Shown here: one piece after another, positions 1 to 64,000 of the stretch | Layout of the letters: the number at the start of each line of letters is the position of its first letter | How positions within the stretch are numbered: position 1 is the first letter of the stretch | NCBI RefSeq assembly: GCF_024734405.1 | Contig: NZ_CP059556.1 | Coordinates: 5,394,001 to 5,458,000 of the forward strand | Source: Saccharopolyspora gregorii | Lineage (GTDB): Bacteria > Actinomycetota > Actinomycetes > Mycobacteriales > Pseudonocardiaceae | Direction: 5' to 3' | Length of the DNA stretch: 64,000 nucleotides | Made by a program: the position numbers and the translations under genes | Notes under the pieces: generated by a model | What the model saw: the letters and a program-made list of their open reading frames with translations, nothing else | Database searches by the model: none | Told to the model about the DNA's origin: nothing

Positions 1-267
1 CGGGTCGCCGTCGGGCGCGCCGATCAGCACGTCCACGGCCATGCCGACGGTGGCCATGGCCTGCTCGACGGCTTCCTGGAGGTGTTCGGCGTCGCCGTCG
101 GTGGAGACCAGCACGCCGAGCACCAGCCGGTCGTGGATGACGACCTGTTCGACGTCGACGATGTCCACCCCGTGCGCGGTGAGGGCGGCGAACAGCACGG
201 AGGTGACCCCCGGCTTGTCCTGCCCGGTCACGGTGATCAGCACGGTGGTGGGTTTCGGCGTGCTCAC
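1..267 (-). CDS. serB: Phosphoserine phosphatase, N-terminal part (runs off the left edge)
   Basis: Only the first 89 residues are inside the window. SerB hydrolyses O-phospho-L-serine to serine, the last step of serine synthesis, in the cytoplasm. What is visible is an ACT domain (about residues 8-85) beginning with a VTGQDKPGVTS segment; the HAD phosphatase domain would lie beyond position 1. The GTG start at 267 is chosen because an AGGAG sequence sits just upstream and there is no better ATG. The gene follows ctaD on the same strand, the order known in mycobacteria (ctaD-serB2), and this supports SerB over other ACT-domain proteins. An apparent terminator separates it from ctaD, so it probably has its own promoter. 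Confidence 0.8.
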   Translation of the reverse strand, partial: MSTPKPTTVLITVTGQDKPGVTSVLFAALTAHGVDIVDVEQVVIHDRLVLGVLVSTDGDAEHLQEAVEQAMATVGMAVDVLIGAPDGDP

Positions 268-305
268 GGCTGCCGGCACTCCTTTCCGGTCGGGAACACG
301 AGAAA

Positions 306-332
306 CCCCGGCAGACCTGGGGTCTGCCGGGG
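306..332 (-). terminator. Intrinsic terminator downstream of ctaD
   Basis: A perfect 12-bp inverted repeat (CCCCGGCAGACC and its complement, 3-nt loop) lies between the ctaD stop and the serB start. Read on the minus strand it is followed by a short T-rich run (TTTCTCG), as expected for a terminator of ctaD. Confidence 0.75.
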
Positions 333-429
333 CTCGTACTTCAGAGCCGACTCACCTTGGCACAGCGGTGCGGTGCGGCGGTAGCGCGCACGTCACGTTG
401 CGCTCCCGCGGTGCCGCCGGTGGGTGCGG

Positions 430-2205
430 TCACTTCTCCCTGGCGTCGCGGTCCCCGCCCTGCTCGGGCGGCGTGACGGCCTGGGCGGCCTTCTCCGAGG
501 GCGCGGCGTGCGCCAGCGGCTTGCCGGTGAGGCCGACGTGCGCTTCGAGGCGCATCCGCTCCGCGACGTGCGGGTAGTGCAGCTCGAACGCCGGGCGCTC
601 GGACCGGATCCGGGGCAGCTCGGTGAAGTTGTGCCGCGGCGGCGGGCAGGACGTGGCCCACTCCAGGGAGTTGCCGTAGCCCCACGGGTCGTCGACGTCG
701 ACGATCTCGCCGTACCGGTAGCTCTTGAACACGTTCCACAGGAACGGCAGCATCGAGGCGCCGAGGATGAACGCGCCCACGGTGGACAGCGTGTTCAGCG
801 CGGTGAAGCCGTCGGATTCCAGGTAGTCCGCGTACCGCCGGACCATGCCCTCGTTGCCCAGCCAGTGCTGCACCAGGAACGTGGTGTGGAAGCCGATGAA
901 CGTCAGCCAGAAGTGCAGCTTGCCGAGGCGCTCGTCCATCATCCGGCCGGTCATCTTCGGGAACCAGAAGTAGATCCCGGCGAAGGTCGCGAACACGATG
1001 GTGCCGTAGAGCACGTAGTGGAAGTGCGCCACCACGAAGTACGTGTCCGAGACGTGGAAGTCGATCGGCGGGGCGGCCAGCAGCACGCCGGTCAGACCGC
1101 CGAACAGGAACGTCACCAGGAACCCGACGCTGAAGATCATCGGCGTTTCGAAGGTCAGCTGGCCGCGCCACATGGTGCCGATCCAGTTGAAGAACTTCAT
1201 GCCGGTCGGGATGGCGATGAGGAACGTGGTGAACGAGAAGAACGGCAGCAGCACCGCGCCGGTCGCGTACATGTGGTGCGCCCACACCACGACCGACAGC
1301 GCCGCGATGCCCAGCGTCGCGTACACCAGGCCGGTGTAGCCGAACAGCGGCTTGCGGCTGAACACCGGGAAGATCTCCGAGACGATGCCGAAGAACGGCA
1401 GCGCCACGATGTAGACCTCCGGGTGCCCGAAGAACCAGAACAGGTGCTGCCACAGGATGACGCCGCCGTTGGCGGGGTCGAACACGTGCGCGCCCAGCTG
1501 CCGGTCCGCCAGCAGACCCATCAGGGCCGCGGTCAGGATCGGGAACGCCATCAGGATCAGCACGCTGGTGACCAGGATGTTCCAGGTGAAGATGGGCATC
1601 CGCCACATCGTCATGCCCGGTGCGCGCAAGCAGACCACGGTGGTGATCATGTTGACCGCACCGAGGATGGTGCCCAGACCGGAGACGGCCAGCCCGGCGA
1701 CCCAGAAGTCCGCGCCGTGGCCCGGCGAGTGCAGGGCGTCCGAGAGCGGGGTGTAGGCGAACCAGCCGAAGTCCGCGGCACCGCCCGGCAGCAGGAACCC
1801 GCTGACGACGACCAGCCCACCGAACAGGTAGAGCCAGTAGCCGAACGCGTTCAGCCGCGGGAACGCGACGTCCGGCGAGCCGATCTGCAGCGGCAGGATG
1901 TAGTTCGCGAAGCCGAACAGGATCGGCGTCGCGTACAGCAGCAGCATGATCGTGCCGTGCATCGTGAACAGCTGGTTGTACTGCTCCTGGGACAGGAACT
2001 GCATCCCGGGAACGGCCAGCTCCCCGCGGATCAGCATCGCCATCAACCCGCCCACGATGAAGAACGCGATCGAGGTGACGAGGTAGAGGATGCCGATCTG
2101 CTTGTGGTCGGTGGTGCGGAACATCCGCGCCAGGAACGACCCCTTGACCGTTTGGCGCGCCGGATAGGGGCGCGTGGCTATCGGCTGTGGCGCGACGGCC
2201 GTCAC
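430..2205 (-). CDS. ctaD: Cytochrome c oxidase subunit I (aa3-type)
   Basis: Catalytic subunit of the terminal aa3 oxidase. It reduces oxygen to water and pumps protons in the cytoplasmic membrane, using heme a, heme a3 and CuB. The 591-residue length, about twelve membrane helices, and the motifs WFFGHPEVY (CuB histidine with the cross-linked Tyr), WAHHMYATG (two CuB histidines) and HFHYVLYG (heme ligands) identify it clearly. The GTG start has an AGGAGG sequence close upstream. The C-terminal ~40 residues are a charged, low-complexity extension. Subunits II and III are not adjacent, which is normal in Actinobacteria, where ctaC and ctaE lie with the bc1 genes. Confidence 0.97.
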
Positions 2206-2559
2206 GGTGCCTCCTGCACTGTTCCTCGTGATTGCGCGGACCCGCTGGCGGGACCGCCCGACCCGGTCGGGTCGGCGCGTCGGCTGCGACGCGCCCAGGA
2301 ATCAGGTGGCCTGCGCCCGGCACGATCGCTGCCGTCTGCGGATAGTAGTCCGGCCGCCGCGTGCTCGTGCGGCCGGGCCGTAGCCACCCTAGTCATCGCT
2401 TCGCGCAAGGTCACCTGCGGTGAGAGGCAGGCGACACCGCGCGTCGGCCACGACGCCGGCGCACCCTGGCGGCAGGGGGCTCCCCGATCGTTAGCCTGGA
2501 GCCCGACAGCCCGGCCGCCGACCGGCCGGAGACGATCACCAGCTCGGGAGAGGGCGGAC
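2206..2559. other. Divergent intergenic region between ctaD and a lipoprotein gene
   Basis: No gene is evident in these 354 bases. The region should carry the promoters of ctaD (minus) and the lipoprotein (plus). An 8-bp perfect inverted repeat (CCGGCCGC at 2350-2357 and its complement at 2369-2376) is the only clear structure; I cannot assign it a function. Confidence 0.5.
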
Positions 2560-3276
2560 GTGCAGCGAACCTCGTTCGATCGTTCCCCCAGGTCGCGGCC
2601 GCGCGACCGGCCGGGGCCGTCCGCGCCGCGAGCCCGGCTGCGGGTGCTCGCCGGGGCCGCGCTGACCTGCGGACTCGTGCTCACCGGCTGCGGCCCCGCG
2701 GAACAGCCCGCTCCCCCGCCGCCCGCGCCCGACGCGCCGCCGCCCGTCGAGGACGACGCGACCGACGGGGACGAGGTGTCGGACGACGAGGATCCCGGCG
2801 TCGAGGAACCCGAGGACGCCTCGCACACCGGCACCGACCAGGAGTTCGCCCGCCGGTTGCTCGCCCACCACCAGCTGCTGCTGGAGATCAGTTCGCTGGC
2901 CCGCGAGTCCGGTGACCCGCGGGCCGCCCGGTTCGCCGAGCGCATCGCACCGGAGCGGCAGGCCGAGGCCGACGAGCTGACCGCTTGGCTCACCGCCGTC
3001 GAAGGCGCCCCGTCCGGCAGCGCCCCCGAAGACCTCGTCACCGAGGACGACGAGCAGTCCGGGCTCCCGCACCCCGACCTGGTGGAGCGGTTGCGCACGG
3101 CGCGCGGCACCGAGTTCACCGCCCCGTTCAAGCAGGCGGTCTCCGAGCTCTACGGCTGCTCCGAGCAGCTCGCCCAGGCCGAGATGCAGGAAGGTTCCGC
3201 CGCGCAGATGCGCGCGCTGGCCGAGCGGGTCCTCGACGAGCACGACGGGGAGCGCGCCGAGCTGGCCGCGCTCTGA
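2560..3276 (+). CDS. DUF305-like lipoprotein
   Basis: Predicted secreted, lipid-anchored protein of 238 residues. The N-terminus is basic, followed by a hydrophobic stretch and a lipobox LTGC with Cys at about residue 44. A Pro-rich and then strongly acidic linker (about residues 48-95) follows. The remaining helical part resembles DUF305: an HH pair in LLAHHQLLL and a later region of alternating Glu and hydrophobic residues. The Met residues usual in DUF305 metal-binding motifs are replaced by Leu here, so metal binding is doubtful. The GTG start is chosen for the GGGAGAGGG upstream. It is monocistronic: its stop is 7 nt before the first palindromic repeat. Confidence 0.65.
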   Translation: MQRTSFDRSPRSRPRDRPGPSAPRARLRVLAGAALTCGLVLTGCGPAEQPAPPPPAPDAPPPVEDDATDGDEVSDDEDPGVEEPEDASHTGTDQEFARRLLAHHQLLLEISSLARESGDPRAARFAERIAPERQAEADELTAWLTAVEGAPSGSAPEDLVTEDDEQSGLPHPDLVERLRTARGTEFTAPFKQAVSELYGCSEQLAQAEMQEGSAAQMRALAERVLDEHDGERAELAAL

Positions 3277-3283
3277 GCCCGTG

Positions 3284-3714
3284 GTGAACGGACCGTTCGT
3301 CCGGTCCGGTTGGACGAACGGGCCGTTCGCTGCGCGCTCCTCGTCGCTCCTCCGCCCGAGGCCGGCCTCGCCATGACCGCGGGTGAACGGCCTGTTCGTC
3401 CCATCCGCTTGGACGAACGGGCCGTTCACTCGATGCCCTCGCCGCTCCTGGCACCGACGGCTTCCCGCGCACCGGATCCCGGGTGAACGGACCGTTCGTC
3501 CCATCCGCTTGGTCAGACGGTCCGTTCACTCCGCATCCAGCGGGGCCACTCGATCACCGGACGTCTCGGGTGAACGGACCGTTCGTCCCATCCGCTTGGT
3601 CAGACGGTCCGTTCACTTCGCATCCCGCGGGGCGGCGCGGCGTCTCGGCGATCTCCGGGTGCCCCGGTGAACGGACCGTTCGTCCGGCCCGGTTGGACGA
3701 ACGGTCCGTTCACT
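3284..3714. repeat. Cluster of five ~48-bp palindromic repeats
   Basis: Five units at 3284-3331, 3383-3430, 3483-3530, 3570-3617 and 3667-3714. Each is a 19-20 bp arm (consensus GTGAACGGACCGTTCGTCC), a 9-nt loop, and the reverse-complement arm. The core GAACGG[A/T]CCGTTC is itself a near-palindrome, so each unit is a palindrome of palindromes. Units are 87-100 bp apart. Two have a degenerate second arm (GGTCAGACGG). They lie between two plus-strand genes, beginning 7 nt after the lipoprotein stop. They look like REP/BIME-type elements or strong bidirectional terminators. Confidence 0.9.
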
Positions 3715-3760
3715 CCACCTCGCTCCGGTGCGGTTCCACGCGCGTCGCTGGACCTACCGA

Positions 3761-3787
3761 AAGTAAGCTACTGGCGGTAGGCTACTT
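3761..3787. promoter_or_regulatory. Possible operator upstream of the SDR gene
   Basis: A 27-bp imperfect palindrome: AAGTA at the left end mirrors TACTT at the right, and GCTAC and GTAGG lie inside. It sits about 40 bp before the start of the 3828 SDR gene in a locally AT-richer patch. TetR-type operators often look like this, but no candidate regulator is adjacent, so the assignment is tentative. Confidence 0.35.
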
Positions 3788-3827
3788 CGGAGTAGGTGAA
3801 GGTCCGCCCAGGAAATCGGGAGCGCGC

Positions 3828-4730
3828 ATGCCGTCAACGACGCCCGGCAAAGTCGTCCTCATCACCGGTGCCGCCCGCGGCATCGGAGCGCAGACCGCGA
3901 GGGAACTCGCCCGCCGCGGCGCCACGCTGTCGCTGATCGGACTCGAACCCGACGAGCTCAAGGCCGTCGCCGCCGAACTCGGCGAGGGCCACACCTGGTT
4001 CGAGGCCGACGTCACCGACCCCGACTCGCTGCAGACCGCCATCGACGGCACCATCGCGGCCCACGGCCGGCTCGACGCGGTGATCGCCAACGCCGGCATC
4101 GCACCGCTGGGGACCGTGCTCAACGGCGACCCGCACGGGTTCACCAAGACCGTCGACGTGAACCTCAACGGCGTCTTCCACACGGCGCGGCTCGCGTTGC
4201 CGCACATCATCGAGCAGCGCGGCTACGTCCTGATCGTGTCCTCGCTGTCGGCGTTCGCGCCGATCGGTGGCATGGCCGCCTACACCGCGAGCAAGGCGGG
4301 CGCCGACGCGCTGGCCAGCGCGCTGCACTCCGAGACCCAGCACCTCGGCGTCGCGGTCGGCACCGCGCACCCGTCGTGGATCGACACCGACCTGGTGCGC
4401 GACATGAAGACCGACCTGCGCAGCTACAGCGAGATGCGCAAGCGGCTGCCCTGGCCGATGCACGCCACCACCACCGTGGAGAAGTGCGGCACCGCGTTCG
4501 CGAACGCCGTGGAGCGCCGCTCGCGCCGGGTGTACGTGCCGCGCTCGATCATGCTGATGCACTGGCTGCGCAACCTGCCGTCCTCGAAGCTCGTCGCCCG
4601 GCTGATGGCGCCGTCGCTGCGCAAGATCATGCCGCAGATGGAGGCGGAGGTCGCCGCGCTGGGCCGCTCGTTCAGCGCCCGCAACCAGGCGCTCCAGGGG
4701 AAGCCGAAGGACCCGGCCGACAAGAGCTGA
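3828..4730 (+). CDS. SDR family NAD(P)-dependent oxidoreductase
   Basis: Short-chain dehydrogenase/reductase of 300 residues. The cofactor motif TGAARGIG lies near residues 11-18, the structural motif ANAG near residue 87, and the catalytic Ser plus YTASK are present, so it should be active. The C-terminal ~60 residues extend beyond the core fold and contain basic/hydrophobic helices, as in membrane-associated SDRs acting on lipids or sterols. The substrate cannot be read from sequence. The ATG has GGGAG just upstream. The gene is flanked on both sides by palindromic repeats, which isolates it transcriptionally. Confidence 0.85.
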   Translation: MPSTTPGKVVLITGAARGIGAQTARELARRGATLSLIGLEPDELKAVAAELGEGHTWFEADVTDPDSLQTAIDGTIAAHGRLDAVIANAGIAPLGTVLNGDPHGFTKTVDVNLNGVFHTARLALPHIIEQRGYVLIVSSLSAFAPIGGMAAYTASKAGADALASALHSETQHLGVAVGTAHPSWIDTDLVRDMKTDLRSYSEMRKRLPWPMHATTTVEKCGTAFANAVERRSRRVYVPRSIMLMHWLRNLPSSKLVARLMAPSLRKIMPQMEAEVAALGRSFSARNQALQGKPKDPADKS

Positions 4731-4838
4731 CCAGAGCTCCATCCGGTGGCGCGCCGCCGGATGGTTCCCGATGGCCGGGCGGAAGCTGGTGCGGGCCGCC
4801 CGGCCACCGAGGTCACGCCGCCGCCCTTCGCCCTTCGA

Positions 4839-4886
4839 GTGAACGGACCGTTCGACCAACTAGATCGGACGAACGGTCCGTTCACT
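4839..4886. repeat. Single copy of the 48-bp palindromic repeat
   Basis: Same family as the cluster at 3284-3714, with arms GTGAACGGACCGTTCG and CGAACGGTCCGTTCACT around the loop. It sits in the convergent gap between the SDR gene (plus) and the VanZ-like gene (minus), a typical place for a bidirectional terminator. Confidence 0.85.
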
Positions 4887-4896
4887 CCGGGAATCG

Positions 4897-5805
4897 TCAG
4901 CGGGAGCGGGTCGGCGTGCGGCCCGCGGCGGCCGGGACCGCGCGGCCGGGCGACGTAACCGGGCGGGCGGCGGGGCGCGGAGCCCGGGATTCGGCGCGCA
5001 TCGCCCGAGGGTCGGCGCCCGCCGCGCGGACCGGTGCGGCGGGGCCGGGCACCGGGTTCGCGGGCAACCGCGGCTGATGCGGGGCCCGGCCGCGCGGTGC
5101 CGCGGGCGCTCCGGTGCCGCGGGCGGGCCGGGCGGCGGCGAACCGGTCCGAGGGGCCGCCCTCCGGGACGGCCTCGGGCCGCCGCTCCTGCTCGATCTTC
5201 TCGATGATCCGCCACACGGTGGTCTGCGCGTCGTCCGGTTCGGCGCTGCGGTGGTTCGGCCCGGGCAGCTGGGCTTCGGCGCGTCGCCAGCTCGCGCACA
5301 CGACTACTCCTCCGGCGGCGGCGCCGAGGGTGTTGAGCACGACGTCGTCGGTGGAGGCGACGCGGCCGGGAATGCAGAAGAACTGAATGGTCTCGATGGT
5401 GAGTGCGGTCAGCAGTCCGCCGATCACGATCTTGCCGAAGCCGTCGAACCAGCGGACCCGCAGCGGCACGAGCGTCGCCATCGGGATCAGCAGCATCAGG
5501 TTCCCGCCGAGCTGCACCCACGGGCGGATGTCGCCGGGCGCGGCCCGCAACGCGGTGTAGAGGTCGTTGCCGAGCTCCATCTCCACCCGGTCGGCGATCT
5601 CCGGCTGGGGGTAGAAGACGAGGTAGCCGGTGAACAGGACCGCGAACACGAGCAGCGCGTCGATCAGCGGATCGTGCAGCGGGGACACCGATCGGAGCCG
5701 GTTGCTGCGCACCGTGCCGGACACGGCGGCGACCAGCACCGCGAGGGGGAACAGGACCGTGAGCGCCGGGACGAACCCGTCGAACGCCATGAAGAGTTGA
5801 TACAT
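4897..5805 (-). CDS. VanZ family membrane protein
   Basis: A 302-residue protein whose first ~175 residues hold four to five membrane helices with the VanZ-type core: LGNDLYTALR, GNLMLLIPMATLVP and an ETIQFF... GR.ASTDDVVLNTLG segment. VanZ in enterococci raises teicoplanin resistance; most chromosomal homologues have no known role. The C-terminal ~110 residues are Pro/Ala/Arg-rich and probably disordered in the cytoplasm. The ATG at 5805 has a GAGGAAGAG sequence upstream; an in-frame ATG at 5856 is possible but has poorer spacing. Confidence 0.8.
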   Translation of the reverse strand: MYQLFMAFDGFVPALTVLFPLAVLVAAVSGTVRSNRLRSVSPLHDPLIDALLVFAVLFTGYLVFYPQPEIADRVEMELGNDLYTALRAAPGDIRPWVQLGGNLMLLIPMATLVPLRVRWFDGFGKIVIGGLLTALTIETIQFFCIPGRVASTDDVVLNTLGAAAGGVVVCASWRRAEAQLPGPNHRSAEPDDAQTTVWRIIEKIEQERRPEAVPEGGPSDRFAAARPARGTGAPAAPRGRAPHQPRLPANPVPGPAAPVRAAGADPRAMRAESRAPRPAARPVTSPGRAVPAAAGRTPTRSR

Positions 5806-6031
5806 CTCAGCCGCTCTTCCTCTGGTCAAGCCAGAACCGCGAACCAACGTCTGCATCAGGCGGTGCCACTCGGGGCGGCGCTGTTCCCGCGCCGCGGGTG
5901 ACGACCGCCTGCCGCGCTCGGGGGCGCGGCGGGCCGGCGGTCGACATTGACCGATCAAGAAGGAGGTCGAGAATGTGGCCGGGCATCGCCGCTGGGGTCG
6001 ATGCCCGGCCACACCGGGATCGTGCTGGGCG

Positions 6032-7201
<1,170 letters not shown>

Positions 7202-7839
7202 GGGATTCCCTCCGTCACGAACCGACAAGTTTCCCGGCGGACGCACCGCCCGAGGCACTGGAGTCGATTGCTCTAATTGACTCGGATGCCAGGAACGTAA
7301 CCAGCGGATCGAGCTCGAACAAAGACGTGGCTAGAACCCGCCACCCCTTCTCGACGTGCGGAGATGACGTTCAAGATCTCCATCTTGACAGTCCTCATCT
7401 GGCGTTTTCCTGAATGCTGGGAGCGATTCGGGCGAAAGTGCCGAGGGACACGTACCGGGACTTTGCCATCATTCCCACGCCGCGTGCGGCGGCTTTACTG
7501 TTCAAGCTGGGAAAGCGCGGGAAAAACGTGGAGGACGGTGGCGATGCCGCAGCTCAGCGACCACTTCCGCCAGACCCCTGCTGCCTCGCCTGCCGAAACA
7601 CCGCCCGCGCGGCCGATTTCGAGCCCGCCGAGGCGCAGCCCGCCCAACACGACCGCCCGGAGCCCGAAAAGACCGATTCGAAGAGCCTGATCACCGTGCG
7701 CGTTCATCCGAGCCACCGTAAGTGCACGATTCCCGTCAGGTGAAACGAGGTAGTTCACCGCGAAACAGATCGGACATCCGATCGTCGCCCCCGCGCATTG
7801 CATCCGATCACATCGCCGAGCGCAATGCGCGCTCGGGTT
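7202..7839. other. 638-bp region without a convincing gene
   Basis: This is the longest apparent non-coding stretch, and its base composition is lower in GC than its neighbours. It should hold the promoter of the subtilase. A TTGACA hexamer occurs at 7383-7388 on the plus strand without a clear -10 box. A plus-strand frame 7414-7743 (109 residues, C-terminal CCLAC and charged segment) is open but has weaker third-position GC than surrounding genes and no ribosome binding site, so I do not call it. Confidence 0.4.
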
Positions 7840-8586
7840 TCAACGACGTTTGCGGAACAGCCGCAGCAGCGGGTCGTAGTAGCGGTCCGCGGCGCGCTCC
7901 TTCAACGGGATGAGCGCGTTGTCGGTGATCTGGATGTGCTCGGGGCACACGTCGGTGCAGCAGCGGGTGATGTTGCACATGCCGAGCCCGTGCTCGGTGC
8001 GCGCCTCCCCGGCGCGGTCGGTGCCGCGGGCGTCCAGCGGATGCATGTCCAGCTCGGCCTGCCGCATCAGGAACCGCGGCCCGGAGAACACCTCCTGGTT
8101 GTCCTCGTGGTCGCGGATCACGTGGCAGACGTCCTGGCACAGGAAGCATTCGATGCACTTGCGGAACTCCTGCGAGCGCTGCACGTCCACCTGCTGCATC
8201 CGGTACTCGCCGGGTGCGAGGCCGGGGGGCGGTTCGAACGCGGGGACCTCGCGGGCCTTGACGTAGTTGAACGAGACGTCGCACACCAGGTCCTTGATCA
8301 CCGGGAAGGTGCGCAGCGGCGTCACCGTGACGATCTCGTCGGTGGCGAACGTGGACATCCGCGTCATGCACATCAGCTTCGGCTTGCCGTTGACCTCGGC
8401 GGAGCAGGAGCCGCACTTGCCCGCCTTGCAGTTCCAGCGCACCGCAAGGTCCGGGCATTCGGTGGCTTGCAGCCGGTGCACGAGGTCGAGCACGACCTCG
8501 CCCTCCTCGGCTTCGACGACGTGGTCGCGCAGCTCGCCGCCGTCGGCGTCGCCGTGCCACACGCGAAGGTGCGCCAGGTAGCTCAT
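7840..8586 (-). CDS. sdhB: Succinate dehydrogenase iron-sulfur subunit
   Basis: Electron-transfer subunit passing electrons from the flavoprotein to the membrane anchor. Of 248 residues, the N-terminal half carries the [2Fe-2S] cysteines (CKAGKCGSC and a later C in KLMC). The C-terminal half has two ferredoxin-like clusters, CIECFLCQDVC and CNITRCCTDVCPEHI, for the 4Fe-4S and 3Fe-4S centres. It starts 9 nt after the sdhA stop and is the last gene of the sdhCAB operon. Confidence 0.95.
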   Translation of the reverse strand: MSYLAHLRVWHGDADGGELRDHVVEAEEGEVVLDLVHRLQATECPDLAVRWNCKAGKCGSCSAEVNGKPKLMCMTRMSTFATDEIVTVTPLRTFPVIKDLVCDVSFNYVKAREVPAFEPPPGLAPGEYRMQQVDVQRSQEFRKCIECFLCQDVCHVIRDHEDNQEVFSGPRFLMRQAELDMHPLDARGTDRAGEARTEHGLGMCNITRCCTDVCPEHIQITDNALIPLKERAADRYYDPLLRLFRKRR

Positions 8587-8595
8587 TCGGCCTCC

Positions 8596-10473
8596 TCAGC
8601 CCGCGAGTTCCTCGTCGGTGAAGTACTTGCGCAGTTCGTCGGCGGCGAACAGCTCCAGCAGATCGGGGCGCACCGGGGGCTGGCGCTGCTCGTCGACCCG
8701 CACCCCGTCCCGGCCGAGGGAGCAGGCCAGCAGGGTGCGGCGCCATTCGGCGACCATGCCGGGGTGGTCGTCGCGGGTGTGCCCGCCGCGGCTCTCGGTG
8801 CGCTGCACGGCGGCGCGGGCCACGCATTCGCTGACCAGCAGCATGTTCCGCAGGTCGAGGGCGAGGTGCCAGCCGGGGTTGAACTGCCGGTTGCCCTCGA
8901 CGGCCAGGTGCCGGGCCCGCCCGTCGAGCTCGCGCAGCCGCCGCAGCGCGTCCCGCACCTGCTCGCCGGTGCGGATGATGCCGACGAGGTCGTTCATCAC
9001 CTGCTGCAGTTCGGCGTGCAGCGCGTACGGGTTCTCCGCGTCGCCCGCGGCGGGTTCGAAGGGCCGCTCCGCCCGCCGCGCCGCATCGTCCACATCGGAC
9101 TCGCGCGGTGCGGGCCGTCCCGCGCCGGCCAGGTGGTCGGCGGCGCCGATGCCGGCGCGTCTGCCGAACACCAGCAGGTCGGACAGCGAGTTGCCACCGA
9201 GCCGGTTCGAGCCGTGCATGCCGCCCGCGACCTCACCGGCCGCGAACAGCCCCGGCACCCCGGAAGCCGCGGTGTCCGGGTCGACCTCGACGCCACCCAT
9301 CACGTAGTGGCAGGTGGGCCCGACCTCCATCATCTCGGCGGTGATGTCGACGTCGGCGAGCTCGCGGAACTGGTGGTGCATCGACGGCAGCCTGCGCCGG
9401 ATCTCGTCGGGGCTCAGCCGGGTCGCGATGTCCAGGAACACCCCGCCGTGCTCGCTGCCGCGCCCCTCCCCGATCTCGGTGTTGATGGCCCGCGCCACCT
9501 CGTCGCGCGGCAGCAGTTCCGGTGGCCTGCGGTTGTTCTCGGGGTCCTCGTACCAGCGGTCGGCCTCGTCCTCGGTGTCGGCGTAGGCGTCCTTGAACAC
9601 CTCGGGGACGTGGTCGAACATGAACCGGCGGCCCGCCGCGTCGCGCAGCACTCCCCCGTCGCCGCGCACGGATTCGGTGACGAGGATGCCCTTCACGCTC
9701 GGCGGCCACACCATGCCGGTGGGGTGGAACTGCACGAACTCCATGTTGATCAGCGCGGCTCCGGCGCGCAGCGCCAGCGCGTGGCCGTCGCCGGTGTACT
9801 CCCACGAGTTCGAGGTGACCTTGAAGGACTTGCCGATGCCGCCGGTCGCGAGCACCACGGCGGGTGCCCGGAACAGCAGGTACCGGCCGCTCTCCCGCCA
9901 GTAGCCGAACGCCCCGGCGATGCGCCCGTCCGGGGCGTCCTTGAGCAGGTCGGTGACGGTGCACTCGGGGAACACCTTCAGCCGCGCCTCGTGGTCGCCG
10001 TGCTCGGCGAAGTCGGCCTGCTGCAGGGACACGACCTTCTGCTGCAGGGTGCGGATGAGTTCCAGCCCGGTGCGGTCGCCGACGTGGGCGAGCCGCGGGT
10101 ACTGGTGGCCGCCGAAGTTGCGCTGGCTGATCTTGCCGTCGGCGGTGCGGTCGAACAGCGCGCCGTAGGTCTCCAGCTCCCACACCCGTTCCGGGGCTTC
10201 CCGCGCGTGCAGCTCCGCCATCCGCCAGTTGTTGAGGAACTTCCCGCCGCGCATGGTGTCCCGGAAGTGCACCTGCCAGTCGTCGTGCGGGTTGGCGTTG
10301 CCCATGGACGCGGCGATGCCGCCTTCGGCCATCACGGTGTGCGCCTTGCCGAACAGCGATTTGCACACCACCGCCGTGCGCAGCCCGCGCTCCCGGGTTT
10401 CGATGGCCGCGCGGAGCCCCGCGCCGCCCGCGCCGATCACGATCACGTCGTAGTCGTGCTGCTCGATCCGCAT
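8596..10473 (-). CDS. sdhA: Succinate dehydrogenase flavoprotein subunit
   Basis: Oxidises succinate to fumarate in the TCA cycle and respiratory chain. The 625-residue protein shows the FAD Rossmann motif VIGAGGAGL near the N-terminus, the covalent-FAD segment KAHTVMAEGG (His about 46), the substrate-binding MEFVQFHPTG, and the C-terminal FAD/fumarate reductase helical domain. The ATG is preceded by a GAAGGG sequence and lies about 10 nt after the sdhC stop. The length and the pairing with a five-helix anchor match the mycobacterial Sdh1 type rather than the canonical SdhABCD set. Confidence 0.95.
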   Translation of the reverse strand: MRIEQHDYDVIVIGAGGAGLRAAIETRERGLRTAVVCKSLFGKAHTVMAEGGIAASMGNANPHDDWQVHFRDTMRGGKFLNNWRMAELHAREAPERVWELETYGALFDRTADGKISQRNFGGHQYPRLAHVGDRTGLELIRTLQQKVVSLQQADFAEHGDHEARLKVFPECTVTDLLKDAPDGRIAGAFGYWRESGRYLLFRAPAVVLATGGIGKSFKVTSNSWEYTGDGHALALRAGAALINMEFVQFHPTGMVWPPSVKGILVTESVRGDGGVLRDAAGRRFMFDHVPEVFKDAYADTEDEADRWYEDPENNRRPPELLPRDEVARAINTEIGEGRGSEHGGVFLDIATRLSPDEIRRRLPSMHHQFRELADVDITAEMMEVGPTCHYVMGGVEVDPDTAASGVPGLFAAGEVAGGMHGSNRLGGNSLSDLLVFGRRAGIGAADHLAGAGRPAPRESDVDDAARRAERPFEPAAGDAENPYALHAELQQVMNDLVGIIRTGEQVRDALRRLRELDGRARHLAVEGNRQFNPGWHLALDLRNMLLVSECVARAAVQRTESRGGHTRDDHPGMVAEWRRTLLACSLGRDGVRVDEQRQPPVRPDLLELFAADELRKYFTDEELAG

Positions 10474-10483
10474 CGCGGGCCCT

Positions 10484-11308
10484 TCAGTTGAACAGTCGGG
10501 GGTCGGGGAACGCTCCCGAGGCGAGCAGCAGCACGTACAGGTCCACCAGCGCCACCGAGATCAGCGAGGCCCACGCCAGCTGCATGTGCCGCGCGTTCAT
10601 CGCGGTCACCTTCGTCCACAGCCAGTACCGCACCGGGTGCTGGGAGAAGTGGTTGATGCGGCCGCCGACGAGGTGCCTGCACGAGTGGCAGGACAGCGTG
10701 TACGCCCACAGCAGCAGCACGTTCACCACCATGAGCAGCGTGCCGAGCCCGACGCCGAACCCGCCGTCGGCACCGCGGAACGCGATGGCCGTGTCGTAGG
10801 TGAGCACGCCCGCGACGAGCAGCGCCGCGTAGAAGAAGTACCGGTGGAAGTTCTGCAGCACCAGCGGCAGCCGGGTCTCCCCGGTGTAGGTGCGGTGCGG
10901 TTCGGCGACCGCGCACGCGGGCGGCGACAGCCAGAACGAGCGGTAGTAGGCCTTGCGGTAGTAGTAGCAGGTCAGCCGGAACCCGAACACGAACGGCAGC
11001 ACGAACACCGGCGGCGGCAGCAGCGGGCCCAGCGCGGGGAACGGCTGCCCCCAGTGGCTCGAACCGGGGACGCAGGCCGCGCTCAGGCACGGCGAGTAGA
11101 ACGGCGCCAGGTAGTGGTACTCGGGCACCCAGTAGGCGGTGTTCATGAAGGTGCGGATCAGGCCGTAGATCAGGAAGAGCCCCAGCCCGGTGGCGGTCAG
11201 CAGCGGGGCCAGCCACCACCGGTCGGTGCGCCGGGTCCGCGGGTCCGGTGGCCCCGGCGGGTGCGCGGGTTCGGCGCCGAACGGATCGATACCGGGGAGT
11301 GCGGACAT
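10484..11308 (-). CDS. sdhC: Succinate dehydrogenase membrane anchor (Sdh1 type)
   Basis: A 274-residue integral membrane protein with five predicted helices, starting near WLAPLLTATGLGLFLIYG and ending near ASLISVALVDLYVLL. It is the first gene of the operon before sdhA and sdhB, and corresponds in position and size to the anchor of mycobacterial Sdh1 (the Rv0249c type). It contains His residues near the membrane (for example SCHSCRHL) that could bind heme or quinone; this is inference. The ATG has GAGGT upstream. A cytosolic N-terminal Pro-rich segment of ~30 residues precedes helix 1. Confidence 0.85.
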   Translation of the reverse strand: MSALPGIDPFGAEPAHPPGPPDPRTRRTDRWWLAPLLTATGLGLFLIYGLIRTFMNTAYWVPEYHYLAPFYSPCLSAACVPGSSHWGQPFPALGPLLPPPVFVLPFVFGFRLTCYYYRKAYYRSFWLSPPACAVAEPHRTYTGETRLPLVLQNFHRYFFYAALLVAGVLTYDTAIAFRGADGGFGVGLGTLLMVVNVLLLWAYTLSCHSCRHLVGGRINHFSQHPVRYWLWTKVTAMNARHMQLAWASLISVALVDLYVLLLASGAFPDPRLFN

Positions 11309-11400
11309 GGCTGACCTCGTCGTCGGTGTCCGGTGCGGCCTGGTGCGCCTCGATCTCGTGTCGTGCCGGGTCGTTCCGGGCGGGCCCCGGGGCGGCCGGT

Positions 11401-11682
11401 TCAGTGCGGTTGGCGCCCGCCGACCCCTTCGTCGTCCGCGTCGCGCCACAACGCCGGGTCGTAGGGCGTGTCCGGCACCATCACCGTTTCGCCGCCGGCC
11501 ATCTCGCGGCGCGGGGCGGGCAGGGCGGACAGCTCGGCAAGGTCGATCTCGAGTCGTTCCACATCGTTGCTCAGGCGGCGCACGGCCGCAGCGTCGCCGT
11601 AGCGCGAACGGAGCATGCCCACGCTGCTGCGCAGCTGCCCCAGCACTCGCTGCACATCGGTCAGTTCGGTCGTCGAAGCCAT
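11401..11682 (-). CDS. Hypothetical protein, small and soluble
   Basis: A 93-residue protein of unknown function. The first ~55 residues are helical and alternately charged (QRVLGQLRSSVGMLRSRYGD), suggesting a coiled coil; the tail is Pro/Asp-rich (VPDTPYDPALWRDADDEG). The ATG at 11682 has GAGAGGTG at good spacing; longer in-frame readings lack one. It lies upstream of the sdh operon on the same strand, with a 92-bp gap, and could be read into it. No family was recognised. Confidence 0.6.
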   Translation of the reverse strand: MASTTELTDVQRVLGQLRSSVGMLRSRYGDAAAVRRLSNDVERLEIDLAELSALPAPRREMAGGETVMVPDTPYDPALWRDADDEGVGGRQPH

Positions 11683-11848
11683 GGGCGAGCACCTCTCGTA
11701 CGGGTCGTCGCATCGACGTCTCCGAGAGTGCCCGCGGGCGCCGAATGTGACAAGGGCCACACGGTCGACTTCGGGGATTTCCCTCGACCGAGCTCCGCGG
11801 CGGACCGGTTCCGGGTTCCGCGGGGAACCCGCGGTGACCGGGACGGCC

Positions 11849-12079
11849 TCAGCCGTCGGCGGGGTCGCGGGTGGTGGCGGTGCCGCCGGGAGCGGTGGTG
11901 TCGCGGTGGCCGGTGGTGTCCGCGCCCGCGCCGCCGACCGCGTCCCCGTCCTCGGACCGGCGGCGGTCCCGGTAGACGATGACGCCGACGACGGCGAGCA
12001 CCGCGAAGGTGGGCACGAAGAACGGCACGGCCGTGATGATCGGATGGCTGGCCAGGATCTGCGTGCCCGCGAGGATCAC
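11849..12079 (-). CDS. Small single-pass membrane protein, hypothetical
   Basis: A 76-residue protein with one hydrophobic segment (about residues 13-35), then basic YRDRRRSE and a Gly/Thr/Asp-rich tail predicted to be cytosolic. Its GTG start overlaps the TGA of the upstream membrane protein in a GTGA junction, so the two are translationally coupled and probably partners. The length is short for any named family. Confidence 0.6.
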   Translation of the reverse strand: MILAGTQILASHPIITAVPFFVPTFAVLAVVGVIVYRDRRRSEDGDAVGGAGADTTGHRDTTAPGGTATTRDPADG

Positions 12080-13950
12080 CGCGCAGCCCTCTCCGCTGCG
12101 GCTCCGCTCTCGGTCGCTCCGGGCTCGACCGCTTCCGGCTCGATCGCCTCGGGCCGGTCGGCGCCGACGCGCCCGATGCGGTGCGCGCCCCAGCCGAGCG
12201 ACAGCACGAGGGCCAGCGAGCAGGCCAGCACGACCAGCGAGGCCACCACCCACAGCCAGGACGGCACGTCCTGCTTCGTCTCGCGCTGCAGCACCTGCCA
12301 CTCGGGCTGGGAGTCGCGGCTGAACTGCGCGTCGGCGGGCACGGCGGGCAGGCCGATGGCCGTGTCGGAGGGCATGTAGACGGGGATCGCGACCTGCGCC
12401 CGGCCCTGGTGGAACCGGATCATGGTCTTCCAGGTGCCGTGCAGCGGCATCGGCCGGGTGGTGCGGTAGGTGTCCGGGCCGATCGGCACCAGCCGGTCGA
12501 CGTGCAGGCCGCCGCCCTGCCAGCCGGTGGTGGTGAGCCAGGTGGCGTCCTGCCCGGTGCCGGGCGGGCTCATCCGGATCACGGCCTGCGCGGTGCGGTC
12601 CTGCGGTCCGCCGCGCACGTCGGTGAGGGTGACGTCGGCGCGCACCGGCGGCGCGGTACCGATCAGCGCGTTCGTCACGGCGAGCGCGATCACCACGAGG
12701 GCGCCGCCGAACAGCGGTGCCGAGACCTTCGGCTTCGGCGGCGCGCCGCGCAGCGCCAGCGCCAGCAGCGCGCCGAGCACGCCACCGGGGACGCCGCCCG
12801 CGACGGCCATGGCGGCGCCTTCGACGGCCATGTCCGGGCTCCACGGCAGCGGGAAGGCGACCTGGGTCCAGGCGTACTCGGACGCGTAGCCGACGGTGCC
12901 GATGAGCAGGCCGGAAACCGCGCCGAGCACCAGCGGGCGCCGGACGAGGAACACCGCGGCCAGTTCGACGCAGAGCGCTTCGACGAGGTGCAGCGGGATC
13001 GTGGCGAACTCCTCGCCGATGATCGGCCCGACGAACACGGCGACGCCGCCGCGCACCAGCACGTAGAACCCGATGGCGAACAGCGCCGCCCCGCGCCCGG
13101 CCCACAGCCGGGCGACGACGAGCGCGCACCCGGTCGCGACCGCGATCATGAACGGCTGGTGCACCATGCGGAACTGCTGCACGCCGTAGTCGAACTCCGC
13201 CTGGAACACGGAGAGCCCGACCAGGAGCCCGCCGACGGCCATGCCGCGGTGCGCGAACCGGGCCAGCGCACGCGGTTCGCCGAGGTCGGTGCGGGCGAGC
13301 CTGCCCTCGCGTTCCAGCAGCACCACGGCGACCAGGGACAGCCCGGCGCCGCCGATGAGCATCAGGTGCGTCGGCCCCCACAGGGTCACGTCCTGGCCGA
13401 AGATGCGGTGCCACACGTCGTCGAGGGGGAAGCCGAGCAGCGCGTAGAACCCGGCGCCGGCCAGCAGCACGCCGCTGATCGGGGCGTGCCAGTCGCGGGT
13501 GATGCGCACGGCGGCGCGGCCGACGGGTTCGCCCTTGGGCAGCACCACGGCGAGCATGCCCGCGGCGAACAGCCCGAACAGCCCGATGAGGATCGGGTAG
13601 TGCGCGACGTTGGCGAGCGGGCCTTCGTCGCGGCCGTGGGTGATGTGCAGGGAGATGTCCCAGTACATCCCGAGCAGCGCGGTGAGCAGCGAGATCATCG
13701 CGAGGAGCTGGGGCAGCGCGACCCACCCGGGCAGCCCGGCGGGCAGCACCCGCTGGGAGCGCTCGGCGAGCCGGGCGAGCACCTGGGTGCGCCCGGTGCG
13801 GTGCCCGTAGCCGAGCAGGAGCAGCAGCAGGGTGAGCGCGGTGGCTCCGCCGGAGGCGATGAAGATCTGGTCGAGCGCGGCACCTCCCGCGGGCCGCACC
13901 TCTTGCGCCAGCAGCGTCGTCCAGGGCTGCTCTGCCGGGGTCGAGTTCAT
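12076..13950 (-). CDS. Polytopic membrane protein with a C-terminal extracytoplasmic domain
   Basis: About 624 residues. Roughly the first 400 form about ten to twelve membrane helices; then comes an extracytoplasmic domain of ~130 residues (from PPVRADVTLTDV to VYMPSDTAI) that resembles FixH/YtkA-type beta domains; then one more helix (VVASLVVLACSLALVLSLGW) and an acidic tail. The function is unknown. It is divergent to a cupredoxin-like lipoprotein and another polytopic protein across a dyad operator, suggesting a shared metal- or redox-related role (inference). The start is uncertain: ATG at 13950 or 13959, neither with a strong ribosome site. Confidence 0.65.
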   Translation of the reverse strand: MNSTPAEQPWTTLLAQEVRPAGGAALDQIFIASGGATALTLLLLLLGYGHRTGRTQVLARLAERSQRVLPAGLPGWVALPQLLAMISLLTALLGMYWDISLHITHGRDEGPLANVAHYPILIGLFGLFAAGMLAVVLPKGEPVGRAAVRITRDWHAPISGVLLAGAGFYALLGFPLDDVWHRIFGQDVTLWGPTHLMLIGGAGLSLVAVVLLEREGRLARTDLGEPRALARFAHRGMAVGGLLVGLSVFQAEFDYGVQQFRMVHQPFMIAVATGCALVVARLWAGRGAALFAIGFYVLVRGGVAVFVGPIIGEEFATIPLHLVEALCVELAAVFLVRRPLVLGAVSGLLIGTVGYASEYAWTQVAFPLPWSPDMAVEGAAMAVAGGVPGGVLGALLALALRGAPPKPKVSAPLFGGALVVIALAVTNALIGTAPPVRADVTLTDVRGGPQDRTAQAVIRMSPPGTGQDATWLTTTGWQGGGLHVDRLVPIGPDTYRTTRPMPLHGTWKTMIRFHQGRAQVAIPVYMPSDTAIGLPAVPADAQFSRDSQPEWQVLQRETKQDVPSWLWVVASLVVLACSLALVLSLGWGAHRIGRVGADRPEAIEPEAVEPGATESGAAAERAAR

Positions 13951-13977
13951 GCGGGTCATGGAACACCAGAAGCTGGA

Positions 13978-14003
13978 CAATGTCATCCCCGAATGTGACA
14001 TTG
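13978..14003. promoter_or_regulatory. Dyad operator in a divergent promoter
   Basis: A perfect 8-bp inverted repeat, CAATGTCA at 13978-13985 and TGACATTG at 13996-14003, with a 10-bp spacer. It lies in the 95-bp gap between the divergent genes at 13950 (minus) and 14046 (plus). A second partial dyad shares its right arm (TGACA at 13996 with TGTCA further right). The region is AT-rich against the surrounding sequence, so it probably binds a regulator controlling both directions. Confidence 0.55.
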
Positions 14004-14045
14004 ATTGTTGTCAACATCCGGAGTGACCTCGGAAGGACCAACGCC

Positions 14046-14423
14046 ATGACAACGACCCGGCGGCTCATCGGATGCGCGTCGACGGCGGCGGCCCTGCTGC
14101 TCTCCGGCTGCGGCGCGCCCGCCCCGCGGCCCGCGGACCGGCCCGCCGCGGCGAACGCCGCCCCCGTCGTGATCGACGCCGAAGTCGCGGGCGGGCAGGT
14201 GCGCACCGGCACCGCGCGCATCCCGGTGCCGCTGGGCTCGCAGGTCCGCTACCAGGTGCGCAGCGATCAGCCGGACGAGGCGCACGTGCACGGCTTCGAC
14301 GAGGCCGTCGAGCTCACCCCCGGGCGGACCGGCGTCATCGAGTTCACCGCCGACGTGCCCGGCGTGTTCGAGGTCGAGCTGCACCACTCCGGGTTGTCGC
14401 TGCCCAGCCTGGAAGTCCGGTGA
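14046..14423 (+). CDS. Cupredoxin-like lipoprotein
   Basis: A 125-residue predicted lipoprotein (signal residues 1-19, lipobox LLSGC). The rest is a small beta-rich domain of cupredoxin type: a His-containing AHVHGFDEAVEL strand, a GVIEFTADVPGVFEV strand and a terminal ELHHSGL. The usual copper Cys is absent, so if metal is bound it is through His residues. The ATG has GGAAGGA upstream. Its TGA overlaps the next gene's GTG (GTGA), so both are translated together. Confidence 0.7.
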   Translation: MTTTRRLIGCASTAAALLLSGCGAPAPRPADRPAAANAAPVVIDAEVAGGQVRTGTARIPVPLGSQVRYQVRSDQPDEAHVHGFDEAVELTPGRTGVIEFTADVPGVFEVELHHSGLSLPSLEVR

Positions 14424-15709
14424 GCACCGAGGTCCTCGCGCACGGCCTCGGCGGCCGCACCGACCTGCCGCTCAACGGCGCGGCGGCCGTCGTCGGCGGC
14501 GCGCTCGCCGTCGCCGTCTCGTTCCTCGCGCTCGTCGCGCTGTGGTCGAAGCCGTGGCTGGACCCCGAGGCCGGTCGGCCCGTGCGGTTCCCGGTGCGCC
14601 CCGACCGGCTGCTCGGCGCCGCGCGGATCGCCGTGCTGCTGCTGGCGGTGTTCGTGGTCGCCGTCGGCGCCTTCGGTCCGGCGGAGACGAACCGGAACCT
14701 GGCGCCGTGGGTGCTGTTCGTGACGTTCTGGGTGGGGCTCATCCCGGTGAGCGTGCTGTTCGGGCCGGTGTGGCGGGCGGTGAACCCGCTGCGCACCCTG
14801 CTGCGGCTGCTGCGACTGGGACGCGCGCCGCGACCGCTGCCCGCGTGGCTCGGTTACCGGGTCGCCGCCGCGTGGCTGCTCGGGTTCGTGTGGCTGGAGC
14901 TGGTCGCGCCGGACCGCGCCGATCCGCGGCTGGTGACCGCGTTGATCGTCGGCTACGCGGTGGTGAACCTGGCGGCGGCCGCCCGCTACGGCCCGGTGTG
15001 GTTCGAGCGCGGCGACGGCTTCGAGGTGTACTCGACGCTGCTGGCCCGGTTCTCCCCGCTGGGCAGGCGGGCCGACGGGACGGTGGTGCTGCGCAACCCG
15101 CTGGCCGGGCTGGTGCGCGCCGACCCGGTCCCCGGGCTCGCCGGGCTGGCGTGCGTGCTGATCGGCTCCACCGCGTTCGACGGGTTCACCCGCACCAGCT
15201 GGTGGCAGGCGCTGCGCAACGCGTCCGGGCTGCCGGACGTGCTGGTCGGCAGCGGTGGGCTGCTGGTGTGCGTCGCCGGGGTGTCGGCGCTCTACTTCGG
15301 CTCGATGCGGCTGAGCGCGCGGCTGTCCGGCAGCGCCGAGCCGCCGGCCGCCCGGTTCGCCGCGACGCTGCTGCCGATCGCCGTGGGCTACGGGGTGGCG
15401 CACTACTTCTCGTTCTTCGTGATCGAGGGGCAGCAGCCGTTCATCCTGGCCGGTGATCCGTTCGGGACCGGGCTGGACCTGTTCGGGTCGGCCGGGAACC
15501 TGCCGGACCACTCGGTGCTCTCCCCCGGAGTGGTGGCGATGGTGCAGATCAACGCGATCGTGCTCGGCCACATCGCGAGCACCGCCGCCGCGCACGACCA
15601 GGCGCTGCGGTTGTTCGACGCGCGCGGCGCGCGAGTCGGCCAGCTGCCGGTGGTGCTGGCGATGGTGTTCCTGACCGGCGTCGGACTGCTCCTGCTGCTG
15701 TCCGGTTAG
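14420..15709 (+). CDS. Polytopic membrane protein, hypothetical
   Basis: A 429-residue membrane protein with about nine to ten helices spread over its length. Distinct segments include WSKPWLDPEAG near the N-terminus, GPVWRAVNPLRTL, VWFERGDGFEVYS, and HYFSFFVIEGQQPFILAGDP near the C-terminus. The aromatic/acidic loops recur in a family found beside cupredoxin-like lipoproteins in Actinobacteria; I do not know a proven function. It overlaps the preceding lipoprotein gene by 4 nt, and the GTG start is set by that overlap. It may form a complex with the lipoprotein and the divergent 12076-13950 protein (inference). Confidence 0.7.
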   Translation: MSTEVLAHGLGGRTDLPLNGAAAVVGGALAVAVSFLALVALWSKPWLDPEAGRPVRFPVRPDRLLGAARIAVLLLAVFVVAVGAFGPAETNRNLAPWVLFVTFWVGLIPVSVLFGPVWRAVNPLRTLLRLLRLGRAPRPLPAWLGYRVAAAWLLGFVWLELVAPDRADPRLVTALIVGYAVVNLAAAARYGPVWFERGDGFEVYSTLLARFSPLGRRADGTVVLRNPLAGLVRADPVPGLAGLACVLIGSTAFDGFTRTSWWQALRNASGLPDVLVGSGGLLVCVAGVSALYFGSMRLSARLSGSAEPPAARFAATLLPIAVGYGVAHYFSFFVIEGQQPFILAGDPFGTGLDLFGSAGNLPDHSVLSPGVVAMVQINAIVLGHIASTAAAHDQALRLFDARGARVGQLPVVLAMVFLTGVGLLLLLSG

Positions 15710-15721
15710 GACGGACGCGGG

Positions 15722-15994
15722 TCAGTCGCCGCCGCCACCACCGCTGTCGCCGCCACCACCGCTGTCGCCGCCACCGCCGCCGCTGTCGCCACCGCCGCTG
15801 TCACCGCCGCCGGACCCCGAGTCGTGGTGGTGACCGTGATGTCCGTGGTGCCCGTTCCAGTCCGAGCTGTAGGAGGGGTCCGAAGACCCCGCATAGCCAC
15901 CGCCGCGGCCGCGCCCACGCCGGCTCGCGACCCCCGCGAGCACCAGCACGACCAGTACGAACAACACCGACACAGCCAAGGCCACGATCTTCAC
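15722..15994 (-). CDS. Small membrane protein with His-rich and Gly/Ser/Asp repeat tail
   Basis: 90 residues: an N-terminal membrane helix (about 2-22), basic RRGRGRGGG, a His cluster (GHHGHHGHHHDSG) and then a tail of about seven SGGG(G)D repeats encoded by near-identical tandem DNA. It is converging with the preceding membrane protein. The His cluster could bind metal and the tail is certainly disordered; both are predictions. The GTG start has a GGAGCGGAA sequence upstream. The low-complexity DNA would mutate by slippage, so the length may vary among strains. Confidence 0.6.
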   Translation of the reverse strand: MKIVALAVSVLFVLVVLVLAGVASRRGRGRGGGYAGSSDPSYSSDWNGHHGHHGHHHDSGSGGGDSGGGDSGGGGGDSGGGGDSGGGGGD

Positions 15995-16323
15995 CCCAGT
16001 TCCGCTCCGGCCCGCTTCCCCAGGTCGAGCGGACCGCCCGGAAATTACCAGCGGGCACCGATCCCGAGACCGGATTCCGGGAAACCGCCCGGAAAGTCCG
16101 TTCCGATCATCGACCGCAGCACCGTCTCCCCGCGCCTGCCAGAGTCCCGGGCCGCGGCGACCAGCAGGGCCGGACCCGGTTCGAGCGCCCGGCAGTGACT
16201 CTCGCCACGACGGCCGACGCGAACACCGAAGGATTCCCGAACCGCGCGGCACCCCTCGGCCCACCCGCTGAGAACCGCAGCGAGAGGCCGCCGGAGGTCA
16301 CAGGGCTTCCTCCCGACGCGGCC
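15995..16323. other. Intergenic region, nothing recognised
   Basis: 329 bases between two minus-strand genes. No ribosome-site-supported frame and no strong hairpin was seen. It presumably contains the promoter of the 15722-15994 gene. Confidence 0.4.
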
Positions 16324-18261
16324 TCACCCCTCCACGCGCGGCGGCCCCACCCACAGCAGGTCCCGCGCCCGGGTCAGCGCGACGAGCCGGGCGCGCTGCC
16401 CCAGCTCCCGCAGGTCGCGGCTGCGCTCGTCGAAGCCCTCTTCCGCGGGGAGTTCCGGCACGAACACGGCGCGGAACTCCAGGCCCTTCGCGCGATGCAC
16501 GGTCCCGACGCGGACCTTGCCATCGCGCTCACCGGTCCAGCCGTCCAGACCTCGCACTGGAATCCCGTTGCGCCGCAACACGTTTCGCCATCGATCCGCG
16601 TCGGGGTTCCGGAACGTCAGCACCGCGATGTCGTCCGGTTCCGCCTGTCCGCGCACGGCGTCGACGAGCGCCTCCTCCAGGCCTTCCGGCCGGTCCGACC
16701 AGGACACCACTTCGCCGCCGCGCAACGTCGCCACCGACTCGCGCAACGAGAAACCCGCGGCGCCGTCGAGGTCGTCGACCTGGTTGGTGGCGTCGAACCG
16801 CTGCGCCCATTCCAGGATCCGCGAGGCGTTCCGGTAGTTGGTGCGCAACACCTCACCCCGTCCCTTGATCGGGATGCCCGCGTCGGAGAGCCGCCAGCCA
16901 CCGGCGTAGATCTGCTGCTGCCCATCGCCGACCAGCAGGAGCCGGTCCCCCGCCATGGTGTGCAGCAATCGGAGGCCGACCAGCGTGATGTCCTGGACCT
17001 CGTCGACGACGACACCCGCCAGCGGCCGTGGCAGCGGCTCCCGTTCCAGTTCGGCGCGGGCTTCGGTGAACACGTCGTTGTGGTCGTGCAGGCCGCGCTC
17101 CCGGCGGATCTGCTCGTAGTGCTCGTGGAGCCGCCACACCAGTTCGCGGTCCGCCGCGGTCAGGCGCAGGCCGCGTCCGGTGCGGTGCAGGCTCTGGTAC
17201 TCGGCGAGTGCGGTGATGCCGCGGCCCTTGATGACGCGGTCGATCTCGTCCCGCCAGTACTCGTGCCGGTTGAGCTCGGCGAGCCTGGTGTGCTTGCCGA
17301 ACTTCGACCAGGCGAGGGAGAAGCAGGTCTCCGAGGACTTCACCTGGAGCGCTCTGCCGCGGCTCTGCAGGAATTCCCGCGCCCAGCGGTGCAGGTGGTC
17401 GAACCGGACGCGGTCCCCGATCTCCGGCGCGAGCCGCTGGAAGGACCGCTGCGCGATCGGCGGCAGGTTGCTGGCGAAAGTGGTGAACAGCAGCGGGCCG
17501 ACGCTGTTCCGCGCCATCCGCACCAGCCGGTGCAACGCGACCACGGACTTCCCGGTGCCCGCGGGTCCGCTGATCCGGGCCGGTCCGCTGTAGTCGCGGC
17601 GCACCATCGCGTGCTGCGAGTCGTCCAGGAACGTCAGCCAGGACTCGAACGGGCCGTCCAGCGCCGCGTCGAACCGGTCCTGCGCGAGGTCCTCGAGGTC
17701 GAACAGCTCCGCACCGGCCTCGGCGGGAACGGGCTCTAGCTGGGGCACGAGCCGGGTGAACTCGCTCCGGTGCGCGGACAGGTGAGCGGTCAATGTCTCC
17801 ACGTCCCGCTTGGTCAGCCTGCGTTCGCCGCGGTCCAGCACCCGGTCCAGCGTCCCTTCGGTCACCGTGAGGTGGTGGCCGATGGACCGCTTCGACGGTT
17901 CCCGCCCTGCGGGCAGCACCACCACCGGCCGGACCACCGCCTCGCTGACGACACCGGCAGGCACTCGCAGGCCGAGGAACGACTCGGACGCGTTCCGCAG
18001 CACGGTGCGGACTTCGTCCGGGTCCGGTTCGTGGTCCCGGACGACGACGGCGAGAACACCGCGCGGGCCGATCAGCAGCACGTCGGCGTGCCCGGACGGG
18101 ACTTCCGGCAGGGCGGTGTGCACGTGGGTGTGCCAACCGGCGCGGCTCTCCACCAGGAATCTGGACAGCACCTGCCGCTGCCAGCCGGCCAGCGACGGGT
18201 GGGCGGCGACGGCGCGTTCCGCGGCGCGGCGCAACCGCTCCCAGCGGTGATCGGTGCTCAT
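16324..18261 (-). CDS. UvrD-type helicase with degenerate NERD domain
   Basis: A 645-residue cytosolic protein. The N-terminal ~130 residues resemble a NERD nuclease-related domain (HADVLLIGPRGVLAVVV), but the ExK catalytic pair is replaced (V.R), so nuclease activity is unlikely. Superfamily 1 helicase motifs follow: Walker A GPAGTGKS, Walker B VVVDEVQD, GDGQQQIYAGGW, TNYRN, VHRAKGLEF and LVALTRARD, all intact. The ATG has GGGGGAAGG upstream. A close paralogue begins at 62392. Its role is probably DNA repair or defence-like DNA processing (inference). Confidence 0.8.
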   Translation of the reverse strand: MSTDHRWERLRRAAERAVAAHPSLAGWQRQVLSRFLVESRAGWHTHVHTALPEVPSGHADVLLIGPRGVLAVVVRDHEPDPDEVRTVLRNASESFLGLRVPAGVVSEAVVRPVVVLPAGREPSKRSIGHHLTVTEGTLDRVLDRGERRLTKRDVETLTAHLSAHRSEFTRLVPQLEPVPAEAGAELFDLEDLAQDRFDAALDGPFESWLTFLDDSQHAMVRRDYSGPARISGPAGTGKSVVALHRLVRMARNSVGPLLFTTFASNLPPIAQRSFQRLAPEIGDRVRFDHLHRWAREFLQSRGRALQVKSSETCFSLAWSKFGKHTRLAELNRHEYWRDEIDRVIKGRGITALAEYQSLHRTGRGLRLTAADRELVWRLHEHYEQIRRERGLHDHNDVFTEARAELEREPLPRPLAGVVVDEVQDITLVGLRLLHTMAGDRLLLVGDGQQQIYAGGWRLSDAGIPIKGRGEVLRTNYRNASRILEWAQRFDATNQVDDLDGAAGFSLRESVATLRGGEVVSWSDRPEGLEEALVDAVRGQAEPDDIAVLTFRNPDADRWRNVLRRNGIPVRGLDGWTGERDGKVRVGTVHRAKGLEFRAVFVPELPAEEGFDERSRDLRELGQRARLVALTRARDLLWVGPPRVEG

Positions 18262-18407
18262 GTTCGCGAACCTTCCCCCGACGCCCTCGGACCAAGATCG
18301 AACGTATCGGGGGCATTCGCTCGGGTCAGCGTTCCGCGGCGCGGACCACCCGATCGCCGCAGCCGGTGCTGGTCCGTCCGGGCGGTTCTCCTTGCCGCGC
18401 AGGGGGA

Positions 18408-19820
18408 TCAGACGCCGTGCAGGCGTTCGCGGGTGGCGTGGTAAGCGTGGCGGACCGCGTCGCCCTGGTAGGCGTTCGCGGCCTCGCAGCGGCTGGAGCG
18501 CAGTTCCCACTCGGGCGGTGCGGCGGCGCCGGACAGCACCCAGGCGGCCTGCTTCGCGGCGCCGAGCGCCACGTACTCGGCGGCTTCCGGGATGTCGACC
18601 GGCACCCCGAACAGGGCGGGCGCGACCGCGCGCACCGCGGCCGATTCGCTGGCGCCGCCGATCAGCAGCACGCGCCGCACCTCCACTCCGGCCGCCCGCA
18701 GCGCGTCGACCCCGTCGGCGAGGCCGCACAGCATGCCTTCGACGGCGGCGCGGGCCAGGTTCTGCGGGGTCATGTTGCCGCCGCGGATCCCGGCGAGCGT
18801 GCCGGTGGCGTCCGGCAGGTCCGGGGTGCGTTCGCCTTCCAGGTAGGGCAGCAGGGTGAGCCCGCCCGCGCCGGGTGCCGCCTCCAGCGCCAGCCGGTCC
18901 AGCCCGGCGAGGTCGGTGCCGAGCATCGTGGCGGCACCGCTGAGCACCCGGGCCGCGTTGAGCGTGCACACCAGCGGCAGGTAGCGGCCGGTGGCGTCGC
19001 AGAACCCGGCGACCAGGCCCGTCTCGTCCGCGCTGGGGTGCTCGGCGACGGCGAACGCGGTACCGGAGGTGCCCAGCGACACCACCACGTCGCCCGGCCC
19101 GGCACCGATGCCGAGCGCGCCCGCCATGTTGTCGCCGGTGCCCGCGCCGAGCAGCGCCCCCTCCAACGGGGCGAATCCCGTGGCACGGCCCGCGGATCCG
19201 GCCGGGTCGAGCACGTCCGGCAGCCGCGGGCTCCGGCCGCCCATCGCGGCGGAGAGCAGGTCCGGCAGCCATTCCCCGGTGGCGGGCGCGAAGTAGCCGG
19301 TGCCGGAGGCGTCACCGCGGTCGGTGCAGGCCCGCTCCGGCCGTCCGGCGAGCAGCCAGGTCAGCCAGTCGTGCGGCAGCAGCACCCGGTCCACCAGGTC
19401 GGCGCGGTGCGGTTCGTGCTCGGCGAGCCAGGCCAGCTTGGTGAGCGTGAAGCTCGCGACGGGCACCGAACCGGTGCGCTCCGCCATCACCGCCGCCCCG
19501 TGCTCCGCGACCAGGGCGCGGGCCTGCGGCGCGGAGCGGGTGTCGTTCCACAGCAGCGCGTCCCGCACCGGGTCGCCCGCGGCGTCGACCGCGACCATGC
19601 CGTGCTGCTGGCCCGCGACCGAGACGGCGCCGATCTCACCGGGGGTGTGCGCGGCGGCCTGCTCGATGGCGTCGCGCGCCGCGGTCCACCACGCCCACGG
19701 GTCCACTTCGGTCCCGGTGGGGTGCTGCGCCTTGCCCTCGGCCACGACCCGGCCCGTCGCCGCGTCGGCGACGACCGCTTTGGTGGATTGGGTCGAACTG
19801 TCGATGCCGAGAACGAACAC
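18408..19820 (-). CDS. xylB: Xylulokinase
   Basis: FGGY-family sugar kinase of 470 residues that phosphorylates D-xylulose to xylulose 5-phosphate for the pentose phosphate pathway. It has the N-terminal phosphate-1 motif GIDSSTQSTKA, the substrate segment AGQQHGMV, LWNDTRS, the conserved GTGDN, a second ATPase domain with GTSGTAFAV and a C-terminal LIGGASES adenosine loop. Length and motifs fit XylB rather than glycerol kinase. The GTG is preceded by GGAGG. No xylose isomerase or transporter lies nearby, so the substrate is by family only. Confidence 0.87.
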   Translation of the reverse strand: MFVLGIDSSTQSTKAVVADAATGRVVAEGKAQHPTGTEVDPWAWWTAARDAIEQAAAHTPGEIGAVSVAGQQHGMVAVDAAGDPVRDALLWNDTRSAPQARALVAEHGAAVMAERTGSVPVASFTLTKLAWLAEHEPHRADLVDRVLLPHDWLTWLLAGRPERACTDRGDASGTGYFAPATGEWLPDLLSAAMGGRSPRLPDVLDPAGSAGRATGFAPLEGALLGAGTGDNMAGALGIGAGPGDVVVSLGTSGTAFAVAEHPSADETGLVAGFCDATGRYLPLVCTLNAARVLSGAATMLGTDLAGLDRLALEAAPGAGGLTLLPYLEGERTPDLPDATGTLAGIRGGNMTPQNLARAAVEGMLCGLADGVDALRAAGVEVRRVLLIGGASESAAVRAVAPALFGVPVDIPEAAEYVALGAAKQAAWVLSGAAAPPEWELRSSRCEAANAYQGDAVRHAYHATRERLHGV

Positions 19821-19903
19821 GGGTCAGCCTCCACCTCAACGCCCGGTGCAACGTCGGAATCCTGCCAGACCACCGACCGCGACCGGGGTGCGCGGTGGGC
19901 CGG

Positions 19904-20782
19904 TCAGGGCTTGCGGCCTACCCCGCACAGCAACAGGTTCTGCGCCGGTACGCGGGCGCGCAGCCGCGGGCCGTCCGGCCACCAGTCGAGGGGGCGCACC
20001 AGGCCGGGTTCGGTGATCTCGGTGCCGTCGAACAACGCCTCGATCTCGGCCCGCCCGCGGAACCAGCCGGTGCCGAGCTCGGCGAGCATCAGCTTCTCCA
20101 GCTGCGCGGCGGACGCCGCGTGCGCCGGGTCCGCCGGGCTGTGCAGGTGGCTGATCGCGACGTAGGAGCCGGGTGCGAACGCGTCCAGGTACCGCGCCAG
20201 CACGCGGTGCGGCGACCGGTCGTCCGCGACGTGCTGCAACGTGGCGCCCTGCAGCATCGCGACCGGGCGGGACAGGTCGATGTTGCGGGCCACGGCGGGC
20301 AGCGCCAGCAGCGCCTCCGGTTCGGTGAGGTCGGCGAACGCGAAGTGGGTGTGGTCGTTGTCGACGAGCAGCGCTTGGCCGTGGGAGAAGACCATCGGGT
20401 CGTGGTCGGCGTACACGACGACCGCGTCCGGATTGGCGCGCTGCGCGACCTCGTGGGTGTTCTCGCCGGTGGGGAGGCCGGCGCCGATGTCGAGGAACTG
20501 GTCGATGCCGACGGTGCCCGCCAGGTAGCGCACGACCCGCATCAGCCATTCCCGTTGGTCCTGGGTGGCGACGACGAGGCCGGGGGCGATCTCCAGGGCG
20601 GCGTCGACCACGGCCCGGTCCACGGCGTAGTGGTCCTTGCCGCCGAGCAGCGCGTCGAAGAACCGCGCCACGCTGGGGCTCCGGGTGTTCAGCACCGGCG
20701 ATCCAGGTGCCACGGCGATCGCGCCGGCTCCGGGGCGCGTCCAGCTGAGACGGGCGGGTTCGACACCGGAACGATCAGGCAT
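19904..20782 (-). CDS. SAM-dependent methyltransferase, DUF574/PF04672 family
   Basis: A 292-residue protein of the actinobacterial S-adenosyl methyltransferase family. The SAM-binding motif FLDIGAGLPT lies near residue 95, followed by VVYADHDPMV and the conserved ISHLHSP segment. Physiological substrates of this family are generally unknown; many copies occur per genome. The ATG at 20782 has GAGGTG upstream. It lies upstream of xylB on the same strand with an 83-bp gap, and overlapping half-sites sit in its promoter. Confidence 0.85.
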   Translation of the reverse strand: MPDRSGVEPARLSWTRPGAGAIAVAPGSPVLNTRSPSVARFFDALLGGKDHYAVDRAVVDAALEIAPGLVVATQDQREWLMRVVRYLAGTVGIDQFLDIGAGLPTGENTHEVAQRANPDAVVVYADHDPMVFSHGQALLVDNDHTHFAFADLTEPEALLALPAVARNIDLSRPVAMLQGATLQHVADDRSPHRVLARYLDAFAPGSYVAISHLHSPADPAHAASAAQLEKLMLAELGTGWFRGRAEIEALFDGTEITEPGLVRPLDWWPDGPRLRARVPAQNLLLCGVGRKP

Positions 20783-20803
20783 CGAGCACCTCACAACCGA
20801 TCG

Positions 20804-20839
20804 TGACACTTGCACTGTCACGAACAGTATAAGCACTGT
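20804..20839. promoter_or_regulatory. Cluster of TGACA/ACTGT half-sites before the methyltransferase gene
   Basis: Overlapping dyads made of TGACA, ACTGT and ACAGT half-sites (TGACA N7 TGTCA, then ACTGT N5 ACAGT, then ACAGT N6 ACTGT). They lie in the first ~60 bp upstream of the 20782 start, in a locally AT-rich patch that includes TATACT on the minus strand, a fair -10 box. A regulator probably binds here; which one is unknown. Confidence 0.4.
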
Positions 20840-21016
20840 CCGGCCGGATCCGATCGCCCGGTCGGCCGCCGGATCGCGATCGAACGCCCGCCCTCCGCGG
20901 GGTGCGCGCCGACGCGCACGACACCGGCATCATGATCGACTCGGACGGCCGTCGACACCGCCGCGCGGCCGAACCTCACCGCAACGGCGCACCCACCCCG
21001 CCCGCTCGGAGCCCGA

Positions 21017-21859
21017 TCAGGGGCGGCGGGCGGCGAGGAAGGTTCGGGTGGCTCGGACGGTGAGGTCGTCGCGGTTGCGGAGGGCGCCGGGGCCGTCGGA
21101 GTCGAGGAGTTCGCCGAGGGCCGCGACGTCGGCCTCGTCGAGGGACGCGTCGAGGAACGGGCGCATCCGGCGCAGCGTCACCTCGGCGTAGCGCCGCGCG
21201 ACGGCGGGCAGCGGGGCGGGCAGGTCGACGTCGACGGTGCGGTGCGCGACCGCGGTGAAACCGGCCCCGGCCACCGGTTCCGCCCAGTCGGCGCTGATGT
21301 GCGGCAGGTGCTCGGCGCGCTTGCGGGCGAGCAGGTCGCGGCAGCGCTCCTCCAGGCCGGGCCGGCCGAAACCGAGGTCGTCGGGCAGGAACCGGGGGAA
21401 CGAGTCGAGCTCCGCCACCGCCAGCACCCCGCCGGGCCGCAGCGCCGCGAACACCTCGCCGAGCACCCGCGCCGGATCGGCCAGGTGGTGCAGGGACGCG
21501 GACGCCCACACCAGGTCCACGGGCTCGTCGAGCGCCGGGAACTCCGCGTCGAGGTCGGCGCGCTCGGTGCGGACCCGGTCGGACACGCCCCGCGCCGCCG
21601 CCTTCCCCGCGAGGTGCGCCAGCACGGGTTCGGCGGTGTCCACGGCGAGCACCGCGGCCTGCTCGAAGCGCTCCAGCAGGACGAAGGTGCCCGCGCCGGT
21701 GCCGCTGCCGAGGTCGATGATCCGCCGCACCGGCGGGTCGACGAGCCCGGCGAGTTCCGCGGTCAGCTCCGCCAGGTCGTCGTGCATGACCTCGGCGTCG
21801 AGGTCGAGCATCTCGAACTGGGCTGTGTCGTCGGCGGCGGTGTGCTCGTGGTGCGTCAT
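21017..21859 (-). CDS. Class I SAM-dependent methyltransferase
   Basis: A 280-residue methyltransferase with the SAM motifs IIDLGSGTGAGTF (about residues 47-59), AVDTAEPV and DLVWASASLHHL, and the post-core ALRPGGVLAVAEL. Small-molecule methyltransferases of this type have many substrates; I cannot tell which. It is divergent from the XRE-cupin regulator at 21907 across 47 bp, so that regulator is its likely controller. The ATG gives the expected N-terminus. Confidence 0.87.
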   Translation of the reverse strand: MTHHEHTAADDTAQFEMLDLDAEVMHDDLAELTAELAGLVDPPVRRIIDLGSGTGAGTFVLLERFEQAAVLAVDTAEPVLAHLAGKAAARGVSDRVRTERADLDAEFPALDEPVDLVWASASLHHLADPARVLGEVFAALRPGGVLAVAELDSFPRFLPDDLGFGRPGLEERCRDLLARKRAEHLPHISADWAEPVAGAGFTAVAHRTVDVDLPAPLPAVARRYAEVTLRRMRPFLDASLDEADVAALGELLDSDGPGALRNRDDLTVRATRTFLAARRP

Positions 21860-21906
21860 GCCGCCACGGTAGCCGCGGATTGCCCCGATGGCATATCGTT
21901 TTGCTC

Positions 21907-22476
21907 ATGACGCAAGACGGTGAGCTGGACGCCCTCGTCCGGCAGCGGATCCGGAGCCTGCGGACCTCGCGGGGCCTGTCCCTCGACGAGCTGGCCGCGC
22001 GCTGCTACCTGAGCACCTCCACGCTCAGCCGCATCGAGACCGGGCACCGGCGGATCAGCCTGGACCAGCTGGCGCCGCTGGCCCGCGCGCTCGGCACCAC
22101 CCTGGACCAGCTGGTCGAATCGGCCACCGACGAGGACGTGGTGATCCGCCCGGTGCGCGACGAGACCCGCGGAGCCACGTCCTGGCTGCTCAGCAAGGAC
22201 TCCGGGCCGCACGGCATGACCGTCGCGAAGATGCGGCTCACCCGGCCCGCGCCGGCGCGGGACTCCGGGCGGCTGGCGGTGCACCCGGGCAAGGACTGGT
22301 TCACGGTGCTGTCCGGGACGGTGGAGCTGGTGCTCGGCGAACGCACCATCCTGATCGAGTCCGGGCAGGCCGCGCAGTTCAGCACCATGACCCCGCACGC
22401 GTTCGGCGCGCGCGGCGGACCGGCGGAGATCCTCACCATCCTCGACCACGACGGGCAGCGCACCCACCTGAGCTGA
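21907..22476 (+). CDS. XRE family transcriptional regulator with cupin domain
   Basis: A 189-residue regulator. Residues ~10-65 form a helix-turn-helix of the XRE type (LDELAARCYLSTSTLSRIETGHRRIS), and the C-terminal ~110 residues form a cupin (HPGKDWFTVLSGTVELVLGER) expected to sense a small ligand. It is divergent from the methyltransferase at 21859; the 47-bp gap with TATC/CATATC leaves little room for two promoters, so the mRNA may be leaderless or nearly so. It is likely to repress itself and the methyltransferase (inference). Confidence 0.88.
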   Translation: MTQDGELDALVRQRIRSLRTSRGLSLDELAARCYLSTSTLSRIETGHRRISLDQLAPLARALGTTLDQLVESATDEDVVIRPVRDETRGATSWLLSKDSGPHGMTVAKMRLTRPAPARDSGRLAVHPGKDWFTVLSGTVELVLGERTILIESGQAAQFSTMTPHAFGARGGPAEILTILDHDGQRTHLS

Positions 22477-22546
22477 CGGTGCGGGTTCCCGCCGCGCGAC
22501 TGCGGCCCGGCGAGGCCTGCGGGGGCGGGCCGAGCCCCGACGGCGA

Positions 22547-23695
22547 TCAGGTCTCGCAGGCGACCCCGTCGCCGTCCCGGTCGAGCGCCGAGCGGTATCC
22601 CGGCTGACCGCGGTAGAGGGGAGCCGCGCCCGCGTCCTTCGCCGCCGTGCAGTTCGGGTAGTAGGCGGCACCGCCGCCGTCCTCGTCGTCCTCGTCGTCC
22701 TCGTCGTCCGACGCGTAGGTCGGGTCCGGCGCGGGCTGCGGGTTCGGCCGGGGCTTCGGCTCCGGGTTCGGCTCGGGGTTCGGCCGCGGATCGGGTTCCG
22801 CCGTGGAGCTCTCCCGGGCCGCGCCGCACACCGCCCAGGACCCGGTGCCCGCCAGCTCGGCGCGCCCGCCCGCCGCAGAGATCTCCGCCCAGCGCAGCGA
22901 ATTCGGCGGCATCTGCTCGGCGACGGCGAAACCACCGCCGACCAGGTCAGCGTTGACGAACTCCCCGCGGTCGTTCCAGAGGTACCGCAGGTCCCACCCC
23001 TGCTCGTCCTGCGGCTGCACGTCCGGGAGCACCCAGACCACCGATCCGACGGGGGCGAGCCGGTTCAGCTCGGCGGTGGCCTCCTCCCGGAAGCAGTCCG
23101 CGACGGGGCGGACGTGCAGCAGCCGGACGCCGCGCGGGACGGAACCGGGCATCGCCCCGTCCTCGACGGCGGTGACCCGGAGCCGAGCGCCGGCCTCGAC
23201 GCTCAGCACGACCGCGCGCTGCACCCCCGCCGGCACACCGGCCGGGAGCGCCGGAGCGGGCGGCGCGGCCGGGGCGCTCGGCGCCGGCGCGGTCGCCGAA
23301 GGCTGCGCCGCCTGATCGGCCACCACCCGCGTGGTCGACCCGGTGGGCGGCAGCAACGCGAACGCCACGCCGAACAGGACCGCTCCCGGCGCCAGCCGAG
23401 CCGCGAACCCGCGGGTGATCGTCCGGTCCCACCCGCGCGGATGCCGGACCGCGAACACGCCGGACCAGACGATCAGACCGATCCCGGTCAGCAGCAGGAA
23501 TCCCGCGAAGGCGTCCGGTTCGGCCGGGTCCAGCAGCAGCGCCAGGAACATCGCCGCATAACCGCTGCCGAACCGGAGCCAGAAACCCTTGCGCACCACC
23601 GGATCCCACCGGCCTCGACGGCGGACCCCCAGCACGATCGCCCAGATCATGACCCCCAGGCCGGTGATCCCCAGCAACGCGACCAACGCTTCCAC
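22547..23695 (-). CDS. Membrane protein with SNase-like and excalibur domains
   Basis: 382 residues. The first ~120 hold about four helices; then comes a Pro/Ala-rich linker, an SNase-type beta domain (about 175-300), a Pro/Asn/Glu repeat linker (PNPEPNPEPKPRPNP), an acidic run, and a terminal excalibur calcium-binding motif (DRDGDGVACE, preceded by NCTAAKDAG). In the SNase domain the nuclease residues appear lost: the acid after the IDxPE position is gone and the second catalytic Arg (YGR) is replaced by a GWDLRY sequence. I therefore doubt nuclease activity. The GTG at 23695 has GGGGGAG upstream. Confidence 0.75.
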   Translation of the reverse strand: MEALVALLGITGLGVMIWAIVLGVRRRGRWDPVVRKGFWLRFGSGYAAMFLALLLDPAEPDAFAGFLLLTGIGLIVWSGVFAVRHPRGWDRTITRGFAARLAPGAVLFGVAFALLPPTGSTTRVVADQAAQPSATAPAPSAPAAPPAPALPAGVPAGVQRAVVLSVEAGARLRVTAVEDGAMPGSVPRGVRLLHVRPVADCFREEATAELNRLAPVGSVVWVLPDVQPQDEQGWDLRYLWNDRGEFVNADLVGGGFAVAEQMPPNSLRWAEISAAGGRAELAGTGSWAVCGAARESSTAEPDPRPNPEPNPEPKPRPNPQPAPDPTYASDDEDDEDDEDGGGAAYYPNCTAAKDAGAAPLYRGQPGYRSALDRDGDGVACET

Positions 23696-23829
23696 GACGA
23701 GAACTCCCCCACGGACGACAGCGGTGGACCTCGCGCACCCTCCGCGACGAGGTCGGCACGTAAGGTATCGGACTGGGCACGGTGCGTGTTCAGCGCGTCG
23801 CATCGGCGTGCTTCGCGCCGCTCCCGGTC

Positions 23830-25128
23830 TCACCGGTCGTCGTCGGGGGCGGCTCCGGTGATGCGGACGCGGGAGATGCGGCGGCCCTCCACCGCGCGGA
23901 CCGTGAACTCGTGGCCGAGGGCGGTGACCGAATCGCCCTCGCGCGGCATCCGGCCGAGGCGGGCGAGGACGAACCCGGCGAGGGTGTCGTACGGGCCCTC
24001 CGGCAGCGCGATCCCGGAGCGGTCGGCCACTTCGCTGCGGTGCAGCAGGCCGTCGAGCTCCAGCACGCCCTCGGCGGGTGGCGCGGCCGGGCGTTCGCGC
24101 GGGTCGTACTCGTCCCAGATCTCGCCGACGATCTCCTCCACCAGGTCTTCGAGGCTGACGATGCCCGCGGTGCCGCCGTACTCGTCGGCGACCACGGCGA
24201 GGTGCCCGCCGCCGCGACCGCGCATCGCCGTCAACGCGGCCAGCGCGGGCTTCGTGCCCGGCAGCGTCGTGATCGGCCGCGCCAGCGAACCGACCGTGCG
24301 AGCCCGGCTCCCGCGGCTCGCCTCGTACAGGTCGCGCACGTGCACGAAACCGACCACGTCGTCGGCGGAACCGTCCCGCAGCACCGGATAGCGCGAGTGC
24401 GGTTTCCCCAGCACCTCGTCGACCGCGTCGGCGGCGCCGGTGTCCGCGTCGAGGAAGTCGACCTCGGTGCGCGGCACCATCACTTCGCTCAGCACCCGGT
24501 CGCCGACCTCGAAGGCGTCGGTGATGAGGCGGCGCTCCTCGGTGGTGAACTGATCGCTGGTGCGGACCATGTCGCGCAGCTCCTCCTCGCCGACCTGCTG
24601 CTCGTCGGCGCGCGGGCTCACCCCCAGCAGCCGCACCACCCCGTTCGTCGACACCGACAGCAGCCAGATCACCGGCCGGAACGCGGTCGCCACCGCGTCC
24701 AGCACTCCCGCCGTCGCCAGCGACACCGCCTCCGGCTTCTGCAGCGCGAGGCGCTTCGGCGCCAGCTCGCCGAACACCAGCGACAGGTACGACACGAACG
24801 CGGTCACCAGCACCAGCGCCACCGTCGTCGCCACCCCCACCGGCAGGCCCCACCCGACCAGCGGCGGCTCCAGCCGCACCGCGAGCGTCGCCCCGCCGTA
24901 GCTGGAGGCGAAGAAGCCGGTGAACGTGACGCCGACCTGCACCGCCGAGAGCATCCGGTTCGGGTCGGACTTCAACCGGGCCACGCCCGCCCCGCGCCTG
25001 CCCAGGTCCTCCAGCCGGTGCACCTGGCTCTGCCGCAACGACACCAGCGCGATCTCCGCCGCCGCGAAGAAACCCCCGAGCAGGACGAACAGCGAGATCA
25101 ACGCCAGGTTGCCGAAGACGTCCCCCAT
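23830..25128 (-). CDS. Hemolysin/CorC-type CNNM transporter domain protein
   Basis: A 432-residue inner-membrane protein: an N-terminal CNNM domain of three to four helices (ending near VFGELAPKRLALQKPE), two CBS domains (about residues 215-330; DFLDADTGAADAV and VADEYGGTAGIVSLEDLVEE) and a CorC_HlyC domain at the C-terminus. Such proteins act in Mg/Co ion homeostasis or membrane integrity; none of the substrate data is in sequence. The ATG at 25128 is chosen over 25173, which would add a poorly conserved basic leader; neither has a strong ribosome site. Confidence 0.88.
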   Translation of the reverse strand: MGDVFGNLALISLFVLLGGFFAAAEIALVSLRQSQVHRLEDLGRRGAGVARLKSDPNRMLSAVQVGVTFTGFFASSYGGATLAVRLEPPLVGWGLPVGVATTVALVLVTAFVSYLSLVFGELAPKRLALQKPEAVSLATAGVLDAVATAFRPVIWLLSVSTNGVVRLLGVSPRADEQQVGEEELRDMVRTSDQFTTEERRLITDAFEVGDRVLSEVMVPRTEVDFLDADTGAADAVDEVLGKPHSRYPVLRDGSADDVVGFVHVRDLYEASRGSRARTVGSLARPITTLPGTKPALAALTAMRGRGGGHLAVVADEYGGTAGIVSLEDLVEEIVGEIWDEYDPRERPAAPPAEGVLELDGLLHRSEVADRSGIALPEGPYDTLAGFVLARLGRMPREGDSVTALGHEFTVRAVEGRRISRVRITGAAPDDDR

Positions 25129-25205
25129 CAGGCGATGGTGCCGAGAGGCGGGCAAGAACACCACGCGCCTCACGTTCCGGCGCCGCCCGGCGTCTACTGG
25201 ACGTG

Positions 25206-25688
25206 ATGAGACCGTTCGAGCAGATCGTCGCCGAGCACGGGGCGGTGGTGCTGCGGGTGTGCCGGGCCGTGCTCGGGCCGGTCGACGCCGAGGACGCCTG
25301 GTCCGAGACGTTCCTCGCCGCGCTGCGCGCCTACCCCGAGCTGGACGAGCACGCGAACGTGCAGGCGTGGCTGGTGACCATCGCGCACCGCAAGGCCATC
25401 GACGCCACCCGCGCCCGCGCCCGCCGCCCGAACCCGGTCGAGCAGGTCCCGGAACGGCCCGCGCACCGCGGGCGCCCCGAGGACTGGGACGGCGACCTGT
25501 GGGAGGCGTTGGCCGCGTTGCCCGACAAGCAGCGCACCGCCGTCGCCTACCACCACCTCGCCGGGTTGCCCTACGCGGAGATCGCGGCCATCACCGGCGG
25601 CAGCACCGACGCGGCCCGCCGCGCCGCCGCCGACGGGATCCGGGCGCTGCGCCGCAGCTACCCGGCTTCGGGAGGAGGAACACGATGA
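25206..25688 (+). CDS. ECF-like RNA polymerase sigma factor
   Basis: A 160-residue group 4 sigma factor. Region 2 lies at about 15-65 (DAEDAWSETFLAALRAYPEL and WLVTIAHRKAIDATR) and region 4 at about 100-150 (ALPDKQRTAVAYHHLAGLPY with the HTH IAAITGGSTDAARRAAADG). No anti-sigma factor gene is adjacent. The GTG at 25203 is an alternative start. The stop overlaps the ogt ATG by 4 nt (ATGA), so sigma factor and O6-methylguanine repair protein are made together. An alkylation-response role is inferred from that context. Confidence 0.9.
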   Translation: MRPFEQIVAEHGAVVLRVCRAVLGPVDAEDAWSETFLAALRAYPELDEHANVQAWLVTIAHRKAIDATRARARRPNPVEQVPERPAHRGRPEDWDGDLWEALAALPDKQRTAVAYHHLAGLPYAEIAAITGGSTDAARRAAADGIRALRRSYPASGGGTR

Positions 25689-26287
25689 CATCCGACGGGT
25701 TGTTCGACGCGCTGCCCGAGACCGACGCGGGCACCCTCGCCCGGCTGCACGACCGCGTGGTCGCCGCCGCCACCGCGGACGGGCTGCTCGACGTCGCCTA
25801 CCGGACCGTGCCCAGCCCGGTCGGGGAACTGCTGCTCGCGGCCACCGAGGACGGGCTGGTGCGCGTCGCGTTCGGGGCCTCCGAGCAGGTGCTGGCGTCG
25901 CTGGCCGAGCGGATCAGCCCGCGGGTGCTGCACGCGCCCGGCAGGCTCGACGGGGTCGCGCGGCAGCTCGACGAGTACTTCGCGGGGCGCCGCACCTCCT
26001 TCGAGCTGGCGGTGGACCGGCGGCTGTCCCGCGGGTTCCGGCGCACCGTGCTAGCCCGGCTCGCCGAGGTCGGCTACGGGCGCACCGCCAGCTACGCGCA
26101 GCTCGCCGCCGCCGCGGGCAGTCCGCGGGCGGTGCGGGCGGTCGGCACGGCGTGCGCGACGAACCCGCTGCCGATCGTGGTGCCGTGCCACCGGGTGGTG
26201 CGTTCCGACGGCAGCGCCGGCGGGTACGTGGGCGGGGCGGAGGCGAAGCGGACCCTCCTGACCCTCGAAACCACCGGTTCGGAGTGA
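25685..26287 (+). CDS. ogt: Methylated-DNA-[protein]-cysteine S-methyltransferase
   Basis: A suicide enzyme that removes O6-methyl groups from guanine by transferring them to its own cysteine. In its 200 residues the active site is PCHRVV (PIVVPCHRVV), with the helix-turn-helix RAVRAVGTACATNP before it and GGYVGG after it. The N-terminal domain is the usual Ogt type, with no Ada-type zinc/HTH part. Its stop codon lies inside the first repeat of the downstream palindrome cluster, so translation ends directly at a hairpin. It is co-transcribed with the sigma factor. Confidence 0.95.
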   Translation: MTSDGLFDALPETDAGTLARLHDRVVAAATADGLLDVAYRTVPSPVGELLLAATEDGLVRVAFGASEQVLASLAERISPRVLHAPGRLDGVARQLDEYFAGRRTSFELAVDRRLSRGFRRTVLARLAEVGYGRTASYAQLAAAAGSPRAVRAVGTACATNPLPIVVPCHRVVRSDGSAGGYVGGAEAKRTLLTLETTGSE

Positions 26288-26594
26288 ACGGACCGTTCGT
26301 CCCATCCAGTTGGGCAAACGGGCCGTTCACCCCGACCAGACGTTCGCACACGACCGAACCCACGTTGAGTGAACGGACCGTTCGTCCCATCTAGTTGGAC
26401 AAGCGGGCCGTTCACCTCAACCGGACGTTCGCACACGACCGACTTTGATCGGAGTGAACGGACCGTTCGTCCGATAGAGCTGGACGAAGGGGCCGTTCAC
26501 CAGGCGACGGTGGGGCGGCAGGGCTCGCTCTGCCGGTCGGCACCGAGTGAACGGACCGTTCGTCCCATCTAGTTGGACGAACGGTCCGTTCACT
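26284..26594. repeat. Cluster of four 48-bp palindromic repeats
   Basis: Units at 26284-26331, 26369-26416, 26454-26501 and 26547-26594, the same family as at 3284 and 4839. Spacing is 85, 85 and 93 bp. The first two spacers share a block (GACGTTCGCACACGACCGA), so the first two repeat-plus-spacer units are a tandem duplication. The last unit is a perfect hairpin (20-bp arms, 9-nt loop). The cluster begins within the stop codon of ogt and ends 64 bp before alkB, so it may end the sigma-ogt transcript. Confidence 0.9.
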
Positions 26595-26658
26595 CCCCCA
26601 GCACGACGCGGCGAGGCGGGGTGCCGGCCGGCTTCCGCCGAGGAGGAGGATCGGAGCG

Positions 26659-27351
26659 ATGGGTGCACCGCTGTTCTCGCTGCCGCCCCGGGTCGTCGCG
26701 CCGGGCGCGGTGCACGTGCCGGGCTGGTTGGACCTGGACCGGCAGCGGGAGCTGGTGGCGGCGTGCCGGGAGTGGGCGCGCGGCCCGGTGCCGATGCGGG
26801 CGGCGCGGCTGCCGAGCGGGCACCGGATGTCGGTGCGCACGGTGTGCCTGGGCTGGCACTGGTACCCGTACGCCTACAGCCGCACCGCCGACGACGCGGG
26901 CGGCGCGCGGGTGGCGCCGTTCCCGGGCCGGCTGGGCGAGCTGGGCCGGGCGGCGCTGGCCGCGGCGTACGGTCCGGCGGAGGCCGCGGACTACCACCCG
27001 GACGCGGCGCTCATCAACTTCTACGACGAGCACGCCAGGATGGGCATGCACCGGGACGAGGACGAGCTGTCCCGGGCACCGGTGGTGTCGTTGAGCATCG
27101 GCGACACCTGCGTGTTCCGGTTCGGCAACCCGGAGTCCCGCGGCCACCCGCACACCGATGTGCAGCTGTGCTCGGGGGACCTGTTCGTGTTCGGCGGCCC
27201 GTCGCGGCTGGCGTACCACGGTGTGCCGGCGGTGCGCCCGGGCACGGCGGACCCGGCGTGCGGGCTGCGCTCGGGCCGCCTCAACATCACCCTGCGGGTC
27301 ACTGGACTGGCCCCGGAACGCGGAGGAGAAGCGTGCGCGAGCGGGACCTGA
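26659..27351 (+). CDS. alkB: Alpha-ketoglutarate-dependent dioxygenase AlkB
   Basis: Fe(II)/2-oxoglutarate dioxygenase that oxidatively removes methyl groups from 1-methyladenine and 3-methylcytosine in DNA. Of 230 residues, the iron ligands are H and D in MHRDEDE and the distal His in AYHGVP; the 2-oxoglutarate Arg is in GRLNITLR. Substrate-loop aromatics (WHWYPYAYS) precede it. Length is normal for bacterial AlkB. The ATG has GGAGGAGG upstream. Its 3' end overlaps tag by 19 nt, so it starts the alkB-tag-alkA operon. Confidence 0.95.
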   Translation: MGAPLFSLPPRVVAPGAVHVPGWLDLDRQRELVAACREWARGPVPMRAARLPSGHRMSVRTVCLGWHWYPYAYSRTADDAGGARVAPFPGRLGELGRAALAAAYGPAEAADYHPDAALINFYDEHARMGMHRDEDELSRAPVVSLSIGDTCVFRFGNPESRGHPHTDVQLCSGDLFVFGGPSRLAYHGVPAVRPGTADPACGLRSGRLNITLRVTGLAPERGGEACASGT

Positions 27352-27935
27352 TCGTCGGGGAGGACGGGCTGGCCCGTCCGCCGTGGGCGGCCGCCGATCC
27401 GCTGCTGCGGGAGTACTACGACACCGAGTGGGGATTGCCGGTGCGGGGCGAGCAGCCGCTGTTCGAGCGGATCTCGCTGGAGGGCTTCCAGGCCGGGTTG
27501 TCGTGGGCGACGATCTTGCGCAAGCGCCCGGCCTTCCGGAAGGCGTTCGACGACTTCGACCCGGACCGGGTGGCGGCCTATGCGGAGGAGGACGTGGCAC
27601 GGCTGCTGGCGGACGCGGGGATCGTGCGCAACCAGGCGAAGGTGCGGGCGACGATCGGGAACGCGCGGGCGACGGTGGCGTTGCGCGAGCAGGGCGGCCT
27701 GGACGCGCTCGTGTGGTCGTTCCGCCCGGAGCGGACGCCGCGCCCGCGCTCGATGAGCGAGGTGCCCACGACGTCCCCGGAGTCGGTGGCGCTGTCGAAG
27801 GCGTTGCGCGGCAATGGTTTCCGCTTCGTGGGTCCGACGACGACGTTCGCGTTGATGGAGGCGGTGGGCATGGTGGACACGCACCTGCTGGGCAGCCACC
27901 GCCGGGGTTCGTCCGGGTTGTGGCCGGAGCGGTGA
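27333..27935 (+). CDS. tag: DNA-3-methyladenine glycosylase I
   Basis: Excises 3-methyladenine from alkylated DNA by hydrolysing the N-glycosidic bond. Of 200 residues, the Tag motifs are present: YYDTEWG at the N-terminus, LEGFQAGLSW, the catalytic-pocket Glu, and FRFVGPTTTFALMEAVGMVDTH. The zinc-binding cysteines near both ends seen in E. coli Tag are not obvious, although many actinobacterial homologues also lack them. The GTG start has GGAGGAGAA directly upstream and lies in a 19-nt overlap with alkB. The stop overlaps the next start in TGATG. Confidence 0.92.
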   Translation: MRERDLIVGEDGLARPPWAAADPLLREYYDTEWGLPVRGEQPLFERISLEGFQAGLSWATILRKRPAFRKAFDDFDPDRVAAYAEEDVARLLADAGIVRNQAKVRATIGNARATVALREQGGLDALVWSFRPERTPRPRSMSEVPTTSPESVALSKALRGNGFRFVGPTTTFALMEAVGMVDTHLLGSHRRGSSGLWPER

Positions 27936-28774
27936 TGCTGCGGATCCCGATCCGGGGCCCGTTCGCGGTGGATGCGGCGGTGGCGGCGCTGGCGGCGCAC
28001 GCGCTGCCGGGCGCGGAGCGGGTGGACCGGGAGCGGCGGTGCGTGCGGCGGCTGCTGCCGCTGGCGGGCGGTCCTGCCGAGGTGTCGGTGCGGCTGGCGG
28101 CGGATCACGTGGCCGTGTCCGGGGAGGCCGGTGGCGCCGAGGAGGAGGTGGCGGCGCTGGTGCGGCACTGGCTGGGGTTGGACGCGGACGTGGCGCGGAT
28201 CGACGCGGTGCTGGCGGCGGATCCGCTGCTGGAGCCGTTGGTGGCGGCCCGGCCGGGGCTGCGGGTCGTGGGCTGGGCGGACCGGTTCGAGGGCGCGGTG
28301 TCGACGGTGCTGGGCCAGCAGGTGAGCGTGGCGGCGGGCCGCACGTTCGCGGCCCGGTTGCTGGCGGAGTACGGCGAGCCGCAGCCGGGCGGGCTGGTCG
28401 CGTTCCCCGCGCCGGAGGTGCTGGCCGCGGCGCCGCTGGAGGAGTTGCGGACCGCGGTGGGCGTGCCGCGGTCCCGCGCCCGCACGGTGCGGGCGCTGGC
28501 GGCGGCGGTCGCGGACGGGTTGCCGCTGCGCCCAGGTGCGGAGGTGTGCGGGGAGCTGCTGGCGCTGCCGGGCGTGGGGCCGTGGACGGTGGAACACCTG
28601 GCGTTGCGCGCGTTCGGCGACGGGGACGCGTTCCCGTCAGGCGATCTGGTGCTGCGGCGGGCGTTGGACGCGGAGTCCGCGGCGGCCGCGGCGGAGCGGG
28701 CGCGGGGGTGGTCGCCGCATCGGGCGCACGCGGTGTTCCACCTGTGGACCGCGACCGCGTACGGGGTGCGGTGA
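27935..28774 (+). CDS. alkA: DNA-3-methyladenine glycosylase II
   Basis: HhH-GPD superfamily glycosylase that removes a broad range of alkylated bases. 279 residues: a beta-sandwich N-terminal AlkA domain, then the helical domain with FEGAVSTVLGQQVSVAAGRTF, the helix-hairpin-helix LPGVGPWTVEHLALRAFG and the catalytic Asp in FPSGDLVLRR. No Ada-type N-terminal regulator or RNA-binding domain is fused. ATG at 27935 or GTG at 27932 are both possible; the ATG is in the usual TGATG arrangement. The last gene of the alkylation repair operon. Confidence 0.93.
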   Translation: MLRIPIRGPFAVDAAVAALAAHALPGAERVDRERRCVRRLLPLAGGPAEVSVRLAADHVAVSGEAGGAEEEVAALVRHWLGLDADVARIDAVLAADPLLEPLVAARPGLRVVGWADRFEGAVSTVLGQQVSVAAGRTFAARLLAEYGEPQPGGLVAFPAPEVLAAAPLEELRTAVGVPRSRARTVRALAAAVADGLPLRPGAEVCGELLALPGVGPWTVEHLALRAFGDGDAFPSGDLVLRRALDAESAAAAAERARGWSPHRAHAVFHLWTATAYGVR

Positions 28775-28881
28775 ACTTCGGGCCCCGGTCGGGCGAACGC
28801 GCGGGGCCGGTACTTGCGCGAGGGCCTTCCCCACCTGCGAAGACGTGATCTTCGGGGCGCCACGCCGCGCCGCAGCTAAAC

Positions 28882-28899
28882 TTGACTAATTCCAGAAAA
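28882..28899 (+). promoter_or_regulatory. FurA-type operator overlapping the furA promoter
   Basis: The sequence TTGACTAATTCCAGAAAA, 18 bases, lies directly upstream of furA. It closely matches the conserved TTGACT-ATTCCAGAAA motif reported for mycobacterial and streptomycete furA promoters, in which the TTGACT acts as the -35 box. It predicts autorepression of furA and repression of katA, lifted by peroxide. Confidence 0.75.
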
Positions 28900-28916
28900 G
28901 CTGGTTGTCTCGGGTC

Positions 28917-29342
28917 ATGCCGGTCATCGACGCCACCGCACTCCTGCGCGACGCCGCGCTGCGCGTCACGCGCCCGCGGGTGGCGGTGCTGTCGATGGTC
29001 GCGAACCACCCCCACTCGGACACCGACGCCATCGCGACCGCGGTCCGCCGCGAGCTCGGCTCGGTGTCCACCCAAGCGGTCTACGACGTGCTGCGCGCGT
29101 TGACCGAGGCCGGCCTGGTGCGGCGCATCGAACCTGCGGGCTCCCCCGCCCGGTTCGAGACCCGCGTGGGGGACGACCACCACCACCTGGTGTGCCGCGG
29201 CTGCGGCGGCATCACCGACGTGCGCGGTGCGGTCGGCGAGGCGCCCTGCCTCGACGTCCGCGACTCGCGGGGATTCACCCTGGAGCGGACCGAGGTGACC
29301 TACTGGGGCACCTGCCCGGCCTGCCGCGCGCGAACCGAATGA
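28917..29342 (+). CDS. furA: Fur family transcriptional regulator (FurA/PerR-like)
   Basis: A 141-residue metal-dependent repressor. N-terminal winged helix ([36 protein letters not shown]); C-terminal dimer domain with the metal site [12 protein letters not shown] and a second zinc pair CPAC. It regulates the catalase gene, with which it overlaps or nearly overlaps. The ATG at 28917 fits the family; an in-frame TTG at 28905 is less likely. The operator at 28882-28899 suggests self-regulation by peroxide and iron. Confidence 0.92.
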
Positions 29343-29351
29343 ATCCCGAAC

Positions 29352-29356
29352 AGGAG
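29352..29356 (+). promoter_or_regulatory. Ribosome binding site that selects a TTG start for katA
   Basis: AGGAG followed by a 6-nt spacer and a TTG codon at 29363. The ATG at 29339, which overlaps the furA stop, has no such sequence before it. The TTG also gives the N-terminus expected for catalases. Confidence 0.6.
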
Positions 29357-29362
29357 CCGATC

Positions 29363-30826
29363 TTGCCGGAGAACAACCAGAAGCCGTTGACGACCGCCGC
29401 GGGCGCGCCGGTTCCGGACAACCAGAACTCCATGACCGCCGGTGCCCGCGGCCCGATGCTGCTGCAGGACGTGTGGTTCCTGGAGAAGCTGGCCCACTTC
29501 GACCGCGAGGTCATCCCCGAACGCCGCATGCACGCCAAGGGCTCCGGCGCGTTCGGCACGTTCACCGTCACCAACGACATCACCCAGTACACCTCGGCGA
29601 GCATCTTCTCCGAGATCGGCAAGAAGACGGAGATGTTCGCCCGGTTCTCCACCGTGGCCGGTGAGCGCGGTGCCGCCGACGCCGAGCGCGACATCCGCGG
29701 CTTCGCGCTGAAGTTCTACACCGACCAGGGCAACTGGGACCTCGTCGGCAACAACACCCCGGTGTTCTTCTTCCGCGACCCGCTGAAGTTCCCCGACCTG
29801 AACCACGCGGTGAAGCGCGACCCGCGCACCAACATGCGCAACGCCGAGAACAACTGGGACTTCTGGACCAACCTGCCCGAGGCGCTGCACCAGGTCACGA
29901 TCGTCATGTCGGACCGCGGCATTCCCGCGTCGTACCGCCACATGCACGGCTTCGGCTCGCACACCTACAGCTTCATCAACGCCGAGGGCGAGCGGTTCTG
30001 GGTGAAGTTCCACCACCGCACCCAGCAGGGCATCAAGAACCTCACCGACGCCGAGGCCGAGGCCCTCGTCGGCAAGGACCGCGAGTCGCACCAGCGCGAC
30101 CTGTTCGACTCGATCGAGAACGGCGACTTCCCGAAGTGGAAGCTGTACGTGCAGGTCATGCCGGAGGCGGACGCCGACGGCTACCGGTTCCACCCGTTCG
30201 ACCTGACCAAGGTGTGGTCCAAGAAGGACTACCCGCTGATCGAGGTCGGCGAGTGGGAGCTCAACCGCAACCCGGAGAACTACCACGCCGACGTGGAGCA
30301 GGCCGCGTTCACGCCCGCGAACGTGGTGCCCGGCATCAGCTACTCGCCGGACAAGATGCTGCAGGGCCGGCTGTTCTCCTACGGTGACGCGCAGCGCTAC
30401 CGCCTCGGCGTCAACCACCACCAGATCCCGGTCAACGCGCCGAAGATCCCGGTGAACTCGTACCACCGCGACGGTGCGATGCGCGTGGACGGCAACCAGG
30501 GTGCGACCCCGGGCATCGAGCCGAACTCGTACGGCCGCTGGCAGGAGCAGCCCGCCTACCGCGAGCCGCAGCAGGCCGTGGGGGCCGTCGCCGACCGGTT
30601 CAACTACCGCGAGGACGACGACAACTACTTCGAGCAGCCCGGGAACCTGTTCCGGAGCATGACGGCCGAGCAGCAGCAGGTGCTGTTCGCGAACACCGCC
30701 CGCGCGATCGACGGTGCCTCGCAGGCCACCATCGAGCGGCACATCCACAACTGCACCCAGGCCGACCCCGCCTACGGCGAGGGCGTCCGCAAGGCAGTGG
30801 AGGCCCTGGCGGCCGGCAACCTCTGA
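29363..30826 (+). CDS. katA: Catalase
   Basis: Monofunctional heme catalase, 487 residues, converting hydrogen peroxide to water and oxygen in the cytoplasm. Distal His is in [10 protein letters not shown] (about residue 57), the distal Asn in [11 protein letters not shown], and the proximal heme Tyr in [14 protein letters not shown]. The N-terminus [15 protein letters not shown] is the family signature and appears near residue 9 from the TTG start; this and the ribosome site decide the start. An ATG at 29339 is the alternative. It is co-transcribed with furA and followed by a strong terminator. Confidence 0.95.
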
Positions 30827-30840
30827 GTCGATACCGAATT

Positions 30841-30886
30841 CCCCGGCGTGGCGCGCGGTTCCGCGTGCCACGCCGGGGTTTCTCTT
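30841..30886 (+). terminator. Intrinsic terminator after katA
   Basis: A long inverted repeat (30841-30878): CCCCGGCGTGGC with its complement plus a nearly matched inner stem, followed by TTTCTCTT. It lies 14 nt after the katA stop and 27 nt before the ankyrin gene, so the ankyrin gene is expressed from read-through or its own promoter. Confidence 0.8.
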
Positions 30887-30904
30887 CCGTTGGGGAGGAC
30901 TTCC

Positions 30905-31291
30905 ATGAGCGACGGCGGGCTCACCCCGGAGCAGACCGAGCGGGTCGTGGCGATCGCGATGGACCTGGCCCGGGAGGGCGACACCGCGCAGCTGCTGGAG
31001 TTCGTCGAGCACGGGCTGCCGGTGGACGTGGCCGACGCGGACGCGAACACGCTGCTGATGCTCGCCGCCTACCACGGGCACGCCGCCACGGTCCGCGCGC
31101 TGCTGGACCGGGGCGCCGACCCGGACCGGCGCAACGCGCGGGACCAGTCGCCGATCGCGGGCGCGCTGTTCAAGGGCGCCGACGAGGTGGTGGCGGTGCT
31201 GCGCGAGGCGGGCGCCGACCTGGACGCGGGCACCCCGACTGCGCGGGACGCCGCAACTCTCTTCGGCAGGCAACACCTCATCGCCGACTGA
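30905..31291 (+). CDS. Ankyrin repeat protein
   Basis: A 128-residue protein with about three ankyrin units (NTLLMLAAYHGHAATVRALLDRGADPDRRN and a second GALFKGADEVVAVLREAGAD). Ankyrin proteins beside catalases are known in Pseudomonas (AnkB), where they support catalase activity or export; a similar role is likely here but unproven. The ATG has GGGGAGGA upstream. It follows katA in the same direction. Confidence 0.85.
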   Translation: MSDGGLTPEQTERVVAIAMDLAREGDTAQLLEFVEHGLPVDVADADANTLLMLAAYHGHAATVRALLDRGADPDRRNARDQSPIAGALFKGADEVVAVLREAGADLDAGTPTARDAATLFGRQHLIAD

Positions 31292-31309
31292 CGACAAGGC
31301 TCTTCCTGT

Positions 31310-31391
31310 CAGCGGCGAAGCCGATGAGCAACGACCCGGCAAGCGACCGGCACCGCCGCGGGTTCTCGGCGCCCTCCTCGCGAGGACGGCG
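31310..31391. repeat. Interspersed repeat, second family, copy A
   Basis: About 80 bp: AGCGGCGAAGCCGATGAG, then GCACCGCCGCGGGTTCTC, then GAGGACGGCG. Copies B (31972-32048) and C (32165-32230) share its segments in the same order. It lies between the ankyrin and PPOX genes with no ribosome-supported frame. This is not the 48-bp family. Confidence 0.65.
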
Positions 31392-31435
31392 TTTTCGCAT
31401 GTGGCGGAGAAACGCTCTCGCAGCGAGGAGGGCGC
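31369..31435. terminator. Long inverted repeat in the ankyrin-PPOX gap
   Basis: Perfect 13-bp arms GCGCCCTCCTCGC (31369-31381) and its complement (31423-31435), with further matching outside and a 41-bp loop. No T-run follows. It could be a terminator of the katA/ankyrin region or part of the repeat element; it is the strongest secondary structure there. Confidence 0.5.
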
Positions 31436-31508
31436 TGAGGTTCCGCCACCCCGCCCCCGAGCAGCAGGAGTCGAGCACCAGTCAGGGGTCGCGGCTAGCG
31501 TCGGGTGC

Positions 31509-31931
31509 ATGGCTCTTTCCCAGCAGGAACGCGAAGATTTCCTGGCCGAACCACACACCGGTTCGCTGGCGGTGGCCGAGGGTTCCGGCCGCGCCCCCTT
31601 GGCGGTGCCGATCTGGTACCACTACGAGCCCGGCGGCGAGCTGTGGATCAACACGGGTGCGGACACCCGGAAGACCCGCGCGATCCGGGCCGCGGGCCGG
31701 TTCAGCATGCTGGCGCAGCGCACCGAGCCGACGGTCCGCTACGTTTCGGTGGAGGGCCCGGTGCTCTCGATCGAGCCGGGTTCGGTGGAGAGCTCCCGGG
31801 TGATGGCGGCCCGCTACCTGCCCGCGTCGCGGGTGGACGAGTTCGTCGAGTTCGAGCGGGCGCAGCTCGGCGAGCACGTGGTGATCCGGATGCGCCCAGA
31901 GCACTGGCTGTCCGCGGACCTGGGCGGCTGA
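31509..31931 (+). CDS. PNPOx-like (pyridoxamine 5'-phosphate oxidase family) flavin/heme-binding protein
   Basis: A 140-residue split-barrel protein of the PPOX class. Recognised by the N-terminal LAEPHTGSLAVAE, the core VPIWYHYEPGGELWINT and KTRAIRAAGRFSMLAQ. Substrates range from F420-dependent reduction to flavin reduction in actinobacteria. The ATG at 31509 sits only ~15 bp after repeat-like sequence with a weak ribosome site, so the start is moderately sure. Confidence 0.8.
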   Translation: MALSQQEREDFLAEPHTGSLAVAEGSGRAPLAVPIWYHYEPGGELWINTGADTRKTRAIRAAGRFSMLAQRTEPTVRYVSVEGPVLSIEPGSVESSRVMAARYLPASRVDEFVEFERAQLGEHVVIRMRPEHWLSADLGG

Positions 31932-31941
31932 TCCGGCGTCA

Positions 31942-31965
31942 CACGGCGGGGATGATACCGCCGTG
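31942..31965 (+). terminator. Hairpin after the PPOX gene
   Basis: A perfect 8-bp stem CACGGCGG and CCGCCGTG with an 8-nt loop, 10 bp after the stop codon. There is no good U-run. It is a probable terminator or mRNA end. Confidence 0.5.
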
Positions 31966-31971
31966 CCGTTG

Positions 31972-32048
31972 TCTGGCAGCGGCGAAGCCGACGAGCGGCG
32001 ACCCCCGAGCAACCGGCACCGCCGCGGGTTCCCTCACGAGGACGGCGA
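31972..32048. repeat. Interspersed repeat, second family, copy B
   Basis: It matches copy A in segments CAGCGGCGAAGCCGA, CACCGCCGCGGGTTC and GAGGACGGCG at the same spacing. It lies in the gap between PPOX and cobF. Confidence 0.65.
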
Positions 32049-32164
32049 TGTCGCCACGCGTGGGCCGTGCATCAGAAATCGCAGCCACACCGGTAAAGCG
32101 GGCAGCGAGCGAACCGCTGACCGACTGTCTTCGAACCTTGCCCGGTGGGCTCTTCGCCTGCTTC

Positions 32165-32230
32165 TTCGGCAGCGGCGGAGCCGCTGAGCCGCCGACCACG
32201 TACGCAACCCGGCCACCGGCGGGTTCTCAG
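32165..32230. repeat. Interspersed repeat, second family, copy C
   Basis: A more divergent copy: CGGCAGCGGCGGAGCCG, ACGCAACCCGGCCACCGG and GCGGGTTCTC. It lies about 25 bp from the end of cobF. With copy B it explains most of this 326-bp convergent gap. Confidence 0.55.
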
Positions 32231-32257
32231 CGGTGGACGGCGGAGTGACCGGGGGGT

Positions 32258-33034
32258 TCAGGAAGGTGGGCGCAGCAGGCAGCTGTCCATGATCCAGCCG
32301 TGCCGGTCGCGGGCCTCGGCGCGGAGTTCGGCGATGCGGTCGGCGACCTCGTCGAGCGGCCCGGCGACCGAGAGCTCGTCGGGCGTGCCCACGTAGGCGC
32401 CCCAGTGGATCCACCAGCCGCCGCCGCGCCGGGCCGCGATCGCTCCCGGCACGTCCAGCATCACCAGGGTGTCCTCGCGCAGGTCCGGCCGGTCCACGCC
32501 GGGACGGCCGGTGGTGATGCGGACGGGCCTGCCCACCCGGGTCCAGGTGGTGCCGTGGTGCGCGGCGAGCGCGGAGATGCTGCTGATGCCGGGGACCACC
32601 TCGCAGGTGAGGTCGCCCGCGGCGCGGATCTCCGCGAGGACGTCGAGAGTGCTGTCGTAGAGCGCCGGATCGCCCCACACCAGGAACGCGCCGGTCTCCC
32701 CCGGCGCGAGCTCCTCGTGCACGACCCGCGCCCACTGCTCGGCGCGGCGCCGCCGCCAGTCGTCGACCTGCGCGCGGTACTCGTCGGTGCCCGCGGTGGT
32801 GCGGTCGCGCGGCGGGTCGGGCATCGCGACGGTCCGGGCGGAGTCGGCGGCGTGCTCGCGGAGGATCTCGGCGCGCACCCGCAGCAGCCGTTCGGTGCGC
32901 TTCCCCTTGTCCGGCAGGAAGAACACGTCGGTGCGGCCGAGGGCGTCGACCGCTTCGAGGGTGAGGTGGCGCGGGTCGCCCGCGCCGATGCCGATGGCGA
33001 TGAGGTGCCTGGCACCCGCCGACGTTCCGCTCAC
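32258..33034 (-). CDS. cobF: Precorrin-6A synthase (deacetylating)
   Basis: Corrinoid C1-methyltransferase of the aerobic cobalamin pathway; it removes the acetyl group of precorrin-5 and adds a methyl at C1. 258 residues with the tetrapyrrole-methylase motif IGIGAGDPRHLTLEAVDAL at the N-terminus, the active-site-loop VWGDPALYDST and PGISSISALAA. The GTG start has GGGAGG upstream. It lies 44 nt after an unusual biosynthetic operon and may be read with it, but is separated from other cob genes. Confidence 0.9.
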   Translation of the reverse strand: MSGTSAGARHLIAIGIGAGDPRHLTLEAVDALGRTDVFFLPDKGKRTERLLRVRAEILREHAADSARTVAMPDPPRDRTTAGTDEYRAQVDDWRRRRAEQWARVVHEELAPGETGAFLVWGDPALYDSTLDVLAEIRAAGDLTCEVVPGISSISALAAHHGTTWTRVGRPVRITTGRPGVDRPDLREDTLVMLDVPGAIAARRGGGWWIHWGAYVGTPDELSVAGPLDEVADRIAELRAEARDRHGWIMDSCLLRPPS

Positions 33035-33078
33035 GACGACCTCCCGCTGTCCGCTGCTCCGGGCCCCATCCTCCCCGG

Positions 33079-33990
33079 TCAGCCCGCGCGATCCTCGGCG
33101 AGGTGCGCGCGGTACCAGGCGAGGGAGCGGGCGAAGCCGACCTCGAACGGCGTCGGTTCCCGGCCGCTGCCGCGCCAGGCGGCGGTGGAATCGAAGTACC
33201 GGTCGCAGGCCAGCAGCGACAGCTGGTCGGCCGCGCCGGGCAGCCGCTGCACCGCGTCCCGGTAGGACATGTCCCGCTGCGGCGCGGGAACGCCGAGGTC
33301 CGCGACGATCCGGTCGACCAGCGCGCGGACCGGCACCGGCCGCGGGTGGTTCGCGTGCAGCACCCGGCCCGGCGGCGCGCCGTCGACGGCCAGTGCCGCG
33401 ATGATCTCGGCGAGGTCGTCCACCCACACCATGCCGAGCCGGGGCCGGGCTCCCTCGATCGTGCTGCCGGTCGCGGCGAGCAGCCGGGCGAGGCCGGGCA
33501 CCACCCAGCGGTCCCCTGCGCCGTACACGAAGTAGGGGCGGACGACGGTCCCGCCCGCGGCGAGCACCGCGTTCTCCCCGGCGAGCCGGGTCTCGCTGGT
33601 CACCGACTCCGGGCGGGGCCGCACCTCGTCCTCGGCGGGTCCGCGGTGCTCGCCGCGGCCGTAGACGGCGGCGGTGCCGAGCTGCACGAAGCGGTGCACG
33701 CCCGCGCCGCGCGCCTCCGCCAGCAGCGCCCGCACGCCCGCGTCGTTGACGGCCCGGCAGGTGTCCGGGTCCGAGCCGACGGCGGCGGCCAGGTGCACCA
33801 CCGCGTCCACGCCCGCACAGCTCCCGCGCAGCGAGGCCGGATCGGCCAGGTCGCCTTCGACCTGCTCGTCGTCGTCGCCGGTGCGCCGGTGGTGCACGAG
33901 GGTCCGCAGCCGCACCCCGCGCTCCCGCAGCGCCCGGCGGGTGGCCGCGCCGACGAACCCGGTCGCGCCCGTCACCAGCAGTGCCGTCAT
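33079..33990 (-). CDS. NAD-dependent epimerase/dehydratase-like protein lacking YxxxK
   Basis: Extended-SDR protein of 303 residues. The cofactor motif GATGFVGAATR at the N-terminus and the DAVVHLAA strand indicate NAD(P) binding. The catalytic YxxxK is not present: in the aligned SVTSETRLAGE segment the Tyr and Lys positions are Thr and Arg. It may be an atypical reductase or a binding protein. The ATG overlaps the ubiA-like stop by 4 nt (ATGA). It is the last of five genes in an operon with an AfsA-type protein. Confidence 0.8.
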   Translation of the reverse strand: MTALLVTGATGFVGAATRRALRERGVRLRTLVHHRRTGDDDEQVEGDLADPASLRGSCAGVDAVVHLAAAVGSDPDTCRAVNDAGVRALLAEARGAGVHRFVQLGTAAVYGRGEHRGPAEDEVRPRPESVTSETRLAGENAVLAAGGTVVRPYFVYGAGDRWVVPGLARLLAATGSTIEGARPRLGMVWVDDLAEIIAALAVDGAPPGRVLHANHPRPVPVRALVDRIVADLGVPAPQRDMSYRDAVQRLPGAADQLSLLACDRYFDSTAAWRGSGREPTPFEVGFARSLAWYRAHLAEDRAG

Positions 33991-34895
33991 GCCCAGCTCA
34001 CCACCGCTGCTTGGCACACCAGTGCCGCGTACCACCCGAGCACGAAGGTCATCGCAAGCCCGGCGGGCCAGGCGCGGCTGCCGCCGAAGAACCGCCGCGC
34101 CCCGACGGCGGGCAGCACCAGCGCGCAGTACGGCAGCAGCCGCCCCAGGTCGGCGGCGCCGTCGAGCTCCCACGGCCGGAACAGCACCGCGGCGGAGGCG
34201 GCGGCCAGCGCCGGTGCGGCCAGCACCAGCACCGCGCCGCCGACTGGCCCGACGACGTTCGAGTACAGCCGCGCATCGGCCGGGGCCGTCCACGCCGTCT
34301 TGCGGGCGAACTCGAAGTGCAGGAACACGCAGGAGAAGCACCCGATCAACCCGATCGCGGCCGGGTCGAGCCCGCCGGTGGCCGAGACGCACACGTACAC
34401 GCTCAGCAGCACCTGCACCGGATAGGTGATCGCGAGGTTCGGGAACAGCGCGTCCCGCAGCCGCGCCGACCGGCGCTCCAGCACCACCAGCAGCAGCGCG
34501 TAACCCAGGTCCAGCGCCAACACCGCCACCGAGACCGCCTCGACCAGCGCGTTCGCCAGCACCAGCAGCGCGGCGAACAGCAGCATCCAGCGCCGCAGCT
34601 CGACCGCGGTGATGGAGCCGCGCACCAGCGGCCTGCCGGGGTTGTGCTCCCGGTCGTAGTCGAGGTCCTTCTGCTCGTCGACCATCCGCAGGTACAGCAG
34701 CACCAAGCCGACCGAGCATATCCGCACCGCCGTGCCCGCCGACGGCGCCCACCGGTCGCCGGCGACGACGGCGAGCGACCCCTCCAGCGCGAGCACCCAC
34801 AGCACCGCGTACGTGCCGTAGACCTTCGGCGGGAACACGTCCAGCACGAACCGGCCCAGCCGAGCTCCCGCCCCGGGAGCGGCGGTGGTGGTCAC
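33987..34895 (-). CDS. UbiA family prenyltransferase
   Basis: A 302-residue integral membrane protein with about seven to nine helices. The prenyl-diphosphate motif is DEQKDLDYDREHNPGRPLVRG-like (first Asp-rich motif, near residue 70, kept). The usual second Asp-rich motif is replaced by a FEFARKTAW-type segment, as in some aromatic or atypical prenyltransferases. Neither the prenyl donor nor the acceptor can be deduced. The GTG overlaps the stop of the PEP-synthase-like gene in GTGA. It is part of the AfsA-type operon; the acceptor may be an intermediate from the other enzymes. Confidence 0.83.
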   Translation of the reverse strand: MTTTAAPGAGARLGRFVLDVFPPKVYGTYAVLWVLALEGSLAVVAGDRWAPSAGTAVRICSVGLVLLYLRMVDEQKDLDYDREHNPGRPLVRGSITAVELRRWMLLFAALLVLANALVEAVSVAVLALDLGYALLLVVLERRSARLRDALFPNLAITYPVQVLLSVYVCVSATGGLDPAAIGLIGCFSCVFLHFEFARKTAWTAPADARLYSNVVGPVGGAVLVLAAPALAAASAAVLFRPWELDGAADLGRLLPYCALVLPAVGARRFFGGSRAWPAGLAMTFVLGWYAALVCQAAVVSWA

Positions 34896-37582
34896 GACGG
34901 CACCTCCAGCACGGTGACCTCTCCGGAGGCGCCGTCGACGGCGATCCGCGCCCCGTCCGGGATGGCGGTGGTGGCGCCGCGCAGCGACACCACGGTGGGG
35001 ATGCCGAACTTGCGGCCGGTGATCGCGGTGTGCGACAGCATGGTGCCGCGCTCCACGACGATGCCCTTCGCGGTGAGCATCAGGAACAGCCAGCCGGGAT
35101 CGGTCTCGCGGGCGATGAGGATCATGCCCTCGCCGGGTTCGACGGGGTCGCGCGGGTCGAGCACGATCCGCGCGGTGCCTTCGACGCGGCCGCTGCTGGA
35201 ACCGAGGCCGCGCAGCTCTCCCCCGCCGGGGTCGGCGGCGGCCCGCACGGCGCCGAGGGAGGTGGTGACCCCGCCGAGGGTGCTGAACCGCTCGGGCAGT
35301 TCCGGCGCGTCCTGCTCGAATTCGGCCTTGCGGACGGCGGCGACGGCGCCGAGGTCGCGGGTGACGCCGGTGCCGTCGAAGTGGCCGAACACCTCGTCCT
35401 CGGTCAGGTGCACCACGTCGGCGGCGGAGCGCAGCACGCCCTGCGCGGCGAGGTCCTCGCCGAGCGAGTGGAAGACCGTCTTGGCGAGGCCGAACAGTTC
35501 GCTGCGGCAGTAGCGCGAGTTCTCCCGGTGCCGCACGCTGCGGCGCAGCTTGTCGAGCAGCCGCCGCAGCACGGCGAGCTTCGGGGAGCGGGCACCGAGG
35601 GCCGCGGTGAGCCGCCGCTCGGCGTCGGCGCGGATGCGCTCCTCCCGCTCGACGAAGGTGGCCCGGTCCAGGCCGGCTCGGGCGTAGTCGGCGACCGTGC
35701 GCAGCAGTGCGCCGGGTTGGGCGCGCAGCGTCGGCTGTTCCATCTTCAGGTCCTGCACGCTGCGGTCCCCGTAGCGGTGCAGGTGCTCGTGCACCGCGGC
35801 GCGGAACGCGTCCCCGTGCCGACCACCGTCCACTTCGGACCACACCTGCGCGGCGGGCCGGTCGTCCATCGCGGCGAGGAACTCCGGCCGGGCGCGGGCG
35901 AGTTCGGCGAGGCCGACGGCGGAGAGCACGGCGGCTTCGCCGCGGTTGCGCTCGCCGCCGCACAGCAGGTCGTTGAGCACGCCCTCGTCCAGCCCCGGCG
36001 CCCACTTCGCGAGCAGCCCGCGGACGGCGCCGGTGGTGGCCGACAGCACCGAGTCGTTGATCAGCGTGACGCCCCAGTGTGCGCCGACCTCCCGCCACGC
36101 GGCGCGGAAGTCCGCGATCCGGGCCAGCGGGTCCCGCTGCGCCCAGTCCACCGCGCGGCGCGGTGCGATCACGCCTTCCCACCAGGTCTCGAACTCGCGC
36201 ATGGCCCGGTCGTGCCGGGCCAGCGCCCGCAGCAGCCGGGCGAGCGGACCGGCGAGCCTGCCGACCACTCCGGGCCACGTCGGCGCCAGCGAGCGCAGCG
36301 AACCCTCGCCGCTGACGGGCAGGCCCATCATCTGCTCCCAGGAAGCCCGCAGCAGCGGGAAGAACGCGACCTGACCGTGCAGGTGCAGCCACGAGTCCAG
36401 GTCGTAGTAGACGCGGCCGCCGAGGTAGCCGATCATCCGCTCCAGCTCGGGCCCGCTCGCGTCGAGCAGCGCCCGGTCCACGCCGTAGCGGCGGTACAGG
36501 TCGTGGAAGATCGTGCGGTAGAAGCCCCGGGCGAACGAGTAGGTCAGCGCGGTCGTGGTGCCGGAGAAGCTCTCGGTGACGTTCGCGTTGCTCCACTGCT
36601 TGCGGGTGGACAGGTCGATCGCGATGGGCCGGGCCTGCACGAGGCGGATGGTGCCGTCCTCGGTGAGCACGCCTTCGACGTCCTGCGGGGCGCCGAGCAG
36701 CGCCGCGACCCGGGCGCCGAGCGCGGCGACCTCCCGCACCTGCGCTTCGTCGAGCACCGGCGCGTCCCGCAGTTCCGGCGGCACCGGCAGCGGGACGGGC
36801 CCGGCGTCGGGGCGGTCCGGGTCGAGGCCGAGGAGTTCCGGCTTGTGCGCGAGGTGCGACTCGCAGCGGCCGGTGGCCGAGCGCAGGAAGTAGTGGTCCA
36901 CGCCGACCTTCTCCTGCACGACGCCTTCGCCGATGCCGTGCCCGGCGGCGAGCACCGCGTCGTCGGCGCCGGTGGCCGGATCGCAGGTGAACAGCACGAA
37001 GGACTTGGCGCCCAGCACCATCTCCTGCACGCCGACGGACACCGCGAACCCGTCGAGCGCGAGCCCCTGGACGTGCCGGTACAGCAGCGCTTCGGCGGTG
37101 AACCCGGACGCCCAGCACTCGCGGACCCGGTCCAGGACGCGGTCCCGGCCCACGTACAGGAAGCTCTCCCCCATGCCCGCGAACGGGTCGGCGGCGGAGT
37201 CCTCGCTCTCCCGCTCGGAACGGCCCACGCTGGAGGAGCGGACGGCGACCAGCGAGCCGGGCGCGAAGGTCGCGTCGAACGCGTCGAGCACGGACCGTTC
37301 GACCCCGGCGGGGAACGGGACGTCGAGGAACAGGTCGCGGATGGCCTTCGCGGCGGCGTCGAGGGAGGCGCGGTCGGTGAAGTCGATGCCGTCCAGCTCG
37401 CGGCGGATCCCGCCGCCGATCTCGCGCGCCACGTCGCGGAAGACGGCGGCGTCGAGGCAGCAGAACCGCGGCACCGGCAGGCCCGCGGCCCGCATCTCGG
37501 CGAGGCGCGCGAACTTGTTGCCGACCTGCGCGCCGGTCGGCCGGGCGTCGTCGTGGATCATCGCGGCGGTCACCGGTCCCAT
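34892..37582 (-). CDS. PEP-synthase/rifampin phosphotransferase-like protein
   Basis: An 896-residue cytosolic phosphotransferase. The N-terminal ATP-grasp domain (about residues 10-310) has the VAVRSSSVGRSE and FAGMGESFL motifs; a long linker (about 310-790) follows; the C-terminal swivelling phospho-His domain has SHTAITGRKFGIPTVV with the His near 851. It should transfer phosphate from ATP through His to a small molecule. The middle domain does not match pyruvate-binding PpsA, so the acceptor is unknown. The length (~900) matches RPH proteins. ATG at 37582 is coupled to the ICMT-like stop (TGATG). Confidence 0.8.
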   Translation of the reverse strand: MGPVTAAMIHDDARPTGAQVGNKFARLAEMRAAGLPVPRFCCLDAAVFRDVAREIGGGIRRELDGIDFTDRASLDAAAKAIRDLFLDVPFPAGVERSVLDAFDATFAPGSLVAVRSSSVGRSERESEDSAADPFAGMGESFLYVGRDRVLDRVRECWASGFTAEALLYRHVQGLALDGFAVSVGVQEMVLGAKSFVLFTCDPATGADDAVLAAGHGIGEGVVQEKVGVDHYFLRSATGRCESHLAHKPELLGLDPDRPDAGPVPLPVPPELRDAPVLDEAQVREVAALGARVAALLGAPQDVEGVLTEDGTIRLVQARPIAIDLSTRKQWSNANVTESFSGTTTALTYSFARGFYRTIFHDLYRRYGVDRALLDASGPELERMIGYLGGRVYYDLDSWLHLHGQVAFFPLLRASWEQMMGLPVSGEGSLRSLAPTWPGVVGRLAGPLARLLRALARHDRAMREFETWWEGVIAPRRAVDWAQRDPLARIADFRAAWREVGAHWGVTLINDSVLSATTGAVRGLLAKWAPGLDEGVLNDLLCGGERNRGEAAVLSAVGLAELARARPEFLAAMDDRPAAQVWSEVDGGRHGDAFRAAVHEHLHRYGDRSVQDLKMEQPTLRAQPGALLRTVADYARAGLDRATFVEREERIRADAERRLTAALGARSPKLAVLRRLLDKLRRSVRHRENSRYCRSELFGLAKTVFHSLGEDLAAQGVLRSAADVVHLTEDEVFGHFDGTGVTRDLGAVAAVRKAEFEQDAPELPERFSTLGGVTTSLGAVRAAADPGGGELRGLGSSSGRVEGTARIVLDPRDPVEPGEGMILIARETDPGWLFLMLTAKGIVVERGTMLSHTAITGRKFGIPTVVSLRGATTAIPDGARIAVDGASGEVTVLEVPS

Positions 37583-38226
37583 CACCACACCGCCGGGATG
37601 AGCCGGGGGCGGTCGCGCGCGTAGTCGGGGTAGTCGGGCAGCCGCATCAGCGTGTCCTCCTCGACGAGGACGCGGCGCACCACGGCGGGCACCATGAGCG
37701 CGGCGAACGCGAGCACCCCGTACGGGTTCAGGAACGCGGCGACCAGCCCCAGGTGCGCGAACACCATGCCGGTGTAGGCGGGGTGGCGCACCAGCCGGTA
37801 GGGCCCGGTGCTGACGATCGCGTGCCCGTCGACGGTGCGGACGCGGTGCGAGTAGAAGCGGCCGAGCCGGTGCACGGCGGTGAGCCGCAGCACGACCCCA
37901 CCGAAGAACACGGCGACGGCGGCGGTGCGACCGAGCCCCCACCCGTCCCAGGTGTTCGGGGGCAGCGCGACGGCGGCGAGGACGGCGAGCCGGGACAGCC
38001 CGTAGAGCTGCAGGCTGCCGCGGTCGGCGGAACTGGTCTCCTGCACCGAGCCCTGGAAGGTGACGCGGGATTCCAGCAGCGTCCACGCCAGGTAGGCGAG
38101 CAGGACGGCGGCTTCGCCGGACGCGGGATCACCGTCGAGCAGGCGGCCGCCGATCCCCCAGGCGAGCACCAGCATCCCGCACAGGAAGATCGCGGGCGGG
38201 AAGAGGCTCTCCAGCTTGCGGTTCAT
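37582..38226 (-). CDS. ICMT family (isoprenylcysteine carboxyl methyltransferase-like) protein
   Basis: A 214-residue membrane protein with four to five helices. The family motif GPYRLVRHPAYTGMV lies at about residue 140, followed by the VEEDTLMRLPDYPDYARDRPRLIP tail. Homologues methylate carboxyl or other groups on hydrophobic substrates; bacterial ones are poorly known. The ATG is part of a 4-nt overlap (ATGA) with the AfsA-like gene. Within this operon a hydrophobic or prenylated substrate is plausible (inference). Confidence 0.83.
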   Translation of the reverse strand: MNRKLESLFPPAIFLCGMLVLAWGIGGRLLDGDPASGEAAVLLAYLAWTLLESRVTFQGSVQETSSADRGSLQLYGLSRLAVLAAVALPPNTWDGWGLGRTAAVAVFFGGVVLRLTAVHRLGRFYSHRVRTVDGHAIVSTGPYRLVRHPAYTGMVFAHLGLVAAFLNPYGVLAFAALMVPAVVRRVLVEEDTLMRLPDYPDYARDRPRLIPAVW

Positions 38227-39032
38227 CGTGCTGCTTCCCGGTTGGCCCAGCGCAGGTGGTCGTACACGCGCGGGGGAACGATCATGCCGGTGAGCCGGAC
38301 GGAGCCGATCACGTCGCCTGCGGCGAGCAGGTCCACGGCGAACTCGACGCGCTTGCGCCGCATGGTCATCGTGGTGGTGCGGAGCCGGACGTCCTCGGTG
38401 GCGGCGACGGGGCGGCGCTGCTCGTGCCGGACCCCGTTGAGCACGTACTTCCAGTCGTGCGCCACGTCCCACACCTGGTGCCCGACCAGGGTGATCAACT
38501 GGCGGGCGCTTTCGACGAGTTCGAGCGCGGAGCGGTGCCGCGGGTCGCGGCGGCGCAGCGCGTGGTCCGGCGCGAAGTCGAGGATTCGCGCGGTGCAACC
38601 GGAATCGTCGCCGGTGAAGTCGCCGATGGCGACGTTCTCCGTACGGTGGCGGTGCACCAGCTCCCGATCGACCGGTACCGGTGCGGGCAGCACGGGGCCG
38701 GGTGGCGGCGGGTCGTGGTGGTCGCGCAGCGACACGTTCCCGTCGGCGACGACGAGTCCGCCGGAGGAGCAGTACGCGTCCCAGCGCTCCCCGTCGGTCG
38801 CCGGGCTGCTCATCAGCACTTCGACCGGGCGGTCGAGCTCGCAGAAGTGGTGGAACTCCACGGCCAGCTCCGCGACTCGGCCCGGGGACGCCGAGGCGAG
38901 CCCGGCGATGCCGTCGAGCAGCAGCATCGCGGGCAGGTGGTCCAGCGGGTGGTCGAAGAAGAACGCGTCCGTCGGATCGGAGACCATTGATCCGATCATC
39001 GTGTGCACGACGGAGTCGATCGTGACGCTCAT
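38223..39032 (-). CDS. AfsA-type A-factor/butenolide biosynthesis hotdog protein
   Basis: A 269-residue protein with the two AfsA hotdog repeats. The first has FFFDHPLDHLPAMLLLDGIAG (AfsA signature DHPxDHxPGM); the second contains RILDFAPDHALRRRDPRH and WKYVLNGVRHEQRRPV. AfsA condenses a beta-ketoacyl thioester with dihydroxyacetone phosphate to make gamma-butyrolactone signals. The ATG has GAGGAG upstream. It is the first gene of the operon, with 4-nt overlap to the ICMT-like gene. No ArpA-like TetR receptor is adjacent; a UTRA-only protein is divergent instead. Confidence 0.83.
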   Translation of the reverse strand: MSVTIDSVVHTMIGSMVSDPTDAFFFDHPLDHLPAMLLLDGIAGLASASPGRVAELAVEFHHFCELDRPVEVLMSSPATDGERWDAYCSSGGLVVADGNVSLRDHHDPPPPGPVLPAPVPVDRELVHRHRTENVAIGDFTGDDSGCTARILDFAPDHALRRRDPRHRSALELVESARQLITLVGHQVWDVAHDWKYVLNGVRHEQRRPVAATEDVRLRTTTMTMRRKRVEFAVDLLAAGDVIGSVRLTGMIVPPRVYDHLRWANREAAR

Positions 39033-39543
39033 GTTTCTCCTCAAGGCCCGGGGAAGTCGCCGAATGGTCCGGTCGCCTATTCCAGGACTACCGGAAGTTG
39101 ATCTAGTGGAATTCCCAGTGTTGACCGGAGAGGCACCAGCGCCCCCGGTGCTCCCAGCGGCGATCAACGGAGAAACCGAGCATCCAGCCCGCCTTCTAGG
39201 GAAATCAGCAGTCCTCGGCATCAGGACTCCTGCGCTGGTCCCGAGCCCGCGACGATCCCCACCACGCGGGCGGACATGCCATTTTCCGCACCGCGTCGCG
39301 CATTTCACCGGCGAACCGGGGAAATCAGCGGACCGAATCACCGGGAACCGGAGCTGCGCACCGCGACAACGCCGGGACCCCATTCCGGCGATCCCCGCGC
39401 GAAAGGCACCCGGTGCCTTTTCGGGCCGCGAGGACCGCGACCACCCGATCGGCGACGCCGACTCCGGCGGCGGTTCCGCGGCCCGGCACCGGCGCGGTGC
39501 GACGATGACCCGCGGACGACGCAGCCCACCCGAGGAGGGGCCG
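39033..39543. other. Divergent regulatory region between the AfsA operon and a UTRA gene
   Basis: 511 bases with no supported gene. It includes a palindrome around GGGAATTCC (about 39110) near the AfsA-type start, and an IR AAAGGCACC/GGTGCCTTT at 39402-39420 followed by T. The AT-rich part 39060-39130 should contain the operon promoter. No AfsA-receptor (ARE) box was recognised by eye. Confidence 0.45.
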
Positions 39544-40119
39544 ATGAGCGCGGCGGAGCACGACGACGAGGGCGGCGCGGCCACCGGCCCGCCGCGGGTG
39601 GCGCGGCTCGACGCCCGCGAGCGGCTGAGCCGGGCGCGCCGGGAGCGGAACGAGGGGGCCTTCCTCGCCGAGGCCGCCGCGCAGGGCTTCGTCCCCGACT
39701 CGTCCACCCAGGTCTGGTTCGAACCGGCCGCCGACCTCGCCGAGCCGTTCGGGATCCACGCCGGGGACGAGATCTGCGTCCGCGACCGGGTGCTGCGCGC
39801 CGACGGGCACCCGGTGCTGCTGGCGGTCTCCCGGTTCCCGCGGTCGATCACCGCCGGGACGGCGCTGGAGCGCCCCGACACCGGGCCGGGCGGCGCACCG
39901 GCCCGCCTCGACGAGCTCGGCCACGGCGCCACCCGCTACGAGGAGGTCGTCACCGCCGCGATGGCGACCGAGCTGGAACGGCGGGCGCTGGAGACCGAAC
40001 GCGCACCGCTGCTGCACGTGCGCCGCACCACGTGGAGCGGGGACCGCGTCGTCGAGCTCACCGACGTGAAGATGCCCGCCGGCGCCGCCGAACTCCGCTA
40101 CTCCTGGGACGCCTGCTGA
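39544..40119 (+). CDS. Stand-alone UTRA domain protein
   Basis: A 191-residue protein. After ~25 variable residues it matches the UTRA ligand-binding fold of GntR/HutC regulators: VWFEPAADLAEPFGIHAGDEICVRDRV, HPVLLAVSRFPRSIT, RYEEVVTAAMATELERRALE and PLLHVRRTTWS. There is no winged-helix domain and no trace of one upstream. It may sense a ligand and act with another protein, or be the remnant of a GntR regulator. The ATG has GAGGAGGGG upstream. It is divergent to the AfsA-type operon, so a role in sensing its product is possible. Confidence 0.75.
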   Translation: MSAAEHDDEGGAATGPPRVARLDARERLSRARRERNEGAFLAEAAAQGFVPDSSTQVWFEPAADLAEPFGIHAGDEICVRDRVLRADGHPVLLAVSRFPRSITAGTALERPDTGPGGAPARLDELGHGATRYEEVVTAAMATELERRALETERAPLLHVRRTTWSGDRVVELTDVKMPAGAAELRYSWDAC

Positions 40120-40184
40120 CCACCACCGCCGGCACCCGGGCGACCGACGGGCGGTTCGCTGCCCGGGGGCGGGAGGATCGGAGC

Positions 40185-40775
40185 ATGAGCGGGAAGTGCG
40201 CCGTGCTGGCGCTGCACTGGCAGGTCAACGTCATCGCACCGGAAGGGTTCTTCGGCGACCTGCTCGCCGCTCCGGTCGCGCGCAGCGGGGTGGTGGCGCG
40301 CGCCGCGCGGTTCCACGCTGCCGCCGCCGCGGCGGGCGCCGAACTGGTCTTCACCCGCTTCACCGTTCCCGCCGGGGAGGGCGAGCTGGTCCGCAACACC
40401 GAGTTCATGCGCGCGGTCGGCGAGGCGCAGGAGTCGTTCCGCCCCGACGCGCCGGGCGCGGCGCTGGTCCCGGAGCTGGCCGGACGAGCGGGCCTGGTGG
40501 TGGACAACCAGAAGCTGTCCGGGCTCGCGGGCAACGACCTGCCCGCCCGGCTGCGCGACCGCGGGGTCGGGACGCTGTTCCTCACCGGCGTCGCCACCGA
40601 CCTCACGGTCGAGCAGACCGCCCGGCACGCCACCGACCTGGGCTTCCACGTGCACGTCATCACCGACTGCACGGCGGCCGCCGAGGAGGCGACGCACCGG
40701 GCGTCCCTCGCGGCGCTCGCGCGGACCACGGCGGGCAACCGCACCGCGGCGGAGGCGCTCGCCGCCTGCCGGTAG
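40185..40775 (+). CDS. Isochorismatase-like hydrolase with non-canonical catalytic residues
   Basis: A 196-residue cysteine hydrolase-fold protein. The fold is clear: GVATDLTVEQTARHATDLG and the Lys in DNQKLSGLAGND. The catalytic Cys is Thr (DLTV instead of NxCV), and the N-terminal Asp of D-x-Q is a His (ALHWQ). The classical triad Asp-Lys-Cys is reduced to Lys only. It may be inactive or use different chemistry. The ATG has GGGAGG upstream. It lies 65 bp after the UTRA gene, on the same strand. Confidence 0.8.
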   Translation: MSGKCAVLALHWQVNVIAPEGFFGDLLAAPVARSGVVARAARFHAAAAAAGAELVFTRFTVPAGEGELVRNTEFMRAVGEAQESFRPDAPGAALVPELAGRAGLVVDNQKLSGLAGNDLPARLRDRGVGTLFLTGVATDLTVEQTARHATDLGFHVHVITDCTAAAEEATHRASLAALARTTAGNRTAAEALAACR

Positions 40776-40790
40776 GCCGGGCCCGGCACG

Positions 40791-41333
40791 TCAGCCGAGC
40801 GGGGACGCGAGCCACGGGAGGTTGAGGCCGATCAGGCCCGCGCCGAACTCCAGCGCCCCGAGCAGCCACACCGTGCCCAGCACCACGGCGCCGGTGCCCG
40901 CGAGCAGCAGCAGGCGCACCGCGGGGTGCCGCCCGCGCTGCCACGCGTCCCACCGGTCGTACCCGCGGCGCAGGAAGGCGAGCGCGCGGCGGGCCGGCTC
41001 GAACTCGGTGCCGAGCACGGCGAGGCCCGCGAACGCCACGACCCAGCCCGGCCCCGGGTACGGGATCATGACGATCCCGGCGACGAGCACCGCGGAACCG
41101 GCGATGCCGACCCCGGTACGCCACGCGACTTCGGCGGCGCGGTTGCGGCGGGCTCGTTCCCGCTGCCCGCGGTACCGGTCGCGGAGGCTCGGGCGTGCCG
41201 TGGCGGCGGGTTCGGTGGCGCCGGACTCGGTGGCGCCGGGCCCGGCCGGGGCTGACCCGGCCGGGTCGAGTTCGGTCGTCGCGGATCCGGTCGCGGATTC
41301 GGCGGTGGATCCGGTGGTGGCGGTGCCGGTCAC
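40791..41333 (-). CDS. TIGR02611/PGPGW family membrane protein
   Basis: About 180 residues: a Thr/Ala/Ser-rich N-terminal half, a basic stretch (RDRYRGQRERARRNRAAE), and two to three helices with the family motif IPYPGPGWVVAFAGLAVLG. Function unknown. The GTG at 41333 has GGAGG at good spacing; a GTG at 41372, overlapping the upstream stop (GTGA), is an alternative. It is an operon partner of the DUF3159 protein. Confidence 0.75.
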   Translation of the reverse strand: MTGTATTGSTAESATGSATTELDPAGSAPAGPGATESGATEPAATARPSLRDRYRGQRERARRNRAAEVAWRTGVGIAGSAVLVAGIVMIPYPGPGWVVAFAGLAVLGTEFEPARRALAFLRRGYDRWDAWQRGRHPAVRLLLLAGTGAVVLGTVWLLGALEFGAGLIGLNLPWLASPLG

Positions 41334-41368
41334 GGTCGTCCTCCGGGTCTGCTGCGCGTGCGGTCCGC

Positions 41369-42040
41369 TCACGACTTCCGGAGGAGGCGCTTGCTGCTGC
41401 GGCGGAACGCCCAGACGACGACCAGCGCGCCGAGCACCGTCAGCGGCGTCCCCATCGCGACGCGGGCCACCGCCAGCCCACCGGTCGTGTCGATGACGTA
41501 GAGCCACTGCTGCACCGCGAACCGGGCGCCGAACACGAGCGCCGCCGCGAGGGTGGCGAGGTCGTGGGCGCGCAGGCTCGGCCGGTCCTCCCGCCACGGG
41601 TTCGTCCCGCCGTGCACCAGGTTCCAGACCACGCCGGTCACCGGCCGCCGGGCCAGCAGCGAGCCCGCGGTGAGCACGAACCCGGCCAGCGCGGCCCAGA
41701 TCCCGATGGCGAAGAAGTCCTTCGCCGACCCAGTCCACGCGGCGAGTCCCACGGCGACGCCGACCGCGACCAGCCCGCCGACGGCGGAGGCGAACTTCTC
41801 GCCGCGCAGCATCCGGAACGCGGTCAGCAGCACGGCGGCGCCGACCGAGACGGCGATGGTCACCGGCAGCGGCAGGAACGAGTTCGCCCCGGCGAAGACG
41901 ATGACGGGTGCCGTGGAGTACACGAATCCCACCGGCCCGCCGACCTGGTCCAGCACCGACGGCTTCGGCGCCTCGGCCGCGACGGCCTCGATGCGCTCGG
42001 TCGGCCGCTCGTCCCGCACTTCCTGTTCCACGTTCGTCAT
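41369..42040 (-). CDS. DUF3159 family membrane protein
   Basis: A 223-residue polytopic protein (five to six helices) matching DUF3159: PVGFVYSTAPVIVFAGANSFLPL at the N-terminus, then RMLRGEKFASAVGGL and WREDRPSLRAHDLATLAAALVF. Role unknown in Actinobacteria. The ATG has GAGGAGCGAAGG upstream. It is followed by the PGPGW gene with 4-nt overlap or close spacing. Upstream it faces a truncated kinase gene. Confidence 0.82.
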   Translation of the reverse strand: MTNVEQEVRDERPTERIEAVAAEAPKPSVLDQVGGPVGFVYSTAPVIVFAGANSFLPLPVTIAVSVGAAVLLTAFRMLRGEKFASAVGGLVAVGVAVGLAAWTGSAKDFFAIGIWAALAGFVLTAGSLLARRPVTGVVWNLVHGGTNPWREDRPSLRAHDLATLAAALVFGARFAVQQWLYVIDTTGGLAVARVAMGTPLTVLGALVVVWAFRRSSKRLLRKS

Positions 42041-42308
42041 GGCCTTCGCTCCTCGATCGACATCCGGTGACGAGGAGAAGGAGAAGCCGTGCCGCAACGT
42101 CATGCTCAAGGCACTGCGACGCACGTCACACCGAGGGGGCGCCGCTACCGCCACTGGTCCACATCGGACACTCTGCTCGGTCCATCCACATCGGACGCTC
42201 CCGCGCCGCCCAGGCCGTCCCGGATCAGCATTCCGGCCGGGCTCCGCCGCCATCGGCGTCGATCCGCGCGGCACCGGGCCGTCCGCCGTCATCGCGGCCA
42301 CGCTGGCG

Positions 42309-43202
42309 GTGCTGTCCGCGCGCGGCGTGCTGCGCCCGGCCCGGGAACTCGCCGAGGCGGCGCGGCGGCTCGGCGGCGGGGACCTGCGCACCAGGATCGA
42401 GGTCCGCGGCTCCGACGAGCTGGCGCAGGTGGCGCGCACGTTCAACGACACGGCCGCCGCGCTGGAGGCGCACGTCGAGCGGCTCCGCGCGATGGAGGCC
42501 GACGCGCGCCGGTTCGTCGCCGACGTCTCGCACGAGCTGCGGACCCCGCTGGCCGCGATGGTCGCCGTCAGCGACCTCCTGGAGGAGGAGGCCGAGCGGC
42601 TCCCCGCCCACGCCGGGGACGCCGCCGCCCTCGTCGGCCAGGAGACGCGCAACCTGGACCGGCTGGTGAACGACCTCATCGACATCAGCCGGTTCGACTC
42701 GCAGGTGGCCGCGCTGGCGCTGGACGAGCTGGAGGTCACCGGCCTGGTGCGGACCACGCTGCGCTCGCGCGGCTGGTGGGACCGGGTGCGGGTCGAACTG
42801 CCGCCGGAGGAGGTCGTGGCGCGGCTCGACCCGCGCCGGGTGGACGTCGTCCTCGCGAACCTCGTCGGCAACGCCCTGCGGCACGGGCGGCCGCCCGTCA
42901 CGGTCTCGTTGCGCGCCGACGAGCGGTGGCTGACCTTCGTGGTCCGCGACTCCGGCGACGGGCTCGGCCCGGAGGTGCGCGCGCACGTCTTCGACCGCTT
43001 CTACAAGGCCGACACCGCCCGGACCAGGTCCGAGGGCAGCGGGCTGGGGCTGGCCATCGCCCGGGAGAACGCCCGCCTGCACCGCGACGGCGAGCGCACC
43101 GGCGGCATCGCGGCCGACGACGCCCCGGAAGGCGGGGCGGTGTTCACGCTGGCCCTGCCGAGGTGGGCCGAGGATTCCGGGGACGGAGGTGGACGACCGT
43201 GA
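42309..43202 (+). CDS. Sensor histidine kinase, N-terminally truncated
   Basis: The conserved cytosolic part of a histidine kinase. It starts inside TM2 (VLSARGVLRPAREL), then has a HAMP, an H-box DVSHELRTPLAAM, an N-box NLVGNALRHG, and G1/G2 (DSGDGLG, GSGLGLAIA). The sensor domain and first helix are missing, and the upstream sequence to 42102 lacks a coding pattern; I place the start at GTG 42309 only for convenience. Its stop overlaps the lipoprotein gene (GTGA). A possible 5' remnant with a ribosome site starts at 42089 in another frame. Probably a pseudogene from deletion. Confidence 0.6.
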   Translation: MLSARGVLRPARELAEAARRLGGGDLRTRIEVRGSDELAQVARTFNDTAAALEAHVERLRAMEADARRFVADVSHELRTPLAAMVAVSDLLEEEAERLPAHAGDAAALVGQETRNLDRLVNDLIDISRFDSQVAALALDELEVTGLVRTTLRSRGWWDRVRVELPPEEVVARLDPRRVDVVLANLVGNALRHGRPPVTVSLRADERWLTFVVRDSGDGLGPEVRAHVFDRFYKADTARTRSEGSGLGLAIARENARLHRDGERTGGIAADDAPEGGAVFTLALPRWAEDSGDGGGRP

Positions 43203-43672
43203 AGCGCAGGAACGGGCTGGTGCTCGCGCTCGGCATCGCGGTGCTCGCCGCCGGCGGGTGCGGGGTGCGCTCCAGCGGGGTGATCACCGGGTCCTCGCCG
43301 CCGAGCGGCGTGGCCGACCCCGCGGCGGGGACCACGCTGTACCTGGTAGCGGACGGGCGGCTCGAAGCGACCACGCGGCCCGGCCCCGCGATGTCCAGGG
43401 CCGATGCGCTGCGGTTGCTGGCGATCGGGCCCACCGCCGAGGAGCGCGCCCGCGGTCTCGGCAGCGAGGTCCCCCCGGAGGCCGTGCCCTTCGCGGTGAG
43501 CACGCGCCCGCCCGGGCGGGTGCTGGTGAGCACGTCGATGCCCGCCGCCGACCTGTCCGGCACCGCCGTCGAGCAGATCGTGTGCACGGTCGCCGCCGGG
43601 ACGCCGGACGCCCGCGCCACCGTCCAGCTACTCGGCCGGGACCCCGTGCCCCGGCGCTGCGCGGGAGGGTAG
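43199..43672 (+). CDS. GerMN-like lipoprotein
   Basis: A 157-residue lipoprotein (lipobox AAGGC near residue 20). The remainder resembles a GerMN-type domain: GTTLYLVADGRLEATTRP, SRADALRLLAIGPTAEERARGLGSEVP and VEQIVCTVAAG. Such lipoproteins modulate two-component kinases in Actinobacteria. It follows the truncated kinase directly with GTGA overlap, and is probably its former partner. Confidence 0.7.
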   Translation: MKRRNGLVLALGIAVLAAGGCGVRSSGVITGSSPPSGVADPAAGTTLYLVADGRLEATTRPGPAMSRADALRLLAIGPTAEERARGLGSEVPPEAVPFAVSTRPPGRVLVSTSMPAADLSGTAVEQIVCTVAAGTPDARATVQLLGRDPVPRRCAGG

Positions 43673-43842
43673 CCGGTGGTCGCGGACATCCGGGGAGCCC
43701 GGGCCGGGGCGGCGGGCGGCCCCCACCGGCGGCGGTGCACACCGCAGGAGGAAGATCCCAGGCGGACCGCCCGCCGCTGCGCAGCGCGCCGGCGCCCGCC
43801 GGCGGCGAGTGGCGAACTCGACATCGGGGACAGGATCGGAAC

Positions 43843-44586
43843 ATGACGCAGCCAGGTGCGGCTACGGACGGCGGCTCGCGCGCCGCGGGGCAGCGCGTGC
43901 TGGTCGTGGAGGACGATCACGAAGTGGCCCAGGTGATCTCCGATTACCTGCACCGGGCCGGGTACAGCGCCGTGGTCGTCTCGGACGGCGCGGTCGGCCT
44001 GGAACTGGCCAACCAGACGTCGCCGGACCTGGTGGTCCTCGACGTGATGCTGCCGGGCCTCAACGGCATCCAGGTCTGCCACCGGCTGCGCGCCCGCAGC
44101 CAGGTCCCGGTGATCATGTTGACCTCGATGGGCAGCGAGAACGACCGGTTGCGCGGCTTGGAGGTCGGCGCCGACGACTACCTGACCAAACCGTTCAGCC
44201 CCCGCGAACTGGTGATGCGGGTGCAGGCGGTGCTGCGCCGGACGACGGCGATGCCGCCCGCTCCCAGCAGCCCGGTCCGCCGGGTCGGCGACCTGGAGGT
44301 CGACGAGGCCGCGCGGACGGTCACCAAGGCCGGGCGCGCGCTGACGATGACCAACAAGGAGTTCGAGCTGCTGGCGTTCTTCCTCGACCACCCGGGGCGG
44401 GTGTTCCGCCGGGACGAGCTGCTGCGCGAGGTGTGGTCCTACGACTTCGGCGACGCCTCCACGGTCACCGTCCACGTGCGCCGGCTGCGCTCGAAGATCG
44501 AGGACGACCCGTCGCGGCCGACGGCGCTGGTGACCGTGTGGGGCGTGGGCTACCGCTTCGACCCGCCCGGCGGAGCCGCCCGGTGA
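43843..44586 (+). CDS. OmpR/PhoB-type response regulator
   Basis: A 247-residue DNA-binding response regulator. Receiver (about 18-130): acidic patch VVEDDH, phospho-acceptor in VLDVMLPG, T/S in MLTSMGS and the Lys in LTKPFSPREL. Winged-helix OmpR domain (about 150-245): VGDLEVDEAARTV, NKEFELLAFFLDHPG and TVTVHVRRLRSKIEDDPS. It is cotranscribed with the kinase 44583 by a 4-nt overlap (GTGA), so it is the regulator of that pair. Confidence 0.92.
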   Translation: MTQPGAATDGGSRAAGQRVLVVEDDHEVAQVISDYLHRAGYSAVVVSDGAVGLELANQTSPDLVVLDVMLPGLNGIQVCHRLRARSQVPVIMLTSMGSENDRLRGLEVGADDYLTKPFSPRELVMRVQAVLRRTTAMPPAPSSPVRRVGDLEVDEAARTVTKAGRALTMTNKEFELLAFFLDHPGRVFRRDELLREVWSYDFGDASTVTVHVRRLRSKIEDDPSRPTALVTVWGVGYRFDPPGGAAR

Positions 44587-45695
44587 GCCCGTGGCCGGTG
44601 GTGCTGATCGCGGCCTGCGAGTCGGTCGGGGTGGGGCTGCTCGGGGCGGCGGTGCTGCGGATGCTGCGCCGGTGCTCGGTGGACGTCTCGCTGGTCGCCG
44701 TGGTCGTGATCACCGTGTGCGCGATGAACGTCAGCGTGCTCACCGTGGTGCTGCTGGTCGGGGCGGACCGGTTGCCGGTGTCGACGAACCTGGCGGTGAA
44801 CGCGGTGGCCGGGGTGGTCTCGATCGGCATCGGCCTGCTGCTGGGCCGCTCGGTGGTGCGGGGCAGCAGGCGGTTGGCGGACGCGGCGCGCGACTTCGGC
44901 CGGGACCAGCGGTTCCGGCTGACCGACGAGCTGCCGACCGCCGATCTCGCCGATCTGGCCCGGCAGCTGCGGGCCACCAGCGACAAGCTCGCGGAGTCGC
45001 GGAAGCGGGAGCAGGCGATCGAGGCGTCGCGGCGGCAGCTCGTCGCGTGGCTCTCGCACGACCTGCGCAGTCCGCTGGCCCGGTTGCGGGCGATGGCCGA
45101 ATCCCTGGAGGACGGGGTCGCCGACGACCTCCCGCACTACTGCCGCAAGATCCGCGCGGACGCCGACCGGCTGAGCGACATGGTCGACGACCTCTTCGAG
45201 CTGTCCCGGCTCCAGTCGGGGACGTTGCACCTGACCCTGCGCGAGGTGGCGGTCGACGACCTGGTCAGCGATGCGGTGGCGGGCTTCGACGACCTGGCCG
45301 TGCGGCGCGGCATCCGGTTGCGGCCGGACCACGTCGAGCCGGTCACCGCCGCGGTGGACGAGCGGATGATGACCCGGGTGTTCAACAACCTGCTCTCGAA
45401 CGCGCTGCAGTACAGCCCGCCGGGCACGGCGGTGGCGCTCGGGGTGCGGGCGCAGCGCGGCTGGGCGGTGGTGTCGATCTCGGACGAGTGCGGCGGGATC
45501 CCGCCGGAGAACCTGGCCGCGGTGTTCGACGTGGGCTGGCGGGGTGCGCCGCGCACGCCCGGCGCCGAGCGGGGCGGTGGGCTCGGGTTGTCCATCGCGC
45601 AAGGGGTCGTACAGGCCCACCGGGGTCACGTGTCGGTGCGCAACGTGCCGGGCGGGTGCTGCTTCGAGGTGCTGCTACCGCTGGCGGGGGGTTGA
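44583..45695 (+). CDS. Sensor histidine kinase
   Basis: A 370-residue kinase. Three membrane helices in the first ~95 residues with little extracytoplasmic sequence, so it senses in or near the membrane. HAMP-like linker, H-box WLSHDLRSPLARLRAM, N-box RVFNNLLSNALQYSPPG, G1 SDECGGIPPENL and G2 GGGLGLSIAQG. All ATPase boxes are intact. The cognate regulator is 43843. Confidence 0.92.
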   Translation: MSPWPVVLIAACESVGVGLLGAAVLRMLRRCSVDVSLVAVVVITVCAMNVSVLTVVLLVGADRLPVSTNLAVNAVAGVVSIGIGLLLGRSVVRGSRRLADAARDFGRDQRFRLTDELPTADLADLARQLRATSDKLAESRKREQAIEASRRQLVAWLSHDLRSPLARLRAMAESLEDGVADDLPHYCRKIRADADRLSDMVDDLFELSRLQSGTLHLTLREVAVDDLVSDAVAGFDDLAVRRGIRLRPDHVEPVTAAVDERMMTRVFNNLLSNALQYSPPGTAVALGVRAQRGWAVVSISDECGGIPPENLAAVFDVGWRGAPRTPGAERGGGLGLSIAQGVVQAHRGHVSVRNVPGGCCFEVLLPLAGG

Positions 45696-45762
45696 CGCGC
45701 GCCCGCCGGGGCGGCCTCCCCACCCGACCGGCCCAGTCGGAGTGGTAATGCCACATTTGAAA

Positions 45763-45779
45763 ATCTTGCTGCGCAAGAT
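45763..45779 (+). promoter_or_regulatory. Hairpin directly before a ribosome binding site
   Basis: A perfect 7-bp stem ATCTTGC/GCAAGAT with a 3-nt loop, in an AT-rich patch, ending 1 base before the GGAGG at 45780-45784. It could affect ribosome access or be an operator. The GGAGG lies 6 nt before the GTG at 45791. Confidence 0.45.
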
Positions 45780-45790
45780 GGAGGTTGCGA

Positions 45791-46072
45791 GTGCCTCTGT
45801 ACTCGGTCAACGATCTTTCCGGTGGGAACCCGGGCGAGAACCGGCCCACCCCGCGAACGCTGCCCGAACCGGACGAGTCCCGGACGATGCCGATCCCCCG
45901 GATCGGCCGGCGCAAGGCCGAGCGGCGACGGCTGCTGCTGCTCGGCTCGGTCGGCGCCCTGCTCGTCGCGGCGCCGATCGCGCTGATCGGCTTCTTCGAC
46001 GACCAGGACCGATCGCGGCGCCGGGATCCGTGTCGCCGCCGGGATCCTCGGTGCCGGCCGGCGGCGGGGTGA
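45791..46072 (+). CDS. Membrane-anchor segment of a split PLL-lectin gene (frameshifted)
   Basis: 93 residues: a soluble N-terminal part, then a basic RRKAERRRLLLLGSVGALL transmembrane helix (about 45-70) and FFDDQDRS. After that the reading becomes Arg/Pro-rich and unusual (RRRDPCRRRDPRCRPAAG) with untypical codons. The next frame continues with a Pro/Ser/Gly linker. One G missing near 46015 (TCG-CGGCG for TCG-GCG-GCG) explains it. The stop overlaps the next GTG in GTGA, which is either coincidence or a coupled new pair. Confidence 0.6.
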   Translation: MPLYSVNDLSGGNPGENRPTPRTLPEPDESRTMPIPRIGRRKAERRRLLLLGSVGALLVAAPIALIGFFDDQDRSRRRDPCRRRDPRCRPAAG

Positions 46073-47133
46073 TGAACGGCTACTCGAAGGAACCCGCGTC
46101 GCGAGTGGTGCCGGACAGCGGCTGGCGGCTGACCCACGTCGCCAGGAGCAAGGCCGGGACCGTCGTGCGCACCCACCACAGCGGCAAGATCGAGGACACC
46201 ACCACCGGCTGGGTCGACCTCGGCGGCAGCGCGGGCGGAGACCCGGTCGCCCTCACCGACGTGCAGGGCAGGATGGCCGCGTTCGTGGTCTCCACCGAGG
46301 GCGTGCTGACCTACGACCCGCAGATCGACCCCGACGCCGAACAGCCCGGTACCTGGCTCGAACTCGGCGGGCGCGACCTCGTCGGCACCCCGGCGGTGGC
46401 GCAGGACTCCCTCGGCCGGATGTTCGCGTTCGTCCGCTCGGCGGACGGCACCGTCTGGGAAACCCACGAGACGACGGCGGGCACCGGCGCCTGGAGCGGG
46501 CTGCAGGACACCGGCGTCCCGCCGGTGCAGGACGACCCGGTGGTCCACATCAACGCCCAGGACGAGTTGACGTTGTTCGCCCTCGGCACCGACGGCGTGC
46601 TGCGGACCCGATCCCAGCACCAGCCCGGCGGCGACACGTGGAGCCCGCCGCGCGCCATCCACGGCACCGTCGGCACCTCCCCCGCCGTGGCGATCGACTT
46701 CCAGGACCGGTTGCAGCTGTTCGCGCTCGACCCGTCCGGCGAGGTCCGGCAGAGCACCGAGCTCGGCCCGTACGACCGGTGGACCGACTGGCGCGGCTGG
46801 GAGAGCTGGCGCACCGGCCCCGCGTTGTTCGCCGAGCGGCCCGGGGTCGCGATGGACGCCAAGGGATCGCTGGTCGTGTTCGCCAGGGACGCCAGCGGCG
46901 CCGTCCACGAGAGCTTCCAGTCCGGGCCCGGGCGCACCGGGTGGAAGGAGTGGAAGGACCGCGGCGGCGACGTCGTCGAGCTCACCGCGGTGGCGCGGGA
47001 CTTCTCCAAGCGGCTGTGCGTGTACGGCATCGGCTCGGACGGCTCGCTCACCCGCATCCGGCAGAGCGGCCCGGCCGCGGGCCCGTGGACCTCGTGGGCG
47101 ACCGACCTCGCGGGCGACCTGGCCACCGGCTGA
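46069..47133 (+). CDS. PLL-like seven-bladed beta-propeller lectin (soluble part)
   Basis: About 354 residues made of seven ~48-residue blades, each with a strand pattern like VALTDVQGRMAAFVVSTEG, TPAVAQDSLGRMFAFVRSADG, DPVVHINAQDELTLFALGTDG and RPGVAMDAKGSLVVFARDAS. This is the Photorhabdus lectin-like propeller, binding glycans. Upstream sequence in the same frame (APGSVSPPGSS) reads as a linker from the preceding anchor. Starts GTG 46069 or ATG 46072. If the frameshift is real it would be cytosolic without the anchor. Confidence 0.72.
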   Translation: MMNGYSKEPASRVVPDSGWRLTHVARSKAGTVVRTHHSGKIEDTTTGWVDLGGSAGGDPVALTDVQGRMAAFVVSTEGVLTYDPQIDPDAEQPGTWLELGGRDLVGTPAVAQDSLGRMFAFVRSADGTVWETHETTAGTGAWSGLQDTGVPPVQDDPVVHINAQDELTLFALGTDGVLRTRSQHQPGGDTWSPPRAIHGTVGTSPAVAIDFQDRLQLFALDPSGEVRQSTELGPYDRWTDWRGWESWRTGPALFAERPGVAMDAKGSLVVFARDASGAVHESFQSGPGRTGWKEWKDRGGDVVELTAVARDFSKRLCVYGIGSDGSLTRIRQSGPAAGPWTSWATDLAGDLATG

Positions 47134-47829
47134 TCACCCCGCGCCGGGTTCGAGGCGGTACCCGGCGCCCCACACGGTGACCAGGCGCCGCGGGCGGCTC
47201 GGGTCGTCCTCGATCAGCTCGCGCAGCCTGCGCACGGTGCACAGCACGGCCGCCGTGCCGTCGTGCTCCCCCACCCCGCGCGCCAGCTCGTCGCGGCGCC
47301 ACGTCCGGCCCGGGTGGCGCATGAGGAAGGCGAGCAGGTCGAACTCCGGCTCCGCCAGCTCCAGGTCCCGCCCCGCCTTGCGCACGACCCGGGCGTCCCG
47401 GTCCAGCACCAGGTCGCCCACGGCGAGGACGTCGGTGGCCGGAGCCGCCTCGTCCGGCAGCGCCTGCCGCACCCGCGACACCAGCTCGCGCGGGCTGAAC
47501 CGCCGAGGCGGGTCGTCCTCGGCACCACCGGCGAGGGGCAGCAGCAGCGAACCGGGGATCTCCCGCACCTCCTCCCGGAACCGGTGCACGACGATGCCGG
47601 GCAACGAGGTGTCGAGCACCACCAGGTCGGGCCGCAGCCTGCGGACCAGTTCCAGTCCGGCGGTGCCGCCGTCGGCGACGACCACCAGGTAGCCGGCCGC
47701 GCGGAGGTAGTCGCCGACCACCTCGGTGACCGTCGGTTCGTCCTGCATCACCAGCACGAGCCGCTTCTCGGCGGTGCTCGTGGGCGGCGACGCCGCGGGG
47801 TGCTGCGGCAACGGTGCGGCAGTGGTCAC
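47134..47829 (-). CDS. OmpR-type regulator with shortened receiver
   Basis: A 231-residue regulator. The phospho-acceptor (VVLDTSLPG) is kept, but the acidic patch is QDE, the stretch between the acceptor and RRFSPREL is about 25 residues shorter than in 43843, and the conserved Lys is Arg. The OmpR DNA-binding domain (AVGDLVLDRDARVVRKAG, PEFDLLAFLMRHPG, CTVRRLRELIEDDPS) looks intact. The GTG overlaps the stop of the LuxR gene (4 nt). It is probably phosphorylation-independent. Confidence 0.8.
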   Translation of the reverse strand: MTTAAPLPQHPAASPPTSTAEKRLVLVMQDEPTVTEVVGDYLRAAGYLVVVADGGTAGLELVRRLRPDLVVLDTSLPGIVVHRFREEVREIPGSLLLPLAGGAEDDPPRRFSPRELVSRVRQALPDEAAPATDVLAVGDLVLDRDARVVRKAGRDLELAEPEFDLLAFLMRHPGRTWRRDELARGVGEHDGTAAVLCTVRRLRELIEDDPSRPRRLVTVWGAGYRLEPGAG

Positions 47830-49175
47830 GCAGCGATTCCGCGCGCGGCGCCCGAGTCGAGGCGCCCGTGCAGGTTCGCGGCGACCAGCTCCACCCGGGA
47901 GTTGCAGCCGGTCCGGGCGAACAACCTGGTCAGGTAGCCCTCGACGGTCTTCTCGCTGAGGTTGAGCGCGGACCCGATCCGGCGGTTGGTGAGGCCGGCG
48001 CCGACCATCTCGACGATGCGGGCCTCGGTGCGCGACAGCGTGGGCGCCGGGCGCTCGGTGCGGGCCGCCGGTCGTCGCGGGCCGGGAACGCTGAGCCGGC
48101 TCACCGCGACCCCCGCGGCGCGCAGCGCTCGCGGCGCGTCCGGGTCCGCGGCCTCGGCCCAGGCGCCGAGCGCCGGGCACAGGCACGCCACGTCGTCCCA
48201 GCTGTCGCCGGTCAGCGCGCCCAGCTCGACGAGCCGGTCGACGATGCGGCCGCATTCGACGAGCTGCTCACCCAGGGCTTCGGCGACCGACGGCAACTCC
48301 TCGATGTCGAGCCCGTCCAGCGTGGCCGCGGCGGCGAGCATCCGCGGCCCGAGCGGGCCGAGCTCGCGGACCCGGCGCGGCAGGTCGTGCGCGGCGGGCA
48401 GCGCGATCGGCTCGGCCGGGTCGGCGAGCACGAGCCCGCCGCCGCCCCCGTCGACCAGGCGGCCGCGCTCGCGCAGCCCCCGCACCGCCGCCAGCACCGC
48501 GCCGGGGTTGCCGTAGAGCGGGCCCAGCGCCGCGCGCAGCGACCGGTGCACGTCCTCGCCCAGCTCGTCCCCGGTCACCGCGGCGACGTGCGCGCCGGAC
48601 AGCGGCTCCAGGTCGAACACGTCGTCGGCCAGGGCGAGCAGCTCGGCGGCCGCCGGGGAGCCCGCCGCCTCGTCCCGCACCGAGGACAGCACCAGGCAGC
48701 CCGGCCTGCGGACCACGAGCATCAGCATCAGCGGGTCGGCGGCGGCCGCCGCGTCGTCGACGAGCACAGCGGTCGGCCCCAGCGCACCGATGCGTTCGAA
48801 GACCTCGCCGAACCCGGCGATGACGGCGGAGGCCCAGCCGGGGGCGTCGGCGGGGCTCGCGCACAGCCTGCTCAGCGCGGCGATCCGGTCGATCAGGCCC
48901 GCGTCACCGCGCAGCGAGGAGAACTCCCGGCGCACCGCGTCGAGGACCGCGTCGAACCCGTGCCGCGCACCGGCCGCGTTCCACCGCACGTCGATCACCC
49001 GGATCCCGTCGGTGCGCCAGCGCTTGCCCGCGGCCTCCATCAGCCGGGTCTTGCCGATGCCCGCCTGGCCGCGCAGGACGACCGACCGGCCGCGGGCGGC
49101 GCTGGCGCGCGGGCCGTCCCGCAGCGCCGCGAGCACGTCGTCCCGGCCTTCGACCGATCCTTGTTCGCGTCCCAT
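47826..49175 (-). CDS. AAA-type LuxR family transcriptional regulator
   Basis: A 449-residue LAL-like regulator. The N-terminal AAA region has Walker A RGQAGIGKTRL; Walker B is TAVLVDDAAAA. The middle is helical. The C-terminal LuxR HTH is LSRTEARIVEMVGAGLTNRRIGSALNLSEKTVEGYLTRLFARTG-like (positions ~380-430). It is smaller than typical LAL proteins (~900). It is coupled with the response regulator at 47829 and divergent to the 872-residue regulator. Confidence 0.87.
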   Translation of the reverse strand: MGREQGSVEGRDDVLAALRDGPRASAARGRSVVLRGQAGIGKTRLMEAAGKRWRTDGIRVIDVRWNAAGARHGFDAVLDAVRREFSSLRGDAGLIDRIAALSRLCASPADAPGWASAVIAGFGEVFERIGALGPTAVLVDDAAAAADPLMLMLVVRRPGCLVLSSVRDEAAGSPAAAELLALADDVFDLEPLSGAHVAAVTGDELGEDVHRSLRAALGPLYGNPGAVLAAVRGLRERGRLVDGGGGGLVLADPAEPIALPAAHDLPRRVRELGPLGPRMLAAAATLDGLDIEELPSVAEALGEQLVECGRIVDRLVELGALTGDSWDDVACLCPALGAWAEAADPDAPRALRAAGVAVSRLSVPGPRRPAARTERPAPTLSRTEARIVEMVGAGLTNRRIGSALNLSEKTVEGYLTRLFARTGCNSRVELVAANLHGRLDSGAARGIAA

Positions 49176-49285
49176 GCTCCCCTCCCCGGCGCCGCGCGGG
49201 CACCACCGGTCCTGTCCTCGCCGGGTCGCAGGTTAGCCCGCGCCGACGGGGCCGGACCCGCACGGCAAGGGCTTCGACCGAGGCA

Positions 49286-49345
49286 TTTAAGAACCGCGAA
49301 AGAACTCCGGAAGATCCCGGTCACGTTTAAGGATCGCGTAAGGAA
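49286..49345. promoter_or_regulatory. Direct repeats in a divergent LuxR promoter region
   Basis: Two TTTAAG-(A/G)-A-(C/T)-CGCG-(A/T)-AAG-(A/G)-AA copies start at 49286 and 49326, exactly 40 bp apart, with 16 of 21 bases matching. They lie between the divergent genes at 49175 (minus) and 49400 (plus). The spacing of nearly four turns suits a LuxR or OmpR-type site. Confidence 0.5.
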
Positions 49346-49399
49346 TTGATCAGCATCTGCACCCCGTTCCCGCCGGGAACGCCGGGAATACTCGTCTTC

Positions 49400-52018
49400 G
49401 TGAGCAATGCGACGCACCGACCCCGCAGCACGTCGACCCCACCGGAGCACCGCTCGGGCGCGGCGCTCCCCGGCCCGCACCCGCACGGGAGGGAAGAGGT
49501 CATCTCCCGGGTCCTCGACGCCTGCGAGTCGGCGACCCCGGTCGTCGCGATCACCGGTCCGCCGGGCATCGGCCGCAGCCTCGTGCTGGCGCGGGTGCGC
49601 GCCCTGCTCGCCGAGCAGCAGGTGACCACCGCGGAGGTGCCGCTCGTCCGGCCGGAGAACGACGTCGCGCACCTGGTCGCCTGGGTCGCTGACCAGATCG
49701 GGCTGCTGGACGCCTGCGGGCGCACCGCGCCCTCGCTGCACCGGCTGTGCGCCGCGCTCGCCGCGCGCCGCGACCCCGTGGTGGTCCTGGTCGACGATGC
49801 CCACCTCATCTCGCCCGAGGTGTTCGCCGCGCTGGCCGGGCCGGTCGGCGCGCTGGCCGGGACCCGGGTCACCTTCGTCTGCGCGTTCCCGACCCCGGTC
49901 GACGGCCCCGGCCCCGTCGCCGGGTCGCTGCGGGAACGCGGGCTGCTGCACGAGGAGCGGCTGCGGCCGCTGCGCACCACCGAGGTGGAGCGGATGCTCA
50001 CCGACCTGCTGTGGTCCGCCCCCGCGCCGGGCCCCGTCGCCCGGCTGCGCGCGTGCTGCCGGGGCCTGCCCGCGCTGGTGCGCGCCGCCGTCGACGGGTT
50101 CGCGCGGACCGGGGGCCTGCGCGTCGTCGACCACCACGCGCACCTGGTCGACCAGCGGATCCCCCGGGTTCCGCTGACGCACCCGGTGTTCTCCGGTTTC
50201 GACCCGGAATCGTCGAGCTGGGCGGTGGTCAAGGCCCTGTCCCTGCTGCACCCGCTGCGCGGCGACGTCCCGGGCCTGATCGCCGAGTCGACCGGCCTGG
50301 AACCGGACCGGGTGCACGAGGCGCTGACCGCGCTGCGCGCCAGGGGCGTGCTGGCGCCGGGGCCCGGCTGGCGGTTGCGGGTGCCGATGCTGGCCACCTT
50401 GATCACCGCGTACCTGGGGCCCTACGAACGCTCCCGCACCGCGCAGCTCGCGGTGCAGGCGGTGTGGTCCGGCACCGCGACCTGCACGGACGGCGACCAG
50501 CTGGGCGAGCGGCTGGCCGACGCGGGCAAGCTCGTCGACCGGGACCGCGCGACGGCGGAGCTGCTGGCTCGCGGTACCGAGGTCGCGGGCCGGCGCCCCG
50601 ACTTCGCCGACCGCTGGCTGCGCACGGCCGTCGAGCTGTGCACCGATCCCGCCGATCGGATCGCCGCGCTGCACCGGCACGCCACGACCTGCGCGCTGCT
50701 CCAGCGCTTCGCCTCCGCGGCGGGCAGCACCGAGCTGCTGCTGCGCGAACCGGACCGGCTGTCGGACCGGACCCGCCTGGAGGCGCTGCTGGTGCACGTG
50801 GTGGCGCTGGCGGGCGCCGGCGGTCCCGCCGCGCTGGAGGAGTTCATCGCCGCACCGTCCCCGTGGGCCGATGCCGCGGAGTGGCCCGTCGTCCGCGCGG
50901 TCGCGCTGTGCCTGCTGGACCGCTGGCGGGACGCGCACACCGAGCTCACCGCCGTCGGCGAGCTCGACGCGCTGCCGTTCGGCCGCCTGGTGCGGCGCGC
51001 GGCCGCGGCGCGGCTCGGTGTCGACGCTCCCGGGGCCGAGCCGGTCGAGGACGGGGACGTGCGGCGGGTGCTGCTGCGCGCGCTGCTCCCCGCGGTGGAG
51101 CGGTCGTGGCCGCAGACCACGACGGCGGCGACGATCGACGCGAGCCGCGCGGGCCGGTGGGACCGCGCGCTGCACCAGGCCCGGCTCGGCATCGCCACCG
51201 CCGCCGTGCACGGCAGCGCGCCGGGCGGGACCGCGGCGCTGCGCGAGATGGCGCGGATCCTCATCGCCCGCGGCCAGCTGAACCGGGCCCGCGCCGTCCT
51301 CGCCGACGCCCGCTCGCGGCACCTGCTGCTGCCGCACCTGCTCGTGCTGCCCGAAGCGGAGCTGGAGAGCGCGGTCGGCGACCACCAGCGGGCGCGGCAC
51401 CTCATCGCGGCGGGCATCGCGGCCGCCGAGCGGCAGGGCGTGGTGGCCGGCACCGCCGAGCTGCACCTGTGGCTGGCCGAAGCCGAGTTCGCCTCCGGGC
51501 GGTTGGACGCCGCGCGCAACCGCGCCGAGCGGATCGCCGCGGTCGGTTCCCGGCGCCACCGGTTGCTCGCCCGGGTGCTGGTGCACCAGGACCGGGACGC
51601 CGCCGCGCGGCTGGTCGCGCTGAGCAGGAACGGCGGACGTTCCCGCGAACTCGCCGAAGCGCTGGTGGCCGTCGCCGTCGCGGGGCTGGGCGCGGAGAAG
51701 GCGTTCGTCGAGGCCTACGAGCTGTACGGCGAGCTGGACGCGCTGATCCCCCGGGCGCGGCTTCGGCTGCTGATGCGGGCCCGCAAGGTGACCGTGCCCG
51801 GCCGGAAGGCCACCGTCGCCGAGACCGAGCGGTTGCTGGGGGTGCTCATCGCCAACGGCCTCACCAACTCGCAGGTCGCCACCGTGGTCGGGTCCAGCGA
51901 GAAGGGCGTGGAGGCGCGGCTGACCAGGTTGTTCCAGCGCACCGGCTACCGCTCCCGCGCGGAGCTGACCGCGGCGACCCTCAGCGCGGAGATCGCGTCC
52001 GAGGTCGACGCGCCGTGA
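49400..52018 (+). CDS. Large AAA-LuxR (LAL-type) regulator
   Basis: About 872 residues. Walker A is AITGPPGIGRSLVLARV, where the conserved Lys is Arg; Walker B VVVLVDDAHLIS is intact. A long TPR-like helical region follows, with a C-terminal LuxR HTH (VLIANGLTNSQVATVVGSSEKGVEARLTRLFQ). The GTG at 49400 is a choice; a TTG at 49346 lies close to a AGGA. ATP binding may be weak. It is the size of classical LAL proteins. Confidence 0.85.
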   Translation: MSNATHRPRSTSTPPEHRSGAALPGPHPHGREEVISRVLDACESATPVVAITGPPGIGRSLVLARVRALLAEQQVTTAEVPLVRPENDVAHLVAWVADQIGLLDACGRTAPSLHRLCAALAARRDPVVVLVDDAHLISPEVFAALAGPVGALAGTRVTFVCAFPTPVDGPGPVAGSLRERGLLHEERLRPLRTTEVERMLTDLLWSAPAPGPVARLRACCRGLPALVRAAVDGFARTGGLRVVDHHAHLVDQRIPRVPLTHPVFSGFDPESSSWAVVKALSLLHPLRGDVPGLIAESTGLEPDRVHEALTALRARGVLAPGPGWRLRVPMLATLITAYLGPYERSRTAQLAVQAVWSGTATCTDGDQLGERLADAGKLVDRDRATAELLARGTEVAGRRPDFADRWLRTAVELCTDPADRIAALHRHATTCALLQRFASAAGSTELLLREPDRLSDRTRLEALLVHVVALAGAGGPAALEEFIAAPSPWADAAEWPVVRAVALCLLDRWRDAHTELTAVGELDALPFGRLVRRAAAARLGVDAPGAEPVEDGDVRRVLLRALLPAVERSWPQTTTAATIDASRAGRWDRALHQARLGIATAAVHGSAPGGTAALREMARILIARGQLNRARAVLADARSRHLLLPHLLVLPEAELESAVGDHQRARHLIAAGIAAAERQGVVAGTAELHLWLAEAEFASGRLDAARNRAERIAAVGSRRHRLLARVLVHQDRDAAARLVALSRNGGRSRELAEALVAVAVAGLGAEKAFVEAYELYGELDALIPRARLRLLMRARKVTVPGRKATVAETERLLGVLIANGLTNSQVATVVGSSEKGVEARLTRLFQRTGYRSRAELTAATLSAEIASEVDAP

Positions 52019-52046
52019 TCCGGCCGTGCGGCGTCGCAACGGCGGT

Positions 52047-52730
52047 TCAGATGAGCCCGGCGCGCAGCGCGTGGGCGACCAGCTGCGGGCGGTTCCGCAG
52101 CTCCAGGCGGTTGGTCATGCTGTAGATGATGTTCTTGACGGTGCGCTCCGAGTAGCAGAGCTGGTTCGCGATCTCCTCGGTGTCCCGCCCGTCGGCCATC
52201 AGCCGCACCACGTCGATCTCGCGCGGGGTGAACCCGGCGGAGTTGAGGCCGCGGGGTGCCAGCACCTCCTGCTGGAGGGTCTGCACCTGCCGCAGGAGTT
52301 CGCCGAGCAGGTTCGGCGGCAGCGAACCACCTCCGGCGGCGGCAGCAGCGATGGTGCTGACCAGGCGTTCCTCGGTGGCCGCGGTGAGGTGCACGACGGC
52401 GACCACCCGGCATTCGACGACGCTCATCAGGTGGGCCCGCTCCAGTTCGCGCGTCACCAGGACCGCGGGAGCGGTGGAGCCGGCCGCCGTCCGCCGCATG
52501 CGGGCCACCACGTCGGAGGTGACCCGGTCGGTCGCGAACACCCACACGTCCACGTCCGACGGCTGGTCGGTGGACCCGACGAACACGTCGAGGCTGCTCA
52601 CCAGCGTCTCGGTGAGGCCGACCAGCGTGATCGGGTCGGGGGCCCACACCGCCACGCGCGTTCGCTGCCCGCTCTCCCCCGCGGTCCTGGTCCCCGCAGC
52701 GTGGGGCTTCGCCTCGACCTCGGTCGCCAT
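52047..52730 (-). CDS. NarL/LuxR-type regulator with pseudo-receiver
   Basis: A 227-residue regulator. The N-terminal ~120 residues resemble a receiver (VAVWAPDPITLVGLTETLVSS) but lack the usual DDxxxx...D at the phospho site (DVWVFATDRV). The C-terminal LuxR HTH is FTPREIDVVRLMADGRDTEEIANQLCYSERTVKNIIYSMTNRL (about 165-208). No kinase is adjacent. The ATG has GGAGGG upstream; a convergent stop lies 28 bp from the LAL gene. Confidence 0.87.
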   Translation of the reverse strand: MATEVEAKPHAAGTRTAGESGQRTRVAVWAPDPITLVGLTETLVSSLDVFVGSTDQPSDVDVWVFATDRVTSDVVARMRRTAAGSTAPAVLVTRELERAHLMSVVECRVVAVVHLTAATEERLVSTIAAAAAGGGSLPPNLLGELLRQVQTLQQEVLAPRGLNSAGFTPREIDVVRLMADGRDTEEIANQLCYSERTVKNIIYSMTNRLELRNRPQLVAHALRAGLI

Positions 52731-53055
52731 GATCACCCTCCGAACGCCCTCGGCCGCGGTGGTGGCGGCGGACCGGTGCGGCCCGACCCGCCGTTCCACG
52801 GCGTCGCGTGCTTGCTCCGCAATTCTGCGGCGGCGCGGCGGGCCGGCGGGGTGGTCCGGGGCCGGGTACGGGAATCCCCTCGGCTGCGCTGGTTCGGATG
52901 GCCGAGGCCGCACCACCGGTTCCTGCGGCTCGACCGTCCTGGGTGGACTCTTCGGTCGGCGCGGGCGCTCCCGCCGTCGGGTTCCGAGGAGTGCCCGGCC
53001 GGTCCGGCACCCCGCCTGCCGGATCGAGCGGAGCAGGGCCCCGCCGCTCGCCCGA
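52731..53055. other. Intergenic region, nothing recognised
   Basis: 325 bases between two minus-strand genes. Codon pattern is absent and no strong hairpin was noticed. It should contain the promoter of the LuxR-type gene. Confidence 0.4.
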
Positions 53056-54012
53056 CTAGCCGGCGGGGGCTTCCACGGCCGGGAACCGCAGCCCGATCAG
53101 CTCTTCGGAGGTCGTCCAGATGCGCCGTGCCTCGTCGGTGCTGCGCAGGCCGGGGTACGGCTCCTGCTCGGCGGGCGGACCGGAGAAGTGGCGGAAACCG
53201 CTGGGTCCGTAGAACCGGCCGCCTTCCGCGCCGGGTGCCGTGGCGGCGTGCAGCGCGGGCAGCGACGCCGTGTCCACCGTCCCGAACAGGACGCCGCGCG
53301 CGGACAGGGCGCGGATGAACCGCGCCTTCGCGGTGTCCCGGCCGCGGCCGACCTCGAGCCGGGCGGCGAGGAGGTTCGTGGGGGACACCCCCGGGTGGCA
53401 GAGGTTGCTGCTGATGCCCCAACCGCCCTCCCGGCTGCGCCGGTCGAGTTCCAGGCCGAACAGGCCGAGCGCGATCTTCGACTGGCTGTAGGCCCGGTTC
53501 CCGCGGTAGTTCCGCTCCCACTGGAGGTCGTCCCAGTTGATGCCGTGCCGCCCCGCGGCGACGCTGAGCTGCGAGGTGACCCGGGCACGGCCCGCGCGCA
53601 GCAGCGGCAGCAATCCGGCGACGAGCGCGACGTGCCCGAGGTGGTTGGTGCCGAACTGGAGCTCGAAGCCGTCCTCGGTGGTGCGCCGCTCGGGCGGGGT
53701 CATCACCCCGGCGTTGTTCACCAGGACGTGGATCGGCCGCCCTTCCCCGGCGAGCCGGTCCGCGAGCGCGGCGATGGACGCGAGCGAGGACAGGTCGAGC
53801 TCGCGCAGCGACACCTCGGCCCCGGGGTGCCGGTGGCGGATCTTCGCGATCGCGGCATCGCCCTTGCGCGGGTTGCGGACCGGCAGCACGACCTCCGCAC
53901 CGGCGCCGGCGAGCCGGGTCGCCAGCCCCAGTCCGACGCCGTCGCTCGCTCCGGTGACCACCGCGAGCCTGCCGGTGAGGTCGGGGGCCGGGATGTCCGG
54001 GGTGGTCGCCAT
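53056..54012 (-). CDS. SDR family oxidoreductase
   Basis: A 318-residue short-chain dehydrogenase. [10 protein letters not shown] cofactor motif near residue 20, VNNAGVM near 95, catalytic Ser (TSQLSVAAG) and YSQSK, as in retinol-dehydrogenase-like SDRs. The ATG has AGGAGG upstream. It is divergent to the TetR gene across a double palindrome, so it is probably repressed by that regulator. Confidence 0.88.
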
Positions 54013-54040
54013 GTTCGTGCCTCCTGCTGGTCCACGGTAT

Positions 54041-54077
54041 CCTGACACCTGTCAGACACTACCTGACAGGTGTCGGG
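54041..54077. promoter_or_regulatory. TetR-type operator, double palindrome
   Basis: TGACACCTGTCA (54043-54054) and TGACAGGTGTCG (54064-54075), each a palindrome, together an inverted repeat with a 9-bp spacer. It lies between the divergent SDR and TetR genes. It is a strong candidate for TetR dimer binding and shared repression. Confidence 0.75.
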
Positions 54078-54113
54078 ATTCCACTGCGGAGCGAAAGCGG
54101 GGAGGACGAGCGC

Positions 54114-54782
54114 ATGGCGACCGAGGAACCGACCGGCGCGGCACGGCGGCCGGGACGGCCCGGGCCGGGCTCGCGGCCGGCACCGGACGAGGCCGAGGTC
54201 CTCCGGCGAGGCGTGGAGGCGTTCGCCGATCTCGGCTACGAGCGCGCCTCGGCGCGGGAACTCGCGCGACGCCTCGGCGTCAGCCACAACTTCATCAACG
54301 ACCGCTACGGGTCCAAGTCCCGCTTCTGGCGGGCCGCGGTCGATTCCGTCCTCGAAGCCGACCAGCGGGAACGCGAGCGGCTGGCCGGGGCCGGATTGGA
54401 CGATGCCGAGCTGGTCCGCGCCGTGATCCACCACTTCTACCGGTCCGCCGTCGAAGTGCCGCTGTTCGGGCGGTTGCTCGCCGACGAGTTCGGCCGGGAG
54501 TCCGAGCGCCTGGACCACCTGCACGAGAAGTACGTCGCGCCGACGCTGCGCCCGCTGCTCCCGGCGGTCGAACGACTCATGGCTGCGGGACGCCTGCCCC
54601 GGGTGCCGGTCGACGTGCTCTTCTTCGCCGTGATCAGCCCGGTCGCCGGGCTGGTGCAGCTGCCGCTGGCGCACCGGCTCGGCCGAGCCGAGCCGGTGAC
54701 CCGGGACGGCCAGTTGCGCACCGCCCGCCAGCTCGCCGACCTGATCGCGGACGGCCTCCTCGGGCGGCACCCGGAGTCCTGA
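54114..54782 (+). CDS. TetR family transcriptional regulator
   Basis: A 222-residue TetR regulator. The N-terminal HTH is ARELARRLGVSHNFINDRYGSKSRFWRA (about 46-75). The C-terminal helical domain would bind a ligand. The ATG has GGGGAGGA upstream. It is divergent from the SDR gene, and its operator is likely 54041-54077. Confidence 0.88.
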   Translation: MATEEPTGAARRPGRPGPGSRPAPDEAEVLRRGVEAFADLGYERASARELARRLGVSHNFINDRYGSKSRFWRAAVDSVLEADQRERERLAGAGLDDAELVRAVIHHFYRSAVEVPLFGRLLADEFGRESERLDHLHEKYVAPTLRPLLPAVERLMAAGRLPRVPVDVLFFAVISPVAGLVQLPLAHRLGRAEPVTRDGQLRTARQLADLIADGLLGRHPES

Positions 54783-54828
54783 GCGGACCGAGCGGCACCG
54801 CGCGCCGGTCGCGCGGTGCCGGTGGCGG

Positions 54829-56316
54829 TCAGGCCGCGCCGGGCAGCGCGCAGTCCGGGAGGGAGAGATCGATGCCCGATCCGGGTGTGAGGCACGCGGG
54901 GATCGCCGCCGTCTGCTGCGCGTAGCGCCGCTGCGGGTGGACGGTGACCACGCCTTCCTCGTCCACCTCGCACGGGTTGTCCGCGGTGCAGACCTCGCCC
55001 GAGGTGTTGCTGGAGTTGTGGATCCCGACGACGGCACCGGTGGCCGGGTCGAGCAGCGGCGAACCGGAACCGCCCGCGTCGGGCAGGCAGTCCTCGGTGT
55101 ACCGGATCGCCTGCCGCTGGGAGTAGCCCTCCTCGCGCAGCTCCGGCACGATGCCCGCGACGGCGCAGCTCCAGGTGTCCTGCAAGCCGCCCGAGACGAC
55201 GTCGATCGCGTCGGCCTGCCGCGGGGCCCGGGCGGAGAGCTCGAAGACCTTGACGCCCTCGTCCGCGAGCTGCGCGTAGGTCTTGTCCAACCGGTACAGC
55301 GCGACGTCGGTGCCGGTCATGGTGGCGTACACCAGGTCGGTGGTCTTCGCGGTCGTCACCGGCCCGTCGGTGCCGAGGACGCCGACCATCTGCTCCTCGG
55401 GGCGTTCGACGACCACGTCGCCGGGCGCGGGACGTGCGCCGCTGGTGCAGTGCCCGTTGGTGAGCACCAGCGCCGGGTCCTGCGGCCTGGTCGCGCCGGT
55501 GCGGACGATGGAGGCGGAGCAGTCGCCGACGACCGCCGCCCCTTCCAGGGTGGGGTTGCGGTCGGCGGTCATGGACTCGATCCAGGACCGCATCGCCGCC
55601 ACGTCCGTGTAGACGACGGGCTGCCCCTTCCCGTTGCTGCCGTGCACGGCACCGGCCAGCGCCCAGCCATCGCCGTCCGCGACGAGCGCGGGCCCGCCGG
55701 AATCCATGTTGGTCGCGGCGGTGCTGCCGTCGCGGGCCCCGACGCAGATCTCGTCCGCGCCGATCCCGGACCGTTCGCAGGCGTCGGCGGGCTGCACCTC
55801 GGTGTCGGCTTCCCGCAGGTGCGCGGGGAAGCACTCCGGGGCGTTCTCGTCGCAGGTCACTCCCCAGCCCATGATCCGGGTAGGCGTCCCGGCGGGCGGT
55901 GTCCGCGCCGCGATCGGGATCGGGGCGCCCTTCGCCGGGGTCCGCAACCGCAGCAGGGCGATGTCGTTGCCCTGCTGCCCGCTGGGGTGGGCGATGAACT
56001 CGTCGACGTCGATCAGCTCACCGCCCGAGGCGGGGTCGACCGACCCGAGCCGGACCCGCCAGTCCACCGGATGTCCCGTGGTGGCCTGGTCGTCGGTCCG
56101 CGCGCAGTGCGCGGCGGTGACCACCCACTCCGGCGAGATCAGCGTGACCCCGCAGACGTGCCCGTCCGGCCGGGGTGATTCGGGCCGCTGGAGCGACCCC
56201 GTGAACGGGTAGGCGTTCGGCGACTCCTCGCCACCGGTGATGGCTGTCGCGGCGGGTGCGGTCAACACCGCCACGGCCAGCGCGACGCCGGTCGCGGCTG
56301 CGGCACGGACGCGCAT
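54829..56316 (-). CDS. Secreted double trypsin-like serine protease
   Basis: A 495-residue secreted protein: signal peptide (about 1-25, ending AATA), first S1 domain (about 26-250) with TAAHC, NDIALLR and MDSGGPAL, and a second protease domain (about 255-480) with TNGHC, DVALYRL and GGSGSPLLD. Both triads are complete. Cysteine pairs are present in each. Tandem fusion of a chymotrypsin-type and a second trypsin-like domain is unusual in a single short polypeptide. The ATG is followed by a typical Ala-rich signal. Confidence 0.9.
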   Translation of the reverse strand: MRVRAAAATGVALAVAVLTAPAATAITGGEESPNAYPFTGSLQRPESPRPDGHVCGVTLISPEWVVTAAHCARTDDQATTGHPVDWRVRLGSVDPASGGELIDVDEFIAHPSGQQGNDIALLRLRTPAKGAPIPIAARTPPAGTPTRIMGWGVTCDENAPECFPAHLREADTEVQPADACERSGIGADEICVGARDGSTAATNMDSGGPALVADGDGWALAGAVHGSNGKGQPVVYTDVAAMRSWIESMTADRNPTLEGAAVVGDCSASIVRTGATRPQDPALVLTNGHCTSGARPAPGDVVVERPEEQMVGVLGTDGPVTTAKTTDLVYATMTGTDVALYRLDKTYAQLADEGVKVFELSARAPRQADAIDVVSGGLQDTWSCAVAGIVPELREEGYSQRQAIRYTEDCLPDAGGSGSPLLDPATGAVVGIHNSSNTSGEVCTADNPCEVDEEGVVTVHPQRRYAQQTAAIPACLTPGSGIDLSLPDCALPGAA

Positions 56317-56464
56317 GGGTGGATCTCCTTCGCTTGTGCGGAACCGACGAGGACCACGGTTCCGCCGCGATGTCCGCGCTCCGACCCCGAAACGTCACGA
56401 GCGTGGAACAAGATCCGTCGCGGCCGGGGTCGCACGGGCGTTTCCCCGCCGCGAAGGCGGCCGG

Positions 56465-57034
56465 TCAGCCGAGAGTGCCGACGTTGCGCAGGTAGCAGTT
56501 CCCGCACATGGACTCGTAGCCGACTTCGCCGTCGATGGCGACCTGGCTGCCGTCCCGGGTGAACTCGCCGTCGAGGGTGCGCGCGTTGAACGTGGCCTTG
56601 CGCCCGCAGCGGCAGACGGTCTTGAGCTCCTCGATGGAGTGCGCCAGTTCCATCAACCGGAGGCTGCCCGGGAAGCCGCGGGTGCGGAAGTCGCTGCGCA
56701 GCCCGTAGGCGATGACCGGGATCCCGTCGAGCACGGCGAGCCGGAACAGGTCCTCGACCTGGGGACCGGTGAGGAACTGGGCTTCGTCGACGAGGACGCA
56801 GTCCGGTGCGCCCCCGGCGAGCACCGCGTCCCGCAGCAGGTCGTCCTCGCCGGGCACCACGTCGACCTCGCGGGTCACCATGATCCGGGACAGCACCACC
56901 GGGCTCTTGGTGTCGAGCTTCGGCTTCACCACGACGACGCGCTGCCCGCGCTCCTGGTAGTTGTGGGCCACCTGGATCAGCGCCGTCGACTTGCCCGAGT
57001 TCATCGCGCCGTACCGGAAGTAGAGCTTCGCCAC
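56465..57034 (-). CDS. tdk: Thymidine kinase
   Basis: A 189-residue type II thymidine kinase that phosphorylates thymidine to dTMP for salvage. P-loop YGAMNSGKST at residue ~10, DEAQFL (Walker B), the lasso region, and the zinc-binding CRCG plus CGNC. The GTG at 57034 gives the expected start; no strong ribosome site was found. Confidence 0.93.
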   Translation of the reverse strand: MAKLYFRYGAMNSGKSTALIQVAHNYQERGQRVVVVKPKLDTKSPVVLSRIMVTREVDVVPGEDDLLRDAVLAGGAPDCVLVDEAQFLTGPQVEDLFRLAVLDGIPVIAYGLRSDFRTRGFPGSLRLMELAHSIEELKTVCRCGRKATFNARTLDGEFTRDGSQVAIDGEVGYESMCGNCYLRNVGTLG

Positions 57035-57189
57035 GACCGGGAAGCTAACCACAGCCCCACCGGCCGAGGTCGCGGCACCGGCCGGACGCGGGATGCGGAG
57101 GACCGCGGTCACCGCCGCGGGCGGGCGCACGGCGCTGGACCGCGCGCGGCGCGCCCGCCCGGACCCGTTCCAGCGGGTCGCTCGCCCGC

Positions 57190-57882
57190 TCAGACGGGCT
57201 GGCCCACGGGCCGGATGGTCAGGGTGTTGAGGTCGACGCCGGCCGGCTGGTCGAGGGCGAAGCAGATGGTCTCGGCGACAGGTCGGGGCGGCAGGGCGAA
57301 GGGGGGAACGCCGGTGCCTTCCCAGAAGGGCGTGTCGACCATGCCGGGGTTGACGAGGGTGACACCGACGCCACGGGCCGTGGCGTGCAGGCGCACGTTC
57401 TCGGCGAGCCCGGTGGTGGCCCACTTGGTGGCCGAGTAGAGATTGCCCGGGGAGTTCTTCAGCCCGGCGACGCTGCCGATGAGCACCAGCCGTCCGCCCG
57501 CGGCCTCCAGGTGCGGCAGGGAGGCGTGGGCCAGCAGGGCGGGCCCGAGGACGTTGGTGAGGACCATGGGAGCCCACAGCGCCGGGTCGCCGGCGCCGAT
57601 GGAGTCACCGGACATGAATCCGGCGTTGGCGACCGCCGCGTCGAGGCCGCCGAAGTGCTCCACCGCGCGGGTCACGACCGAGTCGGTGGCCTGCCAGTCC
57701 GCCGCATCGCCGACGAGGCCCAGCAGCCGGTCGGGGCAGCCCGCCTCGTCGAGGAACTTCTCCAACTTGCGCTCGTCGCGGCCGGTGACCACCACGCGGT
57801 GACCGCGGGCGAGGAGCGACCTCGCGGTGTGGGCGCCGATACCGCTGGTCGCGCCGGTGATCAGTACGGTCTTGCTCGCCAT
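57190..57882 (-). CDS. SDR family oxidoreductase
   Basis: A 230-residue SDR. TGATSGIGAHTA (about 9-20), ANAGFM, Ser in LIGSVAGL and YSATK are complete. Similar to short SDRs acting on small alcohols or ketones. The ATG has AGGAG upstream. It is divergent from the HTH regulator at 58060, its likely regulator. Confidence 0.88.
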   Translation of the reverse strand: MASKTVLITGATSGIGAHTARSLLARGHRVVVTGRDERKLEKFLDEAGCPDRLLGLVGDAADWQATDSVVTRAVEHFGGLDAAVANAGFMSGDSIGAGDPALWAPMVLTNVLGPALLAHASLPHLEAAGGRLVLIGSVAGLKNSPGNLYSATKWATTGLAENVRLHATARGVGVTLVNPGMVDTPFWEGTGVPPFALPPRPVAETICFALDQPAGVDLNTLTIRPVGQPV

Positions 57883-58059
57883 GTGGTCCTGCTCCTGTGC
57901 CGGGATCGGTGTGCCGCGGACGGCGTCCCGCGTTGCGGGATCGCGGTTCAGGTCCGCCGATCCCCATGTCACCGGCGCCGTCCGATGCGGGGAAGGTCGC
58001 GTTCATGGGGGGTACGAGCACGACCCCTCTTCCGGCCGCGTCACGGATACCCTGGCGCG

Positions 58060-59022
58060 ATGGAATCCGCGTCCGAGAACCACACCGCCGGCCCCGGCGA
58101 CAACCGCTCGGAGATCCGCGACTTCCTCATCAGCCGGCGGGCCAAGCTCGCCCCGGAACAGGTCGGAATGCCCACCAGCCGTCGCCGCCGGGTTCCGGGG
58201 CTGCGGCGCGAGGAGGTCGCGGTCCTCGCCGGGGTGAGCACCGAGTGGTACACGCGGCTGGAGAAGGGCCACATCGGTGGTGTCTCCGAGGAGGTGCTGG
58301 AAGCGGTCGCCGGTGCGCTGCTGCTCGACGAGGACGAGCGCACCTACCTGTTCCAGTTGGCCAGAGCGGCTCGGTCAGCCCGCCGCAGGCCGCACGGTTC
58401 GCACCGCCGCAAGATCGAGGAGATCCCGCCCTCCATGCAATGGGCGCTGGATTCCATGACCATGGCTCCCGCTTTCGTGCGCAGCGGCCGGTTGGACATC
58501 ACCGCGAGCAATGCGCTGTGCAGGGCCCTGTACGCACCGATGTTCGACAGCGGCACCACCGTCGACCGGGGCCGGGCCAACTTCGCCCGCTACTTCTTCC
58601 TCGATCCCGGCTCGGCCGATTTCTTCGTCGACTGGGAGGAAGGTGCGCGGGCCACGGTCGCGATGCTCCGCGCCGAAGCCGGTCGTGAACCGCACGACCG
58701 GGCCCTGCGGGAACTCGTCGGCGAGCTGTCCACGCTCAGCGCCGACTTCCGCACCATGTGGGCCAGCCACGACGTCCGCATCCACCACGAAGGCGCCAAG
58801 CGGCTGAACCATCCCGAAGTCGGCCGGTTGGAGATGACCTTCCGCTCCCTGAACCTGCCGCTCTCCCGGCGAGCTGATCACAACCTGATCATCTACGCGG
58901 CCGAGCCCGGCTCCCCCGCGGCGGAGCGCCTCGCACTCCTCGCCAGTTGGACGGCGCCGCGGTCCGCGCCGACGGACCCTGCCGCGGCACCCGCGGGCAC
59001 GCCCTCCGGCACACCGGGCTGA
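58060..59022 (+). CDS. XRE-family regulator with MmyB-like ligand-binding domain
   Basis: A 320-residue regulator. Residues ~15-95 form the HTH (RRRRVPGLRREEVAVLAGVSTEWYTRLEKGHI-like segment), and ~110-290 form an MmyB-like PAS-type domain (YAPMFDSGTTVDRGRANFARYFFLDP). It is divergent from the SDR at 57882. Weak ribosome site, so the start at ATG 58060 is moderately sure. Confidence 0.87.
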   Translation: MESASENHTAGPGDNRSEIRDFLISRRAKLAPEQVGMPTSRRRRVPGLRREEVAVLAGVSTEWYTRLEKGHIGGVSEEVLEAVAGALLLDEDERTYLFQLARAARSARRRPHGSHRRKIEEIPPSMQWALDSMTMAPAFVRSGRLDITASNALCRALYAPMFDSGTTVDRGRANFARYFFLDPGSADFFVDWEEGARATVAMLRAEAGREPHDRALRELVGELSTLSADFRTMWASHDVRIHHEGAKRLNHPEVGRLEMTFRSLNLPLSRRADHNLIIYAAEPGSPAAERLALLASWTAPRSAPTDPAAAPAGTPSGTPG

Positions 59023-59090
59023 CCTGGAGAGCCGATGCCTGGCGTTCCCGTCCACCACTTCAGCGGAACGGGGATCATCAGCCGGATACG

Positions 59091-59133
59091 AAAACCCCGC
59101 TCACCTCATGTTCTCGGTGGTGAGCGGGGTTTC
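59091..59133. terminator. Bidirectional terminator after tRNA-Ala and the XRE gene
   Basis: A perfect 14-bp stem AAACCCCGCTCACC (59092-59105) and its complement (59119-59132), with A-run and T-run on the two sides. It follows the tRNA on the minus strand and ends the plus-strand gene. Confidence 0.85.
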
Positions 59134-59141
59134 AACGAGGG

Positions 59142-59214
59142 TGGAGCTGACGGGATTCGAACCCGTGACCCCTTGACTGCCAGTCAAGTGCGCTACCAAC
59201 TGCGCCACAGCCCC
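59142..59214 (-). tRNA. tRNA-Ala (anticodon GGC)
   Basis: A 73-nt cloverleaf on the minus strand. The acceptor stem GGGGCTG pairs with CAGCTCC and includes the G3-U70 pair that specifies alanine. The anticodon loop CTGGCAG gives GGC; the T-loop is TTCGAAT. CCA is not encoded. Confidence 0.97.
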
Positions 59215-59314
59215 TGATTCACTTGTGCGGTTCCCGGTTCCGGTGTTCCGGCCCCGTTCGCCTCGTGCCTGCATACAGTACAACAGGCCCGCGAAGCCCC
59301 CGCGAAGGGGGGTC

Positions 59315-59333
59315 CCCCTCGATCTTCGAGGGG
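59315..59333 (-). terminator. Hairpin after the NADH dehydrogenase gene
   Basis: A perfect 8-bp stem CCCCTCGA/TCGAGGGG with a 3-nt loop, 32 bp beyond the ndh stop on the minus strand, without a T-run. It is a likely terminator or mRNA 3' end. Confidence 0.5.
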
Positions 59334-59364
59334 CGGTCGCGGGACTGTGCGCTGCGCCGACGGT

Positions 59365-60765
59365 TCACCCGGCGCGGCCGTGCTCGGTGGGCAGGCCCCG
59401 GGTGTTGGCGGCCTTGACGAACGCGGACCGCGGGTCGTGGAGTTCGCCGAGGGCGACGGTCTGCCGCCGCAGCGGGATCTCCAGCAGCCAGTCGCCGAGG
59501 ATGCGGGCCTTCAGCCGCAGCGTCGGCAGCTTCGCCAGGTGGTAGGCGCGGTGCAGCAGCCACGCGGGCAGGCCCTTGAGCTTGATGCCGTACACCTCGG
59601 CGGCGCCTTGGAACAGGCCGAGCCCGGCGACGGATCCGGCGTAGCGGTGCCGGTACTCCTGCTGCTTGTGGCCGCGCAGCAGCGCGACGACGTTGTCGGC
59701 GAGCACCCTCGCCTGGCGCACCGCGTGCTGGGCGGACGGCCCGCACAGCGCGTCGGCCTTGTCACTGGTCAGGTCGGGGACGGCGGCGCAGTCGCCGGCG
59801 GCGAACACGTCCTGGGTGCCGCGGACCTGCAGCTTCGCGGTGCACTCCACCCGGCCCTTGCCGTCGCGGGGCAGGTCGGAGTCCTCCAGCATCGGGTGCG
59901 GTTTGACCCCGGCGGTCCAGGCGATCGTGTCCGCGTCGAACTCGTCGCCGTCGGAGAGCACCACGTGCCCGTCGGTGAGGGTCTTCGCGGTGGTGTCGGT
60001 CTTCACCTCGATGCGGCGTTCCTCCAGGCGGCGGCGGGTGTACTCGCCCATCGGCGCGCTGACCTCGGGCATGATGCGGCCGGTCGCCTCCACCATGATC
60101 CAGCGCATGTCGCCGGGTTCGAGGGTGCGGTAGGCGCGGATCGCCTCCCGGGCCATGCTCTCCAGCTCGGCGATCGCCTCGATGCCCGCGTAGCCGCCGC
60201 CGATGAACAGGAACGTCAGCAACCGCCGCCGCAGCTCCGGATCGGAGGTGCTGGCGGCGATGTCCAGCCGGGACAGCACGTGGTTGCGCAGGTAGATGGC
60301 CTCGCCGATGGTCTTGAAGCCCACGCCCCGCTCGGACAGGCCCGGGATGGGCAGCGCCCGCGACACCGAACCGGGCACGACGACGAGCACGTCGTAGGTG
60401 AGGTGCTCCTCGGTGCCGTCGGCGAGCGTGGCGGTCAGCTCGCGGCTGCGGTGGTCGATGCAGGTGACCTGCGCGGTGAGGACCTCGCTGCGCCGCAACG
60501 CCTGCCGCAGCGGCACCACCACGTGCCGCGGTTCGACGGATCCGGCGGCCGCCTCCGGCAGGAACGGCTGGTAGGTCATGTGCGACTGCGGGTCGATGAC
60601 GGTGATCCGCGCTTCGCCGGGTTCCAGCCGCTTCTGCAGCCGCAGCGCCACGGTCAGGCCCACGTGGCCGCCGCCGACGATGACGATCCGCGGCTTCCGG
60701 CCCGGCGAGCCCGGGACGGGCCGGTGGTCGCGGGACGGGTCCGTCTGGTCCGTTTCAGCTGCCAT
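59365..60765 (-). CDS. Type II NADH dehydrogenase (NDH-2)
   Basis: A 466-residue FAD-dependent NADH:quinone oxidoreductase. FAD motif IVIVGGGHVGL (about 26-36), NADH motif FLFIGGGYAGIEAIAE (about 190), AAGDCAAVPD for the second FAD strand, and C-terminal helices for membrane contact. It takes electrons to menaquinone without proton pumping. The stop of DUF6158 overlaps the start by 11 nt, so they form an operon. Confidence 0.88.
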   Translation of the reverse strand: MAAETDQTDPSRDHRPVPGSPGRKPRIVIVGGGHVGLTVALRLQKRLEPGEARITVIDPQSHMTYQPFLPEAAAGSVEPRHVVVPLRQALRRSEVLTAQVTCIDHRSRELTATLADGTEEHLTYDVLVVVPGSVSRALPIPGLSERGVGFKTIGEAIYLRNHVLSRLDIAASTSDPELRRRLLTFLFIGGGYAGIEAIAELESMAREAIRAYRTLEPGDMRWIMVEATGRIMPEVSAPMGEYTRRRLEERRIEVKTDTTAKTLTDGHVVLSDGDEFDADTIAWTAGVKPHPMLEDSDLPRDGKGRVECTAKLQVRGTQDVFAAGDCAAVPDLTSDKADALCGPSAQHAVRQARVLADNVVALLRGHKQQEYRHRYAGSVAGLGLFQGAAEVYGIKLKGLPAWLLHRAYHLAKLPTLRLKARILGDWLLEIPLRRQTVALGELHDPRSAFVKAANTRGLPTEHGRAG

Positions 60766-60994
60766 GAACCGGGTCTCCTCTCGCGCCCGCGCGGGTCCGC
60801 CGCGGATCCACCTGGCGGTCGGGATGCCTGCGCAGGTACTCCTGTTCCAGTTCGAACGACCGCGCGGTGTGCTCGCGCAGCGCGTCCGGCGCTCCGTGCA
60901 GGAACGTCTCGTTGCGGGTGCGGTGCAGCCGTTCCAGCTCGCGCAGCAGGTCCGGCTCGGCGAGCTCGTCGGCGGGCACTCCGGTGGGGGTCAT
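60755..60994 (-). CDS. DUF6158 family protein
   Basis: A 79-residue protein. LLRELERLHRTRNETFLHG and LEQEYLRRHPDRQVDP fit the DUF6158 family. Helical, soluble, no catalytic residues seen; function unknown. It overlaps ndh by 11 nt, and is likely co-expressed. Confidence 0.85.
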   Translation of the reverse strand: MTPTGVPADELAEPDLLRELERLHRTRNETFLHGAPDALREHTARSFELEQEYLRRHPDRQVDPRRTRAGARGDPVHGS

Positions 60995-61009
60995 GTCGGC
61001 CTCCGCCGG

Positions 61010-61309
61010 TCACGCCGCGGCGCGCGGCTTCGGCACCCGCTTCGCCAGCAGGTCCTGCCGTTCCCGTTCGCTGAGCCCGCCCCAGACGCCGTACGGCTCC
61101 TGCACGGCCAGCGCGTGCTCGCGGCAGGACAGCATCACCGGGCAGCGGTGGCAGATCTGCTTCGCCTGCTCCTCCCGGTTGCTGCGGGCGCTGCCGCGCT
61201 CGTTCTCCGGGTGGAAGAACGTGCTGGTGCTCAGGTCCCGGCAGGCGGCTTGCAGCTGCCACTCCCAGGTCTCGGCCACCGGTTTGGGCAGCCGCATGGT
61301 CGCCGTCAT
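61010..61309 (-). CDS. WhiB family iron-sulfur transcriptional regulator
   Basis: A 99-residue WhiB-like protein. Four cysteines (AACRD, and CHRCPVMLSC) bind a 4Fe-4S cluster; the G[V]WGG turn is GVWGGLSERER, and a basic tail KRVPKPRAAA. The ATG at 61309 is chosen for the GAGGTGG upstream; longer reading to 61423 would add a leader not found in WhiB proteins. It is 15 nt upstream of DUF6158 on the same strand and may be in the ndh operon. Confidence 0.88.
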   Translation of the reverse strand: MTATMRLPKPVAETWEWQLQAACRDLSTSTFFHPENERGSARSNREEQAKQICHRCPVMLSCREHALAVQEPYGVWGGLSERERQDLLAKRVPKPRAAA

Positions 61310-61429
61310 CGTGATCACCACCTCGCCGCGGGACGGCACTGCGTTCGCCAGCACCACAGACGTCATACCCACGGCCCCCGCGGCGGACACATGCGCCCGG
61401 CGCCACCCGGGCCACATCCGCACCAGGCG

Positions 61430-62254
61430 TCAGTCGAGCAGCTCGTCCACCCGCCGCGCGTAGGCGGTCACCGGGTAGACGGCCTCGAACCCGCACTCGT
61501 CGGCGAAGCGCTCAGCCGCTCCCCCTTCGTCGCCGTGCGCGGCGACGAGCCGCGCCCCGCGCGCCCGCACCTCGTCGACGACCTCCGCGACCAGGGACGA
61601 ACCGATGCCGCGCCGCCTGCGCCCCGGCCGCACCACGACCTGCTCGACGAGGCCGACGCCGCGTTCCGCGAAGCCCTGCGCGAATCCGGCGATGCGGTCG
61701 GCTTCCGGGTCGTCGACGACGCGCAGCACGCAGCGGGGGTCGTCGCCGCGGTGCGCGAGGGTCCGCACCAGCCGCCGCTCCCCGTCGTCGGACAGGCCGG
61801 CGTCGTCGCCGATGAGCTCGGCGATGCCGCGCAGGTCGTCGTCGGTGGCGGGCCGGACGTCCCGGCTGGGCGTCTTGTCCTCGCGGTGCAGCAGCGCCAT
61901 CTGCTCCTCGACGGCGCGCCAGCCGGAGTCGTCGGCGATGCCCTCGATCTCGGCGACCGTGGTCGGCGAGGCGTACACGATCGCTTCGGGCCGCCCGGCG
62001 TCCGCGAAGGACCGCTCCAAGGTGAGCAGCGTCGTGGCGACCTCGGCGAGCGTGCCCCACAGGCCGACGGCGTGGTTGCCCGCGGGCAGCGGGTCGTCCT
62101 GGTTGAGCACCACGGTGGCGGCTCCGACGCGGCCGATGCGGCCGTAGCGGATGGCGCCGGAGGCGAGGCGGGCGGTTTCGACGAGCCCGGCGAGTTCCCG
62201 CGCCTGTCGCGGGTCGAGCAGGGCTTCGTCGTCCGGATCGTGCAGCGGGTCCAC
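61430..62254 (-). CDS. GNAT family N-acetyltransferase
   Basis: A 274-residue acyltransferase. The C-terminal GNAT domain has the acetyl-CoA loop RPGRRRRGIGSSLV and following VVDEVRARGARLVAAH. The N-terminal half is less conserved and could be a second GNAT-like domain. It is not clearly MshD. The GTG at 62254 is chosen. Substrate unknown. Confidence 0.82.
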   Translation of the reverse strand: MDPLHDPDDEALLDPRQARELAGLVETARLASGAIRYGRIGRVGAATVVLNQDDPLPAGNHAVGLWGTLAEVATTLLTLERSFADAGRPEAIVYASPTTVAEIEGIADDSGWRAVEEQMALLHREDKTPSRDVRPATDDDLRGIAELIGDDAGLSDDGERRLVRTLAHRGDDPRCVLRVVDDPEADRIAGFAQGFAERGVGLVEQVVVRPGRRRRGIGSSLVAEVVDEVRARGARLVAAHGDEGGAAERFADECGFEAVYPVTAYARRVDELLD

Positions 62255-62391
62255 ACGTCCATTGTGGAGGTGGTGACGCCCGGTTTCGCACCGCCCTGCG
62301 ACATTGAGGTGATCCCGCTTCGCAGGTCTCGTTTTCCGCGCGGAAGACCGTAATGTCGGTAGAGCACCTGCGTGCGAACCGGGGAGTCTCC

Positions 62392-64000
62392 GTGACAGGG
62401 ACCTACGATCACCACCGCGAGCGGCTGCGGCGCGAGGCCGACGAGCAACTGCGCGCCCGACCCCCGTTGCCGAGCTGGCAGAAGCGGGTCGTGGAGCGGT
62501 TCGCGGTGGAACGCGGTTCCGGCTGGTACACGCTGCTGAACCAGTTCGCCCCGCACACCCCGGACAACCGGCCGGACGCGGTGCTGGTCGGGCCGGGCGG
62601 GGTGCTGGTGGTGCTGCTGTGCGAGCACGAACCGCCGGTGGCGGCGGCGCGGGCCGCGTTCGTGTGGACCGCGGAACTGCTCGCGGGCCTGGCCACGCCG
62701 CACGGGCTGCTCACCGAAGCGGTCGTGCGCACCGTGGTGGTGTTCCCGGAGGGCGGGCGCGCCACGGCCGAGGACGGCGAGCACGTGGTGGTCGCGGAGT
62801 CCGAGCTGGACCGGGTCCTGGTGTGCGCGGAACCGGTGCTGGACGGGGCGGATGCGCTGGCGGCGGCCCGGCAGCTGGACAACGGCACGTTCGACCTGAC
62901 GCCGATCGCCTGGAACCCGCAGCGGATCCCGCGGCCGCGCGGCGCGGGCCAGGTCGGGGCCTCGGACCGCTCCTCCGGCCTGTTCGAGGTGCGGCGGCTG
63001 CGGGACGAGCAGGCCGAGCGGGCCCCGCACGTCGCGGTGCCGGACTGGCGCCTGTTCCTGGACGACGCGCAGCTCGGCGCGGTGCGCAGGCAGTACGGCG
63101 GCCCGGCGCGGATCTCCGGCCCGGCGGGCACCGGCAAGTCGACGCTGGCGCTGCACCGGCTGGCGCACCTGGCGCGGCGCGGCCCGGGGCGGCTGCTGTT
63201 CACCTCGCACCTGGAGTCGCTGCCGGAGCTGGCGCGGGAGCAGTTCCGCGCGCTGGCCCCGCAGGTCGCGCACCGGGTGGAGTTCCGGAACCTGCACGAG
63301 TGGGCCGCGGAGCTGCTCGCCGAGCGCGGCCGGGACACGGTGGTCGACGAGCAGCGGGTGGACGCGGCGTTCACCGCGGTGTGGGAGCGATCCGGGCGGT
63401 CCGGGCCGCTGGCGGCGGCACGACCATCCAGGCACTACTGGAAGGACGAGATCGACCGGGTGATCAAGGGCCGCGGGCTGGGCACCTTGGAGTCGTACCG
63501 GTCGGCGACGCGGCGCGGGCGCGGCGGTCAGCTCAGCCCCGCGTTCCGCGCGCACGTCTGGGAGTTCTACTGCGAGTACGAGCGGGAGCTGTGCGAGCGC
63601 GGCATCTACGACCGCAACGACGTGCTGATCCGCGCGCTCGACGAGCTCGGCCGCACGCCGCTGGGCCGGGTGTACTCGGGGGTCGCGGTCGACGAGGTGC
63701 AGGACCTGACGCTGGTCGGGCTACGGCTGGTGCACGCGGTCAGCGGGGACGGGCCGAACCGGTTGCTGCTGGTCGGGGACGGGCAGCAGCAGGTGTTCGC
63801 GGGCGGCTGGCGGCTGTCCGAGGCGGGGATCTCGTTGCGCGGCCGCAGCGAGGTGCTGCGGCGCAACTACCGGAACCGGCCGGCGATCGTGGAGGCCGCT
63901 GGCGAGCTGGACGCCGTGAACCGGTTCGACGACATCGACGGGGCCCCGGCGGTCACGTTGCGCTCCTCGCTGCCGGTGCTCAGCGGCGGTGAAGTGGTGC
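62392..64000 (+). CDS. UvrD-type helicase with degenerate NERD domain, partial
   Basis: Paralogue of 16324-18261, running off the right edge after about 536 residues. NERD-like part (AVLVGPGGVLVVLLCEHE), in which the ExK catalytic pair is lost (V.C). Helicase motifs GPAGTGKS, VAVDEVQD, GDGQQQVFAGGW and RNYRN are intact; the C-terminal motifs lie outside the window. The GTG has GGGGAG upstream; ATG 62353 in frame is an alternative. Shared segments such as YWKDEIDRVIKGRG show common descent. Confidence 0.82.
   Translation, partial: MTGTYDHHRERLRREADEQLRARPPLPSWQKRVVERFAVERGSGWYTLLNQFAPHTPDNRPDAVLVGPGGVLVVLLCEHEPPVAAARAAFVWTAELLAGLATPHGLLTEAVVRTVVVFPEGGRATAEDGEHVVVAESELDRVLVCAEPVLDGADALAAARQLDNGTFDLTPIAWNPQRIPRPRGAGQVGASDRSSGLFEVRRLRDEQAERAPHVAVPDWRLFLDDAQLGAVRRQYGGPARISGPAGTGKSTLALHRLAHLARRGPGRLLFTSHLESLPELAREQFRALAPQVAHRVEFRNLHEWAAELLAERGRDTVVDEQRVDAAFTAVWERSGRSGPLAAARPSRHYWKDEIDRVIKGRGLGTLESYRSATRRGRGGQLSPAFRAHVWEFYCEYERELCERGIYDRNDVLIRALDELGRTPLGRVYSGVAVDEVQDLTLVGLRLVHAVSGDGPNRLLLVGDGQQQVFAGGWRLSEAGISLRGRSEVLRRNYRNRPAIVEAAGELDAVNRFDDIDGAPAVTLRSSLPVLSGGEVV

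Follow-up and report, generated by a model that had tools for sequence, protein, structure and literature searches.

A compact, rare variant of the salinipostin-linked gene set in Saccharopolyspora gregorii, with a putative phosphate methyltransferase

What might be made by a short run of overlapping genes that joins an AfsA-type synthase to a methyltransferase, a PEP-synthase-like enzyme, and a UbiA-like protein? Such a set lies in a 64,000-nucleotide stretch of the Saccharopolyspora gregorii genome (the window; NZ_CP059556.1, positions 5,394,001 to 5,458,000). The original prediction described a new signal-molecule pathway leading to a prenylated, methylated lactone or glycerol-like signal. 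Coordinates and domain searches agreed with the five-gene, overlapping minus-strand set that it named, and the set is arranged as an operon (Table 1). A small-molecule AfsA operon with a methyltransferase was likewise supported. The gap separating cobF from these genes was confirmed, but its membership in the cluster was not. CobF was the best match of no called gene at the 87 relative loci described below (L093 is without gene calls). Because it was not found beside the relatives, cobF was rejected as an operon member and is a neighbor only.

Table 1. Genes of the window operon and the adjacent cobF, in window coordinates
Gene	Coordinates	Strand	Product	Length (aa)	Evidence	Junction
afsA	38223..39032	-	AfsA-like butyrolactone-type synthase	269	PF03756, 59.4 bits; NF041195; domain HMMs	
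icmt	37582..38226	-	ICMT-family membrane methyltransferase	214	PF04140, 63.4 bits	4-nt overlap with afsA
ppdk	34892..37582	-	PEP-synthase-like dikinase	896	PPDK_N and PEP-utilizers domains	1-nt overlap with icmt
ubiA-like	33987..34895	-	membrane protein	302	PRK13592 and DGGGP synthase matches	4-nt overlap with ppdk
SDR	33079..33990	-	epimerase-like protein	303	PF01370, 92.9 bits	4-nt overlap with ubiA-like
cobF	32258..33034	-	precorrin-6A synthase		TIGR02434, 270.7 bits (cut-off 195.8)	44-nt gap to SDR

The original prediction knew of no AfsA gene set that also includes UbiA and a PEP-synthase-like enzyme. That claim of novelty did not stand. AfsA, a UbiA-like protein, and a PEP-synthase-like enzyme are the core of salinipostin-type clusters, and we found this core in Salinispora, Nocardia, Kutzneria, Paractinoplanes, and many Streptomyces. 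Four Salinispora loci (L086, L089, L097, and L098) have nine overlapping genes, in the order PPDK, fatty-acyl-AMP ligase, a 557-aa protein, ACP, thioester reductase, NDK-like, UbiA-like, F420-type LLM, and AfsA. We take these to be the salinipostin (spt) cluster of nine genes, with AfsA as spt9. The spt and window sets have in common an AfsA-type synthase, a PEP-synthase-like dikinase, a UbiA-like protein, a reductase, and overlapping genes. However, the ligase, 557-aa protein, ACP, thioester reductase, and NDK-like genes are found only in spt, which is without an ICMT gene. The reductase is an F420-type LLM protein in spt and an SDR in the window, and the spt AfsA has the normal domain order (aa 13 to 303 on profile positions 1 to 284), whereas the order in the window AfsA is swapped. 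The window has the AfsA, PEP-synthase-like, and UbiA-like genes together, as spt does, but the alkyl set (AMP ligase, thioester reductase, and NDK-like) is missing from the genes called in and around its operon. On its gene content, the window operon is a compact, rare variant of the salinipostin-linked gene set, with a methyltransferase where the usual clusters have long-chain genes. A literature search that did not include Kudo 2020 and Creamer 2021, where such clusters may be in print, found no paper for AfsA with isoprenylcysteine and none joining at least three of AfsA, UbiA, phosphoenolpyruvate synthase, and isoprenylcysteine.

We then compared gene content at 87 loci (the best 80 of 155 relatives and 7 from further genomes). 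Loci with a fatty-acyl-AMP ligase, thioester reductase, and NDK-like gene were called type I (spt-like), and those with an ICMT gene instead, like the window, were called type II. By tblastn scoring, with author-set presence thresholds and a query panel partly taken from the 87 loci themselves, 75 were type I, 10 were type II, none was both, and 2 were not classed. Two pairs (L009/L050 and L010/L090) are apparently the same genomes counted twice. L093 was scored by tblastn, and the other loci also by a home-made gene-calling script. AfsA was present at 86 of the 87 loci (83 by tblastn and 3 by Pfam), the exception being a truncated contig (L069), and PPDK was present at 84 by tblastn. The ligase, reductase, and NDK-like genes were each found in all 75 type I loci, and ACP was detected in 49 of them. 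None of these three genes was found in the 10 scored type II loci. Adding three family genomes, two Streptomyces plasmids, and the window itself to those 10 brought the number of type II clusters to 16. No counterpart of the type I NDK-like kinase was seen in the type II clusters, and all 16 had a reductase gene from one of three unrelated families (matches were counted per locus, not per position).

Comparison of gene order found the identical five-gene arrangement in five further genomes from three families: three Streptomyces (L020, L021, and L026), Allosalinactinospora (L034), and Parafrankia (L040). This recurrence puts the order beyond chance. The type I and type II PPDKs are approximately 30% identical and form two deep groups on a PPDK tree (38 rows: 14 type II, 23 chosen type I, and L013; a quick method with SH-aLRT support only, and a warning that the L105 branch is long). 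On this tree, type I makes up one side of a branch, and type II needs two changes since L013 falls among type II. On a UbiA tree (37 rows: 12 type II, 24 chosen type I, and L013), type II needs four changes, with weak support and a very long L105 branch. L019 and L107 were left out of the UbiA tree, and L120 and L121 are in neither tree. A single type II clade was therefore rejected. It also follows from the two topologies that ICMT and the alkyl set did not come to exclude each other in many independent events. Given the PPDK divergence, their exclusion may reflect one or a few events, and the type II PPDK could act differently.

The AfsA protein matches PF03756 in two stretches, well above the gathering cut-off of 24 bits. 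Domain HMMs place its two hotdog domains in swapped order, with the C-type domain first, and aa 16 to 87 align to positions 198 to 276 of the NF041195 profile. Membership in this family, which is also that of the A-factor and ScbA/BarX systems, would fit a plain A-factor-like butyrolactone hormone, with the dikinase, UbiA-like protein, and ICMT serving for tailoring or export. The spt cluster, too, gives rise to lactones resembling A-factor. Furthermore, the same genome has a gene for a ScbR-type regulator, and such regulators are present on both Streptomyces plasmids that carry type II clusters. However, the window AfsA scores 85.9 bits against the ScbA/BarX model NF041195, far under its cut-off of 200 (the Salinispora AfsA, at 183.2, is also below it), and the nearest over-cut-off ScbR-type regulator is approximately 620 kb from the operon. 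The ScbR-type family had a strong match in all six genus genomes (over the cut-off in four), whereas any AfsA was found in three of the six. Co-occurrence therefore did not support pairing of the operon with this receptor. A plain hormone would also leave the dikinase and UbiA-like protein superfluous, and we consider this reading improbable.

The dikinase has an ATP-binding domain and a swivelling domain with His851, which is invariant in 13 sequences. It matches the profile of 5hv2 (8.6e-113), which we take to be rifampin phosphotransferase, and this domain pair is common to the rifampin phosphotransferase/PEP synthase family. However, the window dikinase is below the cut-offs of all NCBIfam models among the 25 matches listed (best, NF004881, 544.9 against 883), whereas the Salinispora dikinase exceeds the NF004881 cut-off with 1399.3. 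We propose that it activates an enol or a phosphate.

The UbiA-like protein matched no Pfam family at an E value of 0.01, and its kinship comes from weak matches to NCBIfam PRK13592 (2.3e-6) and the PDB profile of DGGGP synthase (3.4e-7). DGGGP synthase acts on a glycerol phosphate ether, and this relationship lends something to the idea of a lactone or glycerol-like signal prenylated by UbiA and methylated by ICMT. However, where the first Asp motif is NDxxDxxxD, the UbiA-like protein has D73xxxD77xxxD81, with N changed to D and the next D to E relative to DGGGP synthase. These three residues and E195, R198, and K199 are invariant in 22 sequences. We take the latter three to occupy the expected site of the second Asp-rich motif, a stretch that the PDB alignments do not reach. 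The absence of a Pfam UbiA match argues against prenyl transfer, and both sets of residues may do so too. The lack of a prenyl-diphosphate synthase among the five genes also argues against it, and UbiA-like homologues are found in the clusters of salinipostins, which have alkyl, not prenyl, chains. The predicted prenylation was therefore dropped as the leading reading, and we regard it as very improbable. Instead, we propose a ring-closure step for the UbiA-like protein. It is not required in all type II clusters, because three of the 16 (L019, L107, and L121) had no UbiA-like gene that we could find and had a P450 gene.

The SDR belongs to the NAD epimerase family. An alignment of the window protein and five homologues showed no YxxxK motif, with Arg at the Lys position. 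The unusual residues that had been pointed out in the UbiA-like and epimerase-like proteins are thus real. Its replacement by other reductases in type II clusters suggests that the SDR might be a butenolide reductase.

ICMT matches the profile of PDB entry 5vg9 (4.1e-7). It scored 40.2 bits against the isoprenylcysteine methyltransferase model NF040696, short of the cut-off of 160. There was also a weak match to LmtA, a lipid A 1-phosphate methyltransferase that is ICMT-like and acts on phosphate (E = 0.0019; 18 bits against a cut-off of 325). We infer that ICMT may be a phosphate O-methyltransferase. These scores do not fix the acceptor, so salinipostin core chemistry could instead give another phosphorylated acyl-butyrolactone, methylated elsewhere (on the enol, another oxygen, or carbon) and with the phosphate left as a free diester or lost. 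The core genes common to spt-type clusters would accommodate this, as would the extra genes that vary among type II clusters (for example, P450). However, the finding that no locus among 87 had both ICMT and the alkyl set fits a single ester position best, and we consider methylation elsewhere unlikely.

A salinipostin and a cyclipostin have C15/C16 phosphate esters and cyclophostin is the methoxy member, as described in part of a 2019 review (PMC6681047). The ligase and reductase of type I clusters fit such C15/C16 esters. The reading that we favor, with slightly better than even confidence, is that the window holds a type II cluster, a compact representative of the salinipostin/cyclophostin family; we infer the product and every chemical step. 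Type II clusters would make the same bicyclic enol-phosphate butyrolactone core, with the phosphate methylated (cyclophostin-like) and no long alkyl chain. The AfsA-like protein would join a beta-ketoacyl thioester to dihydroxyacetone phosphate, giving a butenolide phosphate that a reductase (the SDR in the window) would saturate. The dikinase would use ATP either for phosphorylating the enol or for activating it; the product of PEP synthase is likewise an enol phosphate. The UbiA-like protein would hold the (di)phosphate at its Asp motif and close the bicyclic enol phosphate. ICMT would then methylate the remaining phosphate oxygen, giving a neutral methyl phosphotriester. This methyl ester would replace the long alkyl ester that type I presumably makes with its ligase/ACP/reductase/NDK set. 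A methylated, glycerol-phosphate-derived lactone is plausible, and in our reading the methyl group is on the phosphate.

To our knowledge, no type II cluster has a known product, and our literature searches found no cyclophostin gene cluster. Cyclophostin from Streptomyces lavendulae is a methyl bicyclic enol phosphotriester (PMC6681047, in part), and the predicted product type of the window is an O-methyl phosphotriester on an acyl-butyrolactone. The same part of the review treats assembly of the bicyclic enol phosphates (cyclophostin, cyclipostins, and salinipostins) as open and suggests only a common origin with butyrolactones. Tentatively, and with less than even confidence, we propose that the operon might make methyl enol-phosphotriester butyrolactones by a minimal route not yet described. 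It would combine a domain-swapped AfsA, an enol-phosphorylating PEP-synthase relative, a UbiA-fold protein that closes a phosphoryl ring instead of transferring prenyl groups, and a phosphate-methylating ICMT. This would be the missing cyclophostin-type pathway, also on a Streptomyces clavuligerus plasmid. Comparison of the two types separates the likely makers of the core (AfsA, dikinase, UbiA-like protein, and reductase) from the likely setters of the phosphate ester (ICMT or the fatty-alcohol set), so each step is testable in a five-gene system.

The type II cluster of S. clavuligerus, an industrial species, is plasmid-borne, and the same plasmid has genes for ScbR-type regulators. This species might be a convenient host in which to examine whether the product serves as a signal. 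A search of plasmids yielded 17 records; among the 10 matches listed, nine were from S. clavuligerus and one was from S. durmitorensis, and two were inspected.

The five genes predicted as an operon are intact on the minus strand and overlap by 4, 1, 4, and 4 nt; cobF comes next after a gap of 44 nt. The genome is a single contig of 6.34 Mb, and the window (G000:C1:5394001-5458000) has a G+C content of 73%. Pfam and NCBIfam backed the original prediction for AfsA, ICMT, the two-domain PEP-synthase-like enzyme (PPDK, or dikinase), and the NAD epimerase-like SDR. For the fourth gene, the assignment as a UbiA prenyltransferase held only in part. There were weak profile matches to the UbiA superfamily, the best of them to digeranylgeranylglyceryl phosphate synthase, but there was no Pfam match, and we call this protein UbiA-like. 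The AfsA is the sole one detected in its genome. Divergent from afsA, 511 bp away, is a gene for a 191-amino-acid protein with a UTRA domain, beside which a Pfam search gave no other domain. This protein is a possible ligand-binding regulator.

The UbiA-like protein was present in 6 of 150 genomes of the order, the window's own included. A profile constructed from seven UbiA-like proteins was run across genomes, and the best 80 of 155 relatives were retained. Seven loci were added, five found via the UbiA-like protein and two (L018 and L019) via PPDK, and the resulting 87 loci were scored by tblastn for ten gene families. Type I loci, which resemble salinipostin (spt) clusters, numbered 75. 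Fatty-acyl-AMP ligase, thioester reductase (present at 100 bits, a threshold of our choice), and an NDK-like protein, together the alkyl set, were each found in 75/75 of these, as were AfsA and the UbiA-like protein. PPDK was found in 73/75, and ACP was detected in 49/75. Ten loci were type II, with ICMT present and the alkyl genes absent. ICMT scored 0 in the 75 type I loci, and ligase and NDK-like scored 0 in the 10 type II loci, where the highest score of the thioester reductase query was 68 bits, below the threshold. None of the 87 loci had ICMT and the alkyl set together. Two were assigned to neither type: L069 (a truncated contig) and L013, which has a third arrangement. In a PPDK tree (38 rows), types I and II formed two deep groups. 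In a UbiA tree (37 rows), type II was not a clade, and support was weak. These tree shapes suggest that few independent events lie behind the exclusion between ICMT and the alkyl set.

There were 16 type II clusters in total: the ten scored loci, the window operon, three in further genomes of the window's family (L105, L106, and L107), and two on plasmids of Streptomyces, pF1D18A from S. clavuligerus (L120) and p1 from S. durmitorensis (L121). L105, from the window's own genus, is broken into divergent blocks. An ICMT relative at E 1e-30 occurred in 5/297 genomes across the family and in 1/396 across the phylum; the window's own genome contributes to each count. The five-gene order of the window was found again in L020, L021, L026, L034, and L040. 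The icmt of L034 was called as two overlapping pieces, which may reflect either a genuine break in the gene or an error in the sequence. P450 genes occur in L018, L019, L107, and L121, among which a UbiA-like gene was detected in L018 alone. In L120 the UbiA-like gene is annotated as hypothetical. Further along in L121 are a nucleotidyltransferase gene, a gene annotated as thymidylate kinase, and two KAS III genes.

Coordinates of clusters and individual genes
Feature	Position	Content
Type II cluster on pF1D18A	L120:10932-17610	complete five-gene set: AfsA, ICMT, PEP-type, UbiA-like, NADP oxidoreductase
Type II cluster on p1 (also L019, L107)	L121:4669-14991	AfsA, ICMT, nitroreductase, PEP-type dikinase, P450; no UbiA-like gene detected
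Split icmt call	L034:6537-7237	
Third architecture	L013:1-13217	AfsA, PPDK, UbiA-like, KAS III, ACP, ketosynthase; DUF6182 and AAA proteins; also HAD-type hydrolase fused to PEP-utilizer domain
Salinispora cluster dikinase	L086:1724-4270	
UTRA-domain protein	window 39544-40119	
AfsA, window's genus	L119:9228-10061	

The loci of Salinispora pacifica, S. mooreana, S. cortesiana, and S. oceanensis each have nine overlapping genes over ~11 kb, with AfsA last. Kudo et al. in 2020 and Creamer et al. in 2021 reportedly described the spt operon as nine genes, with spt9 as the butyrolactone synthase. The four Salinispora loci match this layout. A passage of PMC8609351 counts spt among nine characterized Salinispora cluster families and has salinipostins as standards. 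Phosphate esters of C15 in a salinipostin and C16 in a cyclipostin are given in a passage of PMC6681047, with cyclophostin as a methoxy compound; the type I ligase, ACP, and reductase fit a fatty alcohol. Gene content makes it very probable that the window operon belongs to a wider salinipostin-type family.

PEP synthase produces an enol phosphate. The key bond of the product that we propose for type II is also one, and we therefore propose the dikinase for activation. Condensation by the AfsA-like protein and a reduction would precede this ATP-driven step. Ring closure would then occur with help from the UbiA-like protein, and ICMT would put a methyl group on the phosphate. We infer all of these chemical steps, and we lean slightly toward a methyl phosphotriester as the product, which is less well supported than membership in the salinipostin-type family.

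All 16 type II clusters have a reductase gene, in variable position. It encodes an SDR in the window, L020, L021, L026, L034, and L040; a nitroreductase in L018, L019, L082, L105, L107, and L121; and an MDR-type enzyme in L066, L095, L106, and L120. SDR and nitroreductase were not seen in the same cluster among the 16; MDR was sought only in the last four. Among type I loci, nitroreductase was scored in 54/75, and the reductase of the Salinispora and Paractinoplanes loci is an F420-type LLM. This interchange of unrelated families suggests a single shared reaction, which we take to be butenolide reduction. YxxxK is absent from the SDR of the window and five homologues.

In an alignment of 22 UbiA-like sequences, D73, D77, and D81 are kept, and E195, R198, and K199 are invariant. 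Dikinase His851, presumably the phospho-His of the family, is kept in 13 sequences. The dikinase matches PDB 5hv2/5fbs at ~1e-112; these entries are named PEP synthase, and we take them to be rifampin phosphotransferases. A Salinispora cluster dikinase (L086) passes NCBIfam equivalog NF004881, "phosphoenolpyruvate synthase," with 1399.3 bits against a cut-off of 883. Therefore, this name may conceal secondary-metabolism enzymes.

The AfsA proteins of type I loci (74 sequences) were used to make HMMs for N-terminal- and C-terminal-type hotdog domains. With these HMMs, the C-terminal type comes first in AfsA of the window, L018, L019, L020, L021, L026, L034, L082, and L105, and NF041195 concurs on this first domain for the window and L018. 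For the second hotdog, the N-terminal-type HMM scored best in seven of the nine proteins; the exceptions, L018 and L082, scored slightly higher with the C-terminal-type HMM, which leaves the domain swap ambiguous there. L040, L066, L095, and L106 have one recognizable hotdog only, in the C-terminal part; the L107 gene call is short at the N terminus.

A signaling role for the type II product is possible. The window's genome has one ScbR-type regulator above the family cut-off, ~620 kb from the operon. Across the genus, this family had a strong match in 6/6 genomes (above the cut-off in 4/6), and AfsA was found in 3/6. Near the AfsA gene of genome G336, no further type II gene was seen. The AfsA at L119, from a genome of the genus other than the window's, is in a different neighborhood, where no ICMT, PPDK, or UbiA-like matches were seen. 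Both type II plasmids carry ScbR-type regulators above the cut-off, two on pF1D18A, ~80 kb from the cluster, and one on p1. In a search of the plasmid sequences, neither had a second AfsA. A passage of PMC5702194 places the only butyrolactone receptor of S. clavuligerus ATCC 27064 on pSCL4, whereas pF1D18A has two ScbR-type regulators, so the counts differ.
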